A DNA stretch of 64,000 nucleotides from Thraustochytrium sp. TN22 (taxonomy: Eukaryota > Sar > Bigyra > Thraustochytrida > Thraustochytriidae). The notes beneath the pieces were generated by a model. The model saw only the letters and a list, made by a program, of their open reading frames with translations. It was not told the DNA's origin and did not search any database. The stretch covers positions 1 to 64,000 of the forward strand of contig JABLUY010000083.1 in the NCBI GenBank assembly GCA_013306675.1. The letters are read 5' to 3'. Positions 1-64,000 of this stretch are shown here, piece after piece; the stretch's first letter is position 1; each line of letters begins with the position of its first letter. The position numbers and the translations under genes are program-made.

Positions 1-359
1 GGCGGCGGGCGCGCGCGCGGGCGGCGCGCAGCGGCGCAGCGGCGGCGGCGCGCGGCGGCGGCGGCGGCAGCAGCGGCGGCGGCGGCAAGAGGGGTGGCGG
101 CGGGCATCCCGCTCGTTCGCTCTCGACGCCTCCGCCTCGAGCGCGCGCGGCGCGCGGGGCGAGGCGAGGCGGGGCGGGGCGGGCGAGGGCGAGGGCGGAG
201 AGCGGGCGCCGCGCGAGCGGACGCGTGGACGCTCGGACGCGCACGCGCGCGCGAAGGCGTTGCGGAGGCGAACTTGCGGGCGACTCGGAGGCGGCCACGC
301 ACACGCACACGGAGCGGGCGCGCGCGGCGCGCGCGCTCCCGCGCGGGCGGAGGCAGCTC
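1..359 (+). other. GC-rich leader/promoter region of the PX gene
   Basis: Almost pure G+C with runs of GGC/GCG triplets in the first 100 bases and CG/CA microsatellite-like stretches around 290-320. The reading frame of the PX protein is open here, but the first in-frame ATG is at 360, so I treat this as 5' leader. No other gene is seen. Confidence 0.5.
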
Positions 360-1700
360 ATGGAGGAGGCGCGGCGCATGCAGCAGGCCGGCGGCGCGCC
401 GAAGCGCGGGCAGATGCTGGACAGCGAGGTGATGGGCAGCGGCACCGGGTCGGTGATCGACTTTGACCAGTATGAGGCCGAGGAGGACAGTTGGGCACAG
501 GCGCTCAGCACGCTGACGGACCTGGACGGCGGCGCCGAGGCCGGCGACGGCGGGGATGGTGCCAGCGAGGTGGTCTTGGGCCGGCGCACCTTCACGTTCG
601 AGGAGATCAGCAGCAAGATCCCGGCCTCGGTGCTGCGCACCTTCGAGCCGGACTCGCAGACGCTCGCGACGCTGGAGCAGCAGCGCGCGCGGCAGAGCGA
701 GGCGTCGGAGGGCAACAGCGCAAGCGCGAGCGGCGCAGCCGCTTCGTCCTCGAGGTCGAGCGGCGCGCCAAGGGCGGGCTCCCCGCCGGCGCCCCCGGCG
801 CACGCGCTCTTTGGCGCGAGCGGGAGCATGGACGAGGAGGAGGAGGATGCGGCAGGGGCGATCGCGCCGCCGTCGGCGGCGCCGGCGCCGGGCGCTGGTG
901 CTGGCCAGACCAAGCGCGGTCGCGAGGCCATTCTCAAGGCGCTGGTGCGCGGGCTGGCGCGCGCGCTGCGCGGCGACTCGGTGGTGACGGCGCCCATCCT
1001 GTACTCTAGCGCGAACTGGTTGGGGCGCATCACCGTGGCGCCCGGCAACCTGCGTGGCACCATCATGACCAAGTACCGCACGTATCGCGTGCAGGGCGAG
1101 GTGCTGGCGGGCGGACACGTGCTGCCGTGGAAGATGGGCCGCGTGTGGCGGTATTCCGAGCTGCGGCGCCTGTTGGTGGACGACCTGCAGACCATCGTGG
1201 CGCGCAACCGGCTCGAGGAGTGGTTCGGTCACCTCTTTGGCAAGTTCCCTGCCAAGAACTGGTCGGGTCGTAACACGCCCGAGATGGCGGCCTTTCGCGC
1301 CCAGGCGCTTGAGGACTACGTGAGCAGCCTGCTTCGGGCCTACAACGAGGCGGCCGCTGCGCTCGAGCGCACGTCCAAGAAGCGCTCCAGCCGGCGGCGG
1401 AGGCTCTCGCAGGAGGCGGCCGCGCTCGGTTTTTCTTCCAGCAGCGTCATGTCCGGCTTCGATGGCCGCGGCCTGGGCGAGGACGGCCTTGACGGTGCGC
1501 TCTCGGAGCCCGAGCAGCTGCAGCAGGGCTTGCGCGAGGTCGCGGACCTCCTCATCACGCGCCTGCTCAACGTGAACGGAACGCTGCGCGGCGACATGGC
1601 GCGCCTGTCCGAGGACCTCGGCGCGCTCATCACGTCCACGCCACTGGACCACGTCAATGTCACCAAGGAGTTCAAGATCACTCCGCAGCAGGCGCTTTGA
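360..1700 (+). CDS. PX-domain phosphoinositide-binding protein
   Basis: 446-residue protein. Residues 1-190 are low-complexity and acidic or Ser/Ala-rich and probably disordered. A Phox-homology (PX) domain spans about residues 205-330. The hallmarks are the basic strand-helix motif WRYSELRRLL, a proline loop around KFPAKNW, and the closing helix motif ALEDYVSSLL. PX domains bind phosphatidylinositol 3-phosphate and bring proteins to endosomal membranes, so endosomal sorting or signalling is the expected role. After the PX domain comes a basic KKRSSRRRR patch, then a C-terminal helical segment without a family signature. It is not a clear sorting nexin, because no BAR domain is seen. The start is the first in-frame ATG, ahead of MEEARRMQQ; a second Met lies six codons on. 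PX call is firm, cellular role is inferred. Confidence 0.8.
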   Translation: MEEARRMQQAGGAPKRGQMLDSEVMGSGTGSVIDFDQYEAEEDSWAQALSTLTDLDGGAEAGDGGDGASEVVLGRRTFTFEEISSKIPASVLRTFEPDSQTLATLEQQRARQSEASEGNSASASGAAASSSRSSGAPRAGSPPAPPAHALFGASGSMDEEEEDAAGAIAPPSAAPAPGAGAGQTKRGREAILKALVRGLARALRGDSVVTAPILYSSANWLGRITVAPGNLRGTIMTKYRTYRVQGEVLAGGHVLPWKMGRVWRYSELRRLLVDDLQTIVARNRLEEWFGHLFGKFPAKNWSGRNTPEMAAFRAQALEDYVSSLLRAYNEAAAALERTSKKRSSRRRRLSQEAAALGFSSSSVMSGFDGRGLGEDGLDGALSEPEQLQQGLREVADLLITRLLNVNGTLRGDMARLSEDLGALITSTPLDHVNVTKEFKITPQQAL

Positions 1701-2047
1701 GCGAGAGCAACCCAGCAACCCGGCAATCGAGCGTGGAGATCAAGCGATACGAGCGACACCTCCCACCCACGCACGCACACTCCGCGTCGTGGCCCATTTT
1801 TCTTGTACAAACCTCTTCGAGCCTGCGTTCGTGGCTGGCCCAAGTAGCCGTTGGCACGTGCTGCCGCCGCGACCCAGCTCTGAAGAAGGAACGATGATTT
1901 GCTTTCTATGATTGAATCGATTCCGCTTCAGACCAGCCGGCCGCGGGCGGCCGGAGCCTGGCTTCGCTGCCCAGCGCCGCCGCCTACGCGCCCGCTCGCT
2001 CGCGCGCGCGCGCGCGCGTGCATGCGCAAACGCACGTGCGCAGCGCC
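1701..2047. other. Intergenic region between PX and RING genes
   Basis: 347 bases separate two genes on the same strand. It holds a (CG)n run around 2000-2018 just before the RING-gene start. No further coding or RNA signal was recognised. Confidence 0.4.
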
Positions 2048-3040
2048 ATGCAGGTCGCAACAGGCGCAGGACGCGGCCAGCCTCGAGAGCGGCTCGGCGG
2101 CGGCAAGTGGGAGCCACAGCAGCAGGAGGCCGTGAGCGTGGCTGGCCTGCAGGACGTCGTGCAGAGCTTGCTGCAAGCTGCTGAGGCACTCGAAGCTGCT
2201 GCAGACGCGGCCGATGAACGCACCAGAGTCGCGGCCGCCGCAGCAGCCGCCACAGCGCGGCAGCGCGAGACGGCTGCACGACCACACTCTGCGCGAGCTG
2301 GGGCAGGGACATCGTCATCATCATCATCATTTTCATCATCATCATTAGCTGCTGCTGCACGAGCAGCGTCAGCCCCAACTTCGAATGGCCCAGCAAGGCC
2401 GCGGCACGGCCCTTCGCAGCGGCCGCAATCGGCCACCATGGCCTCCACGGCCGCTGGGGTCCAGGCATCCCTGCGCGCCAGGCACGGCAGCCTGCATCTG
2501 GCGCCTTATCGCGTGACAGCCGCAGACCTGCTCCAGGGCAACCAGGCGGCGGCGATTCATGCCGCGGCGCAAGCGAGCCTCTCGGACGAGTATCTGGACG
2601 CGCTCATCGAGCAGCACGCGCCGCGACTGTCCCAAATGACGGCGCAGACGCGCGCATACCGGCCGCGCTTCCTAAGCGTGGGCGCCTGGAATGCGAACCT
2701 GACGCGCGGCGACGCGGGACACACGCGCGGGCGCCTGCAGCAGTTTCTCCGCGAGGCGCTCGCCCCGGACAACCCCGTCTCGCAGCCAGCTGCACGCGGC
2801 CTGGACGCGCGCAAGTTGGCGCTCCTGGCATCTCACGCGCTGCCGCACGCGCTCGACACGGGGTGCTGCATCTGCCTCGAGGCCTTGGAGGCCGGCGAGA
2901 GCGCCACGGTGCTGCCCTGCTCGCACACATACCACCAGGGCTGCATCAAGCGCTGGCTCGACGGCCACACGACCTGCCCGCTCTGCAAGGCGGAGGTAGA
3001 CCCTTGTCCTTCATCTGGTGCTGCTGCTGACATCAAATGA
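2048..3040 (+). CDS. RING-H2 zinc-finger protein, probable E3 ubiquitin ligase
   Basis: 330 residues from the first in-frame ATG. The C-terminus (about residues 272-316) is a RING-H2 finger: CCICLEAL, then LPCSHTYHQGC, then CPLC, giving the C-x2-C ... C-x-H-x2-H-x2-C ... C-x2-C ligand order. RING-H2 proteins recruit ubiquitin-charged E2 enzymes and transfer ubiquitin to substrates. The N-terminal 130 residues are Ala/Ser/Gln-rich with a poly-Ser tract, and no membrane segment is visible. A second ATG at 2438 sits in a near-perfect Kozak context (gccaccATGg) and would give a 200-residue form lacking the low-complexity part, so the true start is uncertain. The stop lies 38 bases from the stop of the convergent oxidoreductase gene, so the two 3' ends probably overlap as transcripts. 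Confidence 0.82.
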   Translation: MQVATGAGRGQPRERLGGGKWEPQQQEAVSVAGLQDVVQSLLQAAEALEAAADAADERTRVAAAAAAATARQRETAARPHSARAGAGTSSSSSSFSSSSLAAAARAASAPTSNGPARPRHGPSQRPQSATMASTAAGVQASLRARHGSLHLAPYRVTAADLLQGNQAAAIHAAAQASLSDEYLDALIEQHAPRLSQMTAQTRAYRPRFLSVGAWNANLTRGDAGHTRGRLQQFLREALAPDNPVSQPAARGLDARKLALLASHALPHALDTGCCICLEALEAGESATVLPCSHTYHQGCIKRWLDGHTTCPLCKAEVDPCPSSGAAADIK

Positions 3041-3078
3041 TAATTGAATGAACTGGCGTTTTCCTATGCTTTGCTTGC

Positions 3079-4344
3079 TTACGCCTCGGTTGCGAGGCGC
3101 AGGCCCGTGGGCTCGCCCCAGGAGTCGGCGTCCTCGTAGAGGATGCGAACTGGCGTGCACTTGCTGTCGAGGGAGCGGCGGCCAGCCTCGAGGATGGCGG
3201 TGGTGAGCATGGTGGTGGCCACTGTGGGCAGGTCGCGGTCGCAATCGGCCATGGTGCGCTCGCCGGCCTGGAGCGCCGCGACGGCATCGATGAAGGCCTC
3301 GATGGAGCGGTAGCCGTAGCCAAGCTGGCCGGCGAACTCCCCGTGCGGGCTTGGCTTGTACTTCATGAAGAGCGGGTTGCAGGATGCGAAGCCCTTGTCG
3401 TCTGTGGCGACCTCGAAGCCGCGGTGCGCCTGATCCACGCGCAGCTCGCCCTTGTGGCCCATGTAGAAGAAGCGCTGCTGCGAGTGGACCTCGCCCGGGG
3501 GCGCGATCCACGAGGACGTGTAGACGGCGGTGCCAAGGTTGCCGGAGTCGCGGTTCTCCCACTGCACGAGGAGCGTGATGGTGTCCTCGCACTCGTCGGC
3601 GTCGACCATCTCCTTGGCAACGCCCGTGGCGGCACTGGCCGTGACGGAGACCGGCCGCGCGCGGCCGGCGACGCACCACTCGTGGAAGTCGATGTGGTGC
3701 GAGTTCAGGTAGTAGGAGATGTCTGAGGCGCGGCCGGCCCAGGACTTGAAGGTGAGCAGCTGCGTCTTGGGTTGCGACATGTAAGCGTTCATGTAGGAGA
3801 AGTCGCCGAGCGCGGCGGAGCGGTCGCGCGCGTCCGTGTAGATGGGGTCGAAGCGCTTGTGCACCTCGACCATGAGCAGCACGTTCTTCTCGCGCGCGAT
3901 GTCCAGCAGCTCGCGGTGCTCCTCCAGCGTCTTGACGAGCGGCTTGGTGGTGAGCACGTGCAGACCGCGCTGCAAGGCCGCCTTGGTGATGGTATAGTGC
4001 GTATCGTCCGGCGTGAAGACCGTGACGGCGTCGCCCGGCTTGAAGGCGTCGAGCGCCTTGAGGTAGGCCTCGGCGTCCACCTCGTCGTCCCCCGGGAAGC
4101 ACTCCATGGAGGTGTCCATGCCGCTGTACACGTCCGCGATGTTCCGCTTGACATGTTCCCGAATGGCGGGCATCTTGGTCCCGCTCGTGCCGCAGAGCCC
4201 GAGCCGCTTGACGCGGCCGCCGCGCCGGCGCAGGTCCACGAGCACGAGGCCCACCACGCCGGCGCCCTTGTCGGACTCCGTCACGCTCGTGGCCGAGTAC
4301 CCGGTCGTGTACTCGCCCGTGCCCACCATGAGCACGTCCACCAT
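3079..4344 (-). CDS. Gfo/Idh/MocA-family NAD(P)-dependent oxidoreductase
   Basis: 421-residue soluble enzyme. The N-terminal Rossmann fold starts at once with VGTGEYTTG (residues 7-15), the dinucleotide-binding loop. TTKPLVKT (about 132-139) matches the family's E/T-K-P motif, whose Lys contacts cofactor and substrate. EVHKRFDPIY (160-169) opens the alpha/beta substrate domain that follows to the C-terminus. Family members oxidise or reduce sugars and polyols such as inositol, glucose or galactose derivatives; the substrate cannot be read from sequence. The chosen ATG places the glycine loop at residue 8, as usual. The frame remains open upstream but is Arg/Ala-rich and overlaps the divergent promoter. 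Head-to-head with the cysteine-synthase-like gene 297 bases away. Confidence 0.85.
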   Translation of the reverse strand: MVDVLMVGTGEYTTGYSATSVTESDKGAGVVGLVLVDLRRRGGRVKRLGLCGTSGTKMPAIREHVKRNIADVYSGMDTSMECFPGDDEVDAEAYLKALDAFKPGDAVTVFTPDDTHYTITKAALQRGLHVLTTKPLVKTLEEHRELLDIAREKNVLLMVEVHKRFDPIYTDARDRSAALGDFSYMNAYMSQPKTQLLTFKSWAGRASDISYYLNSHHIDFHEWCVAGRARPVSVTASAATGVAKEMVDADECEDTITLLVQWENRDSGNLGTAVYTSSWIAPPGEVHSQQRFFYMGHKGELRVDQAHRGFEVATDDKGFASCNPLFMKYKPSPHGEFAGQLGYGYRSIEAFIDAVAALQAGERTMADCDRDLPTVATTMLTTAILEAGRRSLDSKCTPVRILYEDADSWGEPTGLRLATEA

Positions 4345-4640
4345 CCTGGCTGCCAGGCGCGCCTCGGCCTCCTCGTCCCTGGTTCCTGCTCTGCAGCGCG
4401 CCGATGATCTCCTCGCCGCCGGAGCTGCAGAGCGTCGCCTTTTCAGCGCCTGACAGCGTCGCCAGGGTTTCGGACGGCGCGGACGCGGCGCGGCGTGCGC
4501 AACGCGCCGGGCAATTGGGCACCGGGCGCGGCGATCAACTTGAAAGTCGATCAAACCGCATTCCAGGATCGCGGCGGATCGCGGCGGAGCGCGCGCGCGC
4601 AGGGAGGGAGACAGGCAGGCGGGCAGCGGGCGGCGGCGCG
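4345..4640. promoter_or_regulatory. Divergent (bidirectional) promoter region
   Basis: Only 296 bases separate the start codons of the oxidoreductase (left, minus) and the cysteine-synthase-like gene (right, plus), so both must be driven from here. No TATA-like element was recognised in this GC-rich stretch. Promoter assignment is inferred from geometry. Confidence 0.5.
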
Positions 4641-5840
4641 ATGCAGGTCGCGGGCTCGCGGCGCGGCGCGGCGGCGGCGCGCGCGATGCGGCCGGCGCTG
4701 GCGAGGGCGGCCTCGAGCGCCGCGGCGGGCGGCGGCCTGGACGTGCCCGGGTTCGAGCAGCTGGTGGGCAACACGCGCATGGTGCGCATCAAGTTCGCGT
4801 CGGAGCTGACGGGCTGCAACGTGCTGGCCAAGTGCGAGTACGAGAACCCGGGCGGGAGCATCAAGGACCGCGCCGCGCTGTGGATGATCCGCGACGCGGA
4901 GAAGCGGGGCGAGCTCAAGCGCGGCGAGCCGGGCGTCGTGGTGGAGGGCACGGCAGGCAACACGGGCATCGGTCTGGCGCTCGCCTCGCGTGTCTTCGGC
5001 TACCGGTGCGTGATCGGCATCGCGTCCTCGCAGTCCGAGGAGAAGAAGGCGACGCTGCGCCTGGCGGGCGCCTCGCTCGTGGAGGTGCCGCCGGTGCCTT
5101 ACCGCGACCCGAACAACTACGTGCACGTGTCGAAGCGGCTGGCAGCGGAGATCAAGGCGCAGACCGGCGTCAACACGCTGTACGCGAACCAGTGGGACAA
5201 CCTGGCGAACCGCCAGGCCCACGTGGACTCCACCGGCCCGGAGATCGTGCGCCAGGCCATGGAGATGACCGGACGCCTCGACGCCTTCTCCTGCGCCATG
5301 GGCACGGGCGGCACGCTGGCCGGTGTGGCGGAGCACCTGCGCTCGGCGGTCCCGGGTGTCAAGATCGGTCTCACGGACCCGTGCGGCGCCGCGCTCTACC
5401 GCTACTTTCGCGATGGCGAGCTGGCCTCTGAGGGCAGCTCCATCACGGAGGGTATCGGCCAGGGCCGCGTCACGGGCAACATGGCCGGCCTCAAGCCGGA
5501 CCTGCTGTATGAGATTCCGGACACGGAGATGATTACGGTCCTGTACGACCTGCTGGAGAAGGAGGGCCTCGCCATCGGCGGGTCGGCCGCCATCAACGTG
5601 GCCGGCGCCATTCGCGTGGCGCGGGACCTGGGTCCGGGCCACACCGTCGTCACTGTACTCTGCGACCTGGGCCAGCGCTATGCGTCCAAGCTGTACAACC
5701 CGAGCTTTCTGGCTAGCAAGGGCCTGCCGATCGCGCCTTGGCTGCAGGACGCCAACACGCAGGAGGAGCAGGACCCGGAGTTTTACAACATGCTGCACGA
5801 GGCCACGCACAAGGCCACCTCTCCGGATGCCGAGGCGTGA
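4641..5840 (+). CDS. Cysteine-synthase-like PLP enzyme, probably mitochondrial
   Basis: 399 residues of the fold-type II PLP family (OASTL/CBS). The first 30 residues are Arg/Ala/Ser-rich without acids, a likely mitochondrial presequence. Then come LVGNTRMVRI, the PLP-lysine motif NPGGSIKDRAA (Lys75), the substrate loop EGTAGNTGIGLA, and the phosphate-binding loop GTGGTLAG. Cysteine synthases replace the acetyl of O-acetylserine with sulfide to make cysteine. TAGNTG in place of the classical TSGNTG and the long C-terminal part resemble the fungal mitochondrial cysteine-synthase-like group (yeast YGR012W type), whose physiological substrate is less certain. No CBS regulatory domain or haem-binding region is present. 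The start is supported by the presequence directly after the ATG. Confidence 0.85.
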   Translation: MQVAGSRRGAAAARAMRPALARAASSAAAGGGLDVPGFEQLVGNTRMVRIKFASELTGCNVLAKCEYENPGGSIKDRAALWMIRDAEKRGELKRGEPGVVVEGTAGNTGIGLALASRVFGYRCVIGIASSQSEEKKATLRLAGASLVEVPPVPYRDPNNYVHVSKRLAAEIKAQTGVNTLYANQWDNLANRQAHVDSTGPEIVRQAMEMTGRLDAFSCAMGTGGTLAGVAEHLRSAVPGVKIGLTDPCGAALYRYFRDGELASEGSSITEGIGQGRVTGNMAGLKPDLLYEIPDTEMITVLYDLLEKEGLAIGGSAAINVAGAIRVARDLGPGHTVVTVLCDLGQRYASKLYNPSFLASKGLPIAPWLQDANTQEEQDPEFYNMLHEATHKATSPDAEA

Positions 5841-5863
5841 TGTTGCGATGTGCAGAAAACAAG

Positions 5864-5942
5864 GAAAGGCGGGACGACGACAACGAAAGGCGGGACGACG
5901 ACAACGAAAGACGGGACGACGACCACGAAAGGCGGGACGAAG
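5864..5942. repeat. 21-bp tandem repeat, about 3.8 copies
   Basis: Unit gaaaggcgggacgacgacaa plus c, at 5864, 5885 and 5906 with a partial copy at 5927, starting 24 bases after the cysteine-synthase-like stop codon. The 21-base period keeps frame (7 codons), but the unit lies beyond the stop and is most likely in the 3' UTR. Confidence 0.85.
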
Positions 5943-5985
5943 ATTATTTTGCGTGTGCGGACCCTGGCCAGAGCGAGCGAGGGAG

Positions 5986-5987
<2 letters not shown>

Positions 5988-6020
<33 letters not shown>

Positions 6021-6028
6021 AGAGAGGA
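5988..6028. repeat. (GA)n microsatellite
   Basis: Near-uninterrupted GA dinucleotides between the convergent cysteine-synthase-like and NAT10 genes. Confidence 0.9.
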
Positions 6029-6094
6029 GACCTTGAGCTTTCTTTGTTTGTTCGACCAAGAACTCAGATTGCAGCAAACGGGAAGTGTGCCGCA

Positions 6095-6243
6095 CGGGTG
6101 CCCTTGCTCCAACACAAAAGGAGGAAGGGGGCGCCACGGGTGCCCTTGCTCCAACGCAAAACAGTCGCCCTTGCGCCAATGCAAAAGGAGGAACCTAACC
6201 TTGATTTTGATGAACTTGATGAACTTGATGAACTTGAAGTTGA
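6095..6243. repeat. Short tandem repeats in the convergent intergenic region
   Basis: Two to three imperfect copies of an element around acgggtgcccttgctccaac (6095-6180), followed by a 9-bp unit (ttgatgaac) repeated about four times near 6199-6240. They lie just beyond the NAT10 stop at 6320 and probably in its 3' UTR. Confidence 0.7.
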
Positions 6244-6319
6244 TGTGCAAGAAAGAAAATCCTTTGCATCTCGAAAAGAACATTGCGCGTGTCTTACTTT
6301 TTTTTCGGGCCTTGGGACC

Positions 6320-9300
6320 TTACTTGCGCTTATGTTTGGAAGCCGAGGAGCGCTTGTACGTGCGGCCCGAGGCAGAGGCAGGCGTGGAGTCCGCCTTGTT
6401 GTTGCTCTTGCGGGCCTTCTTGGCGGACTTGGGCGCCGCCCCGTCATCCCCGTCGGCGGAGCGCTTGACCTTGACGCTGACGATGCCATGCGAGCCGATG
6501 CCTTCGCGCGTGGCCTCAGCCAACGCCGCATCGTCGCCCTTGATGGCGTACTGGTCGAGCTTGAGCGTCTTGATCGCATCGGAGTTGAGCTTGCGAACCG
6601 CCGCGGCGCCGTCCTGCGCCTGCTCCACGGACATGGGCGTGGCGATAGGCTTCATGGCCTTGCCGTCGCGGACGCGCGCGTGCAGCTCGCGCGCAGAGCG
6701 CACGACGTTGTCTTGGTCGACCTCCTGCGCGATGGCCTCCTTCTGCACCTCATCGAGCGCGGCGTGCAGCTTGCGCACGGCCTTGTTGAATAGCGCCAGC
6801 AGCTGCGAGCCCGGCATCTCGTATTCGGCTGCCAGGTTGTCGACGCTCTTGTGCTGGAGACCCATACCGAGGAGCAGGGCTCGCTGCAAAAAGGACATGC
6901 TCATGGACGCCGGAAGGCGCTCCTGGAAAAAGAGACGCGCCACGTCCGGGAGCAGATCCGTGATGAGGTGGAAGTCCACCAAGTTGCGGCTGTAGGCGTC
7001 GAGGCGCTTGACGTCGTGCGCGGAGATCAGCACCGCCAAGCTGTTGGCCGAGATTCGCTTGCTGGCGTCCACCTCCTCGATGCCGGCGTCCATGTCCTGG
7101 GTCGACACGGCGCCCGACTTGATGGCCGTGTTGACAATGCTGAGTGCGAGCGTCGCATCCAGCTTGCGGAACGGGCCGGCCAGCAGGCTCATGAAGCGCC
7201 TGGCGAAGTCCGTGCAGAACCTGTGTTTGTTGCGCGCGCAGTTTGTCAGCAAGCGATTCAGTAAGAGAGAGAAAGAGCAAGAGGAGGAAAGGATGTCACG
7301 GTCGCATCTGACCCAGCGCCAGGTGCAACTCGCTGCGCGCCAGCCTATCTGAACGCCCGCGCGCACCTCAAGGGGTGCGACAATGTGACGGAACAAACAA
7401 GCGCACGAGAGGGTGCGCTTGAGCCCTGCAGATGCGCGCGGGGAGAAGACGGGGCCGCCTGGCGGCGGCAGCCCGCGCGCTCGCGGGGCGGTCCGAGCTT
7501 AAAAAACGAGAGCGGAGAGAGAAAACGTACCCATCTTCCCAGTGCGGCTGCGTGCCGTCGTTGAGGTCCGAGGTGTCAAGCGGGTTGAGCATGATGTTGG
7601 TGTACTCGCCAGTCAGGTCATTGGCGGTCTGGCGCAGGTAGAGCGGGCGGAAACCGCTGGTGCTCCAAAAAGCGAAGAGCGACTTGGTGAGGCCGTAGGA
7701 AACCGACATGTAGTGCAGGCGCGGCGGGCGCAGGTCCGAGAGCTCGACGAGGAGAGGCTGCAGCTGCTTGCGCGGGCGCACCTTCTCCTTGAGCAGCGAG
7801 GTATCGGCCTTGTCAAGCAGGTCGACACGCTCGAACATGTCCTGGTCGGGCGTGTCGTCGTTGACGAGCTCGCCCTGGTAGAAGCGGCGCAGGAGATCGA
7901 GGGCGCGCTTGCCGTAGCCCATGCGCGTGGCGCCCGGGTGCGTGGCGATGCGCACGACGCGGGCGCCGTCGAGGCGCGCGAAGTCGTTGTCCTGGAATTG
8001 CTGAGCCACGGTCCAGGGCACGAGATCGCCGTTGGCGCGGTTGCCGTGGCGCAGCTGCGCCTGCACGTGGTCGCGCGAGATGCCGCCCTCTAGCGCGATC
8101 TGGACGGCGCACAGAATGTCCGGGAGCTTGCTGCCACCCTTGGAGCCCTTCTTCTTCTTGCTGCTCTTCTCGTCGTCGTCGTCGTCGTCGTTGTCGTCGT
8201 CGTCGTTGTCCTCCTCCTCCTCGTCGTCGTCTTGAGGACCGAGGAGCACGAAGAGGCGGTGAGCCGGGGCGTCGGAGAGGAGCTGGAGGTCGTTGGGGCT
8301 GTTTTTGTAGTGCGAGGAGACAAAGAGCGCCCAGATGCGCTGCAGCAGCGCCTCGCTGACCGCGTGATGCGAGAAGAGCGTGTCGCGGTCGACGGCAAAG
8401 AGCGAGCAGCTGGACGGGTGCGGCGTGCCGCGCTGCAGGAATTGCGACATGTTGGAGGCCTCGAGGCAGAGCGTGCGGTTGAGCCAGGACTCGACCGGGT
8501 CCGCCGAGTTGTAGCGGATGGGCTCCTTGAGCTCGATTTCGCGCAGCGTGCGCCCCTGCTGGCCGGGCGGGGCGGCGTCCTCCTTGGAGGAGGAGGCGTC
8601 CGTGGAGGCGGCGGCAGCGGCGGCGCGGCCAGCGTCGCCGGTCTTGCCCTTGTGGTACATGGAATCGTTGGTGCGCCAGCTCTGAGCGGCGCTACGGGAG
8701 CGCGCGGCGGAGGCGCGCAGCTGATTGATGAGCTTGACGGAGAGCGAGCGGCCCGTGCCCTCGTAGCCGTCGATGGTGGAGCTCATGAAGACCAGGTAGG
8801 GTCCGATGAGATCGCGCACGAGCGGAAGCGGGATGGCGGCGGCCTCGTCGACCACGACGAGCTCGGCCTGCGCGAGCTTGGCAGAGTCGCGCGGATCGAT
8901 ATACTGGATGGTCTGGCGGTGCTCGTGGAAGATGTTGACACGCACGACGGCCTTGTTGAAGTCCGGGTTGGTCGACTGAATAATCTCGTAGTCGACGTGC
9001 TCCTTGTAGGCAATGGCGTCGAGACCCTTGAAGAGGAACTCGAAGACAGTCTTGAGGTTCTCCGGGCTGGGCGAGGTGACGAAGATGTTGCTGTAGCCGA
9101 AGGCGACGGCCGAGGCCAGGCCGAGGCCGAGCGCCGCGGACTTGCCGCGGCCGCGGCCCGCCGTGAGCGTGACGGTTGAGGCCAGGCTCTTGTCAGCGAC
9201 GGCCTCGACGAAGGTGAGAATGGCCTGCGCCTGGTCGAGCGTGCGCGCGAGCGCCACCAGGTTGGTGGCCGGCTGCGTGCCGGCGAGGCTGTCGCGCAGG

Positions 9301-10022
9301 GCAGCGAGCTGGTGCGCGGCGTCCGAAGCGATCGCGCCGGTCTCCGCGCCGGCGAGCGGGCCGTCAACCGGCTCGATGGAACGCACGTGCTTGGAGATGG
9401 GCAGAATGTTGAGCTCGTCGTCCATGACGGCGCAAGCCTCGCAGGAAGCGAGCGAGAGGATGAAGCGCTCGTTGAAGCGCGGCTTGACGGTCTCGTAGGC
9501 CTGCGTGCGGAAGCGCGAGTGCACGTCCATGGCCATGGTGTAAAGCTGGCGCAGGGAGTCCAGCTTCTTGAGCAGGAGCACCACGACGCCGCCGCCCTCG
9601 ACCGTCTCCACGGTGCGCGCCAGCAGGTTGGGCGTGAGCGCCTCGAAGTCCTGCAGCACGCACATGCCAAAGGTCTGGCCCAGCACCTTGTCCGAGTCCT
9701 TGTAGTAGCGCCACTGGATCTGCGTGCTGGCCACGAAGAGCTCGAACGGGTCGTCCTTCTCCGGGTCATACAGCCCGCGCTGCACCTGCTTCTTGATCTG
9801 CCGCATGCGCTTCTTCTTGTGCGTGGAGAACCCGAGGTCCTTCTTGTAGCACCACAGCACCGACGGCCGCGCCTTGACCTGCAGCTTGCTCAGGATGTAG
9901 TGCAGGTTCACCACCTGGTCCTTGCCATTGTCGCCCACCAGCACCACCAGCGACCGGTGCCGCTTCTTGACGCCATTCTCCAGCAGCGTGCGCAGCCGCT
10001 CGTCCACCTTCTTGCGCACCAT
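6320..10022 (-). CDS. NAT10: RNA cytidine acetyltransferase (NAT10/Kre33), two exons
   Basis: Exon 1 is 10022-7531 and exon 2 is 7220-6320; spliced length 1130 residues (human NAT10 1025, yeast Kre33 1056). The enzyme makes N4-acetylcytidine on 18S rRNA and some tRNAs and is needed for small-subunit assembly in the nucleolus. Order: N-terminal TmcA-type domain; RNA-helicase domain with Walker A GRGRGKSAAL (near residue 290) and Walker B VVDEAAAIPLP; GNAT domain with the acetyl-CoA loop ATHPGATRMGYGKRAL (near 690); C-terminal RNA-binding region with DFARRFMSLL; Lys/Arg-rich nuclear tail. The splice rebuilds the family block as WEDG-F-CTDFARRF. An Asp/Glu-rich insert of about 30 residues (plus-strand 8150-8235) separates helicase and GNAT domains and is longer than usual. 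The start ATG precedes VRKKVDERL, the conserved N-terminus. Confidence 0.93.
7221..7530 (-). other. Spliceosomal intron of NAT10 (310 bp)
   Basis: The donor reads GG|GTACGTTTTC and the acceptor ACACAG|GTTCTG on the minus strand. Removing it joins GAT-GG with G-TTC and restores the conserved NAT10 block across the junction. The remaining frame has no reading continuity without splicing. Confidence 0.9.
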
Positions 10023-10628
10023 CGCGCCGCGCGCCTCTCCCGGCCTCCGCGCTCTGCCGCGCTCCGCGCCTCGCCGCGCCTCCTCTCGCCGCGGCTGGTT
10101 CTGGCTGGCCACCAGCCGCGCCCGCCACCACCACCCGTCCACATCATCGTCTACAGTCGGAGGTTTTGCCCGCGCCGCGCGGGGAACAAGGGGCGACGCG
10201 CATCCATGATCATGATCATGCGGTGGTAACGTTAGGCAAGGACATCTGCACGAAGTCTCACCATCTTGGCATGCCCGGGTCAGCATCGGGCGCGAGAGCG
10301 CACGGCAAACAGCCAAGCGGTCCGCGCACTGGCGGACGTGGTGTGTGCGGGCGCGACGAGGCGACCTGGAGCAGCTCGCCGTGATTTGAGCGCACGGCGG
10401 CCCGGCCCTGAACGGAGCTGTCATGCCCAGATCTGGTCTCGAGGAGTGCCGTCCTCCCTTCGACAAGCTTTCTCTGTGTTCTGGTGATCTGTGAGCAGCT
10501 TCGGAACGGAATCTTTCGGCAACACCGACCACTTGCGTGCGCAAACGACCACGTGGACACGCTCGTTCTAAAACAAAAAAAAGAAAAAGGGGACGTGAGT
10601 GGCACATGGATTGGTCGCCACATTAAGC
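10023..10628. other. Intergenic: NAT10 upstream region and TIR-MORN A downstream region
   Basis: 606 bases between the NAT10 start and the stop of the next minus-strand gene. No gene or repeat of note was recognised. It must hold the NAT10 promoter and the terminator of TIR-MORN A. Confidence 0.4.
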
Positions 10629-11711
10629 TTAGCCTCTGCCGTCATGGCCAACACTAGGCCTACTGGACGGGGTGTCAGCGTGCGCGAGGACGACCTGAAG
10701 AAGCTCGCCGTCCTCAAAGAGGACGTCGCGCAGGGGCCGTCCGTCCTGGTCGTACTCCGTGCCGGGTCCGTCGCGGACGCCGGCCGTGTAGCGGCCCTCG
10801 TACTTGAGTGTGCCGTCGGTGCGGTAAGAGCGGCCCTCGCCGTGACGCTGGTCGAAGCGGAAGGTGCCCTCGAAACGCGCACCCGACGCATATGTAAAGG
10901 TGCCGGAGCCGGAGAAGAAGTCGTCGGCGAACTCGCCTTCGTAGACGTCGCCGTTGAGGTAGTAGTAGGTGCCGTGGCCGTGCATGCGACCAAATCGGAT
11001 CGTGCCACGGTACTTGAGATCGCCGTTCGGGTAGTGCAGCGCGCGGGTTTGCAGCTCCCACTCCATCGAGGCCAAGTAGTGGGCCTGCTCCGTGCCGGGG
11101 TGGCGCGGGAGCCCCGCGGCTAGCATGTCCCGGTACGCATCCAGTGCACGGACGAGGGCGTCCGCATCGATGCCTGTAGAGAAGTCGAGGAGCGTGCTAA
11201 ATTCGCTCGCTGCCTGGATGAAGTCGCCGTGCTCGCCCTCGAGCAGGTCTGCGTCCAGCAGCACCAGCACCTTGCCCGCGCCACTCAGGAGCTGGTGCGC
11301 GAGCACCCACTCGCGCTGAGGGTAGCTCAAGTGGTCGGAGGACGAGGTCGCCGCACTGATGGCCATGAGTGCGTCCAGGTAGCTGGCCGTAAGAAAGCAG
11401 ACGACCATCTCACAGCTCTCCATGTGCTGCTGGATCGCCCCGGCGGCACTCCACCCTGGCAGGCGCTCTTGGAAGACCGTCTCGATGCCGAGCAGCTGCA
11501 GCTCGTCGTCGATGTCCGCCACGTGCGAGAGCGTCTCCTCGGTCTCGTCGAAGCTCAGGTAGAGGTTGGCCTGCTGGTCATCTTGCGCTTGCTCTTTCTG
11601 TCCACTGGCAGGCCACTGCCCGGTCCGCCGCGCCGGCAGCGGCGGCAGTCCTGCCGGCGCGCGGTTGACGCGTGCTGCGAGGCGCCTGCCTCTTGCGCTC
11701 AAGCGTCGCAT
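10629..11711 (-). CDS. TIR-like domain fused to MORN repeats (paralogue A)
   Basis: 360 residues from the ATG chosen. A basic N-terminal segment of about 48 residues is followed by a TIR-like domain: NLYLSFDETEE (strand A), GIETVFQE, EMVVCFLTASYLD (strand and helix), then SYPQREWVLA carrying Glu134 at the position of the catalytic Glu of NAD-cleaving TIR domains. From about residue 220 run four to five MORN repeats (for example YPNGDLKYRGTIRFGRMHG, then YEGEFADDFFSG). MORN repeats bind lipids or act as protein scaffolds. TIR domains either assemble signalling complexes or cleave NAD+. Same-strand paralogue of the gene at 12689-13777. The frame is open further upstream through a Ser-Asp-coding hexamer tract, so the start is uncertain. 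The architecture is clear; enzymatic activity is inference. Confidence 0.75.
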   Translation of the reverse strand: MRRLSARGRRLAARVNRAPAGLPPLPARRTGQWPASGQKEQAQDDQQANLYLSFDETEETLSHVADIDDELQLLGIETVFQERLPGWSAAGAIQQHMESCEMVVCFLTASYLDALMAISAATSSSDHLSYPQREWVLAHQLLSGAGKVLVLLDADLLEGEHGDFIQAASEFSTLLDFSTGIDADALVRALDAYRDMLAAGLPRHPGTEQAHYLASMEWELQTRALHYPNGDLKYRGTIRFGRMHGHGTYYYLNGDVYEGEFADDFFSGSGTFTYASGARFEGTFRFDQRHGEGRSYRTDGTLKYEGRYTAGVRDGPGTEYDQDGRPLRDVLFEDGELLQVVLAHADTPSSRPSVGHDGRG

Positions 11712-11843
11712 GATGCTCTTGGCGCTTTGGAGTGCTTTCTTTCCGCGCGCGGCCGCCGTGGCGCTTTTGCGGTCCCACCATGGCGAGAACCGCGGAAGTG
11801 TGGGAGCGCCGCCTGCGAGTCCGAGTTGCGGAGTCTGAGTCCC

Positions 11844-11890
11844 GGAGTCCGAGTCCGAGTCCGAGTCCGAGTCCGAGTCCGAGTCCGAGC
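11844..11890. repeat. (GAGTCC)n hexamer repeat
   Basis: About eight near-perfect copies upstream of TIR-MORN A. Read on the minus strand in the TIR frame it would encode Ser-Asp repeats, so it is either leader or part of an N-terminal extension. Confidence 0.85.
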
Positions 11891-11927
11891 GCGAGCGCGG
11901 CGGTGTTGCTGTCGGTAGATTCAGTGA

Positions 11928-11955
11928 CCTAGCTAGGCTAAGCTTAGCTAGGCAG
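11928..11955. repeat. CTAGCTAG-type palindrome cluster
   Basis: Contains cctagctagg and a second palindromic half around ctaagcttag in the region upstream of TIR-MORN A. The same AGCTAGCT core recurs in several other intergenic regions of this window. Confidence 0.6.
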
Positions 11956-12181
11956 AGCAAAGTGCACGGAGAGAGCTGCGGTTCACGCCCAGGCTGCAAC
12001 CGAGGAAGCTGTCTTCGCGACGTGGGGCGAAGCGAAAACGCAACTCGGGCGTCCCGGACGAACATACGAAGGGGGGGGCGGAAGAATGAATGACTCGGAC
12101 GGAGGACTCGGACACGTTCCATCTCTCTACTACAAATCACGATGAAATTAGCGCAAAGGTCGTGATCGTGAGCACTGACTG

Positions 12182-12228
12182 CCGGCTTGTACTCGAGCGA
12201 GCCGTCGGGGCGGTAGGAGCGGCAGGAG
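12182..12228 (-). pseudogene. MORN-repeat relic between the TIR-MORN paralogues
   Basis: On the minus strand this short stretch reads RSYRPDGSLEYKP, almost the same as RSYRPDGSLKYEG in paralogue B; at DNA level roughly 35 bases match the 13017-13050 region. No TIR domain or other MORN units surround it, so it looks like a scrap of a third copy or a local gene-conversion leftover. Confidence 0.55.
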
Positions 12229-12688
12229 GCAAGTTGCGGTTCCACGTCCATGCTCAGGCTGGCTGCGCGGAAGTGTACCGTGGCCAGCCAAGAACCGCTG
12301 AGGCTGGCGGCATCCGTCCTGACCGTAAAGATGTCCACTGCAAGGCTTGTCTGACTCGGAGAGTGTCGGAGTCAGCGACGAGTCACGAAGGCCGCGCAGT
12401 GGCAGTGGCGGCCCGGCGCGAGCCTCGGGCTGACGCACCAAGTTGGAGCAGAGCATTCGCGCAAACTAAAGAAACTAACATGGTGAAGTGGTGGTTTGTT
12501 GTTGTCATGGTGTGGTGGCCAGCCTGCAGCGAGGCGCGGCCGAACAAATAGCGGATAGTATGAACAGGTCGATGCAGCAGTCATGTGGCGAGCGAAAAGA
12601 CGCTGGTTGCAGCGGTACTTGGTGCTCACTCGTTCTCGTATGGTCGTCGTTCCTCATCTCGTCACGCCTCAGAGGCTCCAACTTGACC

Positions 12689-13777
12689 CTACTTCTCGGT
12701 GGGCAGGCGGATGTTGCCGATGCGACGCTGATTGCGTTTGGCGGTGCCGCGCGAGCGGGAAAGGCGCTTGAACGAGGCGCGCAAGCTCGATACGGAGCCA
12801 CCGGACGAGAAGGTGGAGGACGAGTCGAAGGAGCCCTCGGGGCCGCGGGTGGTTTCCTCAAAAGACTCATCATCGTTGGGCGCGTCGGGGTGGTGCTCGA
12901 TAAGGACCTGCATGAGCTCGCCGTCCTCAAAGAGGACGTCGCGCAGCGCGCGGCCGTGGTGGTCGTACTCGGTGCCCTTTCCGTCGCGCAGACCGCCCGT
13001 GTATTCGCCCTCGTACTTGAGGGAGCCGTCTGGGCGGTAGGAACGGCCCATGCCGTGGCGCTGGTCGAAGCGGAAGGTGCCCTCGAAGCGCGCGCCCGAG
13101 GCGTAGGTGAAGGTGCCGGGCCCGGAGAAGTAGTCGTCGGCAAAGGTGCCGTCGTAGCGGTCGCCGTTCTGGTAAAAGTAGGTGCCCTGGCCGTGCATGC
13201 GGCCGAAGAGCAGCGAGCCGCGGTACTTGACCTCGCCGTTGGGGTAGTAGAGCGTGCGCTCCTGGGTCTCCCAGTCGACCGAGGTCTCGATGAGGCTCTG
13301 CTTGGTGCGCGGGCGGCGGCCCAGGCCGGCCGCGAGCTTTTCCTTGTACTCCTCGAGCACGGCGATGAGCTCGTCCGCCTTGAAGTCCTCGGTCCAGTCC
13401 AGCAGCGTGCTCACCTCGGCGGCCGCCAGGATGAAGTCCGCGTGCTTGCCCTCGAGCAGGCCGTCCTCGAAGAGCACCAGGACGATGCCGGCGCCGTTGA
13501 GCGTCTGGCGCGCGTAGGTCCACTCCCGCTGGCACCAGCTCAGGCGGTCCGAGTTCTTCTTCTTGATGGAGGTGATCTCGTCCAGGTACTTGGTCGTCAG
13601 GAAGCACACCACCATCTCGCAGCCGTCCATGCTCTCCTTCATCCTGTCCGCGATGTCGCCCTCCACGCGGTGCTCCTCGAAGACGGTCTCCACGCTGTGC
13701 ATGACGAGGTCGTCATTGATCTCCGCGATGCGCGTCAGCGTGTCCTCCGTCCACGCGTAGCTCAGGAACAGGCTCAT
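12689..13777 (-). CDS. TIR-like domain fused to MORN repeats (paralogue B)
   Basis: 362 residues, beginning directly with the TIR-like domain: MSLFLSYAWTED (residues 1-12, strand A and loop), then HSVETVFEE, EMVVCFLTTKYLDE (54-67), then RLSWCQREWTYAR (78-90). The last motif matches the S-x-W-C-x-x-E signature, placing Glu85 where plant and animal TIR NADases have their catalytic Glu. A helical linker (about 115-172) leads to four to five MORN repeats (about 176-288), followed by a Ser/Arg-rich tail of about 70 residues. The fusion suggests a TIR signalling or NAD-cleaving module anchored by a MORN scaffold. About 980 bases separate it from paralogue A on the same strand, indicating tandem duplication. 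The start is well supported because the ATG directly precedes strand A. Function beyond domain identity is inference. Confidence 0.82.
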   Translation of the reverse strand: MSLFLSYAWTEDTLTRIAEINDDLVMHSVETVFEEHRVEGDIADRMKESMDGCEMVVCFLTTKYLDEITSIKKKNSDRLSWCQREWTYARQTLNGAGIVLVLFEDGLLEGKHADFILAAAEVSTLLDWTEDFKADELIAVLEEYKEKLAAGLGRRPRTKQSLIETSVDWETQERTLYYPNGEVKYRGSLLFGRMHGQGTYFYQNGDRYDGTFADDYFSGPGTFTYASGARFEGTFRFDQRHGMGRSYRPDGSLKYEGEYTGGLRDGKGTEYDHHGRALRDVLFEDGELMQVLIEHHPDAPNDDESFEETTRGPEGSFDSSSTFSSGGSVSSLRASFKRLSRSRGTAKRNQRRIGNIRLPTEK

Positions 13778-16055
13778 CCCGCCGCGCCGCCGCCTGCCTC
13801 CGCCGCCTCGCCTCGCCCGCCCGCTCGCTCGCCGACCGCGTCTGCCGCCGCGGCCAACGCGCGGCCGGCCCGGCCCCAAGCTCGCTCCCGCCGTGCGGTC
13901 CGCGTTCCGCCGCGCTGGCCGCCGCCCGCCGCGCTGGTCGTGCCGCCCGCCCGCCTTTGCCTTTGCCTTTGCCGCCGCGCCGCCCGCCGTCCGCCGCTGC
14001 GTTGCCGGTCTGCCCGCGCTGCGCGCCGCCGGGGGAGCGCCGCCGGCGCCGCCGCGCGGCCGCTCTCCAAGCCGCGCGCGCGCCCGTTCCCCGCGCGAGA
14101 TGCGCCTGCGCTGCTGGCCACAGCCTGCCTGGGCCGGCCTGGCCGCCGATGAACGGGCAGGTAGGGTCGGCCGGGGTACCCGCGGGCCGCCGAGCAGGCG
14201 CGAGCGCGCCACCGCACTGCTGCGCCGCTGCGCCAGGTTCCTCTCTTCTCTGCGTCACGCTGCGCGGCGCTTTCTGCGCGCGGCCGGCCGGCAAGCAAGC
14301 CCGCGCAGCGAGGCGAGCGAGGCTGGCAATGCAGAGAGGTCCTGTCATCCTGCCATGATCCTGGGAGACAAGGCGCAGCGCGTGCAGCGGCGGCACGCGC
14401 TGCGCTGCGCTGCTGCGCCGCGGCGCTGCCTGCGGCGGGAGGCGAGCGAGGCGGCGAGGCGGAGGCGGCGCGCGGCTGAGGCAGCGGGCGCGGCCGGCCA
14501 CTGCGCAGCGCGGCGGCCGCGCACGAGCCGGCGGCAGGCGGCGAGCGGACACTGTGCAGACGGCGCTGGCAGAGGCGGATTGGCGCAGCATGGCCGGGAC
14601 GAGAACCGCAGGCGGCTACCAGGACCAGCTACCAGAACCCGCTGCAGCCTGCCAGGAGCGGCGAGGAGCGCGACTTGGAGCTGAGGAAGGGAGTGGCCGC
14701 GGCGGCCGCGAGCGACCGCGAGACGCGGCGAGAGGCGCGGAGCGTGAGGCCGCCACGTCGTGCAAGTGCCACGTCACGTCGCGCGGTGTGGTCATGGCAC
14801 CCGGTGTGCTCGGGCTGGGAGCAGCGGTGATGCCATGCAAGCCATGCTTGGCAAGCGATGGCGCGAGCGAGCGATGGCGCGGGTGGGCGTAGAGCTAGCT
14901 GCCCGTGGTGCTGGGCCTGCTCAGCTGGCTCGCCCCGGCCTCAGCTCGCCGTCCCGCGAGTGCGCTCTCGGCCACAGTGACGAAGCGGCCCTGGCGCGCC
15001 GCGAGCCTGGCAGCCTGGCCGCTTCTGCGGCGGCCTCGGGCTCGTGCGAGAGCGCGTTGGCGGAGGAGCTGGGCGCTTCGTGCGCAACCTGCGAGCCAGG
15101 CCGGAGGGAGAACCCGCCGGCCCACGACGCCGCGGCGACGCCGCGCTACTGGTGGCTGTCCTGCTCGCTGCGCAGCGCTCTCATGGCGCAGGCTGCTCAT
15201 CAAAAGGGTTCCGCTGCGCACCTCGGATGGTCCCGGACGTTGCCGGGGGAACGTCGCCACGTCATGCACTGCTTGAGCAACTTGTCATTGCAGCTACCGC
15301 GTTGACGGATGAGCGTTGCGGACTCCGGACCAGGGAACCAACGAAGAACCTCTGGCTGATCTATCTACTACTTCACTGTCAGATCAGGCTTGACGCGAGA
15401 CTCATGAGAGCGCCGAAGGGAGGGTGCAGCACTGCTGCAGGCCGCTTCTGCGGCGCGGTCTCGTGCGAGAGCGCGCTGACCGAGGAGCTGGGCGCTTCGT
15501 TGCGCAGCCTGCGAGCCGGGCCGGAGGTGCGGCACTAGCGTCGCATACATGGCCTACTACTTCGTGCTGGCCGCGCTCTCTGTGGCTCTTGAAGTGGCAG
15601 GCTGCTCGCGCATCTCGGATAGCCCCGAACGTTCAAGTTGCCAGCCTGAGCCTTGCCGGGAGAACGCCGCCGACGTGGCGGACAGGCGCGGACAGCAACA
15701 GTGGAGCAACTTGTAGTGTAGAAGCCTGCCTTAGATTAGTCCTCGCGTTGACGGGACCAGGGAACCAACCACCGCCGCGCCGGAGAACCCACCCTCCCTG
15801 GCTGCAGCCTGGCTCAGCTCAGGCTGCCAGTGCTGGCACATTCAGTTCAGATCAGGCTTGACGCGAGCCTCGAGTCAGTGAGAGCGCCGCAAGGTGCAAC
15901 AGAGGCTCGTCAAAAAAGACACAGAAAATGGATGATGGAACGAAAAGCTTGGCGCCGCGGCCGCGGATTCCTTGCGAGCTGGAGCTGCAAGCTCCCACTC
16001 CAGCTCCTCGTCAGCGTCGCTCTTCTCCTACCACACGCACGACTCGGAGAGAGCA
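13778..16055. other. Gene-poor region of 2.3 kb
   Basis: The first 500 bases are a very GC-rich leader of TIR-MORN B with a short tttgcc repeat near 13955. Beyond that I see no protein with recognisable domains; the long open frames are by-products of base composition. It contains the imperfect duplication annotated separately at 15018-15895. Confidence 0.45.
15018..15895. repeat. Imperfect tandem duplication of about 0.4 kb
   Basis: Copy 1 is about 15018-15421 and copy 2 about 15441-15895. Shared blocks in the same order include gccgcttctgcgg, gaggagctgggcgcttcg, ctcggat..ccc.gacgtt, gaccagggaaccaac and cagatcaggcttgacgcgag. Offsets grow from 423 to 468 bases, so indels have accumulated. 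No coding function is apparent. Confidence 0.75.
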
Positions 16056-17348
16056 TCAGCGATAGGAGGAGCGGAGCTCGTGGACGTCGGCGTCAATGTA
16101 GACGGCGGGGGACCTGGGCGGTTCGACCTCGACGTAGTGGCTGTTGGGCGAAGGCAGCGTAGGCGGGCGGCGAGGCGGGGCCGCTGGCGGGCTGCGCGGG
16201 TTGGAGCCGCGCGGGTTGGAGCCGCGCGGGTTGGAGCCGCGCGGCCCAGAGCTTCGCGGGGCGGAGGTACGCGGAGCGGAGCTGCGTGGGCCCGCGCTGC
16301 GCAGGGAGTCGCGCGGGTCCACGATGGCGGTGGCCCGCGCATAGCCAACAATGGGGTGGTCGCGAATGTACTTGGGCTTGTGCATGCGCTCGCTGCGCAA
16401 AAACAGATAGACAAGGTAGAGCACGAGTGAGGTGAGGCCGTGCCAAAAGGCGTGGAGCTGAAAGGTGCTGTCCGGGTAGCAGTACTTGAGCGAGAGGCCG
16501 AGCTCGCGCGAGACCACGGCGCCAATGAGAAGCACGACGATAAAGTACACGAGGCGCCAGGCGCGGAAGAAGAGGCGGTCGTCGCGGCCCTTGCGCAGCC
16601 AGCTGCGGCGCACGATGGCCAGAACAAGGCAAGCCGTGACGACGCCGACCTGCGTACCCATCATGACGGTGGAGTCAATGTCGTACTTGTACTCGGTCAT
16701 GAGGTAGCTGGCACCCCCCGCGACGGCGAAGAGCACGAGGCGCACGGCGATGAGCTCGCCGCGCGGGCGGTCCGGGTCGAGAATGAGCAAGAAGGCGCCG
16801 ACGATGACGATGTTGAGCATGATGTAGATGGCGCCCACGTCCAGCTGCTGCGTGAAGCGCGTGTTGTTGGCGTGGAAAAGGAAGGAGAAGGTGCCCAGCA
16901 TCATCATTGCGCAGCCGTACATGAAGCTGTACAATGGGCACAGAATGGCGTGGTTCTCCACGTGGTACTGCGCCTCGTGCGGCGCAGCGATGAAGGAGCC
17001 GCAGCGCACGCGGTCCGCGACGGCGCACAGAAAGATCAGCGCGCCGAAGGCCACGTACGCCACGTTCGACTCGCTGTTGATGTGCTGCTCCATGAAGGCG
17101 TCCTCCACGTACGACTCGCAGTACTGCCCGGACGCCGGCGCCCCGCGGCGCTCGCCCCAGATGTCGTCCTTCCACATCGCCGACGAGCACTCGTCCGTGA
17201 GCGTCGACTGGCACATCTCCAGCGCCGCGATGGCGCCGCCCGCGCCGCCCAGCACCAGCGCGTAGCTCACCCACGAGCCCAGGCTCGTGAACGGCCACGC
17301 CACCCGCGACTTGAGCACCTCATCGTTCACGCGCACCAGCAGCCCCAT
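16056..17348 (-). CDS. CREST-superfamily membrane hydrolase, alkaline ceramidase-like
   Basis: 430 residues with about seven to eight hydrophobic segments. It carries the superfamily's metal/catalytic set. SFLFH (Ser155-x3-His159) lies in GTFSFLFHANN, Asp170 in QQLDVGAIY, and HAFWH (His299-x3-His303) near the last membrane helix. In alkaline ceramidases the three His bind zinc and Ser/Asp act in amide hydrolysis; PAQR receptors and Per1/PGAP3 use the same layout. An upstream EQHINSESNVAYV block resembles the ceramidase E-x-x-x-S-N motif. The best reading is a ceramidase-like lipid hydrolase of the ER/Golgi, but substrate is not decided. The C-terminal about 100 residues are cytosolic-type low complexity, with repeated RGSNP units (DNA 15-mers near 16196-16250). 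The ATG precedes a short hydrophilic N-terminus ahead of the first segment. Confidence 0.78.
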   Translation of the reverse strand: MGLLVRVNDEVLKSRVAWPFTSLGSWVSYALVLGGAGGAIAALEMCQSTLTDECSSAMWKDDIWGERRGAPASGQYCESYVEDAFMEQHINSESNVAYVAFGALIFLCAVADRVRCGSFIAAPHEAQYHVENHAILCPLYSFMYGCAMMMLGTFSFLFHANNTRFTQQLDVGAIYIMLNIVIVGAFLLILDPDRPRGELIAVRLVLFAVAGGASYLMTEYKYDIDSTVMMGTQVGVVTACLVLAIVRRSWLRKGRDDRLFFRAWRLVYFIVVLLIGAVVSRELGLSLKYCYPDSTFQLHAFWHGLTSLVLYLVYLFLRSERMHKPKYIRDHPIVGYARATAIVDPRDSLRSAGPRSSAPRTSAPRSSGPRGSNPRGSNPRGSNPRSPPAAPPRRPPTLPSPNSHYVEVEPPRSPAVYIDADVHELRSSYR

Positions 17349-17375
17349 GCTCTCGCCGCCGCGCCGCGCCCTCCC

Positions 17376-17425
<50 letters not shown>

Positions 17426-18380
17426 GCCGCCGCGCGCGCGAGCGTGGGTCTGCTGCCCGCCGAGGTGGCCGGGCGCGGCGCGTGCAGCCTGCGTGTTGGC
17501 TGTCCGCGAGTGACGGGCGCGCGCCGCGGGCGGGCGGGCGCCGGGCGGGCGGGCGTCGCGCGGGTGCCGGAGGGCGGGCGCAGCGCGGGCGCGCGAGCTG
17601 AGGGCGACCGGCGCCGGTACCTTCTGTGGCTGCGCGGGCGGGCGGGCCTGGGCCGGGCGAGGACGGACGCCGTGCAGTGCTGCGCTGCGCTGCGATGAGG
17701 AGTCAGGCTGCGCAGCGGCGCGGCGGCGCGGCTGCACGGCTGCGCTGCAGTGGTGCGGGCGCGGCGCGGCGCGGCGCGGCGCGGTGCTGGAGTCTGGACG
17801 TCGACTCGTCGAGCGCGAGCGCCGCGGCGGTGAGAAGGAGGAGGTAAGCTTGGAGCTTGGCGGCTCGAAGTGTAAGCAGGGCTTGCTTGCTCGCCCGCGC
17901 GTGCCTTGCTCGCGGCACCACCAGAAAGGTGGGTTTCACACTGAAATTCACAATTGGCGGGAAAGTTTGTGCACGACATTTTCATGATTGGAAAGAATCT
18001 CGCCAAGTCCGAGTCGTCACCCACCTTCGCGCCCGCCACAGAAATAAGCATGGTGGATGGAAAGAAACAAATGTCGAAAGGGGTGATACTCTACAACAGA
18101 CAGGCACGCAAATGAGAGAGAGAGGGAAGGACGACCTGCTCATCTTGCACCAGCCCGGGCCGACCGGGCGCTGCAAAGATTCGCAAAGCCGCGAAGAAAC
18201 CAACCATCAACCTGGGCCGACCAGGTGATGGACAGGTCTCGGCTCGCAGAGAGAGAGCGAGAGCCCCGCACCGGGCTCGCGCCGGCTCGCGCGCGGCGAT
18301 GCGCTCGCTCAAAGTCTCCCTCTAAGCTAGCTAGCTAGCCAGCTAGCTAGTAGCTACGAAGAGCGTGGCAGGCCTCTCTC
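17349..18380. other. Intergenic region with (GCC)n leader and CTAGCTAG palindromes
   Basis: Begins with a run of about 15 GCC triplets (17378-17425) right upstream of the CREST-gene start, then GC-rich sequence with a (GCGGC)n pentamer run near 17758-17785. At 18322-18355 lies a dense cluster of AGCTAGCTAG palindromes just past the NIPA-A stop. No gene recognised. Confidence 0.45.
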
Positions 18381-19532
18381 CTAGACGTGCGCGGCAGCGT
18401 GATGGTGGACGTCGTCGTCTTCGTCGTCGTAAGAACGAGAGGAGGAGCTGTGGCGCGCGTGGAGCGTGGGCAGGTCGATCTCGAGCGAGTCACCGCCAGT
18501 GAGGCGCGAAGAGGAGCTCTCGCCAGGCTTGGGCACAGGCAGGTAGCCGTCGCTGTCCGCGTCGTCAAAGTCGGGCTCGGGGTGCGGCTTGCTGGCGAGC
18601 ACGAGCATGCCGCCGAGCGTGACGAGCGTGCCGAGAATAAACATGGTCATCTGCACAGTGGAGAGGTCCTGCCACTCGCCAAAGTAGACCAGGCCGCCCG
18701 TGACGCCCGATATGATCCAGTAGCTCTGGTACACGGGCACGACGAGGAGGGAGTCGAAGCGCTTGAGGCCGTGGTTGAGAAAGGTGATCTGCAGCAGGAG
18801 GCAGATGGTCATCAAGACGATGACGAGGTAGGTCTGGATGTGCAAAAAGACGTCGTCGCCGTGCGTGGCGTCCTTGATGAGCTCCATGGTGGACTTGGCG
18901 AAAAGCACGCTCTGGCCGCCGATGATGCCGGCGAAGCCGGCGTAGCCGACCATCTCCAGGCGCTTGGTGAGATCCGGCGCAAAGGGCGAGCGGCCGCTGT
19001 CACCGAGCTGGCTCAGAAAGTAGTGGATCGCAAGCAAGATGGGCACGGTCGCGCCGTACACGGCCATGCGGTCCTCGTTGTACAGGGCCAGCAGCGTCTC
19101 GAAAGGGTAGTCCTTCTCCTCGTGGTTGGCGAAGACCACCGTCATGGCGGTGCCGACAAAGATGAGGCAGACGGCCTTGATGTCAGCGGGCGTGTGCTTC
19201 TCATCCAGCATCCAGTTGGCCATGCCCAGGTTCCAGATGAGCGAGAGCGCGGCGAGCGGCGCCAGCAGGCTCTGCGGCGCCAGCCCAAAGGCCACGAAGT
19301 CGATGATGCTGCCCACGAGCACGCACGAGAACCCCATCACCCAGCGCGGCTGGTGCCACGGGTTCACCTCGGCGTTCTGCGGCAGGCACAGCGAGTACTT
19401 TTGCAGGTTCAGCCCCAAGCACGTCACGAAGGACGCCATGACCGCCAGCACCACGCCCATGGCCACCACGAAGCCGTCGCTCAGCATGCGGTAGTTCAGG
19501 CCGTCGCCCCACGAGCCCAGCATCGCGCTCAT
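18381..19532 (-). CDS. NIPA-type magnesium transporter (paralogue A)
   Basis: 383 residues, about nine membrane helices, of the NIPA family (DMT superfamily). Hallmarks are LGLNLQKYSL in helix 1-2, FVAFGLAPQSLLAPLAALSL, GGQSVLFAKSTMELI, and the late VPVYQSYWIISGVTGG block. NIPA proteins carry Mg2+ at plasma and endosomal membranes. The C-terminal about 75 residues are a soluble tail with acidic and Ser-rich stretches and a His run near the end. The start chosen (MSAMLGSWG) follows a non-conserved Arg-rich open stretch that is likely leader. Divergent from paralogue B at 20698, with very similar core motifs, so the pair arose by inverted duplication. Transport substrate is inferred from the family. 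Confidence 0.88.
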   Translation of the reverse strand: MSAMLGSWGDGLNYRMLSDGFVVAMGVVLAVMASFVTCLGLNLQKYSLCLPQNAEVNPWHQPRWVMGFSCVLVGSIIDFVAFGLAPQSLLAPLAALSLIWNLGMANWMLDEKHTPADIKAVCLIFVGTAMTVVFANHEEKDYPFETLLALYNEDRMAVYGATVPILLAIHYFLSQLGDSGRSPFAPDLTKRLEMVGYAGFAGIIGGQSVLFAKSTMELIKDATHGDDVFLHIQTYLVIVLMTICLLLQITFLNHGLKRFDSLLVVPVYQSYWIISGVTGGLVYFGEWQDLSTVQMTMFILGTLVTLGGMLVLASKPHPEPDFDDADSDGYLPVPKPGESSSSRLTGGDSLEIDLPTLHARHSSSSRSYDDEDDDVHHHAAAHV

Positions 19533-19664
19533 CGTGCGCGCGCGCCTTGCTCTCCGCCGTCCGCCCGCCCTTGCTTGCCTGCTTGCTTGGTCGTGCGCGC
19601 GGTCGGCCGCGCGCCTCACACGCTCAGCTCAATTTCACTTGGGCAGATCCGAGGCCGCGCCGCC

Positions 19665-19704
<40 letters not shown>

Positions 19705-20697
19705 GCGCGGAGAGGCCGACCGCCGCGCCGCGCGCGCCGCGCCGCGCCGCCGCCCGGCCGCGCGCGCGCCGACCCGAGCGCGCGAGCGAGACGGAGGCGA
19801 GCGAGAGCGCGCGCGCGCGCGATCGAGGTCTGCTCCGCTGGGCTGGCCGCCCCCGGCGTTTCCGGCGCGCCCGTGCAGGGACGTGCTCCGGGCCCCCCTG
19901 CACGGGCCGGCGGCGCTGGTTCGAGCCGCGCGCGTGAGGGGCTTGCAACAAGTCAGAGGGGGGACGCCCGCCGGGAGGGATTCGCCGGGCCTGCGCGGTC
20001 GCGCCGGGGCCCAGCAGAGCACCATGGAGGACGACGACTCGGAGAGCGGCGACGACTTGCTTGCCGTGGAAGGCCCTGTTGCGCGGAAGAGGCGCGGCGC
20101 GGCGCGGCGAGGCAGGGGAAGCTAGTCGCGCAGCCCAGCGGCAGCGAAAGGCTGGCTGGTGGTGCTGGTGGTGCTGGTGCTGGTGCTGCGGCGAGTGGGT
20201 TTGGGCTTCGAAATGCCAGTGATTGCGCAGAGGGCTCGTGTCGAGGCCGTGGATGCCGCCTCGTGCCCGCCAGCCTGCCTGCCTGCCTGCACTCGCAGTC
20301 AGTGCAATGAGCCTGGACCGCAGCGAAGGTGGAGCGCTCGGATCTCAGAGCCAGTCTCACTGCACTCTCGGTTCAGAAGGCCGAGACGAAGGCGAGTCAG
20401 GCTCAGTCAGCGTCGCACCTGGGTCTGACAGAAGAACCAGCCCGCCAGCCTGAGAGAGCTGCTGCTGCTCGTGCTGGTGCTGACGCTGATTCGCTTCGCG
20501 TGCTGACACGGCTCGACCCGGACTCGGACCGCCTGCCTGCCAGGCACGGTGGTACCTCACTGCCTGATCAGGCTGCCGTTGTTGTGCCCGGTCGCTGTCG
20601 CGGTGTTCACGCCTGGCTGCAAAAGCCTGCAAACAAACCTCTCTCTCTCGCTCTCCCAGCTCAGCCTGAGAGGCTCCCAACGGCGGAGCCAGCGAGC
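19533..20697. promoter_or_regulatory. Shared upstream region of the divergent NIPA pair
   Basis: 1165 bases between the two start codons. A (CCG)n run at about 19666-19705 and a tggtgc repeat near 20158-20195 are the visible features. It should hold the promoters of both transporters. A small Kozak-context frame at 20024 is listed separately. Confidence 0.4.
20024..20125 (+). CDS. Small frame of 33 codons with strong Kozak context
   Basis: The start reads agcaccATGg. The product is acidic first (MEDDDSESGDDLL) and then Arg-rich. It lies 570 bases upstream of NIPA-B on the same strand and could be an upstream frame in its leader, a first exon, or chance. No homology recognised. Confidence 0.2.
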   Translation: MEDDDSESGDDLLAVEGPVARKRRGAARRGRGS

Positions 20698-22233
20698 ATG
20701 GGTCACGGTCTGCGCGCGCGGGCGACGCGCGCGCGGGCGACGCGCGCGCGCTGGGCGACGGCGGCCGCGGCGGTGGCGGCGGCAGCCGGGGCGGCCGCCG
20801 CCCGCGCCGAAGCGGTGTCGAGCTCGGGCGCAGCCGAAGCGGCAGGCAGCGGGGTGCGCAATGAGGAGGCCGGCGGCGACGAGGGCGGGCAGCTGTCGTC
20901 GCTGGCGAACCTCGAGAACTTCTTCGTGTTCTGCGGCGTGACGCTGGCCGTGGCGGCCTCCTTCCTGGTGTGCCTCGGGCTGGCGCTGCAAAAGGTGTCG
21001 CTGTGCATGCCGGGCAACGAGTCGGTGCCGCCGCTCAAGCAGCCCAAGTGGCTGGCCGGCTTCTCCTGCATGCTGCTGGGCAACATTTTGGACTTCTTCG
21101 CGTTCGGCATGGCGCCGCAGAGCCTGCTGGCGCCGCTTGCCGCGCTCTCGCTAGTGTGGAACCTGTCCATCTCCTCGTACATGCTCAACGAGAGCTACGA
21201 CCGCAACGACGTGCGCGCCGTGGCGCTCATCTTTGCCGGCACCAGCATCACCGTCATCTTCTCCAACCACCGTGAGCGCGGCTACTCGCTGGACGCGCTG
21301 CGCGCGCTTTACAGGCAGGAGCGCATGGTCGGCTACTTCATCGTGGTGCCGCTCCTGCTGGCCGCGCACTACGCGTTCATTCACTTTGCGTCGGAGCCCG
21401 GCGCACACAATGCGCTCTGGAAGCTTGTCGAGCTCGTCGGCTGGTGCGGGTTCGCCGGCATCACCGGCGGCCAGAGCGTACTCTTCGCCAAGTCCACGGT
21501 CGAGCTCCTCAAGGACGCGGTGCAGGGCGACGACGTCTTCCTGCACTTTGACACCTGGCTCATCATCGCCGCCATGGTTGCCTGCCTGCTCACGCAAATC
21601 ACCTTCCTCAACGGCGCCATGAAGCGCTTCGACCAGCTGTACGTCATGCCCATGTACCAGAGCTACTGGATCATCTCGGGGGTCGTGGGCGGCCTCGTGT
21701 ACTTTGGCGAGTGGGAGGACTTCTCTGCGACGCAGATTAACATGTTCCTGGTCGGCACCTTGATCACGTTGGCGGGGCTCATCGTGCTCACGCGCAAGGA
21801 GAACCACAGCCTCAGCAGCACCGGCCCGCAGCCCGCCTTCGACCCGCTGCCCAGCCGCAAGATCAGCGCCGACAGCGCCTATGGCTTTGTACAGGACGAC
21901 GACCGCGACCGCGACTTTGACGCGCGCGCCATCGCCGTCTCCGGATCCATGGACGACGCCGACGGCAACACCGGGCCCGACGACGACGACGTTGATCGCG
22001 AGGACGTCCACCTCTCCCGCCCGCGAATTGGCTCCGGCGGTCATCGCCTCAGCTACGAGAACGACCACGTCATCGAGCTTGCCACGAGGCACTCGCTCTC
22101 CCCGCGTGGCAGCCAGCGCTCCTCCTTTCGCAAGCTCAGCCACGTCTCCTCCAATGGCAGCATCGATAATCACAGTGCCAGTGAGGACCACCGCCGCCGC
22201 TCCGCCTCGTACACGCGCACGCTCGACTTGTAG
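20698..22233 (+). CDS. NIPA-type magnesium transporter (paralogue B)
   Basis: 511 residues. An Ala/Arg-rich N-terminus (about 30 residues, possibly a cleaved signal) and a polar linker precede about nine membrane helices with the NIPA motifs LGLALQKVSLCMPGNE, FFAFGMAPQSLLAPLAALSL, GGQSVLFAKSTVELLKDA and MPMYQSYWIISGVVGG. Expected role is Mg2+ transport at plasma or endosomal membranes. A hydrophilic tail of about 150 residues (rich in Asp, Ser and Arg, with many possible phosphorylation sites) is longer than in paralogue A. Start: first Met of the conserved-length reading, in an agcATGg context; the frame stays open upstream without family similarity. Divergently transcribed from paralogue A. 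Confidence 0.88.
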   Translation: MGHGLRARATRARATRARWATAAAAVAAAAGAAAARAEAVSSSGAAEAAGSGVRNEEAGGDEGGQLSSLANLENFFVFCGVTLAVAASFLVCLGLALQKVSLCMPGNESVPPLKQPKWLAGFSCMLLGNILDFFAFGMAPQSLLAPLAALSLVWNLSISSYMLNESYDRNDVRAVALIFAGTSITVIFSNHRERGYSLDALRALYRQERMVGYFIVVPLLLAAHYAFIHFASEPGAHNALWKLVELVGWCGFAGITGGQSVLFAKSTVELLKDAVQGDDVFLHFDTWLIIAAMVACLLTQITFLNGAMKRFDQLYVMPMYQSYWIISGVVGGLVYFGEWEDFSATQINMFLVGTLITLAGLIVLTRKENHSLSSTGPQPAFDPLPSRKISADSAYGFVQDDDRDRDFDARAIAVSGSMDDADGNTGPDDDDVDREDVHLSRPRIGSGGHRLSYENDHVIELATRHSLSPRGSQRSSFRKLSHVSSNGSIDNHSASEDHRRRSASYTRTLDL

Positions 22234-22941
22234 TCTTTTCAGCGCGTCGCAACCTTGGGCTCGAGCTTCACATTCATTACCGTGAGAGGCCGGCAAGACA
22301 CCGAAGCATCTGATGTAACTTACACGTCCACTAGCTCTAACGTTAGAGAAGACATGCCTTTTCATCTGCCTGCGCATGCGCACGCAAGCGAGCTGCCAAA
22401 GCCGGAGCGCGCAGCCAAGCCGGACAGGTCCAGCTCTCCGTCTCCCCTGCCACGACGCGAAGCGGCTGATGCAAAGAGAGGACGCTCTCGTGAAGCAAGA
22501 GAGGACGCTCTCGTGAAGCGCCCGATGCGAGACGCGCTCGTGATGAGCTTGACAGCGAGTTCGTCCCCACCGAGCGGGGTCGAGCTTGCGACCTCCTGAG
22601 AGTCTGAGACTGTGATGGTGATGTTGAGCAGCCAAGGCCGCGATCGCCGCCGACTCACGGTCAGCGTCTCGTCAACGGCGCGCGGGCAAAGCGCCCAAAG
22701 GCGAGCGCGAGGCGCCTCGCGCGGCGGCGGGCGGCGGCGGCGGGCGGGCGGCGGCGGCGGCGCGGGCTCGGCGCGGCTTGCGAGGCCGCTGGAGCGCGCG
22801 CGCCGCGCCGGAGCGGCGTCCCGCGGCGCGCGGGACTGGTGAGCGCGAGGCAGCGGCGGGAGCCGACCAGGGCCTGCTGCGCACGGGCGAGACGCGCGCG
22901 GGCGAGACGCGCGCGGGCGCACGCGACGCGGCGCGGGCGAG
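22234..22941. other. Intergenic region upstream of the Grx-TTL-M14 gene
   Basis: 708 bases. A perfect 23-bp direct repeat (gagaggacgctctcgtgaag core) occurs twice at about 22476-22521. The last 250 bases are CG/GGC-rich leader. No gene recognised. Confidence 0.45.
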
Positions 22942-25900
22942 ATGAGCAGGATGCGCACGAGCGTGTACGTGGGCGTTGGCCTGCTGCTGGTGCTGTGGGT
23001 GGCCATGATCCACTGGTTCGAGGTGAGCTCGCTGGAGGACGTGGCGGGCGGCGTCGAGATGATGAGCACGGTCCTCATGGAGCGCAGCGGCATGCGCGGC
23101 GGCGCTCCGGGTACGAGCGCCGCGCCGATGGACCGAGTGCAGCTCTTTATCTTGGTGGGGCTTGCCAAGTGCGACTTCACCGTGCTGGCGAGCGACACGC
23201 TCGGCCGCCTGGTGGAGGCGCACCCGAACGAGGTCATGCAGTACAAGTGGATGGCCGGGTCCAAGCCCGAGTTTCGCGAGTGGCTCGTGGTGCGCAAGAG
23301 CACGGGCCAGGTGCCCAAGTCCCACGAGACTGCGCCGGTGGTCTTTCTGCGCATCGGCGAAACGCGGATGTTTCTCGGTGGTGTGCAGCAGCTGCTCGAC
23401 TACATCGACATGCGCTTCCCAGACCTCGACATCTCCATGGAGTTCTCGCGTTATAATGCCCTGAGCGCAGGCAAGAGCGGCGCGAAAAGCGGCAGCGGCG
23501 GCCTCGGCGGCGGCAAGACTTCTTCGAACTGGGCCGCCGCCACTCCACCACCGACCTCGCTCAGGCCTTCCGACGCCTACGACGAACAGACGAGCGCGCA
23601 GGCCGTAAGCGGCGACGGAGACAGCACGCCGGAGGATGCCGAGCCGCCCGTGGACGGCGACCCGGGCCTCGGCGACAACCCCGAGCAGGCGCCGGCGCCC
23701 GTTGCGGCCTCCCAGGCCGTCTTTTTGCATTCGCCGCTGAACCAGCTGCAGCAGCAGGTGCCGCTGCGCAAGAAGAGCGTCGTCACGACGTACCGCGTGA
23801 CGGAAAAGCGCGTGACCAACTACCGGCCAATGATCGAGTTCTTGCGATCGCGCGGGTGGGCCAACATCCCGATGGCGCCGCTTCTGGCGACCTGGATCTT
23901 GGTGCAAGACCAGAAGACGGCCGCCTATGTGCTGAGCCGCTACCACAAGGCCATCGTCAACAACATCGGATACGGCGGTCAGAGCTGCTTCGGCGGCACC
24001 AAGGGCTACCAGCTGCGATGCCGGTCCGAGTTCGCGGCCAACGCTGGGTGCGCCTACGACGACCTGGGCGTGCAGCCGCCGCAGTACCGGCTGTGGTTCA
24101 ACGACGAGTGCCGAAAGTTCTTCGACCAGGTGTGCCCGGTCAAGCCGGACGCCATGTGGATCGAAAAGCCCAGCGGCGGCCAGCACGGCGCCGGCATGCA
24201 GGTGCACCAGGGCTGCGGCAAGCTGCACGCCACGCATGGCACCTGCACCGGGTCTGGCAAAAAGTACATCGCCATGCCGTACCTGTCGCCGGCGCTCCTG
24301 AGCGGCCACAAGTTCGACGTGCGCTCGTACCTGCTGGTGGCCAGCCTGGACCCGCTGCTCGTGTTTTACCATGATGGCTTTGCGCGCAAGGCCGGCTCGG
24401 CGTACTCGTCGGACGTCTCGGACACGAATGCGCACATCACCAACGCGGTCTCGCAGTCGTCCGAGGACCACTTCTACGAGTTCACGCGCCTGCAGCGCGT
24501 GTTGCACGAGGAGTCCGGCTTCCCAGCCGACTTCATGACGCGCATCTTCCGCGAGCACGCCATCAAGGTGCAGCAGTACGTGTTCCAGGCGTCGCGTCAG
24601 ACCATGAAGCTGCGCAAGAAGGGCGTCTACCAGATCTTTGCGCTGGACTGGATCATCGACGACGACGGCGGCATCCACATGCTCGAGGCGAACTCGAACC
24701 CGCTCGTCACCGTCTACTCGGACATGCGCGAGGAGTTTACCGAGACCTGGGACTCCATGGTCGACCTTGTGCTTCGCATCCACACGGAGCCGGCCTCGCT
24801 CTTTAGCGCGGAACGCCCCGAGCTGCGCACCACGCCGGCCGACCAGCGCTTCGTCTACCGCAACTGGCATCTCATGTTTAGCGAGCTCGAGGAGCGCGCC
24901 TCGGGCGCGAGCTTCGACCCGTGCTCCACGCGCATCAAGCAGTTTAGCGTCCAGGCGGCCGGCAAGTCGCGCACGCTCGCCCGCGGGACGGTCGAGGCTG
25001 GCGCTGATGAGTCCTCCGACCGTCCCCAGGCCGAGGGCGGCGTCTCGCTCCCGCTCGCGTCGCCTTCGGCTTCGGCCTCGGCCTCGCTGCCGAGCGCCCA
25101 GGGCGCCGAGACGCCCTACGCCGTGACGGCGCGGGACGTGGAGCGCGCGATCCGCGAAGGCGCCTCGCGGCCCTGCATTCCGCTGGACGTGACCACTGAC
25201 AGCCGCTTCAAGGGCTGCGTGCGCATCGACCGAGGCCTCGGGCCCAACGACATGGTAACGCGCTGCGAGCTGGATGCGAGCTACTTTTACGTCATTGAGC
25301 CGGCGCTGGAGGCCGGTGAGGAGCGATCCAACTGCTACCCGATCGTCATGGTGGCGGCCGGCGTGCATGGCAACGAGCACGCCGGTGTGGTGGCGGCAAA
25401 CTTCGTGCGCCGCACCTGGACGCCGCGCAGCGCACGCCTCGTGGTCATCGAGCGCCTCAACGCGCGCGCCGTCGCGTCCAAGTCGCGCTACATCCCGCGC
25501 GTCTCGCAGGCCGAGCGCGACCTGAACCGCAACTTCCCCGAGACTGGCCCGGTCGGTTCCCTCGCGCGCGCGATCTGGGCCGTCGTGCGCGAGCTGCAGC
25601 CGCACATCTTTATTGACCTGCACGAGGGCTGGGGCGTGTACAACAAGCTCAGGAAGAACTCCGGCGGCGCTCTCGTGGGCAATCCCAACTTCAGCAAGGG
25701 CAGCTCCATCATCTCCACTGAGCTCGCCGCGCCCGTCGCCAAGTACATGATCAACAAGGTCAACAAGGCCACCGTCACCGATCCCTCGCGCCACTTTCTC
25801 TCCATCACGCCGCCCATTAGCACCGGCCTCGCCAGCATGATTGACCGCAGCTTCGCCTCGCTTGTCATGGTGCTCGAGACCACCTCCAAGGGCCAGCCGC

Positions 25901-26412
25901 TCTCGCTGCGCGCGCAGCAGCAGCTCATCATGGTGGGCGCCTGTCTCTCGCTGCTGCAGCTCGTCCCCAAGGCCTTCAACCCCATTGCCGGCTTCGACCC
26001 GCAGTACGCCTGCGTCGCCGGCTCCTCCGGCTGCGCGCTCGCCTACCCGGGCGACCGCGCCGCCGCCATCTCCGGCCTCGCCGCGCCTGCGCTCGATCTC
26101 GACCTCGACTCCGCGCTCGACGCGCTCGACGCGCTCGACTCCATCGCGCCCGTGGCCGGCGGTGCCGACGATGTGCGCCAGGCGGACGAACTTCTCAGTC
26201 AAGCCGACGACCTTCAAGCCGACGACCTTCAGGCCGACGACATCTTGGCCAGCCATGTACAGCAGGACGCCTTCGACACGCAGCAGGCTGACGACCTTGA
26301 CCTCCTGGGCGACGACACGGAGACCGTCGACCTTTTCGACGGTGACGCCAGCGAGGACGACACTGCCGAGATCGAGGACGACGAGTCCGAGGCTGTCACC
26401 TTTGTTCGATGA
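22942..26412 (+). CDS. Membrane-anchored glutaredoxin-like / TTL-like / M14 carboxypeptidase-like fusion protein
   Basis: 1156 residues. Residues 7-26 form one hydrophobic segment near the N-terminus (type II signal anchor). Residues 65-165 look glutaredoxin-like: single Cys77 in KCDFT, a TAPVVFL cis-Pro strand and FLGGVQQLLDYI. Residues about 280-615 are a tubulin-tyrosine-ligase-like ATP-grasp ligase: WIEKPSGGQHGAG (Lys409), then YLSPALLSGHKFDVRSYLL and MLEANSNP (Glu582, Asn584). Residues about 700-1000 are M14/AstE-like: GVHGNEHAG (His809, Glu812), RDLNRNFP, DLHEGW (His894) and VLETT (Glu979), so all zinc ligands and the general base are present. The tail is acidic, with repeated QADDL units. 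The ligase part holds several extra Cys, as expected for an oxidising lumen. One chain thus couples amino-acid ligation with amide hydrolysis, probably in the secretory pathway. Substrate unknown; it need not be tubulin. Confidence 0.82.
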   Translation: MSRMRTSVYVGVGLLLVLWVAMIHWFEVSSLEDVAGGVEMMSTVLMERSGMRGGAPGTSAAPMDRVQLFILVGLAKCDFTVLASDTLGRLVEAHPNEVMQYKWMAGSKPEFREWLVVRKSTGQVPKSHETAPVVFLRIGETRMFLGGVQQLLDYIDMRFPDLDISMEFSRYNALSAGKSGAKSGSGGLGGGKTSSNWAAATPPPTSLRPSDAYDEQTSAQAVSGDGDSTPEDAEPPVDGDPGLGDNPEQAPAPVAASQAVFLHSPLNQLQQQVPLRKKSVVTTYRVTEKRVTNYRPMIEFLRSRGWANIPMAPLLATWILVQDQKTAAYVLSRYHKAIVNNIGYGGQSCFGGTKGYQLRCRSEFAANAGCAYDDLGVQPPQYRLWFNDECRKFFDQVCPVKPDAMWIEKPSGGQHGAGMQVHQGCGKLHATHGTCTGSGKKYIAMPYLSPALLSGHKFDVRSYLLVASLDPLLVFYHDGFARKAGSAYSSDVSDTNAHITNAVSQSSEDHFYEFTRLQRVLHEESGFPADFMTRIFREHAIKVQQYVFQASRQTMKLRKKGVYQIFALDWIIDDDGGIHMLEANSNPLVTVYSDMREEFTETWDSMVDLVLRIHTEPASLFSAERPELRTTPADQRFVYRNWHLMFSELEERASGASFDPCSTRIKQFSVQAAGKSRTLARGTVEAGADESSDRPQAEGGVSLPLASPSASASASLPSAQGAETPYAVTARDVERAIREGASRPCIPLDVTTDSRFKGCVRIDRGLGPNDMVTRCELDASYFYVIEPALEAGEERSNCYPIVMVAAGVHGNEHAGVVAANFVRRTWTPRSARLVVIERLNARAVASKSRYIPRVSQAERDLNRNFPETGPVGSLARAIWAVVRELQPHIFIDLHEGWGVYNKLRKNSGGALVGNPNFSKGSSIISTELAAPVAKYMINKVNKATVTDPSRHFLSITPPISTGLASMIDRSFASLVMVLETTSKGQPLSLRAQQQLIMVGACLSLLQLVPKAFNPIAGFDPQYACVAGSSGCALAYPGDRAAAISGLAAPALDLDLDSALDALDALDSIAPVAGGADDVRQADELLSQADDLQADDLQADDILASHVQQDAFDTQQADDLDLLGDDTETVDLFDGDASEDDTAEIEDDESEAVTFVR

Positions 26413-27423
26413 TGATTGTGAAAACAAACGCGCACAAACACCGCGTGCATCCCTGACTTTGCTCCACGTTAGAGTACCCGCTAAACATTCTGCAACTGCA
26501 AGCGCCCCGGCCGAGTGCCCGCCAAGCCCAGCCCGCTGGGCCCGGGGTCCGAGTCCCGGGCCCGGCCGGCTGGCAGCGGCGGCTGGCACTGCAGGTGGCC
26601 GTTCGCGCAACCGCCCAGCGCCCGTTGCACTCCCCACCGTTCCACCCCACCGGACTTTTGCTTCACAGTCAGTCACTGCCTCCTCACTGTCACGCTGTCG
26701 CCGCACACAACGTCCATTCACTCCGCGGCTGTTTCCGCAAGTGCACAATGTCGCGTGCTGCAAGTGCCGCAAACCGAACACCTCGCCTCGCGGCCGACCC
26801 GCGCCTCCGGTGCCGCCGCCGCCCACCCGGCCGCGAAAACCCGGCCGGAAGCCGGCAAACCCGCCGTAGGCCCGCCCCGGCGCCGGCCGCCCCGGCCCGC
26901 CGCCCCGGCCGCGCCCCGCCGGCAGCCGACCCGCGCCGGACCGCGCCGGTCCCGCGCCGGCGCGCTTCGCCCGGCGTCCGCGGGAGCGCGCCGCGTTTGC
27001 CCCTTCTTCCGGCGGCGGCGCCGCGCTCCTCCTTTCCTTTTCTTCGCGCTTCGGCGCCGCTCCGCGCGCGGCGTCTCGGCGGCGCGCGCGCGCGGCAGAA
27101 CGGCAGCGCGCGCGGCGGCAGCGCGCGGAGGGCGCGCGGCGGCGGCGGCGGCGGCGGCGGCGCGCGGGCGCGGCGCGGGCCGGCGGCGCGGATCGTCGCG
27201 ATCATCGGCGGCGCGGCGGCGCGCGGCGGAGCGCGCGCGCAGAGCGCGAGCGGCGGCGAAGCGCGCGGGCGCGCGCGGCGGCGCGGCGGCGCGGCGCGCG
27301 GCGGCGCGCGGCGCGGCGGCGGCGGCGGCGAGGCGGCGAAGCGCGGGCGCGGCGCGCGGCGCGGCGAGGCGCGGCGCGGCGAGGCGGCGGCGGCGGCGGC
27401 AGCGCCACCAGCTCCCGGGCGGG
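26413..27423. other. Intergenic region and long GC-rich leader
   Basis: 1 kb between two plus-strand genes. From about 26850 it is an extreme G+C tract with many CGGCG/GGCGG runs leading into the start at 27424. Arg/Ala-rich open frames here on both strands are compositional. No gene recognised. Confidence 0.45.
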
Positions 27424-28122
27424 ATGAACATGCTGCAGTCGAACAAGCGCAGCGCGCTGGACTTCGAGTCGCCGGAGGCGAGCTGCAAGAGGCGGCGCGT
27501 GCTGGGCGACTGGACGAACTCGCCCGTGCCCTGGGCAGGCGCGGCCGGCGCAGGCGCCCCGGGCCCGTTCGGGGAGGCGGGCTCGGCGTCGGCGGCCGTC
27601 TTCGGGCTGAGCGCCGAGCAGCAGCAGCACCAGCAGCTACAGCACCAGCAGCAACAGCAACAGCACCAGCTTGAGCAGCAGCAGCAGCTGCAGCTGCAAG
27701 CGCACGCCGCAGGCGGGCACAAGCGGCGGCGCGACGAGGATGGCGGTGGCGACATGGAGTCGCTGCGGCCGTCGCCAATGGTCATGCAGCGGCTCCGGCA
27801 CGAGCTGCAGGAGCAGGAGCTCGTATCACGCAACCTGAAGCAGGCCTGCGAGGACCAGCAGAACGAGCTCGTTCGCCTTCACAACGAGAACAAGCTCTTG
27901 AAAAGGTCTGTGGTGGCCTTTAACGATAAGCGCCAGCACGCCGAGCACGAGGCCTCGCAGCTGCGCAACGAGCTTGCGGCCGCGCGCCGCCGCGTGCGCG
28001 AGCTCGAGGAGGCCAATGTGCAGCTCTGCTTGCACGCGCAGCACCACGCCATGTCCACCTGCCGCACGGATGATTTCCACGATCGCAACCACTTTGGCGG
28101 CGGCGGCGGCCCTGTATGTTGA
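27424..28122 (+). CDS. Coiled-coil protein with N-terminal nuclear signal and poly-Gln region
   Basis: 232 residues, no named family recognised. The N-terminus (NKRSALDFESPEASCKRRR, residues 7-25) is a bipartite-type nuclear localisation signal that recalls the layout of akirin N-termini. Residues 65-93 are Gln/His-rich. A second basic patch KRRRDED is at 100-106. Residues 120-205 form a continuous heptad-type coiled coil containing ENKLLKRSVVAFNDKR (155-170), a motif like the E-N-x-x-L-K-R-A-V segments of plant coiled-coil/CUE-associated proteins. The C-terminus ends in poly-Gly. Likely a nuclear dimerising factor, but this is inference. Start: the only ATG just ahead of the nuclear signal, after a very GC-rich leader. 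AATAAA lies 63 bases after the stop. Confidence 0.7.
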   Translation: MNMLQSNKRSALDFESPEASCKRRRVLGDWTNSPVPWAGAAGAGAPGPFGEAGSASAAVFGLSAEQQQHQQLQHQQQQQQHQLEQQQQLQLQAHAAGGHKRRRDEDGGGDMESLRPSPMVMQRLRHELQEQELVSRNLKQACEDQQNELVRLHNENKLLKRSVVAFNDKRQHAEHEASQLRNELAAARRRVRELEEANVQLCLHAQHHAMSTCRTDDFHDRNHFGGGGGPVC

Positions 28123-28184
28123 TTGAGAGCGCCTCGCGCGTCGAGTCTCACAAGTCACGCTATCTACAACAACTATGCAGCATC

Positions 28185-28190
28185 AATAAA
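28185..28190 (+). terminator. Candidate polyadenylation signal AATAAA
   Basis: AATAAA sits 63 bases past the stop of the coiled-coil gene in a locally AT-rich stretch. This is the expected place, although such signals are not obvious for other genes here. Confidence 0.45.
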
Positions 28191-28630
28191 TTGATTTCCT
28201 TCTCCAAGTACTCGTACTAGGCCTCAGGCCTTCTCTCCGCCCAGTCTCTGCGTGTCCGCAGCTCCTTGTCTTTGCGATGACATCGATCAAAATGAAAGAT
28301 GGCAGGGGCGAGGAGAAGGGCCGAGAAGTCTGGCAGGAGCGTCGTGGCGCAGTGCATGCATGCAAGTTGCAACCTCACTCCACTGCTTGCGCAAGGCTCT
28401 AACAGTAACTTTAGCTGGAGCCGGTGACACCACCCTGGCCGGCGGGCCTGCGGACACAGCAACAGATTGTCAGCCAGCAGAGGTTCACTCGCAGTCAGTC
28501 AACGCGCGTCGCTGTCGTCGGCGCGGTAGGCAAGCGGTAGGCAAGGCAACCCCGCCGGCCCAGCCCTGTCGACCGCCGAGGCACGCCCGCACGCCCGGTG
28601 CGCGGCGCGGCGGGTCGTCCGGCCGTCCGA

Positions 28631-28632
<2 letters not shown>

Positions 28633-28670
<38 letters not shown>

Positions 28671-28671
28671 C
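28633..28671. repeat. (GGCA)n tetranucleotide repeat next to a start codon
   Basis: About ten GGCA copies end 11 bases before the SulP start codon, so it lies in the core promoter or 5' UTR and could change expression by length variation. Confidence 0.85.
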
Positions 28672-28682
28672 GTCCCAGATCG

Positions 28683-30095
28683 ATGAACGGCGTGCGCTCA
28701 ACTCGCAAGCGCTATCCGCCCGTGCGCGAGTGGCTGCCGGCGTACAAGTGGAAAGATGACCTGGCGTACGACGTGGCAGCGGGCCTGACGGTGGGCGTCA
28801 TGGCCATTCCGCAGTCGCTCTCGTACGCGCTTATCGCCGGCCTGCCGCCGGCGTATGGCTTGTACTCTGACCTGCAGATCTGCTACCCAATCTTCGGCTC
28901 ATCCAAATACCTGGTGGTCGGGCCAGTGGCAGTCATGAGCCTCATGTCACGGTTCGCCATGGAGAAACTGCACTACGAGGAGGGCACCAAGGAGTGGATC
29001 GACATGGTGTGCTTCCTGTCGGTGCTCGTGGCCGTCATCCAGTTCGCCATCGGCCTGCAGGGCCTTGGGCAGCGCATCAGCGCTCTGCTGCCGCCTGCTG
29101 CCATCGCCGGCTTCTCGTCCGCCGCTGCACTCATCATCGGCAGCACGCAGCTCGCGGCGCTCTTTGGCATCGCCAAGTGCAAGGCTCCAGATGGGCAGTC
29201 CTGCGGCTTCGCGCGCAGCGTCTGGCACACGGCCACGCACGCAGGAGATCTGGACTGGCCCACGCTTGCCTGCGGTCTCATCAGCTTCGCCACGCTGCAC
29301 GGCTTTCGCGCGCTGGAGCCCGGCGCCGGACGCGACGGCGTGGGGGGTCGGCGGCCCACGCTGCTCCGCAGCCTCCTGCCCAAGCTTGGCGCGCTCTTTG
29401 TCGTGCTGGCCAGCACAAGCGTGCTGTACTTTGGCGGCGAGGCCGTGGAGGCCGGCGGCCCCCTTGCCAGCGTGCGCCAGGTCGGCTACATCCCAAGCGG
29501 CCTGCCGTCACCGCGCTGGATGCCGACCTTGCCGGCGTCCTGGGACGTGCTCATGCGCCTGGCCGTCTCCTCGGTGCCCATCGCACTCGTGGGCTTCGCG
29601 GAGGCGTCTGCTATTGCCAAGGCCAGCACAAAGCTGCGTGGCGAGGACGTGGACGCCATCTCCGACGACCACGAGGTGCTGGCGCTCGCCTTTTGCAACG
29701 CCTTCACCGCCTGGGTCGGCGGCTACCCGGTGACGGGGTCCTTCTCGCGCACGGCCATTAACGCCGAGAGCGGCGCGCGCTCCGCGCTCAGCACAGCCGT
29801 GGCGGCCGTCGCCGTCGTCATCGTGCTGCTCTTCTGCACCCCCTTTTTGGCGCGCCTGCCCAAGGCCGCTGTTTCCGCCATCGTGCTCTCTGCCGTCGTC
29901 AAGCTTGTTGACTACCGCGAGTTCGTCGAGCTGCTTCACGCCTACCAGCGCGACTCGCGCGACCGCCGCGTATGGGTTTTTGCGATCGTCTTCGCGGCTG
30001 CCCTCCTGGTCGGCGTCGAGCAGGGCCTGCTGGCCGGCGTGTGCACACATTACGCGCTCCGCAAGGTCGAACAGGGCGCGCGTGCGGTTGTATAA
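28683..30095 (+). CDS. SulP/SLC26-type anion transporter lacking STAS domain
   Basis: 470 residues, 10-12 hydrophobic segments. The SulP signature appears at once: DVAAGLTVGVMAIPQSLSYA (residues 30-49) followed by AGLPPAYGLYSDL. Later come VGPVAVMSL and the GYPVTGSFSRTAIN block, the family's second fingerprint. SulP proteins move sulfate, bicarbonate or other anions across the plasma membrane, often with protons. The protein stops shortly after the last membrane helix (ending RKVEQGARAVV), so the cytosolic STAS domain of usual 550-750-residue members is missing. No STAS-coding exon is seen in the 530 bases before the next gene. The ATG gives a normal family N-terminus. Substrate not determinable. 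Confidence 0.88.
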   Translation: MNGVRSTRKRYPPVREWLPAYKWKDDLAYDVAAGLTVGVMAIPQSLSYALIAGLPPAYGLYSDLQICYPIFGSSKYLVVGPVAVMSLMSRFAMEKLHYEEGTKEWIDMVCFLSVLVAVIQFAIGLQGLGQRISALLPPAAIAGFSSAAALIIGSTQLAALFGIAKCKAPDGQSCGFARSVWHTATHAGDLDWPTLACGLISFATLHGFRALEPGAGRDGVGGRRPTLLRSLLPKLGALFVVLASTSVLYFGGEAVEAGGPLASVRQVGYIPSGLPSPRWMPTLPASWDVLMRLAVSSVPIALVGFAEASAIAKASTKLRGEDVDAISDDHEVLALAFCNAFTAWVGGYPVTGSFSRTAINAESGARSALSTAVAAVAVVIVLLFCTPFLARLPKAAVSAIVLSAVVKLVDYREFVELLHAYQRDSRDRRVWVFAIVFAAALLVGVEQGLLAGVCTHYALRKVEQGARAVV

Positions 30096-30120
30096 GTGAT
30101 GGGCCAGGCTCAGGAATAGT

Positions 30121-30565
30121 GTCACCGTTTCCGCGCGACTGCCGGCCCTTGCGCAAGAATGAGAACTGCAAAAAAGAAACGACGCTAATTTTGCGCAGCT
30201 GACAGCCGAGTGCAAAGGGAGAGCAGCCCGGAAGCGCATCGTAGCAAGGAGGACGAACGCAGACTGCTCAAGGAGAGCTTGCGTGCGTGAAACGACTCTA
30301 ACTTAGCTTCGTGTAAAACCTTTGTAGCCACAATTCATTCTGTCACCGTTGCCGCGCGACTGCCGGCCCTTGCGCAAGAATGAGGACTGCAAAAATGACA
30401 CGACGCTAGGTTTGCGCAGCTGACAGCCGAGTGCAGAGGGAGAGCAGCCCGGAGCGCATCGTAGCAAGGAGGACGAACGCAGACTGCTCAAGGAGAGCTT
30501 GCGTGCGTGCGTGAAACGACTCTAACTTAGCTTCGTGTAAAAGCTTTGTAGCCACAATTCATTCT
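30121..30565. repeat. 221-bp tandem duplication
   Basis: Copy 1 is 30121-30341 and copy 2 30342-30565. They start with gtcaccgtt and end with gccacaattcattct, about 95% identical by eye; copy 2 has an extra gcgt near 30506. The pair fills nearly all the space between the SulP stop and the PSMB1 3' end, so it probably lies in both 3' UTRs. Confidence 0.9.
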
Positions 30566-30628
30566 CATCTCGCGCTTCTTCTTTTTTCTTGCATTCTTTC
30601 TTTCTTCATCAGCTACGAGGCCTTACAA

Positions 30629-31378
30629 TTAGTCAGCCTTGAGGCCGAACACCTCGTGCTTGGTGCCGGTCCGCGTGATGACGTAAATGTCAACGGCGTC
30701 ACCGCAGAGAATGTCACGCTCGCCGACGGTGACGAAGATGTCCTTGATCATCTCCACGACCTCGGCGGCCGAGTACTCGGGCTTGTTCTCCAGGCCGGAG
30801 CTGACACCAATGGTGCCGAGCGCGTTGTCGAGAATAGGCATGGCGATGGCCGCGGCGCTGCCGTTGGCCGTGTAGCCGTCGCGCGAGCGCAGGTACGAGC
30901 CGACGGCGTCGTAGCCCGCGCAGTAGCCCACGCCCTCGTCGTCCAGACCGGCGATGACGGCCAGCGCGTAGTACGGGAAGAAGCGCTTGTAGTAGAGCGT
31001 GTTGGAGAGCAGCTGCGCAGCGCCGACTGTTGAGATGTCCTCCTCGTGGTTGTACTTGTACATGACGGCGCGCAGCTTGAGGTGGTGGTAGAGCGCCTCG
31101 ACGTCGTTGTGGCTGCCGCCGCAGGCAATCACCGTCTTGTCCGTGAGCTGCAGCGCACGGTCGATGTTGCGGCTCTTGATGTTGTAGCCCTCGGCCAGGC
31201 GCTTGTCGGCCGCGATCACCGCGAAGTCCTTGCCGGCCACCGACACCACCGTGCCGCCGTTCCACGAGTACGGCGAGAACCGGTGCTGGAGCGGCGTCGA
31301 CGACGCCACGTCCACGCCCTGCACCTCGAGCCGCGGGTCCAGCACGCGCGTGCCCTCGGTCGAGGTGATGGACGCCAT
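30629..31378 (-). CDS. PSMB1: 20S proteasome subunit beta type-1 (beta-6)
   Basis: 249 residues (human PSMB1 241). Key blocks match the beta-6 subunit: RFSPYSWNGGTVVSVAGKDF, KTVIACGGSHND, YYKRFFPYYALAVIAGLDDEG, DAVGSYLRS and ERDILCGDAVDIYVITRTG. Beta-6 is one of the non-catalytic beta subunits: the segment that starts the mature fold has no processed Thr1 after a Gly as in beta-1, -2 and -5. It is part of the inner rings of the proteasome, in cytosol and nucleus. The start MASITSTEG is the ATG that gives the usual length; the upstream open stretch is Arg/Ala-rich leader preceded by a (GCC)n run at about 31505-31545. Very high confidence from motif order and length. Confidence 0.96.
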   Translation of the reverse strand: MASITSTEGTRVLDPRLEVQGVDVASSTPLQHRFSPYSWNGGTVVSVAGKDFAVIAADKRLAEGYNIKSRNIDRALQLTDKTVIACGGSHNDVEALYHHLKLRAVMYKYNHEEDISTVGAAQLLSNTLYYKRFFPYYALAVIAGLDDEGVGYCAGYDAVGSYLRSRDGYTANGSAAAIAMPILDNALGTIGVSSGLENKPEYSAAEVVEMIKDIFVTVGERDILCGDAVDIYVITRTGTKHEVFGLKAD

Positions 31379-31507
31379 CTTGAGCGAACGAAGCCGGGCG
31401 AGGCTCGCTTCAACCGCCGTGCGCGCGCTGCGCTGCGCCGCTCCGCGCTCCACCCAGCCGGACGGCCGCGAGCAGGGCAGGACCTGGCCGCTCCGCCGCC
31501 GTCGACC

Positions 31508-31538
<31 letters not shown>

Positions 31539-32420
31539 GCCCGCGCCGCGCCTTGGTTGATTGATTGCTTTGCTTTGCTTGCTCGCTCGCTTCTGCTCTG
31601 TGATCCTTCCCTCGACTTCGCTAGGCGCGCCAGGATTTCCTAGGGCTCCGCGCCGCCGCCGAGGATATTCTTTGGTAATCTGCCGGGCTAACTCAGGCTC
31701 CGAAGCGTAAGTTGAACTTGAGCTCGATCTCGAGCTTGAGCTTGAGGTTGAGGTTGAGGTTGAGGTTGAGATGAAGTGCCAACGAGCAGTAAGTTTAGAG
31801 CTTTCATTGGAAGCCTTGAGCTTGAACGCGACCGTGACGCCGTACGGAATCGCGTCCGAGTGCAGCTACTGTAGCACCAGGGCGTAGAAGAGGTGGGAGC
31901 TGAAGATCACAACAGCCCATGCGCGTTGGCGCGGGATATCATTGCTATGGCGCGCGTTCGCCTCGTGCTGGAGATCCGTAACGAGCAGCGAGCCTGTCAA
32001 TGCCTCGCCGAGCGGCATGGCTCGGTCTTCTCAACTCAACACGTGCTCCGCGTTGGGTGGCGGTCCCGAAGCACGAGCTTGGGAGACCAACGAGAAGAGA
32101 ATCGAGCTAGGCGAATGTGTGTGGCGAGTTTATAATGGACGAAGCGAATGCTGGGCATGTCTTGCTTGTGTCTGCCTGCGTCTGGAAATTGCTCAGCCTC
32201 CGAGTATGCGGCTCGTCCGCACGCAGGAAACGCGCCTGTGGTGGTCGTAACATGCAACCTTTGCAGCAATGTCCGCTGCATTTGCAGCGTTCGCAAGTTT
32301 CCCAGCATCCGCAGCAGTGGCGGCCCTCCACGACACGTTCGTGACCTGTGCACAGGCACTCTTCTGTCTTTCTTTCCGCAGTGGTGCCACTGCTGCACCG
32401 GCAGTAATTAATCTGATCAC
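31379..32420. other. Divergent intergenic region PSMB1 / VOC protein
   Basis: 1042 bases between divergent start codons. It shows (CCG)n near PSMB1 and a TTGAG-rich hexamer tract at 31731-31770. From about 31900 the GC content is lower than in neighbouring leaders. No gene recognised. Confidence 0.45.
31731..31770. repeat. Hexamer tandem repeat (GAGGTT/GAGCTT)n
   Basis: About six copies of gaggtt or gagctt in a row in the PSMB1-VOC intergenic region. Confidence 0.8.
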
Positions 32421-32993
32421 ATGGAGGGCAGGCGCGCGGAGCGGCGCGTGGCAGCGCTGAGCAGGCAGCTGGGCGGCCCCGCGGCGGCGGCGGTGGCGGC
32501 TGCCGTCGACGTGCGCAAGGGCCTCGCTGCACAGACTGGCTGTTCTGCGCAGACGTGCGCTGCGACGCAGGCGCTCGAGCCCTTCCACCTCGCCTTCCCG
32601 GTGCACGACATCGCGACGGCGCGCGAGTTCTACGGCGCAGTGCTGGGGTGCGAGGAGGGCCGCTCCGACACGTCGTGGGTTGACTTTAGCCTGCAGGGCC
32701 ACCAAATTGTGTGCCACTTTGTGGGCGCCGACTTTCGCGCGCAAGACTTCTTCAACCCGGTCGACGAGCACCAGGTCCCCGTGCCGCACTTTGGCATCGC
32801 GCTCAGCGTGGACACCTTCCACGAGCTGGCGGAGCGCGTGCGTAAGCACGGCGTCAAGTTCATCATTGAGCCTTATCTGCGCTTCAAGGGCCTGCCCGGC
32901 GAGCAATGGACCATGTTCTTCAAGGACCCTTCCGGCAACAACCTCGAGTTCAAGGCCATGACCAACCCGGAGAACCTGTTCGCCAAGCAGTGA
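32421..32993 (+). CDS. VOC-superfamily (glyoxalase/dioxygenase fold) protein
   Basis: 190 residues. A Met/Ala-rich extension of about 52 residues, possibly an organelle signal, leads to a single VOC domain: PFHLAFPVHDI (His56), FYGAVLGCEEGRS, WVDFSLQGHQ, VPHFGIAL (His123) and FKDPSGNNLEFKAM (Glu176). His56, His123 and Glu176 are placed as metal ligands of the betaalphabetabetabeta modules. The PFHLAFPV...GRS...W.DF pattern is typical of a widespread bacterial and algal VOC subgroup of unknown substrate rather than of glyoxalase I. A metal-dependent isomerase, lyase or dioxygenase role is possible. The ATG is the first in frame. Confidence 0.8.
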   Translation: MEGRRAERRVAALSRQLGGPAAAAVAAAVDVRKGLAAQTGCSAQTCAATQALEPFHLAFPVHDIATAREFYGAVLGCEEGRSDTSWVDFSLQGHQIVCHFVGADFRAQDFFNPVDEHQVPVPHFGIALSVDTFHELAERVRKHGVKFIIEPYLRFKGLPGEQWTMFFKDPSGNNLEFKAMTNPENLFAKQ

Positions 32994-33146
32994 GCGAAGG
33001 AGGCTCGCTTGACTGAGTTTGTCGCGTTTCTTCGCTCGCTCGCGTCACCAACAAAGAGAAAAAAAGCACTGTTCATGGCTTGCGTGAGATTTTTTTCGAT
33101 GTAAGCTTTTAGTGTACGATTCACAAAGAGGCGGCGTTTCGTCAGG

Positions 33147-34829
33147 TCAGGAGATGACGCAGTCCCATGGCTCGTCGGGCCCACTGGGCCAGCGCACCTG
33201 CTTGGCAAAGTCGGGCCAGGTGGCGTCCCACCAGGACTGCTCCTCCTCCTCCTCAGGCGGGGGCACGGTGGTGATGCGAAAGGTGACGCGCTTGGCGCGG
33301 ACGCGCGAGAAGCTGTTGTCAAAGGTCACATACAGCGTACCCGGCATGGGCATCTTCCATGTGCCCTTGACCATGCCATCGTCGGCATCGAGCCGCAGGG
33401 GTGCCATGGTCGGGTTCAGGCTAAAATGGCGCGAGGCGCCTCCGCCCTGCCCCAGGTTGAGCGCTTCCTGCTCGCCAGGCGGCAGCACTCGGCCGCTCCG
33501 CCGCCGCCATCCGGCGGGCTTTTGCCCGCCCCGCTTCTGCTTGGACTTGGGCTTTGGCTTGTCCTCGTCCTGCCTCGACCTTTGCCGCCGGATGCTGTCC
33601 TGCTTCCGATCGCGACGCACGTGCGCCACCTTGTAGGCCGCCGGTGCATCGTCGCGCGGATCGGCCGTGGACGCGGCCTCCGACACACCCGACGGGGCGG
33701 GCGCCAGCGCTGAGGCGGGGGCGAGGGCTCCGGCGCCCCCCCCCCTCTTGGTGTTGTTGTCGTCGTCGTCAACGTCGTTGTCGTCGTGGTTGTCCTCTTC
33801 TTCCTCCCCCCCTGCGTCCACGTCGCCGCCACCGCCACCGCTGCGCGCCTTGCCCGGCACCATCTCGGCAGTAAGGCGCACGTGGTAGCTGTCAACCATG
33901 GCCTCAAACTCAACGATGGTGTCGGCCTGCTCGATGATGAGCTCCACGACCGCGAGGCTACGACTCGCGATGCGAATGGTCGTCATGGGCACCTCGTCCG
34001 GGCGGTCCTCAGGCGGTGTGAGTGTGAGCGGGAGCTCCCCGAGGCCGCCGAGGAAAGGTGGCACGGCGTCCTGGCCGCCATTGGCGGACATGAAGGGACA
34101 GTCTACGAGGCTCTGTGTGTGTGTCTTTTTGGCCGGGCAGAGCACCATCTTCTCCATGGAGGACTTGGGCATGACAGCGCTGAGCGTCTTATGCAGCACG
34201 CTGTAATAGGAGGGCGTGTTGATGGCCACGGTCTTGGCCTGCAGTTGCGGGAAGTAGAGTGAGCTCAGGCGAGAGCTCTCACCGAGTGCCGAGAAGAAGC
34301 GATTGTCGAAGCGGTTCCCGAACATGGAGAAACCCGCAAAGTCGATGACCGTGATGCTCTTGACCAGGTCGCCGCGCTCGCGCGTCTCCGCGTCGCACAT
34401 GCGGAACATGCGCTCCTTCTCGTACAGCAGGTACTCTGCGATGGCATCGACTTCGTACGAGTGCATGAGCAGGCGGAAGTCCGACAGCCCCATGCGCACC
34501 ACGCTCACCGGCTCGCCGCCCGCCAGGCTGCCCGTGACGCCCGTGAAGAGGAACTGTGACACGTCGCGCTCCATCGGGTGCGGCTCGCCCTCGCGCAGCC
34601 GCTGCAGCAGGTCAGCATTCTCCTTGCGCCAGCGCAGCGCGGCCTCCACCTTGTCGGCCGCCTCGTCCAGCTTGCGCCGGTTGCTCAGCACGAACCGCAG
34701 CAGGAAGACCTCGTCCGTCGCCACGCCGTCCGTCGTCGCGCCGCCCGCCGGCAGCAGGTGCGCCACGCGTGCGCGCAGCGCCTCCACGGCGTCGCCGTGC
34801 TCCTCGAGCAGCGCGTCCAGCCTCGCCAT
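33147..34829 (-). CDS. Sec14-like CRAL-TRIO plus GOLD-domain lipid-transfer protein
   Basis: 560 residues. Residues 30-75 form a CRAL-TRIO-N helix bundle (DEVFLLRFVLSNRRKLDEA, then AALRWRKEN). The CRAL-TRIO lipid-binding domain spans about 80-255 (SITVIDFAGFSMFGNRFD, then YFPQLQAKTVAINTPSYYSV). Such domains exchange phosphatidylinositol, phosphatidylcholine or other lipids between membranes. A GOLD beta-sandwich follows but is split. The first strands (TTIRIASRSLAVVELIIEQ, about 285-325) and the last (GTLYVTFDNSFSRVRAKRV, about 500-520) are separated by roughly 150 low-complexity residues, rich in Asp/Asn and then Lys/Arg. The order matches SEC14L/patellin-like proteins acting in Golgi or membrane traffic. 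The start ATG has a gccATGg context. The gene ends 153 bases from the convergent VOC gene. Confidence 0.88.
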   Translation of the reverse strand: MARLDALLEEHGDAVEALRARVAHLLPAGGATTDGVATDEVFLLRFVLSNRRKLDEAADKVEAALRWRKENADLLQRLREGEPHPMERDVSQFLFTGVTGSLAGGEPVSVVRMGLSDFRLLMHSYEVDAIAEYLLYEKERMFRMCDAETRERGDLVKSITVIDFAGFSMFGNRFDNRFFSALGESSRLSSLYFPQLQAKTVAINTPSYYSVLHKTLSAVMPKSSMEKMVLCPAKKTHTQSLVDCPFMSANGGQDAVPPFLGGLGELPLTLTPPEDRPDEVPMTTIRIASRSLAVVELIIEQADTIVEFEAMVDSYHVRLTAEMVPGKARSGGGGGDVDAGGEEEEDNHDDNDVDDDDNNTKRGGGAGALAPASALAPAPSGVSEAASTADPRDDAPAAYKVAHVRRDRKQDSIRRQRSRQDEDKPKPKSKQKRGGQKPAGWRRRSGRVLPPGEQEALNLGQGGGASRHFSLNPTMAPLRLDADDGMVKGTWKMPMPGTLYVTFDNSFSRVRAKRVTFRITTVPPPEEEEEQSWWDATWPDFAKQVRWPSGPDEPWDCVIS

Positions 34830-35336
34830 GGCGCGAGCGCGCAGCCCGTGCCGCGCAGGCCGCCGCCCGCAGGCGACGACCCGGGCTCCGGGCCCGCTGC
34901 CGCGCCGCGCCGCGCCGCGCCGCGCCGCGCCGCGCCCGCACGCCGCCGCCGCCTCGGACTCGGTTCTGCCGCTGCGGCGGGTGCAGGGGCGAGTGCGAGG
35001 CCACGCTCAGGTCCGGGAAGGTAATACACGGCAAGTGCGCGTTGAACAAAATACCAAACACACGTGTTCTGACTGTGAGTCCCGCGGTGGTCACTGTCAG
35101 CCTGCTGCTTCAGGTAAGCTTGGCGTTGGCCGCGCCAAATTGAAGAGGGAGGGACACGCTTGGCGCGCCCAGGGCGTGCACGTATCAAGCCAGCTAGCTA
35201 GCTAGTAGCTACCATGGTAGAGCCAAAAAGTCAGGTCGTGGGACGCTGCAAAGCGCCTGGTCTGAGCCGAGCTCATCGCTGATGACTCGGATGTCTTCGG
35301 CAAAAGTAGCGGGTGCCAGTAACTACACGAAAATTT
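34830..35336. other. Intergenic region with GCGCC pentamers and CTAGCTAG palindrome
   Basis: 507 bases: a (CGCGC/GCCGC) pentamer run at 34898-34940 forms the Sec14-GOLD leader, and an AGCTAGCTAGCTAG palindrome lies at about 35191-35212. No gene recognised. Confidence 0.45.
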
Positions 35337-37040
35337 TTACTCTGTCGGGCCCGACTTTTCGGCCTTGACGGGCGGTTCATCGAGGATGGTGCCACTCTGA
35401 GAACTGGCTGCGTTGTGCTCGGAGAAGATGCTAGCCTTGACGAGATTGTTCGCGGAGTCCTCCGTGCCGTTGAGCTGGTCGAGGTCGGCGGAAACGAAGG
35501 AGAGCGCCTCGTGGTAGTCACCCTTGGCGAGTGTGAGCATGACGCTGCGCGATTGCGAGTTGACACGGCCCGGCCGGCGGTGCGGGTCGCCGGAAGAACC
35601 AGAGTTGCCGTCAGCTGGCGCAATCTTGCTACGGTAGCGCGACTTGGCGTCGGCGGCCTGTGACTGGACCTGGGACGCGATATGCTCGGAGAAGTCTCGT
35701 GAGTGGTTCGGGTTGATCTTGCTCATCATGACCTGCATGTCGGTAGTGTGCTTGAGGCGCTTGAAGACATCGACGCCGTGCTCAACAACGTCGTTGCCAA
35801 CCATCTCCTGGATAGGATCCACTCGGATAGCGACCTTGAGCACCCGAATGACGAACTGGAGGTAGAGATAGGTCAGCATGCAAGCCCAGACGAGAATGAC
35901 AACAGCACCGAGCAACTGAATGCCGAGGAGTTGGAAACTCCCGGAGTAAAAGAGGCCTGGCGTCACGTTGCTGACGCCGCCGCAGGTCGGCTCGTGCGAG
36001 AAGAGGCCAACGCTGACCGTCCCGACAAAGCCAGCGATGAGATGGCATGGCAGCACGCCGACTGCGTCGTCAATGTTGTGCTTGATGAGCCAGGGCATGG
36101 AGAGCACGGCCGCGGCGGACGCCAGCGCACCGAGCAGGAGCGCCTGCCAGCCCAAGATTACGTGCGCGGAGCCCGTAACGCCAACGAGCCCGGAGAGGAG
36201 AGCCACGCCAATGACGCCGGGCTGCAGCAGCTTGGTCTGCATATAGCCGACGAGGGAGCCGACGATGCAGCCGCCACACGCACCGAGCATAGTGGTGTAG
36301 GCGACGTGACCGGCGACCAGGTGGCCGGCGTCGGAGAGCGCGAGCGAGCTGCCAGCGTTGAAGCCGACCCAGCCGAACATGAGAAGCATGCTACCGTAGA
36401 GCTGGTGCACGGGCTCACCCGCAAAGACGCGATGCGAGAGCTCCAGCTGCTTCTTCACGCAGAGGAGCTCATCCGGGACCGGCTGGTTAAGCATGCCCAT
36501 GCGAGGGCCCAGCATGAGGCTGCAAACAAGCGCGGAACCGCCGCCCAGGAGGTGCACAACGCTGACGCCAGCGAGGTCAATGTAGCCCATCGTGTAGAGC
36601 CAGCCATTCGAATTCCACACCCAGTGGCTCGCGATCGGGTACGTAATGAGTGTCACGAAAAAGGACAGCCCAAAATACACGCCAAGCTTCATGCGCTCTG
36701 CGCAGGCACCACTGTCGATGGTGGACGCCGTGGCGGCGAAGCTGAACTGGAAGAACCAGAGAGTGAAGTCGAGGCCGTCGTCCTTGAAAAACTGCGTGGT
36801 CCCGATGAAACCGTTCAGGGAATCGCCGTACGCGAAGGCCCAGCCGAGGCTCCAGTACGCGATGCCGCCAAGCGTCAGGTCGAAGATGTTCTTCACCAAA
36901 ATATTCACCGTGTTGTTGATGCGCACGCTACCGCTCTCCAGCAGCGCGAAGCCGCCCTGCATCGTCAGCACGAGCACACCACACGAGAGAAGCCATCCCG
37001 TGTCGCCGTGCTCGCGGATCTCGCAGACGCCATTGCTCAT
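35337..37040 (-). CDS. Ammonium transporter (AMT/MEP/Rh family)
   Basis: 567 residues with about 11 membrane helices. N-terminal signature: GGFALLESGSVR (30-40) followed by NILVKNIFDLTLGG. The pore motif FSFAATASTIDSGACAERMK (100-118) matches the AMT family. The pore-lining twin histidines are present: His163 in VSVVHLLGGG and His333 in VLPCHLIAGFVGT. The second block departs from the common D-V-F-x-V-H-G form but keeps the His and the preceding DDAVG. The family conducts ammonium or ammonia at the plasma membrane for nitrogen uptake. The C-terminal about 150 residues are a cytosolic tail with many Ser and Asp, a likely regulatory region; AMT tails control pore opening. The ATG starts the normal family N-terminus. 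Confidence 0.93.
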   Translation of the reverse strand: MSNGVCEIREHGDTGWLLSCGVLVLTMQGGFALLESGSVRINNTVNILVKNIFDLTLGGIAYWSLGWAFAYGDSLNGFIGTTQFFKDDGLDFTLWFFQFSFAATASTIDSGACAERMKLGVYFGLSFFVTLITYPIASHWVWNSNGWLYTMGYIDLAGVSVVHLLGGGSALVCSLMLGPRMGMLNQPVPDELLCVKKQLELSHRVFAGEPVHQLYGSMLLMFGWVGFNAGSSLALSDAGHLVAGHVAYTTMLGACGGCIVGSLVGYMQTKLLQPGVIGVALLSGLVGVTGSAHVILGWQALLLGALASAAAVLSMPWLIKHNIDDAVGVLPCHLIAGFVGTVSVGLFSHEPTCGGVSNVTPGLFYSGSFQLLGIQLLGAVVILVWACMLTYLYLQFVIRVLKVAIRVDPIQEMVGNDVVEHGVDVFKRLKHTTDMQVMMSKINPNHSRDFSEHIASQVQSQAADAKSRYRSKIAPADGNSGSSGDPHRRPGRVNSQSRSVMLTLAKGDYHEALSFVSADLDQLNGTEDSANNLVKASIFSEHNAASSQSGTILDEPPVKAEKSGPTE

Positions 37041-38865
37041 TGCGCTGCACGGACGACCCCGCCTTGGGCACCCGCGTGCCCGTCAACGAGCCAAGCACGG
37101 CCACGGTCCGCGGGGAGAGCGAGGAGACTTGCAAGATTGCCTGCACCTTGCCGCATCCCTGGCGGCCAGCAGCAGCTCTGTCTGTCGGCCAGAGGTCGGT
37201 TGAGCCCTGAGTCTGTATCGCAGGGAGACTCTCTCGAGGCTCCAAAATGGAAGCAAATCGGCCTTCCTTGTATCGCTGCTTCGCATCGGCCCGCAGAAGT
37301 TTCCGTTTCGAGGAAAAGGGTCTTCCAACAGAAGGCCGGGGATGTAGGGCATGGAGCCGCACCAGCACGGATTTCCGGCACTTGCATCCGGCGGAACCAC
37401 TTCGACTTCCTTTTCACCGGGAGCTCCGGGCAGCGAGGGGTAAAAACTCCGCCCTCTGCCAGGCCAGAGCTACGCTACCAGGGGTGTCTGCCTCAACAGC
37501 AACCGTCGTGCGCTCCCGCTGAAACGGCCATAGCACCGCCCGGCCAACGAGTTTGCAAATGAGCAAGGCGCTATTGCATGACTTCTACAATCAACCAAGC
37601 CTCACAGTCAGTTCCTTTGTGGGGGTGGGATGCACGCAAGCGGCCAACTCGAGGAGGTCCACGGTCTCCGTCCGCCCGGTCTCTGCTTCGTTCCTGTGTT
37701 GGAGAAACCTCTCTTGCAGGAAGTCTACCTTGCCGCAAAGCCGTTGACTCTGACCCCATCATGAAGTCGTATTTTCTGGGCCAACCTGACACCGTGGCGT
37801 ACTTGACATGAGGTTCGCGGAGGAGATGCTCTAGCTAGCTATCTAGCTAGAGGCTTCGTCCTACTTCTGTGGTCTTGGCGCGCCTTATACCGGCTTGGCC
37901 CCAACGATGCGACCATCACCCTCGCCAAGAGCATTTCCACTCTCAGGCGGTCACCGTCGGCGACTGCGCCATGGCAAGAGTACGAAGAAACCGCCCCGCT
38001 CAAGAACCGTTGAAGAACGAACGACACCCGTCGCGCGCTGAAACCGAGAGCTGCGGAAGGCGCCGCGGTCCCCTTCCGAAGCGGCCGGACCCTCCTCTGG
38101 CAACTTGAATGACGCCGCGACGTGCGCAGCCCCTTCGCATTGCGCCGAGGTTCTGTGGCAGAGAAAGTCTCAAGCCTTCTCCCTCAGCGCCCCGGCGAAC
38201 GAGCTGGACGACGTTCTCGGGTCCACGACTCCAACTGTGCGGCCGGGTCGCGGCCCGGCCGCGCTTCGCAAGCGCGTTGCCTCCTACCACCTGATCTCAA
38301 ACCTGCGCCACGTAGGCATCACGCACGGCCCCCGCCCGCGGTCCCCCAAACGGCACTTCTTCGGGGCCCGGCACGCCGGCCTGGCCCTGACTCCGCGCCG
38401 CGACTCGGACTCAACGGTCCGGACTCCACGGGTTCTTCGAGTTCAAGTTCTCCAACTTGGACCCTGACCCGAGGTCCGCCGTTCGCTGTTCCGTTTCCCC
38501 AGGCGGCATGGAACAGTAGAACGGCGGAACGCGCGGACTTGGCGGCGCTGGCCTTGCCTCGCTTGCGCGCCTGCCCGGGCCAGGTCGGCATCGCGGCGCG
38601 CTCGCGCAGACCGCGAGGCGCCGAGGCCCGGCGGCCGGGCCCGCGCCGCGCCGCGCCGCGCCGCCGCGCCGCAGCGCGCCGCGCTGCTCGTCCTGTCTGC
38701 AGGCCAGCGTCGCCGCACACGTGGCGCGCCCGGCGGGGAGGCGGCGCGAGGCGGAAGCTCGCTCGCTCGCTCGCACGCTCGCTCGCTCGCTCGCTCGCTC
38801 GGGCGGCTTGTTCGCGCGCGCGCGCGTCGCCGCCGCGGGCCGCGCCGGCCGCCGCGCCGGCCGCC
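37041..38865. other. Divergent intergenic region of 1.8 kb
   Basis: Lies between the ammonium-transporter start (minus) and the DHHC gene start (plus). It has a near-palindromic tagctagctatctagctaga at 37831-37851, a GCGCC pentamer run near 38640, and (GCTC)n at 38760-38800. No protein-coding gene with recognisable domains was seen; the GC content dips between 37200 and 38100. Confidence 0.45.
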
Positions 38866-39736
38866 ATGGGCCGCCGCAAGCACGGCCTGCAGAGGCCGTT
38901 CACGAACGACCAGATGCTCTCGTGGTTCTGCGAGCCGGTGGCCGCCATCATCTTCTACCTGCTGGTCGTGCCCTTCACATTTGACGAGACGCGCACGGCG
39001 TTCCTGACGGTCTTCTCCGTGCTCCTCTTCGTGCACATTCTCTGCTGGCTATGGTGCAGCCTCACCGACCCAGCGGATGACGTAAGTTCTCTTTGCTCTC
39101 GGGATGGAAGGAAAGCCCGACCTCAGGCTCAACGCGGCCTTTCGTAGGACTGGAGGGCACTGACATGGGACGCGAACCGCGCTGCAGAAGGGTTTTTACT
39201 GGCCTTGCATGGCCGAGGCGCAGAAGGAGCTCAGATACTGCTCGGTCTGCAACAAGCAGGTTCCGGGCCTCGACCACCACTGCACATGGCTCAATACGTG
39301 TATTGGCCGCCGGCAGTACCCGGCTTTCTTCGCGCTCGTCACCATCGGCACCGTCATGTACTGGTTTGAGATGGTCGTCTTCATCCTCATGCTCACAACC
39401 CTGTACACGGACGAGGTCAAAGTCAAGGCAGAGGACATCTTGGGCTCTGAGGTCACCTTTCAGGTGCTCGTGTCGCTCTCGGTCTGCTTCGCCTTCGGCC
39501 TTGCCGCGGCGCTGTCCATCCTTTTTGTCTTTCACATGTTCCTGCAGTTTACTGGCCTCGGTACCTACGCCTGGATGATATCTAACCGCGACAAGAAGGT
39601 GCAAAAGGCCAAGAAGCAAAAGGAGGCCGAGCGCCAGAAGATGGCCGCCACCGTGCCGTCCAATTCCAAGCCTGCTACTGTACAAGAGGGTGAGACGAAC
39701 GGATCGCCCCCTCCATCAACCGTCGCGAACGTCTGA
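38866..39736 (+). CDS. DHHC-type protein S-acyltransferase with reduced Cys-rich domain, two exons
   Basis: Exon 1 is 38866-39081 and exon 2 39188-39736; 254 residues. Four membrane helices (about 26-38, 45-64, 116-140, 162-188) flank the active-site loop. The catalytic motif is RYCSVCNKQVPGLDHHC (88-104) followed by TWLNTCIGRRQYPAFF, with DHHC at 101-104. These enzymes attach palmitate to Cys of membrane proteins through an acyl-Cys intermediate, mostly in Golgi and plasma membrane. The usual Cys-rich domain has two zinc-binding halves; here the first C-x2-C ... R-P-x-R half is absent, the H of the H-C pair is Tyr, and a Cys is Gln. Active-site residues are intact. A Lys/Glu-rich C-terminal tail follows. 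The start is in an ideal gccgccATGg context. Confidence 0.85.
39082..39187 (+). other. Spliceosomal intron of the DHHC gene (106 bp)
   Basis: Donor GAC|GTAAGTTCTC, acceptor GCTGCAG|AAGGGT. Both flanking exons are in phase 0, and removing it joins the second membrane helix to the DHHC loop in one frame. 106 is not a multiple of three, so retention would disrupt the frame. Confidence 0.85.
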
Positions 39737-39792
39737 TTGATTGAGAGATCGATCGAAAGCCAGCCTCGACTGGCTTGCAAAGATGCTCTCAA

Positions 39793-39857
39793 GGCCAGGC
39801 CAGGCCAGGCCAGGCCAGGCCAGGCCTGTCCTCTCTCTCTCTCTCTCTCTCTCTCTC
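39793..39857. repeat. (CCAGG)n and (CT)n repeats
   Basis: Six to seven ccagg units (39793-39826) followed by a CT dinucleotide run (39831-39857), just after the DHHC stop codon. Confidence 0.9.
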
Positions 39858-39932
39858 CTTCTCCCTTTCCTTGTTTCTTCGAATTGACAGGAGAGCGAGA
39901 GCCTTCGTGCAGCTCTTCTCTACTAGAGAGAA

Positions 39933-40043
39933 ATGGACGACAATGCTGTTGCTGCTGGCGCTGTTGCTGCTACTGCTACTGATGATGATGATGACGATGA
40001 GATGGCGAACGACCTGAAGAAACACGCTGGAATGAATGAGTGA
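39933..40043 (+). CDS. Small frame of 36 codons with acidic run
   Basis: ATG to TGA. Product Ala/Val/Thr-rich, then six Asp, ending NDLKKHAGMNE. Its last codons overlap a good donor-like sequence (GA|GTGAGTAT), so it might be a first exon, but no following exon was found before the antisense calpain-EML gene. It could equally be DHHC 3' UTR. Confidence 0.18.
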   Translation: MDDNAVAAGAVAATATDDDDDDEMANDLKKHAGMNE

Positions 40044-40082
40044 GTATTGTTGTCTACACAAGCACGATGTGAACGACAAAGG

Positions 40083-43000
40083 CTACACAAGGCGCCACTG
40101 CATGACGGCGCGGTCATTGCCGCCCGCAGACACGAGCATGGAGTCGCTGGCAAAGGCGACGTTCGTGACGTGCGAAGCGTGGCCTGTGCCCGTGGCGATC
40201 TCGTCCGTCTTGCGCTCGGGAAAGGGATAGGGGAAGAGGCTGACCTTGCCGAAGTCGTCCGCCGTGGCCAAATAGGACGGTACGGCCGGGTCGCGCGACG
40301 CGAGGCGCGCACACGCGTTGATGTCGGTACCGTCGGCCTGCGGCGGCCAGACGCCGGCTGTCTCCCAAGTGAGCGGGCAGGTGGTGGTGGCCCACTCCTT
40401 GTCCTTGAGCGCCGCCGCGGAGGTCTCCTGCTTCTTGGTGACCACGTTGTAGTACAAGAGCTCGTACGAGGCGTCATTGGTGCGCAGGTAGGTGGAGCAG
40501 GCCGAGAAGTCGATGTGCGTGACGGTCGAAGTGGACGCCTTGAGCTTGGCCTTCTTTTTGAGCGTGGACGCGTCCATGACGTAGACGCGCGAGTCGGAGC
40601 TCCCGGCTGCGAGCAGGGCGCCGCCCGGTCCGTTGCCGCGGCTAAAGGCGAGGCACTTGATAGCATCCGGCCGGTGGCGCTGTTTCTGTGCCTTGGACTG
40701 CCGGCGGCCGGGCCCGGGGCCGCCCTTGGCGGCCGCCGAGGCAGCCTTGAGCTCGGTCGAAGCGCGCACCTTGAGCGTGTCGGCGTCCATGAGAATGACA
40801 AGGTTGCCGGCCATGCCGACCGCAAGAGAGGTGCCGTCCGCAGAAAATGCCGCCACGCGTGCCGGCGCCTGGAGCTTGGTGGCGGCCAACTCGCGCCGTG
40901 TCTTGATATCCCAGACGCGCAGCATGCAGTCGTCGCCCACGCTCACGACCCGCCCCGTGGTTGTGTTGGCGGCGAGCCCCCAGAGCTCGCCGCTGGCGTG
41001 ACTCGTGACGACCGGCTCGGCCTCGTCGCTGCTGTCGGTGAGGCGCGCGATGCAGCCGTCTCCCAAGGCTACCAGCGAGGCGGGCAGGACAATGGAGCGC
41101 ACCGGACGACCCAGGGCGCGCACGGCCGACTTCTTGAGCGCCCCCGCGCTTGAGTCGACGTCCCAGGAGACCATGGACCCGTCGCGCGAGCCGCTGCGCA
41201 TCTGGTTGGGGCCGTCGCGCGCCAGCGCCTCTACCGCAGAGGCGCCGTGCAGGGCGGCGTCGGTGGCATGCACGCACTTGCGCTCCGCGCTCCAGAGCAG
41301 CACGCGGCCGTCGGCGGCGCCCGTGGCCACCATGCCGCCGTCCAGCGCGACCGCGCTGACCAGGATCGCCGGCGTCTTGCCACCGTGCGGGCCGAAATGC
41401 GCTTTCTTCTCCTTGAGCTGGGCGTCCAGAAAGGCCATGTACTTGTTGCCGCCCGTGACAAACTGCGTGCCGTTGTGCACGGCGAAGTGGCAGTCCGCCT
41501 TGTTGCCCTTGTACCTGTGCAGCAGCTTACCGGACGAAGCGCAGTAGAGCGCTAGTGTGTGGCTGTCGTCGCCGCCCACCGTCAGGACCTGCGCGCCGTC
41601 GGCCGAGAAGCAGACACGCGAGATCTGGCGCTGATGCTCGTACTCGTTGAGCTTGCAGACCAAGGCGCCCGTGGCGGCGTCCCAAACACAGGCGAAGGGC
41701 TTCTTGCCGAGCTGGCCCGTGACGGCGCGCGTGCCGGCCGCGTTCACGTCCATGCAGGTGATGTCGTCCGTGTGGCCGCGAAAGTAGGCCTGTGTGTGCT
41801 TGGCTTCGTCGTATATGACGCCCAGGCTCGCCACAAAGTACACGAGCTGGCCGGTCGCATTGACGCGCACCGCGCCCCGCGCGGTCGCGTTGAATCCGTA
41901 GACCCAGTCCAGCTCCAGCGAGCGGTCCAAAGGCGCCGCTTCGGGCGGGTTCTTGGGCCGCTGGATCGTCGTCGTCCACGGCCTGACGGCCATGAACTCG
42001 TCGCCCTTGGCCACCAGGAGCGGGTCGAGGAGAAGCGAGGCGCCCACGGTGCGGCGGCGCGTGACGGTGGCCTCCACGGCAGTGGTGGTCGGCGCCGTAG
42101 AAACGGCCATGGCCGCGCGCAGCAGGCCGTCCAGGTCCGCGCGCGGGCGCGGCCGGGGCTCGAGGCGCCGCGTTAGCGCGTCAGGCCGCTGCAGGTGTTC
42201 GTCGCCGTCATAGCACTGCAGCATCTTGCCGTACAGGAGGAGCAGGTTGAGCATGCGCGCTTGCTGCTCGTGCACGGCCTGCAGCTCGCTGCGCAGCTCG
42301 CGGTTTTCATCGTCCAGGTCCTGCACGGCCGCGACGAGGCCGCGAAGCAGGTCGTCGTGCGCAGCCGCGGAGACGAGCTGGCCGTCGGCGCCGGCGCCGG
42401 CGCCAGGGAGCGCCTCGTCGCCACCGTGGGCGGTCGGGAGGCTCTCGTCGCCAGCAGCTCCGGTGGGCGCACTGAGCGCCAGGCCGCCGTTCATTTGGCG
42501 CTCCACGCCCTCGGCCTGCTCGAGGCGCCGGAGCTCGTCGGTGTCGAGAAGACGGTCCGCACCGCTGAAGGCGTCAAACTCGTCGCGGCGCGCGTCGACG
42601 CCAAGCGCCCGCAGGCCGCGCTCCCAAGCCGGCCAGTCGACCGAGGCGCGGCCGGCGAAGGAGGCCACCAGGGCAGTGAGAGAGACGCCTACGCGCTTGG
42701 CGCGCTCCACGAGGCGTGCGCGGTGGGTTTCAAAGTCATAGAGCGCCGGGAGGTCCGCAGGCGGTGGCGGCAGGGCGGTGCGCTCGAAGGCCAGCTTGAC
42801 GTGGTCTGCCTCGCCGGCCTCCTCCTCCTCGGCGATGAGTTCGCCATTCTCGAGTGCAATGGGCGTGCTGGAGTAGATGTGCAGCACGTAGTTGCGCTCC
42901 TTGCCCGGTGTGAGCAGACTGGGGACCAGGACGTAGTCGCCCTGCGCGAGGACGCCGAGGTCGATGTCAACGCTGAGGTGGTTCTTGTAGGCGGCCTGGC

Positions 43001-44771
43001 GGACCGGGCCGGAGGTTCCCGGGATGGTGTCGGGCGGCGCGGTGGGCAGGGCTCCGGAGCGAGTGACGGCGTCGAGGGAGAGGATGTGGAAGCTGAGCGG
43101 CTCTTGGCGCGCAGCCTGGTCGCGGCCGGCCTCTTGGCGCGGGTCCTCCTGGCTGAGCTGCACGAAAACGCGCGTGTCGGGCGACATAATGCGAAAGCGG
43201 TGCTTCGGGTTGGCCACCCATGTCTTGGACGTAAAGTTGCCGCCAGCGGAGTCTCGCGCCCAGCGGCCGCGCACGCGCTGACCGGACCACGCCTCCGGGA
43301 AGTCAATAGCAGCGAAGACGACGGTAAAGTGCTTCTTCCAGTCCTCCCAGTTCATGAAGAAGGTGCCGTCTTTGGCGTTGCTGTCCACCGGGAGGGTGGT
43401 GGAGGCGACGCCCTTGAGGTCGATGATGCGCCCGCCGAAGACGCGCTTGATCTCCGCGATGTTGCGCTTGAAGTGCTCCGAGTTGTCGGACCACGGGCCG
43501 TTCCACTCGCCAAAGCCCCACGGGTTGCGCAGGCGCACCAGACGCACCTTTCCAGCCTCCTTGGTGCGCACGGTGCCGACGTCGATGAGAGCGTAGGCGT
43601 GGCGCATGTTGAGGCCGGTGTTGCCGACTTTCTGTTCGACCGTGCCGGCGCGCAGCTGCTGCGGGTCGGGCTGGATGGAGCAGCCCATCATGCAGCCCCA
43701 CTCATTGGCATAGGTCTGGAGGCGGTTCCAGAGCGTGTCGTCCTGGAGCCAGGTCGCGTACTCCGGGTGGAAGCCCGGGTGACCCTCGCGCAGCACAAGC
43801 TCCTCGCAAGCCAGGCCCGTGAGGTCGCGCAGCGCGCCGTCCACGTAGCCGCCGATGAGCGCGTCGTATGTCTTGTGCAGCTTGGCGTAGGCCTTTTCCA
43901 GCAGCGAGACCCAGAGCTCGTTGCGATCCTTGCTATGCGCGAAGACCGGCTTGTGCGACTTGGCGAAGACCGGCAGGCGGTCATCCACGATGACAAAGAA
44001 CCACTGGTAGTCCTTGAAGAAGCGGCACACGCGGAAGCCGTACTTTCGCATGAGGCGCTCTGTCTCTCTGGACCCGCTGCGCCAAAACGCCTTCGCCAGC
44101 AGGTCCGGGCGTGACGCAAGCACGCTCATCCCGCTGAGCAGCCAGCAGTCGCCCATGAGGCCCTGGATGACGTCGTTCGCGTTTGCGCCATCCTGGAACA
44201 GGCAGCCCTCCTCGCAGAACCAGGGCCCTCCCTCCTCCTGCTGCTCGTCGTCGGCGCCGCCGTCTTGCGAGCCCCCGAGGCCCGCGGTGTCCTCGTCGGC
44301 GCTCTCGTCGGCATCGCTCAGGTCCGAGTCGAGCAGCGAGCTGTCCTCGCCGTGGTCCTCGCGCTTGCCCTCCTCCTCCTCCGTAGGGGCGCCAGCCAGC
44401 GTCTGAAGGATGCGCGACCAGCGCGGGCGCAGCCACTCGCACTGCGCCGGGTCGGCGTGGCGGTCGCTCGGCCTGCGGCCGTCCCTGTAAAAGGCCTTGG
44501 CCCCATCCGGGTCCGCCTGCGTCGGCCCGAAGGCGGAGTCCTCGAAGCGCTTGCCGCCGCGCTGCTCGCACCTCTCCACGAGCTTGCGCACGGCCGCCTC
44601 CACGGGCGCCTCTGCCTTACGCCACGCCTCCTGCAGGTCTGTGCGCCGGTCCAGCTGGAGCGGCCCCACGCGCACCACCGTCCAGTGCTCCGCCATCGCG
44701 CCGCGCTCCAAGGGATCGAGCTGCCCGTGGTCGCCAGTCTGATGATGGTGATGCCCGCGCCCGTGCGCCAT
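40083..44771 (-). CDS. Calpain-type cysteine protease fused to EML-like HELP/WD40 propeller
   Basis: 1562 residues from this ATG (a second ATG at 44696 gives 1537). A His-rich start and an acidic linker precede the calpain core. The full triad is present: Cys209 in GLMGDCWLLSG, His391 in GLNMRHAYALIDV and Asn416 in RLRNPWGFGEWNG. A C2-like beta domain follows (about 500-690), then an EF-hand-like helix pair near 750-790 (FSGADRLLDTDELRRL) and a short coiled coil. From about 955 comes a HELP-like segment (VYGFNATARGAVRVN), then 10 or more WD40 blades as in EML microtubule-binding proteins (FRGHTDDITCMDV; CVWDAATG; LRVWDIKTRREL). Calpains are cytosolic, Ca2+-controlled proteases; EML propellers bind tubulin. 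A microtubule-targeted calpain is therefore suggested, as inference. The 3' end faces the DHHC gene. Confidence 0.9.
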   Translation of the reverse strand: MAHGRGHHHHQTGDHGQLDPLERGAMAEHWTVVRVGPLQLDRRTDLQEAWRKAEAPVEAAVRKLVERCEQRGGKRFEDSAFGPTQADPDGAKAFYRDGRRPSDRHADPAQCEWLRPRWSRILQTLAGAPTEEEEGKREDHGEDSSLLDSDLSDADESADEDTAGLGGSQDGGADDEQQEEGGPWFCEEGCLFQDGANANDVIQGLMGDCWLLSGMSVLASRPDLLAKAFWRSGSRETERLMRKYGFRVCRFFKDYQWFFVIVDDRLPVFAKSHKPVFAHSKDRNELWVSLLEKAYAKLHKTYDALIGGYVDGALRDLTGLACEELVLREGHPGFHPEYATWLQDDTLWNRLQTYANEWGCMMGCSIQPDPQQLRAGTVEQKVGNTGLNMRHAYALIDVGTVRTKEAGKVRLVRLRNPWGFGEWNGPWSDNSEHFKRNIAEIKRVFGGRIIDLKGVASTTLPVDSNAKDGTFFMNWEDWKKHFTVVFAAIDFPEAWSGQRVRGRWARDSAGGNFTSKTWVANPKHRFRIMSPDTRVFVQLSQEDPRQEAGRDQAARQEPLSFHILSLDAVTRSGALPTAPPDTIPGTSGPVRQAAYKNHLSVDIDLGVLAQGDYVLVPSLLTPGKERNYVLHIYSSTPIALENGELIAEEEEAGEADHVKLAFERTALPPPPADLPALYDFETHRARLVERAKRVGVSLTALVASFAGRASVDWPAWERGLRALGVDARRDEFDAFSGADRLLDTDELRRLEQAEGVERQMNGGLALSAPTGAAGDESLPTAHGGDEALPGAGAGADGQLVSAAAHDDLLRGLVAAVQDLDDENRELRSELQAVHEQQARMLNLLLLYGKMLQCYDGDEHLQRPDALTRRLEPRPRPRADLDGLLRAAMAVSTAPTTTAVEATVTRRRTVGASLLLDPLLVAKGDEFMAVRPWTTTIQRPKNPPEAAPLDRSLELDWVYGFNATARGAVRVNATGQLVYFVASLGVIYDEAKHTQAYFRGHTDDITCMDVNAAGTRAVTGQLGKKPFACVWDAATGALVCKLNEYEHQRQISRVCFSADGAQVLTVGGDDSHTLALYCASSGKLLHRYKGNKADCHFAVHNGTQFVTGGNKYMAFLDAQLKEKKAHFGPHGGKTPAILVSAVALDGGMVATGAADGRVLLWSAERKCVHATDAALHGASAVEALARDGPNQMRSGSRDGSMVSWDVDSSAGALKKSAVRALGRPVRSIVLPASLVALGDGCIARLTDSSDEAEPVVTSHASGELWGLAANTTTGRVVSVGDDCMLRVWDIKTRRELAATKLQAPARVAAFSADGTSLAVGMAGNLVILMDADTLKVRASTELKAASAAAKGGPGPGRRQSKAQKQRHRPDAIKCLAFSRGNGPGGALLAAGSSDSRVYVMDASTLKKKAKLKASTSTVTHIDFSACSTYLRTNDASYELLYYNVVTKKQETSAAALKDKEWATTTCPLTWETAGVWPPQADGTDINACARLASRDPAVPSYLATADDFGKVSLFPYPFPERKTDEIATGTGHASHVTNVAFASDSMLVSAGGNDRAVMQWRLV

Positions 44772-45285
44772 GCTCCTTCTTGCCTGCCAGTTCGCCGAGT
44801 TGGTCTTGCACAGGCTTGCAGACTCTCTTTCTTGCTGACCGTTGGGTGTGGGGCTGACAGCGTGTGCGCGCATGTCCGCGCCGGCGCCGCCCACGGCGGC
44901 GTTGCAGACAACTTGGGCTTGCGGGAAATGAGGCAAGTGGGAAAGGTCAGACGCCAAGAGAGATGGGCGAGGAAGCCGTGAGAAAAATCGGCAAAACGCT
45001 GGGATGGATTCCGTGGATTCCATTCCATTCACCAAGTGAGCGACAAGTAAGCCAAGTTGTGAAACTTGGTTCACAGCAGGCAAGGGAGGATTGTCTTTGT
45101 CTGATCTAGGCTAGCCGCCGTGACGCGGTGAGCTTGCTTTTTCAAAAGCTAGCTTCTTGGGGCAGGCAGGGAGGCAGGCAGAGGCGGCGACTCTAGCTAG
45201 CTAGCAAAAGCGGTGAAGTGACAAAGCATACAGAGCGAAGGAAAAAAGAGACACAGGGATGAATGAAGAGACGCGCGACGAGGGA
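44772..45285. other. Intergenic region upstream of the calpain-EML gene
   Basis: 514 bases with a CTAGCTAGCTAG palindrome at about 45194-45205, close to the stop of the first receptor-like gene. The calpain frame stays open into the first 300 bases but without domain similarity. No other gene recognised. Confidence 0.4.
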
Positions 45286-46731
45286 TTACACGTAGTCTTC
45301 GTCGTCATTCACCTTGGCAGTGGTCTTGGCGCCTTGGCCGTCGACATCATCAAAGTCGGTGTGAAACGACGCCGCCTTCTCCTGGAAGCGCTGGATCGTG
45401 GGCGGTGCGATGCCTGTGGCGGTGTAGGAGAAGGAGTTGTTCTCGGCGGCGTGGCCGCTGTTGCTGGACGACATCTCCGTATGGTCGAGGCGACGCGCGT
45501 GCGCGCCGAGGACGGCCCAGATGTAGGACTGGATGCTGACGAGCACGCCGAGGATGCATACGACGAAGATGTCGTTGAGAATGGCGACGGGGGCGATCTG
45601 GCCGACCGGCGCGGTCTCTTTCCAGTCGAAGGCAATGATGGCGTAGGCAGCGCCAAAGACGAGAACGAGGATGCCCCAGAAGATGGAGACGCGGCTCGTA
45701 CGGCGCACGAGGCGCAGCATGTCCTTGTACTTGCGCGAGCCATTGGTGCGCTGCTTGGGCGAGGCGTTGGACCCAGGGCCGGTGAAAGAGGCAACGGCCA
45801 GGGACTTGGAGGACCCAGCAAGCTTGGCCGCAGAGCCGAACTTGCGGTCAGAGCCGATCTTGCGGTCAGAGCCGAGCTTGCGGTCAGAGCCCGAGCCGGT
45901 CTGGGAGGCCGAGCCGTCACTGGGCGGATCCTCGGCGGACAGCGTATGCGTGGCGCCCTTGAAGTTCGAGTTCGAGGCGGAGTCGAAGCTGAGCAGGAGC
46001 TTGCCGAGCCTGTGCTGACCGATGGAGAAGCTGATGACGATGAAGATGATAAAGGGATAGGCGACGAGCGTGGCGTAAAAGGGCTGGTTGATGGCCATGA
46101 CCACGATGATGGCGCAGGAGAAGATGATCTCGAAGGCAATGATGAGCTTGCGATAGAAGCTCATGACGCCGATCTGGCGCCGAAAGCGGCGCGACTGCGT
46201 GGCGACCTGGATCCACATGAGTGCGATGTTGAGCGAGGCGAGCGTGGTGAAGGTGGCTGTTCCGGAGGTGAGCGTGCGGTCAGCCACGGTGAACTGCGTC
46301 AGCTTGTCGGTGGCGCCGTCCATGACGAGCGTGTACAGGTCGCCGCGCGAGAAGAGGGCCATGTTGATGGCGCGCCATGCCGTGAGGAAGGCGCAGGCCA
46401 TGGTGCAGAAGATGGCCGTCACGGTGGACGCGTTGAGGAAGACAGAGTCGCGCGAGACGCGCCACACGCGCAGAATCGCCATGCAGCCGACGCCCGTGAG
46501 GAAGAGTGCCACCACGCCCGTAGCGCCCTGGATGACCAGCGACACGTAGGTGGCCCAGGTGAGCTCCTTGCAGTCCTCGCCCGTCCACCCGTACCAGGTG
46601 GCGCAGTCGCATGTGGAGTTGTACGTGGAGCCGTAGTGGCCCTCATACCACGACAGGCTTGAGTCGTAGCACACGAGCGAGGACGGGCAGTCCAGGTCGG
46701 TCGTGCAGCCGTGCGGCAGCGCATCGGTCAT
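45286..46731 (-). CDS. EGF-like/seven-membrane-segment receptor-like protein 1 (subfamily A)
   Basis: 481 residues. Residues 9-54 are a six-Cys EGF-like module (C9, C15, C21, C41, C43, C54; ends CDCATWYGWTGEDC). Seven hydrophobic segments follow, at about 60-85, 98-120, 150-170, 190-212, 216-238, 345-368 and 378-400. Between segments 5 and 6 lies a long Ser/Lys-rich loop with SDRKLGSDRKIG repeats. Segment 3 ends NIALMWIQVATQSRRFRRQIG, a family block shared with the four paralogues downstream. The tail ends with QEKAASFHTDFDD and an acidic tip. No classical G-protein receptor family is recognised and no cleavable signal peptide is seen, so the module would be exported by the first helix. Subfamily A traits (FYRKLIIAFEI) are shared with the gene at 59060. 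Role inferred: surface sensor. Confidence 0.75.
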   Translation of the reverse strand: MTDALPHGCTTDLDCPSSLVCYDSSLSWYEGHYGSTYNSTCDCATWYGWTGEDCKELTWATYVSLVIQGATGVVALFLTGVGCMAILRVWRVSRDSVFLNASTVTAIFCTMACAFLTAWRAINMALFSRGDLYTLVMDGATDKLTQFTVADRTLTSGTATFTTLASLNIALMWIQVATQSRRFRRQIGVMSFYRKLIIAFEIIFSCAIIVVMAINQPFYATLVAYPFIIFIVISFSIGQHRLGKLLLSFDSASNSNFKGATHTLSAEDPPSDGSASQTGSGSDRKLGSDRKIGSDRKFGSAAKLAGSSKSLAVASFTGPGSNASPKQRTNGSRKYKDMLRLVRRTSRVSIFWGILVLVFGAAYAIIAFDWKETAPVGQIAPVAILNDIFVVCILGVLVSIQSYIWAVLGAHARRLDHTEMSSSNSGHAAENNSFSYTATGIAPPTIQRFQEKAASFHTDFDDVDGQGAKTTAKVNDDEDYV

Positions 46732-47430
46732 GGTCGCAAGCGCACCACGCAATGCAATGCAACGCCACGCGACGCGACGCCACACCACACCACGCGACGC
46801 CACGCGCCGCTTCTGGCGAGCAGCGCGGCGGCGCGAGGTGGCGCGGCGCGAGGCAGCGCGACTGGCAGGCTGCCAGGTGGCCGCTGCGCCGCGCAGCCTG
46901 GGAGCCCTCGGAGTTGTGCACGCACTGGCCGCGCAGCACTGCCACGCACGCGTTGACTCGAGTCGAGTCTGCAGCCACTTGCAAAGGGGAAGAAGGGCGA
47001 AGAAGAAGACAGGACAGACTTCGAGGCAAGGGCCTCCGCCGCCAGTGCCCGGCCGCCCACGTGCCGCTTCCGCCGCTTCCGCCGCTGTCACGGTCGCCTC
47101 CGCGTCGCGCTCTCTCTGCGCAGGCCGCTCGCCCAGGAGCGAGGGAGACGAGGACTCTCGGAGTGGCGTGCTAGCCTAGGTTTGTCGTAGGTCCAGTGCT
47201 GCTGCGCTGCTTGCTCTCCAACCTGAAGTGCGGTGGGCCGGGTGGGACCGTGGTGACGCGCGGAGGCGACGGCAGGGCCAGTGGGTCCGGACTCCGAAGC
47301 CGCGCGCCGACTCCGAGCTGGGCGGGCTGCGCAACTTCCTGGTAGAGCTAGAGCTAGGGCTACAGCACTGTCGAAGGTACGAGTCCGTACGACGAGCGAG
47401 CGATCCAGGCGAGGTTCAAGGCCAGGCAGT
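46732..47430. other. Upstream region of receptor-like gene 1
   Basis: About 700 bases before the hAT element; the first part is rich in cgacgc/acgccac short repeats (46741-46800). No gene recognised. The 8 bases 47431-47438 are the left target-site copy of the transposon. Confidence 0.4.
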
Positions 47431-47438
47431 GCCGGCAC
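47431..47438. repeat. Left 8-bp target-site duplication (gccggcac)
   Basis: Identical to 50682-50689 and directly outside the inverted repeats; 8 bp is the diagnostic length for hAT transposons. Confidence 0.93.
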
Positions 47439-47451
47439 CAGGGGTCGCCCT
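47439..47451 (+). repeat. Left terminal inverted repeat of the hAT element
   Basis: CAGGGGTCGCCCT; similarity to the right end breaks after 13 bases. Confidence 0.93.
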
Positions 47452-47676
47452 AGTAGCGGACTCGGGTCATTGCGGTAGTAATTTGGTGTATTTTACACCT
47501 CACGAGGGTATAGTACGTAGGTAGGAGTAGGTAGCTTGAGGCCGGGCGTGCTGTAGAAGTAGATACTTGTAGATCGACGGTGCAGCGTGCCAGAGGCCAG
47601 GTAGGTAGCTGTAGGAGAGGCGAGCTGGGAGTAGAAGTAAGTATAACAATGTAGTCTAGTAGTGTAGTATAGAATT

Positions 47677-48201
47677 TTAATTTTCGTTCTTAAGCACCTC
47701 AGAAATGGGCTGCTGTAGGTCTTTCTGGTTGGCCATGATGTATGTGAGGCGAGCGAGATAAGAGGGATGTAGCCGACCCTTGCGCAAGCTAGTCTCGACG
47801 AGTCCGGCTCTAGAGAACATGCTCTCCGTGCTCGCGGTTGTTGCATCCGTTGCGTGGACATGCGTGAAGACCTCGAACGCGAGCTTCATGGGCCCGCTCT
47901 GGATGTCTGGCTTAAACCACCAGGCTGCTGGGGTTGGGAGCTTTGCAAGCCGCTTGAGCATGACATCGATAGCTTCCGGGTCCTTAGGATCGCTCTGCTT
48001 TATGATCTGTTGACCCTCCGACCGGACCACTCTATCGTACTCCTCAAGCTGCGTGTTGACCATTGTGTCGATCATCTGGTCGTGGGTATTTACAACCCCG
48101 GAGGAGCTTGAAGACGGTGCAGTAAGGGTGAGCGTATCCGATGACTGAGCACACCCGCGAGTCTCAGGGAACTTGCTCTTGGCCCAGTACAACGCGAGCA
48201 C
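47677..48201 (-). pseudogene. hAT transposase, C-terminal dimerisation-region remnant
   Basis: Up to 175 codons open on the minus strand with no ATG at the left boundary. The C-terminal half carries the hAT dimerisation signature: a Trp pair (AAWWFKPD), TTASTESMFSRAGLVETSLR and LTYIMANQK. The zinc finger, the catalytic Asp-Asp-Glu domain and the insertion domain are all missing. The first about 30 codons come from a diverged copy of the minisatellite (48110-48238), so the array has replaced the upstream gene. Codon use is plainer and less GC-rich than host genes. Confidence 0.85.
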
Positions 48202-48238
48202 GGCCCTTCAAAGCAAGGATCATCATCAGTGACCGACT

Positions 48239-50463
48239 CGAGGTTGGTCATTGAGCAACAAAGACGGCCAGGGAGAGCTGCAAACGCAGCCCGGATCGTG
48301 TGCATGGAGTATGCGCACCCGCGAAGCGTAGTGAGCGTGCTCTAGGCGCAGTACAGCGCGAGCACGGCTCTCCAAAGCGAGGATTTTCAGCGGGACAGGC
48401 CCCGAGGTTGACCATTGAGCAATCAAGACGGCCACGGAGAGTAGTCAGACGCAGCGCGGAGCGTGCGCAAGAAGTAGGCGCACCTGCGAAGCGCAGTGAG
48501 CGTGCTCTAGGCGTAGTACAGCGCGAGCACGGCTCTCCAAAGCGAGCATCTTCAGCGGGACCGGCCCCGAGGTTGACCATTGAGCAATCAAGACGGCCAC
48601 GGAGAGTAGTCAGACGCAGCGCGGAGCGTGCGCAAGAAGTAGGCGCACCTGCGAAGCGCAGTGAGCGTGCTCTAGGCGCAGTACAGCGCGAGCACGGCTC
48701 TCCAAAGCGGGCATCTTCAGCGGGCCCTGCCCCGAGGTTGACCATTGAGCAATCAAGACAGCCACGGAGAGTAGTCAAGCGCAGCGCGGAGCGTGCGCAA
48801 GAAGTAGACGCACCTGCGAAGCGCAGTGAGCGTGCTCTAGGCGAAGTACAGCGCGAGCACGGCTCTCCAAAGCGAGCATCTTCAGCGGGACCGCCCCGAG
48901 GTCGACCATTGAGCAACCAAGACGGCCACGGAGAGTAATCAAACGCAGCGCGGAGCGTGCGCAAGAAGTAGGCGCACCTGCGAAGCGCCGTGAGCGTGCT
49001 CTAGACGCGGTACAGCGCGAGCACGGCTCTCCAAAGCGAGCATCTTCAGCGGGACCGGCCCCGAGGTTGACCATTGAGGTTGACCATTGAGCAACCAAGA
49101 CGGCCACGGAGAGTGATCAAACGCAGCGCGGAGCGTGTGCAAGAAGTAGGCGCACCTGCGAAGCGCCGTGAGCGTGCTCTAGACGCGGTACAGCGCGAGC
49201 ACGGCTCTCCAAAGCGAGCATCTTCAGCGGGACCGGCCCCGAGGTTGACCATTGAGGTTGACCATTGAGCAACCAAGACGGCCACGGAGAGTAATCAAAC
49301 GCAGCGCGGAGCGTGTGCAAGAAGTAGGCGCACCTGCGAAGCGCCGTGAGCGTGCTCTAGACGCGGTACAGCGCGAGCACGGCTCTCCAAAGCGAGCATC
49401 TTCAGCGGGACCGGCCCCGAGGTTGACCATTGAGGTTGACCATTGAGCAACCAAGACGGCCACGGAGAGTAATCAAACGCAGCGCGGAGCGTGTGCAAGA
49501 AGTAGGCGCACCTGCGAAGCGCCGTGAGCGTGCTCTAGACGCGGTACAGCGCGAGCACGGCTCTCCAAAGCGAGCATCTTCAGCGGGACCGGCCCCGAGG
49601 TTGACCATTGAGGTTGACCATTGAGCAACCAAGACGGCCACGGAGAGTAATCAAACGCAGCGCGGAGCGTGTGCAAGAAGTAGGCGCACCTGCGAAGCGC
49701 CGTGAGCGTGCTCTAGACGCGGTACAGCGCGAGCACGGCTCTCCAAAGCGAGCATCTTCAGCGGGACCGGCCCCGAGGTTGACCATTGAGGTTGACCATT
49801 GAGCAACCAAGACGGCCACGGAGAGTAATCAAACGCAGCGCGGAGCGTGTGCAAGAAGTAGGCGCACCTGCGAAGCGCCGTGAGCGTGCTCTAGACGCGG
49901 TACAGCGCGAGCACGGCTCTCCAAAGCGAGCATCTTCAGCGGGACCGGCCCCGAGGTTGACCATTGAGGTTGACCATTGAGCAACCAAGACGGCCACGGA
50001 GAGTAATCAGACGCAGCGCGGAGCGTGCGCAAGAAGTAGGCGCACCTGCGAAGCGCCGTGAGCGTGCTCTAGGCGCAGTACAGCGCGAGCACGGCTCTCC
50101 AAGGCGAGCATCTTCAGCGGGACCGGCGCCGAGGTTGACCATTGAGGTTGACCATTGAGCAACCAAGACGGCCACGTAGAGTAGTCCGACGCAGCGCGGA
50201 GCGTGCGCAAGAAGTAGGCGCACCTGCGAAGCGCCGTGAGCGTGCTCTAGGCGCAGTACAGCGCGAGCACGGCTCTCCAAGGCGAGCATCTTCAGCGGGA
50301 CCGGCGCCGAGGTTGACCACTGAGCAACAGAGATGGCCACGGAAAGCAGCTAAGTGCTCAAGAGCATGAGAAAAAGTAGACGCACCCGCAAGCCCCAAGA
50401 AGCGTGCTCTTGGCCCAAGACAGCGCGAGCTTGGCCCTTCAAAGCGAAGACCTTGGTTTGGAC
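48239..50463. repeat. Minisatellite array of 165/178-bp units, about 13 copies
   Basis: Unit starts (gaggttgaccattgagcaa) at 48239, 48404, 48569, 48734, 48898, 49063, 49241, 49419, 49597, 49775, 49953, 50131 and 50309. The first five intervals are 164-165 bp; from 49063 on they are 178 bp because a 13-bp segment, gaggttgaccatt, is doubled. The 178-bp copies from 49063 to 49952 are nearly identical while the outermost copies (48149-48403 and 50309-50463) are diverged. Short open frames on both strands repeat with the unit and are not genes. Confidence 0.95.
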
Positions 50464-50668
50464 GGCCCCGTCGTCCTTGGACGCCTTTCATGTGTCTTAG
50501 TCAAAATATATGAGATTACCGGGGTACCGGACCCGGCCCAAGTGTAGGTAGCCCCCCGGTAGCCTCTCCCGGTCCCGAAGTAGAAGTAGGTAGAAGTAGC
50601 CGGACGCGTCCAAAAATACTGGTAATAATCCGGTAGATTCCCGTAAGTAATACCCCACTTTTCTACCG

Positions 50669-50681
50669 AGGGCGACCCCTG
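50669..50681 (-). repeat. Right terminal inverted repeat of the hAT element
   Basis: AGGGCGACCCCTG, the exact reverse complement of the left terminus. Confidence 0.93.
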
Positions 50682-50689
50682 GCCGGCAC
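50682..50689. repeat. Right 8-bp target-site duplication (gccggcac)
   Basis: Identical to 47431-47438. Confidence 0.93.
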
Positions 50690-51441
50690 TGTCACTGTGA
50701 GGACTGCGACTCGCAGCGGTGCCACCGTGCCGCCCCGCGCCGGCAGATGCGCAGCTTGCGCCTGGAAGGCGCCACGGACGCGGTGGAGGAGGCGGCGCGC
50801 GCCCAGTCTTGGTGCGGTGGGGCGAGATGCAGGCAAGACTTGAAGGCAATGCAAAGACGGCGTGGCAGGCAGGCAGCCTTGCATCAGCAAAGACCTTGCT
50901 GCTTGCTGCGACTCGATGCGACGCGCTGCGATGCACGGGTGGCACGGCCACGGCCGCGGGTGGGGCCGGCCTGTAGTGCACTCACTGCAGCAGCGCAGGG
51001 GCTGTACCAGCGGTACCGCGCCACGCGCTTTCGATTGGAGCTGGGCTGGCGGCGGCAGCCAAGGGGCTAGTGCTCAAGCCCTGGCGGCACGGCCATCGCT
51101 CTGACGCGTGCCATTTGGGAAGTACAGCGTGGAGGAGGCGGCCTCAAATCCGCGAGACACGCTGCGCGCGCCCGCACGCGCCGCGAGAGCTGTCTCGTCC
51201 AAGATCGTGGGCGAGGGAAGCAGGACCTTAAAACAGTTTGTCGCGCTTTTAGAGAGCTTGCGAGTGCATGCACGTGGCGCGCGTTGCGCGCGTCGGGGCC
51301 GTACGGATTCTCGCTTGCATGCCTGCGTGCAAGCGTCCCTGTCTGCATCAGCGCAAGAGCATCATCATGATCGCTTGAATACACAGCATTAGCCTACAAA
51401 GGAGTTGAGTTGGAGAGGGGAGGAGGAGCACCTTCTCCTCC
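50690..51441. other. Intergenic region after the hAT element
   Basis: About 750 bases to the stop of receptor-like gene 2. GC-rich, no gene recognised; includes a short cttgcatgcctgcgtgcaag palindrome near 51313. Confidence 0.4.
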
Positions 51442-52788
51442 TCATACCTGGTCTGGATCGGCGTCAGCCTCCATGTGATCGTGAAAGGAGGCAGCGCCCT
51501 TCTTGAAGGAGTCAAAGGTCCGGGGGTTGGCGTTGCTCATCTTGAAGGAGTAGGCGGAGGTCTCCTCCGGCTCTGGCTGCGGAGTGTTGGACGTGGTGGT
51601 GGAGGCCTTGCTGCCGCGCTCCACGCGCGCCGAGAGGACGTGCCAGACGTATCGCTGGATGGTTAGCAAGGTGCAAGTGACGCTAAGGACGTAGATGGTG
51701 TAGATGACGGCGATGATGGGCACCTTGCCGAGGGGGTTGTACTCCTTCCAGTTGAGCGCGATGATGGTGTAGACGACGCCAAGGATGAGGGTGAGGTTGC
51801 ACCAGAAGAGAACAAGGCGGTTCGTGGATCGGATGAGCAGCAGCACCTGCACGTAGCGCGCCGCGGTGTTGGACTCACGCTTGCGCGAATTCGGGTACGA
51901 CACCTTGCTACCGGTGGCGGGATCCGAGGCGGCGGAAGGAACGGCGAGCGCGGTATTGTTGGTGGAGGCGCCGCCGCTCGGGCCGCCGCTCGGTTCTGCG
52001 CCGCCGCTGCTGGAACTGTCCTGAGCCATCCTGCCCTCCGCCACGGTGCGGAGGAGGTGCGAGAGGCGCACGTAGCCGACGATGAAGGTGCAGATAGCGA
52101 AGAGAATGAAGGGAAGGGCCAGGATGGTAGCGTAGAAAGCGTTGTTGGTGGCCATGACGGTGACGATACCGATGATAAAGAGCACCTCAAAGACGATGAT
52201 CGTCATGCGATACGCGTTCATGACGCCAACGTACTTGCGCAGACGGCGAGACTGCCTAGCGACGTGGATCCACATGAGCGAGATGTTAAGCGCGGCGAGA
52301 GTAATAAAGGTCGCGCTCAGGCCGGTGAGCACGCGGTCCGCCACCGTGAGCTGCGTCTTCTTGTCCGGGTCGCCCTCGATCTTGAGCGTGTGCAGCTGGG
52401 GCGTGACGTAGATGGCCATGTGCTCGGCACGCCAAATGACCACCAGGAAGCACCCAATGGTGCAGTAGATGGCGGTGGTGGTGGTGGCGTCGAAGAAGGA
52501 CACCTCGCGGTGCCTCTCTGCTCTGTAGACGCGCCAGAGCGCCACCACGCCAAAGACACCGCCAATCAGCGCCATGAGGCCGGTGATGAGCATGATGGTG
52601 AGCGCCACGTGCGCCGTCACGCCGACCTCCATGCAGTCATCGCCTGAGAAGCCAAACCAGCTCGAGCACGCACAGGATGCCGGCGGCGCGTCAGCGCCGA
52701 AGTAGTCCTCATACCAGGACAGCTCGTTCGTGTAGCACAGGAGTGAGCCGGGGCAGTCAAAGTCCGTGACGCACTCTGGTTCCGCCAT
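51442..52788 (-). CDS. EGF-like/seven-membrane-segment receptor-like protein 2 (subfamily B)
   Basis: 448 residues. Six-Cys EGF-like module (C6, C12, C18, C39, C41, C52) with LLCYTNELSWYEDYFG and CACSSWFGFSGDDC. Seven hydrophobic segments follow. The subfamily B block DPDKKTQLTVADRVL stands in the loop before segment 3, and NISLMWIHVARQSRRLRKYVG after it. The loop between segments 5 and 6 is Ser/Gly-rich. The tail carries SFKKGAASFHDHMEADADPD. The ATG used is four codons inside a longer frame and is in a gccATGg context like that of paralogues 3 and 4. No signal peptide. Likely a cell-surface protein with the Cys-rich module outside; ligand and coupling unknown. Tandem with the genes at 53849 and 56158, which are its closest relatives. 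Confidence 0.78.
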   Translation of the reverse strand: MAEPECVTDFDCPGSLLCYTNELSWYEDYFGADAPPASCACSSWFGFSGDDCMEVGVTAHVALTIMLITGLMALIGGVFGVVALWRVYRAERHREVSFFDATTTTAIYCTIGCFLVVIWRAEHMAIYVTPQLHTLKIEGDPDKKTQLTVADRVLTGLSATFITLAALNISLMWIHVARQSRRLRKYVGVMNAYRMTIIVFEVLFIIGIVTVMATNNAFYATILALPFILFAICTFIVGYVRLSHLLRTVAEGRMAQDSSSSGGAEPSGGPSGGASTNNTALAVPSAASDPATGSKVSYPNSRKRESNTAARYVQVLLLIRSTNRLVLFWCNLTLILGVVYTIIALNWKEYNPLGKVPIIAVIYTIYVLSVTCTLLTIQRYVWHVLSARVERGSKASTTTSNTPQPEPEETSAYSFKMSNANPRTFDSFKKGAASFHDHMEADADPDQV

Positions 52789-53848
52789 GGCGCGCGCCAC
52801 GCTGCGCCTCTCGTGCCAGCGCTAGCTAGCTCCTCGCCGCGCCCTCTCGCCGCCGCTGCCTGGTGCTTGGCGCGCGAGCGCTGTCTTGCCAACTTGGTGT
52901 TGGGGATCTGGACCTCCATCAATGCGTGCGTGGCTAGGTCCGCCGCGGCCCGAGCCGGCGCCAGCCAGGCTCCACCCTGCCTGCCAGAACACTGCAGTGG
53001 GAGGCGGCGTCCGCGGGTCAACACCTTCGGGGCCGCGCAAGGCGGTCGGCTGGCGAAAATCAGGAGCAGGCCACGGGGGGCTGAGAGTCCACTCCGGACG
53101 CCCGGCGCCGTCGCGGCGCCATCCCTCTCTCGCCCGAGTCTGCCATTGCGGGCGGGCACGCGCTGTCCTGGCAGACACAGCTGTGGGCGCCCCATACACC
53201 CGCACAAGCGGGCGCGGGCACGCGATTAATTGCGTAAAGTCAAGTCATGTCTTGTCTTGAACGCAGGTCCGAGGTCCTCCTGGCGAGTGGAGGCGCTTCG
53301 ATTCGAGGCCGCAACGGCGTGGCGGCGCGCGCGCGAGGGCATCCTCGCCTGACGCCTGGCTGGGCGCACGCCGGCGAGCAGCTGCCATGGCCAGTGAGGT
53401 AGCTAGCTATGCTACGCCACGGCGCACTCGCAGCGGCCCTGGCTGGGCAGCGGCCTCGCGGAGATGAAGTGGAGCGGACGAGGGAGCCTGACTGGAGAGA
53501 GGCAGAGATGCCACTGGCAGTGAGCGAGGAAGCCGGAGAAAGAGTCAACGCGGCGTGGCACGCCGCGCGCGCCATGGCGACTGCGAGGCCGGGTCTGTGT
53601 GCACGCACGCCCACGCGCGGCCACGCCATCATGGATGCGTCGAAGATCGCTGGCAGGCCAGGCGGGCAGGCCAGGCATTGGCAGGCAAGGTGGGAGAGGA
53701 GGCTCGGAGGCTCGGACTTGCCGAAGCAGCTCGCTCTTGGCTCAGAGGCTCTCTAGCAAGCTGGCTGGCTGGCATGTCGGGGACGACACGCAAACTATAC
53801 GTAAGTACACAACACAACACTGGTGCTAACCCTTTTAGGCTAACCCTT
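52789..53848. other. Intergenic region between receptor-like genes 2 and 3
   Basis: 1060 bases. CTAGCTAG-type palindromes occur at 52822-52832 and 53398-53410. A 12-bp direct repeat (taaccctttta) lies at 53827-53850 across the stop of gene 3. No gene recognised. Confidence 0.4.
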
Positions 53849-55177
53849 TTAGACCTGCTCAGGATCGAAAACGTCCGCCTCAGGATCAGCGTGGAAGGAG
53901 GCAGCGCCCTTGGCAAAGGATAGGACGGTCGCAGGAGAGTTTCCCTGGCCGGGCTTGACCGTAAAGGAGAAGGCGGAGGTGTCCTCCGGCTCGGGCGGCG
54001 GTTTGTTGGAGGCGGTCGTGGCGGAGGCCGCCTTGCTGCGCTCCACACGCACCGTGAGGACGTGCCAGACATAGCGTTGGACGGTAAGAATGGTGCAGGT
54101 GACGCAAAAGACGTAGACCACGTAAACGACGGCGACGGGGGGCACCCTGCCGAGAGGGTTGTACTCCCTCCAGTTGACCGCGATGGCGGTGTACAAGCCG
54201 CCAAGCACGACCACAATGCTGAGCCAGAAGATCATGAGCCGGCTCGTGGAGCGAATGAGCATCAGCACTTGCGTGTAGCGGGACCCAGAGGAGCCCGCAT
54301 TCCGACTTGACGCCGCCTTACTGCCGGTGGCGCTCCCAGAGTAGGACGAAGGGACTGCGAGCGCATTGGAGGTGCTCTTGTTCGGGCCAGCGGCGCCGCC
54401 GCTGCTCGAGCTGCCGGAGGCCAGCTGGGCCTCTGACGCGGCGTGGAGGAGCTTTGAGAGGCGCAGGTAGCCGACGATGTAGGTAACAATTGCGAAGAAG
54501 ATGAAGGGGAAGGCCAGGGCCGAGGCATAAAAGGCATGGTCAGAGGCCATGACCCCGATCAGGGCGACGCAGAAGAGCACCTCGAAGACGATGACGACGA
54601 TACGGTACCTATGCATGACACCAACGTACTTGCGCAGGCGGCGGGACTGGCTGGCGATGTGGACCCACATGAGCGAGACATTGAGCGCGGAGAGCGTACA
54701 AAGCGCCGCACTGACGGACGTGAGCACGCGGTCCAAGATCGTGAGCTGCGGCTTCTTGTCCGGGTCGCCCTCGAACTCAAGCGTGAGCATATCCGGCGAC
54801 ACGTAAATGACCATGTGCTCGGCGCGCCAGATGACGACCAACACGCAGGCTAGGGTGCAGTAGATGGCGGTGGTGGTCGTTGCATCAAAGAAGGACTTGT
54901 CGCGGTTCCGCTCCGCGTAGTACACACGCCGAAGCAGCACGACGCCAGCGATGGCGCCCCCCAAGGCGACGATGCCGTTGATGCACATGATCGTCAGCGC
55001 CACGTGCGCAATCGGGAGAAGCTCCGTACAGTTGTCGCCAGTCCAGCCGTACCAGCTCGAGCACGCGCAGGTCGTCGGCGGGGCGTCGGGGCCGAAGTAG
55101 TCCTCGTACCAGGACAGCTCGTTCGTGTAGCACACAAGCGAGCCGGGGCAGTCGAAGTCCGTCGAGCACGCCGCCAT
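53849..55177 (-). CDS. EGF-like/seven-membrane-segment receptor-like protein 3 (subfamily B)
   Basis: 442 residues, very close to protein 2. Cys-rich module STDFDCPGSLVCYTNELSWY ... CACSSWYGWTGDNC, then seven hydrophobic segments (HVALTIMCINGIVALGG; FFDATTTTAIYCTLACVLV; LCTLSALNVSLMWVHIA; YRIVVIVFEVLFCVALIG; ALAFPFIFFAIVTYIVGYL; LMIFWLSIVVVLGGLY; VVYVVYVFCVTCTILTV). Subfamily B block DPDKKPQLTILDRVL. The tail has SFAKGAASFHADPEADVFD, again followed by an acidic end. The start ATG (gccATGg) directly precedes the first Cys cluster; no signal peptide. Same strand and spacing as its neighbours, so a product of tandem duplication. Function inferred only as a membrane receptor or adhesion-type sensor. 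Confidence 0.78.
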   Translation of the reverse strand: MAACSTDFDCPGSLVCYTNELSWYEDYFGPDAPPTTCACSSWYGWTGDNCTELLPIAHVALTIMCINGIVALGGAIAGVVLLRRVYYAERNRDKSFFDATTTTAIYCTLACVLVVIWRAEHMVIYVSPDMLTLEFEGDPDKKPQLTILDRVLTSVSAALCTLSALNVSLMWVHIASQSRRLRKYVGVMHRYRIVVIVFEVLFCVALIGVMASDHAFYASALAFPFIFFAIVTYIVGYLRLSKLLHAASEAQLASGSSSSGGAAGPNKSTSNALAVPSSYSGSATGSKAASSRNAGSSGSRYTQVLMLIRSTSRLMIFWLSIVVVLGGLYTAIAVNWREYNPLGRVPPVAVVYVVYVFCVTCTILTVQRYVWHVLTVRVERSKAASATTASNKPPPEPEDTSAFSFTVKPGQGNSPATVLSFAKGAASFHADPEADVFDPEQV

Positions 55178-56157
55178 GGTGCCAGCCAAGGCGCGCTGCG
55201 CTGCTCGCTCTGCGCGCGCTTTCGGCTTCGAGATTGGGTCTTGCTTGCAACTCCCTCCAGAGAGGGCGAGGCCCGTCCGCGGTCCGCCAACAAAATGACG
55301 CTCGCTATCAAGCGGCCGCGTGGCACGCGCAGCACATGTCTGGAAGGTCACGGCTTGGTAAGCTTTCGCCTGGTCTTCTCGGGTTGCGCAGCGCGCAACC
55401 CGGTTCTGCCTTCTGCCTTGTGTGCCAAGTGGGAGGAAGCCAGAACCTTGACGAAGAAGTCAACGAGTGGTCCGGCGCTTGCGCCATGCCTGGCGGCGGC
55501 GCGCGCCTGCGGCGCTCCGGGCGCCGCCCGCCACCGTGGCCACGGCGCGGTGCGGCGGTGGCACCTGCCTGTCGTTGCAGTTTTCATGACAGCGCGTGAG
55601 CTTTCTCGCTGGACTGCAATGTGGGGGCGACCCGGAGCGCACCCTGCGGGCTGACTCTTACTCTCATAAGCGGACGGTGTTGGTCCGGGAAGGCATTTGC
55701 CAAGGAAATGAGGCAAAGCCAGGAGTCGCCGGCACTGATGGCAGGCGCTGGCAGGCGCATCGCGCGTGCGCGCACAGACAGGCTCTTGGCTCGCGCGGGT
55801 TGCCCTGCCCTGACAGCGCCTCGTCGCCGGGTGGCTGTTATTTTCTCGGAAATGGACTCGGCGCCGCACGCGCGCGCCTACGCGCCTTCCACACAGCGCG
55901 CGAAGGCCTGGGGAGCGCATGCGTGTAGTGACAGACCGCTCGCGGCGCTCGGTCGCCACGTCTCCGAGGTGAAGACGCCTCGAAGACGACATCGAGGAGC
56001 GAGAGCAGTGACATCGAGGAAGAGACGCTCGGAGGCGCTTTCCCCCGATCGATTCTAGCCTACTTCACACGACACACAAACACACAAATCATTAGCAAAT
56101 CTTCACGCATGCACGACACAACAAGCTTTGGGCCGCCGCCGTTCCTTCACATTCACG
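55178..56157. other. Intergenic region between receptor-like genes 3 and 4
   Basis: 980 bases with no recognised gene. A lower-GC stretch at 56050-56150 (cacacaaacacacaaat) precedes the stop of gene 4 and probably belongs to its 3' UTR. Confidence 0.4.
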
Positions 56158-57504
56158 TCAGACCGGGTCGCCGTCCGTCAGAGTCTCGGTGCCCTTCTTG
56201 AAAGAGTCGTGGAGCACCGGAGACTTGCCCTTGCTGCCGTCAGTGACCTTGAACGTGTAGGACGAGCTCTCCTCCAGCTCTGGCGGCGGCCCGGCAGCGG
56301 CCACGGCAGCAGCGGCCGCAGGGGCGGCCCTACCGCCGGTTCGATGCGCGCGCGCCGAAAGGACGTGCCAGATGTACCATTGGGCAGTGAGCAGGGCAGC
56401 GGTGACGCAAAAGACATAGAGGTCGTTGATGATGCCGAGGGGGGCGACCGTGCCGATGGGGCTGTACTCCTTCCAGTTGCGCGCGATCAGGGTGTAGGCT
56501 GTGCCGAGCACGAGCACGCAGAAGCCCCAGAAGATGACGAGCCGGCTCGTGGTGCGGATGAGCAGCAGCACCTGCACGTAGCGTGCCACGGTGTTGGAAA
56601 CGCGCCTTTGGGAGCGTGAGCGCGATTGGGAGGACTTGCTCCTCGTGACGCCCGGCGTCGAGGCGGACGAGGCGACTGCGAGCGTGCCAGCCCGCGTGCT
56701 CACGTGCGGGTCGCTATCGTCACTGTAGGAGCTGTCGTGGATGCGCTTATCATCCGCCACGAAGCGGAGCAGGCGCGAAAGGCGCACGTAGCCGACGATG
56801 AAGGTGAGGACTGCAAAGAGGATGAAGGGAAAGGCCAAGAGGGTGGCGTAGTAGGCCTTGTTGCTGGCCATGACCACAACCATGGACACGATGAAGAGGA
56901 CCTCAAAGACAACAATGGTCGTGCGGTACGCGCGCATAACGCCGATGTAGCCGCGCAGGTGGCGGGACTGCCGGGCCACGTGAATCCACATGAGCGAGAT
57001 GTTGAGCGCGGTGAGTGTACAAAAGGCCGCGCTGATGGCGGTCAGCACGCGGTCTGGCACGGTGAGGTGCGTCTTCTTATCTGGGTCACCGTCGATCTCC
57101 AGCGTTAGCAGCTGTGGCAACAAGTAGATGGCCATGTGCTCGGCACGCCAAATCACGACCAGGACGAACGAGATGGCGCAGTAGATGGCCGTGGCCGTGG
57201 TGGCATCCAAGAAGGGTTTGTCTCGATGCCTCTCCGCGCGGTACACACGCCAGAGCACCACCGTGCCAATCGCGGCACCTGCCAGCGCCATGATGCCTGT
57301 GATGATCATGATGACAAGCGACACATACGTCGTCACGGAGAAGCCCATGCAGTCATTGCCCGTCCAGCCGAACCAGCTCGAGCACTCGCACGTTGCCGAC
57401 GGCGCATCCGCGCCGAAGTGGCCCTCGTACCATGTCAGGTTGTTCGTGTAGCACACGAGCGTGCCCGGGCAGTCGAAGTCCGACTGGCACACGGGCTCCG
57501 CCAT
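56158..57504 (-). CDS. EGF-like/seven-membrane-segment receptor-like protein 4 (subfamily B)
   Basis: 448 residues. Cys-rich module with SDFDCPGTLVCYTNNLTWY ... CECSSWFGWTGNDC, seven hydrophobic segments, subfamily B block DPDKKTHLTVPDRVL and NISLMWIHVARQSRHLRGYIG. The segment 5-6 loop contains a Ser/Arg-rich run (SKSSQSRSRSQRR). The tail differs from proteins 2 and 3: SFKKGTETLTDGDPV replaces KGAASFH, so the tail motif is partly lost. Start ATG in gccATGg context, MAEPVCQSDFD, parallel to MAEPECVTDFD of protein 2, which supports the start choice in both. Member of the tandem array. Confidence 0.78.
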   Translation of the reverse strand: MAEPVCQSDFDCPGTLVCYTNNLTWYEGHFGADAPSATCECSSWFGWTGNDCMGFSVTTYVSLVIMIITGIMALAGAAIGTVVLWRVYRAERHRDKPFLDATTATAIYCAISFVLVVIWRAEHMAIYLLPQLLTLEIDGDPDKKTHLTVPDRVLTAISAAFCTLTALNISLMWIHVARQSRHLRGYIGVMRAYRTTIVVFEVLFIVSMVVVMASNKAYYATLLAFPFILFAVLTFIVGYVRLSRLLRFVADDKRIHDSSYSDDSDPHVSTRAGTLAVASSASTPGVTRSKSSQSRSRSQRRVSNTVARYVQVLLLIRTTSRLVIFWGFCVLVLGTAYTLIARNWKEYSPIGTVAPLGIINDLYVFCVTAALLTAQWYIWHVLSARAHRTGGRAAPAAAAAVAAAGPPPELEESSSYTFKVTDGSKGKSPVLHDSFKKGTETLTDGDPV

Positions 57505-59059
57505 GGCGCCAGCCGCAGACGCAGCAGCTGTGCTCGCTGCTCCTCGCCCGCCGCCCGGCCCGGCGCTGCGACGCGCCGCGGCCACTCGTCCTTCGCCCCG
57601 CCCCCGCGCGCGCAGGCTCGTCCGGCGTTGCCGCCGCCTCGCGCGCACGGAACCGCGCGGTACTACGCTTTGGCGATCTGGCTGGTCGGTCTCCCTGCCG
57701 CGCTCCTTGTCCAAGTGCAAGTGCACGCCGCTGCCCGTACTCGCTCCAGTCTCGGGCTGCTGCTCAGCCGCTGCAGGCGGGCAGGCGGTCTCGGCCGCGC
57801 GCGGTCGCGTGGCAAGGCAGCTAGTAGCTTGACAGTGAGGGCATCGATGGAGAGCTAAGTTAGCTCCAACAGCCTCCAAGGCTACCGTGGCCTGTGACTG
57901 AGAAGCTGTAGCTGCCGCCTGCTTGCTGATCGGCGCCGGCGCTTTGCATCGGAGTGGGCAACCGGCCCACCGGACCATATACTGCGGGTGTGCGGGCACG
58001 CGCTAGCCAGAGCTGAGCTGCGGGCACCGGGCACGGCTGCCATGACTCGGACTCGGACTCGGAGGCAGCGGCGGGCTTGCGCTCTTCAAGTTGTGCAGCT
58101 GCTAAGGCGCCGCCCATCACGGTGAACTTGAAGGGGCAGCCCGGCCAGCCGGAGCAGGCCGGCGCGCGCCTCCCTTTTCCCCGCGTGCCAATGGCCGCCG
58201 TCAAGGAAGCCTGGTCCAAGACTTCAGGCCGACCTGCAGCCGCCAGCGGCCAGCCAGCATGGCGGCGGTCGCCGATGGCGACGTGGCGCGAAGGTGGGCG
58301 GTGCAAGCAACCAACGCGCGAGGCGTCGCGTGGCTGCAGTGCTGCAGGTCCTGTGCAGGACAGGTAGGTTTCCAGCGGCGGCGTGCGCCGTGGGCCGGCC
58401 GCCCGGACCAGCCTGCAAGGCCTGTAAGGCCTGGCCGGCCGGCCGCGGCAAAAATGAAGGTACCCACCCTGGTAGTAGGGTGTACTGGTACAGCCGCGAG
58501 CCTGACTGCGACCGTGCCGAGTTCAAGTTCGACTCGGATGTCTCTCGAACGTGGCGTGGCGGGCTCGAGCAGGGTCGGTCGGCTCAGTCGGCCTCGGCCG
58601 CGCTCGGTCTCGCGCTCGGTCTCGCGCTCGGTCTCGCGCTCGGTCTCGCGCTCGGTCTTGCTGTCTCAACGTCAAGCGAGTACCAACTCAAACTTTTAGA
58701 CCGAGCAGCTTTTCCCGGTTTTCTTGGCGAAAGTCCAGGCGCCAGCCGCGGCCAGCCGCAGCTGAGCCGAGCCGCTGCCAACGAAGAAAACAAAGACGAA
58801 GAAAACAAAGATGGAATGAGAAAGAGTCTCCAAGAGAGACTCAGAGCGAGGCCTGCTCGTAGCCAGGGCGCGACCAGGCTCGGCTCGCGTAGCGTCAGTC
58901 TGATGATGATCGATCATCAGAGCGCGGCGTCATCGTCGTGCCACGCGTGCCGTCTCATCAGGGTGCTGCCAGGTGCCGCGACAACATACACATTGCTGGC
59001 AGACGGCCAGCGAGGCACAAGGCAGACTCCGCAACATCATGGGGGCAAGCCAGCCTGGC
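57505..59059. other. Intergenic region between receptor-like genes 4 and 5
   Basis: 1555 bases, no gene recognised. Contains a 12-bp tandem repeat (58601-58660), an actcggactcgg hexamer stretch near 58045, and a gaagaaaacaaagac repeat near 58783-58810. Confidence 0.4.
58601..58660. repeat. 12-bp tandem repeat (cgctcggtctcg)n
   Basis: Five near-perfect units in the intergenic region upstream of receptor-like gene 4. Confidence 0.85.
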
Positions 59060-60457
59060 TCAAATGTAGTGGTCGCCCGGCTCAAGGTCCTCGTGGTCGT
59101 CCTCCTCTTCGTGAAAGGAGGCGGCGCCGGACTTGAAGGCGCGCTCGACTTGGCTCGGGCGAGGCTCGCTTTTACGGGGCTGGCCAAGACCCGCGTCCGA
59201 CGGAGGCTGGAAGGCGACGACACTCTGCGCGGCGGTGGTGCCGCCCGGACCGAGGTTGGGCGGCATGAAGGAGCCCGTGTTGGTGTAGGACTCGTCCTTG
59301 GACGCCTTGGAGGTGCCTTCATCACGGCGGCGCATGCGGCGAGCCTTGGCGCGCATGATGCGCCAAACGTACCACTGGATGGAGGAGATGGTGCCGAGCA
59401 TGCCGACGGCGAAGAGCTCGTTGGCGAGCGTGACGCCGCTGACTTCGCCTGGCCGCGCGTACTCCTGCCAGTTCAGGGCCATGACGGCGTAGGCGGCTCC
59501 CGCGGCGATGGTCATGAAGCCCCAGCCGATAACGAAGCGGCTGGTGTTGCGGATGAGGCGGATCATGTTCCAGTATCTGTGGCGGGCCTGGCCCTTGGAG
59601 GCGCCGTTGGTCTTACGGCCGGTGCCGCGGGCGTCCTCAATGTCAGCGTCGTCGTCGTCGGCGCCATCGCTGGCCACGCCCGTGTCGCGGCCGCCCTTGG
59701 GCGCGCTCTCGCTGGAGGCAATGTTGTGTAGCAGGCTGGTCATCTTGAATTGGCCCAGCACGAAGGAGACGATGACGAAGATGAGAAAGGGGAAGGCGGC
59801 CAGCGTGGCAAAAAAGGGCATGTTCAGACCCATGAGCGTCGCCATGGTGATGACGAAGGTGATCTCGAAGACAATGATGAGCTTGCGGTAAAAGTCGAAG
59901 CGCTCCAGCTGGCGCCGCAGGCGCTTCGAGGAGCTCGCCACTTGCAGCCACATGAGCGATACGTTGAGCGCTGCCAGCGTTGCGAAGGTGGCCGAAATGG
60001 AGCTCAGCGCGCGGTCGCCCGCCGTCAGGTCCGTGTACTTTTGCGGATCGTCGTCCAGGACCATTGTGTAGCGCTCCGGGCTCAGAAACACGGCCGTCAG
60101 CAGCAGGCGCCACGCTGCCATGAACAGGAGCGCCGCCGTGGCAAAGAGCCCGGTCACCGAGGACGCGTTTAGGAAACGCGCATCCCCGCCCAGCCTGTAC
60201 ACCTGCCACAGCACGTGCGCGCCAAGGACCGCCCAGGCCAGGGCCACGACGGCCACCACCACCTGTAGGCCCACAAAGCCGTACGTTTGCGCGCTCAACT
60301 CCGTGCAGTCATCGCCGGTCCACCCGTACCACGAGGAGCACGCGCACGTGCCATTCTTGGCGGCGCTCGCGCCGAAGACCTCCTCGTACCAGCTCAGGTC
60401 CGCGCCGAAGCACACCAGCGTGCCGGGGCAGTCTACGTCTGTCTCGCACCCGGCCAT
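59060..60457 (-). CDS. EGF-like/seven-membrane-segment receptor-like protein 5 (subfamily A)
   Basis: 465 residues. Cys-rich module ETDVDCPGTLVCFGADLSWY ... CACSSWYGWTGDDC, seven hydrophobic segments, NVSLMWLQVASSSKRLRRQLE after segment 3. FDFYRKLIIVFEITFVI and FVLGQFKMTSLL mark it as closer to protein 1 than to the three genes between them. Cytosolic loop 5-6 is acidic (DDDDADIED). The tail carries AFKSGAASFHEEEDDHEDLE, the shared KGAASFH-type motif plus acidic end. Start: ATG of MAGCETDVDC, the only Met before the Cys cluster; no signal peptide. Last member of the array in the window; nothing of the family was seen downstream of it to 64000. Confidence 0.78.
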   Translation of the reverse strand: MAGCETDVDCPGTLVCFGADLSWYEEVFGASAAKNGTCACSSWYGWTGDDCTELSAQTYGFVGLQVVVAVVALAWAVLGAHVLWQVYRLGGDARFLNASSVTGLFATAALLFMAAWRLLLTAVFLSPERYTMVLDDDPQKYTDLTAGDRALSSISATFATLAALNVSLMWLQVASSSKRLRRQLERFDFYRKLIIVFEITFVITMATLMGLNMPFFATLAAFPFLIFVIVSFVLGQFKMTSLLHNIASSESAPKGGRDTGVASDGADDDDADIEDARGTGRKTNGASKGQARHRYWNMIRLIRNTSRFVIGWGFMTIAAGAAYAVMALNWQEYARPGEVSGVTLANELFAVGMLGTISSIQWYVWRIMRAKARRMRRRDEGTSKASKDESYTNTGSFMPPNLGPGGTTAAQSVVAFQPPSDAGLGQPRKSEPRPSQVERAFKSGAASFHEEEDDHEDLEPGDHYI

Positions 60458-62173
60458 GCTGGTCCAGCTCCGAGCTGGCCAGCGAGCGCAGCGAGGCTCG
60501 CGGACGAGCCGACAAGCGGGCGGGCGGGCGCTGGCGAGCGAACGACCTCGCGAGCGAGCGAGCTGTACAGCTGGCCGCCGTACTTCTCCAGCACCTGCTC
60601 GTGCCCGCCTTGCTCGCCGCTCTGCTCCCGTGCCGCCGCCGCCGACTCAAGATCTGCCGCGCGACCTCTCGCCCCGCCGCTCGCTCCAGCGCTGCTCTGC
60701 CCGCGCCGCGCGTGCCGCCGGGGTGCCGGGCTGGAGCCCGGGAAGGCCGCGCGGTCTGCGCGAGCTGCCGGCCCGCGCCAAGCCAAGCCAAGCCAGGCCG
60801 CCGCGCGTGCGCCAGAGCCTTGACTTCGGTTTCTGTGCACGATGGGCTGGGTCACCGTGCCAACGTGAAGTGAAGTTCAACTTGCTCCGCCCCGGCCGCG
60901 TGCAAGTGCCTGCTCCGGCCGGAGCTCCACTTGCGCGCCTCCGAGGCGCCCTTGCGCTGCCGGGAAACCCACTTGGCGCCTGCCGGAAACACGGTCCTTG
61001 GGACGGCGCGCGCGCGTCCCCACGATCGGAGCGCCGCTCTGCGGTGCCGTGGACGCGACTCCGCCAGTGCAGCCACAGCTCGGAGGAGCGAATCAGCGGC
61101 GGCGGGCCTGACAGAGAGAGCAGATGCGCGCAGCGAGATGCTGTAGATGCGGAGATGCTGCTGTAGATGCGGAGCGTGTACTGCCACGACGGCCAGCTAC
61201 CTGGTACGGGTACAGAAAGGAGTGAAGTAAGGACGCCTCCGCCGCGGGAAACACAGGAGGTTGGCGAGCTGCGTGTAGGTGCCCTTGGCAGCCCGTGCGC
61301 CCAGCTCCTTGGAGCTCTCACTGTCGGTCAGGAGCTAACGTTTACGAGTCTTGTGAGCCGTCCGAGCAGTCCTGCTTTGCATGGTTCTGCCCGTGCCTGC
61401 ACGCGCCTGCAAGCTTTTGTCATGGTTGCATGCTTTCGCGGAGCCTTGACAGAGCACGAATGTGCCGGTGTGTAAGAACAAGGGTTCGCGCATTGCGTGC
61501 CCGAATTTGACGCACACCTTCGTTTCTGACCGTGGGGGGGGGGCGCGGCCGCGGCACCGTGGTGCACATGGCGCCGCGGCATTGGCGCCAGCCCGGGCCG
61601 TGGCCGCTGGCCAGCGCACCCATGACCAGCGCGCGCCACCGCGCCAGCGCCATTACCACCGAGTCACGAAGGCCAGAAGACGCTCTTCGACGCGTTAGAC
61701 CCACTAAACTTCGTGGCGCATGGAGAGCCTGCCTGTGGCAAAGTGGCCCTGTGCCCGGTCAGGGGAAGCAAGCCACAGAAACGAGCCCGCCCAGCTCTTC
61801 TTTGTCTTGCCGGCCACTCACTGGCAGGCTACTACGCTGCCCCTTGCGGTCCGTGCGACGTCAAGCAAGCGTTTGCTCCACGACAATGACGCCTGGAGAA
61901 GCCAAGTCACGCGGTAAAGATGTTGGAGCTGCGGAGACGTCCGCCGCTTTTCGCGGTCGGCCAGCGGCAGTGGAATGATGGAATTCACGCACATTGGGCG
62001 ATTGTCATCATCACGGTGGCGGCGCGACGCCATGCCGCAGCAAAAGCGAGCAAGCGGGCAAGCGAGCGACCAAGCAAGCAAGAAAGAAACAAGACGGCGC
62101 ACCCACGTCTCGGCACGTCTCGTGACAGGCGATCGCAGGCCAGGCTCGGGAACGCGGGATCGTAAACCGCATG

Positions 62174-62220
62174 ATGCAAGCAAGGGATGCAAGCAAGGGA
62201 TGCAAGCAAGGGATGCAAGC
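62174..62220. repeat. 13-bp tandem repeat (atgcaagcaaggg)n
   Basis: Three full copies plus a partial one. Confidence 0.88.
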
Positions 62221-62360
62221 GAGCCAGAGAGCGAATGGCGAGCCTCGGAGCGACTCCTCCACGGACGCGTAGCCGTCCCGCCAGGGGATGGATCCAATGG
62301 TCGCTCATTGGACTGATCGACCCCGGCCGCTCCGCTCACGCGGCAATCGATCGCGTGCGT

Positions 62361-62545
62361 CACGGCTCGCGCCATGCGCCAGCTCAGGCAAGTTGACGGC
62401 GCGCGAGTCGGGCCTGGCCTCCAGCGAGGTCTGCGCAACGAGCGTCACGGTTCGCGCCATGCACCCGCTCTGGCCGACCGGGCCGCATCCAAGCTGACGG
62501 CGCGCGAGTCGAGCCTGGCCTCCAGCGAGGTCTGCGCAACGAGCG
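62361..62545. repeat. Tandem duplication of about 85-100 bp
   Basis: Copy 1 is 62361-62445 and copy 2 62446-62545. Both begin cacgg(c/t)tcgcgccatgc and end with cctccagcgaggtctgcgca followed by acgagcg; copy 2 has a 15-base insertion in its middle. Confidence 0.85.
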
Positions 62546-64000
62546 AGTTCGAGGAGGCGGCGCCACGCTCTCGCGCGGCCTGCGACTTGCAGACCGACTG
62601 CAGCCTCCCTCCAGCTTAAAGTTAGCTCGGCTTCCTCTCTGGCGCACTGCACTGCACTGCAGGCTGCGTTGCGCCGCGCCGCGCGTTGATCATCATCTCT
62701 CGCCATCTCAGGCCTGGCCGACGGCGCACACGTACAAGTCTTGCATCAGCCATCATCATCACTGCCCGTGGCACTGCGCCGCTGCTGTGCCTGCCAGCCA
62801 GCTGCTGGCTGCCTCCGTACTGCACTGTGTGGTACGGTAGTACTGTACTGCGTGCCCGGGCAGTGCAGTGCAGTGCAGTCCATCATGATGATGATGTGTC
62901 AGATGTGCTCCTCAGCCCCGTGGTCCTGGAGCTCGAGCTCCGCGGCGGTGCCTGGGCGCCGACCCGAGACTGTCACGGTGGCCTGCACCGGCAGCCCAGC
63001 GAGGACGCGGGCGCCGGCAGCGTGCAGATGGCGAGGCTCCGGCGCGCAGCCGACGCACACGAGGCGAGGCGAAGACTCGAAGGCGCCCACTGCCTGCGCG
63101 CTGGGATGCAGGCGGGCCAGCGGACAGGGGCGCGTGCCTTCCCAATGGCGAGCCGTGGGGTTGTTGCGCGACGAGCTCGAGATCGATCGACCACGAGCGG
63201 CGCTGCGGCGGCGATCGCGTGAGCGGGCGAGCCTCGCGATCCATCGACCCGGCGACTCGCCCACCCATCCGCCCCGGTCGACGAGCCAAACGCCGCCGTC
63301 GGCGCGCGTGGCGAGCGTGGCGAGGCGAGCAGCTCGGCCCGCGATCGACGGGCTCAATCCGTCGTGGGTCCGCGGCGCAGCGGGCGCGACCCGTGGGCCG
63401 GCGGGCTCGGACGCCCAGCGTAGCTCGTGGCTCGTGGCTCGTGGTGGCTCGTGGCTAGAACTAGCTCGCAAGCGGGCCGAGCTCGCGGAGCTGGCGCGAG
63501 CTCGCTTTAGCTGCTGCCTGGTTGCCACGCACGCACGCACGCTCGCTCGCTCGCTCGTGATCGCACGCACGCACGCTCGCTCCCCATGCGGCCTGCTCCG
63601 CCGCACGCGCCTCCCAGGCTGCAGCGCCGCGGCGAGCTTGACGGAAGGCCAGGCCTCGCCCCCGGTCGAGCGGGATCCCAGCTGGCTGGTACTCCACGCT
63701 CGCCAGTGCCTGGCTCGAGCTCGCGCAGGCCGGCCTACCGTGGCGCCGGCACGCGACCCGTCGCCCCGCGGGAAGGCAGGCTGCCCCGCCACGCGCGTAG
63801 CACGCGGCTCGCGAGCCACGCCGTCCCAGAGCGTGAGAACCATGAGAAGAGATCTCAGCGCGCGAGATGGTAGCTTGGCAAGCAAAGCGCCTGGCAGGCT
63901 GGCTGCATGATTGATTCTCTCCTCGCTCGCCTCGCATCGCCTCGCCTCGCATCGGTCGATCAATCACTCCATCAGTCCATCGCCACGCGCAAGGCTTCGC

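Follow-up and report, generated by a model that had tools for sequence, protein, structure and literature searches.

TTL-like enzymes add amino acids, and the classical TTLLs and their CCP partners act on tubulin; the TTL-type ligases have been studied as cytosolic tubulin enzymes. Two anchored monothiol glutaredoxins (Grxs) of the yeast early secretory pathway, Grx6 and Grx7, are also known. The glutamate ligase RimK has a dedicated reversing protease, RimB, according to an excerpt of PMC12239564. In trypanothione synthetase-amidase, an ATP-grasp ligase and a hydrolase with opposed reactions share one chain (excerpt of PMC11124245), and such a ligase-hydrolase pair is therefore possible in a single polypeptide. 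Here, we describe an open frame of Thraustochytrium sp. TN22, located in a window of 64,000 nucleotides (the whole stretch of DNA that was analyzed), in which a Grx-like domain, a TTL-like ligase, and an M14-type hydrolase follow one another behind a probable signal anchor (Table 1). Both the parts and their union in a single chain are well supported, and the fusion is a new combination of known kinds of domains.

Table 1. Features of the fusion frame and their positions in the window.
Feature	Position	Strand	Basis
Single open frame, 1156 aa, Grx-like/TTL/M14 fusion	22942..26412	+	ORF and coding statistics
Hydrophobic stretch (residues 8-26) preceded by R3 and R5; probable type II signal anchor	22963..23019	+	Kyte-Doolittle
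Divergent glutaredoxin-fold domain (probable), residues 63-165; Cys77 in CDFT, TAPVVF, FLGG	23128..23436	+	Own-genome relatives, profiles
Low-complexity linker, residues 166-276	23437..23769	+	Sequence composition
TTL-like ATP-grasp ligase domain, residues 277-668	23770..24945	+	PF03133 (E 6.6e-22), alignments, PDB profile search
Linker, residues 669-740	24946..25161	+	Third-position G+C 0.90, coding
M14-superfamily metallohydrolase domain, residues 741-1022	25162..26007	+	PF24827, alignment, model and fold comparison
Acidic C-terminal tail of low complexity (residues 1023-1156), 37 Asp/Glu vs 3 Lys/Arg	26008..26409	+	

A single open chain with three domains

The coordinates, the reading frame, and the residues named in an earlier note on this DNA were correct: the frame runs from an ATG at 22942 through 1156 codons to a stop ending at 26412, and an in-frame stop lies at 22840, 34 codons upstream of the ATG. 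The G+C content is ∼0.66 across the window; the genome assembly comprises 37.9 Mb in 453 contigs. Third-position G+C is between 0.84 and 0.97 in all eight segments of the frame tested, and 0.73 in the flanks (600 bases upstream, 450 bases downstream). The linker that separates the ligase from the hydrolase is free of stops, and splice candidates were absent in frame from residues 660 to 745 (GT-AG, crude consensus). Because third-position G+C stays high and this linker contains neither a stop nor a splice candidate, the fusion reads as one coding chain rather than two genes, with the three domains following the anchor as previously proposed. The linker between the Grx-like and ligase domains contains six GT-AG candidates with one common donor; an in-frame intron is possible there, and the ligase and the hydrolase would stay joined by it.

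Other frames of the window include two divergent, mutually similar ones (18381-19619, minus strand; 20329-22233, plus strand) that resemble, by eye, multi-pass magnesium transporters of the NIPA-like type, and a SulP-type anion transporter-like frame (28683-30095, plus strand; also by eye). On another contig (C124; L058, L059), a 3044-aa frame of a PfaA-type polyunsaturated fatty acid synthase is adjoined by a divergent 2083-aa frame; such an arrangement is a mark of thraustochytrids, in keeping with the source of this DNA.

The only Pfam families matched on the fusion at E values up to 10 were TTL, AstE_AspA_cat, and YheC/D. The Grx-like domain matched no family at that threshold, glutaredoxin (PF00462) included, and a search of solved structures with the whole fusion chain alone found no Grx or MDH1B structure. 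Because Pfam gave nothing, the domain was tested via its relatives and profiles. Relatives were found in the same genome on contigs C110 (E 3.5e-5), C12, and C409; when their profile, built without the fusion row, was compared with the fusion row by hhalign, the result was 95.4%; comparison of the profile with six standard Grx domains from this genome gave 80.7%. MDH1B chains were matched at E 5.7e-8 with the fusion row in the joint profile and at 7.4e-8 without it, and E. coli Grx1 at E 0.007 by the joint profile, fusion row included. A glutaredoxin fold is thus probable for this domain, which, judged by these profiles, belongs to the MDH1B-type family. Cys77 and TAPVVF lie within it, as the earlier note had stated. 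The dithiol CxxC motif is absent, the fusion having a single Cys in CDFT. Cys77 aligns with Cys in the C110 and C12 relatives and with Ser in the C409 fragment, where the position is unsure because the fragment starts at an apparent splice site. The suggested fold thus draws its support from the relatives, and the redox control attributed to it is a guess, because the domain is recognized only through relatives, is of the MDH1B type, and has a single Cys.

The C110 relative is a free 103-aa Grx-like protein (L010:2722-3030) with a CGFY motif and a C-terminal CTIS that resembles a prenylation signal. The C409 relative (L048, G000:C409:366294-369545; frame 10-1779, minus strand) resembles, by eye, a thioredoxin/glutathione reductase carrying this Grx-like domain toward its N terminus, and its frame ends in GC-TGA-G-TAA, as would a GCUG tail that contains selenocysteine.

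The ligase, its family, and the probable secretory setting

The ligase domain scored 78.5 bits against PF03133 (cut-off, 20.1). The ATP-grasp TTL core previously recognized from Lys409, Glu582, and Asn584 was borne out, all three falling within TTL motifs (K409, KFDVR 457-461, HITN 498-501, D569, E582, N584); alignment with two classical TTLLs places K409, D459, R461, N501, D569, E582, and N584 at matching positions. A profile of the four closest own-genome sequences, searched against solved structures, matched a TTLL3 glycylase, 5vlq (E 8.7e-22), TTL (∼1e-20), TTLL7 (1e-18), and TTLL6 (∼1e-17).

What the earlier note had missed is that the fusion is one member of a TTL gene family, in a genome that also has a separate, anchored M14 gene. 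At least 47 TTL-profile matches were found in at least 41 open frames, and one further gene (C46), unrecognized by Pfam, was added by whole-protein search. Eleven genes of the fusion's kind were examined, namely, the fusion and 10 paralogs. Of the 11 first TTL domains, nine retain the catalytic residues, and those of C84 and C46 are degenerate; no match to the hydrolase domain was found in any of the ten paralogs. Tandem TTL domains are present in three loci of the fusion's kind (L005, L028, and L029; contigs C7, C310, and C233), the first intact and the second, by eye, without ExN. Cysteines 370, 390, 435, and 661 are shared by all 11 domains of the fusion's kind and by neither of two classical TTLLs. 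Cysteines 349 and 360 are both present in five of the 11 and both missing from the other six, as would be the case for disulfide partners, although these sequences are related and not independent. Total cysteine count does not separate the kinds: a classical TTLL (L013) also has eight in its domain. In a tree of 19 TTL domains, comprising 13 of the fusion's kind and six classical ones (two earlier loci, four from the TTL-profile list), the split between the two kinds received 100/98; the grouping of the fusion with C402 received 88/86, which falls short of the starred level.

The hydrophobic N-terminal segment noticed earlier is the most hydrophobic 19-residue stretch of the whole fusion protein (Kyte-Doolittle score, 2.1). 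A hydrophobic segment also lies ahead of the domain in all 10 paralogs and in the separate M14 gene, with best 19-residue scores of 1.65 to 2.74. For the paralogs, this is a weak sign, because such segments are unspecific in this GC-rich genome: one control (L027) shares the feature, although probably upstream of the start codon, and another (L013) has only 34 residues upstream. The anchor is firmer for the fusion because its first ATG directly precedes the segment. Predicted from the charge pattern, the C-terminal part of the fusion is probably lumenal, and the type II charges together with the cysteine pattern that the 10 paralogs share argue for the proposed secretory-lumen setting. N-glycosylation sequons lend the lumen no support, because one was found against 3.8 expected from shuffles, a number as low occurring in 9.6% of the shuffles.

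The hydrolase and its relatives

The M14-type site identified in the earlier note (His809, Glu812, His894, Glu979) is invariant in all nine aligned M14 domains, the fusion counted, and the M14 fold expected of this region is present in the predicted model of the domain by fold comparison (pLDDT below 50 at model residues 109-119, 121-124, 158-186, and 202-221). From the M14 family, H809, E812, and H894 are presumed to hold zinc, R849, N862, and R863 to bind the carboxylate, and E979 to act as the base. The AstE/AspA family PF24827 was matched at E 8.4e-10 (38.9 and 41.7 bits against a cut-off of 25), with the match confined to the first third of the profile. Peptidase M99 (Csd4), at 14.0 bits, was under its Pfam cut-off of 27 yet provided the nearest fold, and the best PDB profile match was MpaA (E 9.9e-10). 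The matches listed from profile and fold searches were MpaA, REP34, AstE/AspA, and Csd4; no CCP structure was named among them, an absence that is no exclusion. The idea of a self-contained writer and eraser therefore stands in part: the motif sets of ligase and hydrolase are complete, but a role of the hydrolase in reversing TTL additions is argued by analogy with CCPs, because the matches listed are of these other kinds.

The separate M14 gene (L009:1701-3587, C420) has an N-terminal hydrophobic segment and a glutamine run in its hydrolase domain between two conserved motifs. In another locus (L025, C395), an AstE/AspA domain starts a frame of ∼950 aa, the rest of which has no Pfam match.

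Bacterial relatives of the hydrolase were found at nine loci, eight in Myxococcales, Labilithrix, Sandaracinaceae, or Deltaproteobacteria MAGs and one in an unplaced bacterium. Seven of the nine entered the M14 alignment; L049, whose frame runs into unrelated sequence near the contig end, and L057, of a different AstE type, were left out by eye. None of nine Pfam-scanned neighbor frames (of 41 candidates, six loci) had an ATP-grasp match, so that this partial look found no bacterial ligase-hydrolase pair. No relatives of the hydrolase or the ligase were found on viral contigs, and no relative of the fusion was found outside its own genome in the prokaryote and viral collections searched; from these searches, the domain order is known from one gene in one genome. 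Among the matches listed from the openly licensed literature, no title or abstract start mentioned TTL fused to M14 or a family of lumenal TTLs.

Readings of the fusion and comparison with known systems

The reading we prefer, for which the case appears evenly balanced, is a lumenal type II membrane protein, most likely of the Golgi, that adds, trims, and edits through two opposed chemistries. The chain would enter the secretory pathway by its anchor, leaving a short tail in the cytosol and the remainder in the lumen. At the expense of ATP, the TTL domain would attach an amino acid to a carboxylate, either C-terminal or on an acidic side chain, the acceptor being a protein or peptide that is secreted or displayed at the surface. 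The M14 domain, as a zinc carboxypeptidase, would bind the free terminal carboxylate through R849, N862, and R863 and cleave off the terminal residue by means of E979 and the zinc held in H809, E812, and H894. With one tether for both enzymes, the length of the modification could be set and wrong additions removed, and the Grx-like domain may serve in the same lumen as a thiol or docking module. The two activities, a shared substrate, and any coupling between them are deduced here from sequence, as is the topology.

More tentatively, and with less than even confidence, the secretory lumen of this lineage could have an amino-acid ligation code of its own, apart from the tubulin code. It would be written by no fewer than eleven genes for anchored TTL-type enzymes, nine of which keep their catalytic residues, and erased by an M14 enzyme that occurs as a separate protein (C420) and also, fused to one of the ligases, as an editor in cis. 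If this clade of lumen-facing TTLs is real, noncytosolic polypeptides would also carry ligated amino acids, and ATP and amino acids would be needed in the lumen. What makes the fusion most interesting is that it points to a wider TTL family, one that apparently faces the secretory lumen; furthermore, with ligase and carboxypeptidase in one chain, the balance of addition and removal becomes testable with one purified protein.

The same anatomy would also suit a serial maturation, in which the M14 domain strips a C-terminal residue from a secreted protein before the TTL domain adds another, with nothing reversed. Judged by their families, the two enzymes both work on terminal carboxylates, and the sequence holds nothing to tell this scheme from reversal, but we consider it unlikely. 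Less probable still is a tubulin-code enzyme that faces the cytosol, held at a membrane near the flagellum and combining a TTLL with a deglutamylase-like hydrolase. The tubulin activity of the classical TTLLs and CCPs would fit, as would the scarcity of sequons and the best solved relatives of the Grx-like domain, MDH1B chains, which are axonemal; against it stand the charge pattern, the cysteines common to the fusion's kind and missing from the classical enzymes, the clade separate from six classical TTLLs, and the hydrolase matches listed. An equally improbable reading is that of a small-molecule enzyme that makes and hydrolyzes a peptide-like metabolite, as trypanothione synthetase-amidase (TryS) does, with no protein modified. 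Besides that precedent, it can draw on the nearest matches of the hydrolase, given that the substrates are N-acyl amino acids for AstE/AspA and murein peptides for MpaA/Csd4; however, to our knowledge, TTL-type domains act on proteins, and the ten paralogs share this kind of ligase without a hydrolase match. Finally, it is very improbable that two genes, or an in-frame read-through, were taken as one: at such a G+C, long open frames arise commonly, but third-position G+C and the lack of stops and splice candidates between the two enzymes speak against the two-gene artefact, and the fusion lacks, ahead of its M14 domain, the strongly hydrophobic segment that the separate M14 gene carries.

The fusion resembles several known systems in part. 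Its Grx-like domain is akin to the N-terminal domain of MDH1B by family match; unlike that domain and Grx6 and Grx7, it is joined to TTL and M14 domains and has no Pfam Grx match. With the group of Csd4/M99, MpaA, REP34, and AstE-AspA, the hydrolase shares the HxxE...R...NR...H...E set and the fold, but it is eukaryotic, joined to a ligase, and under the M99 cut-off. With the TTL/TTLL family (PF03133), the ligase shares the ATP-grasp core with K, KFDxR, HxTN, D, and ExN; the fusion differs in its anchor, its disulfide-like cysteine pattern, its own clade, and the attached hydrolase. TryS and glutathionylspermidine synthetase-amidase (GspSA) are cytosolic, their ATP-grasp domain is of a family other than TTL, and their hydrolase is a Cys-His amidase, whereas that of the fusion is an M14 zinc enzyme; no Cys-His amidase was found beside the ATP-grasp domain of the fusion among the Pfam matches at E up to 10. 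The likeness to both is a ligase and an opposed hydrolase on one chain (excerpt of PMC11124245). Conversely, RimK and RimB are separate bacterial proteins, and RimB is a retropepsin-like aspartic enzyme, whereas the fusion is one chain with an M14 domain.
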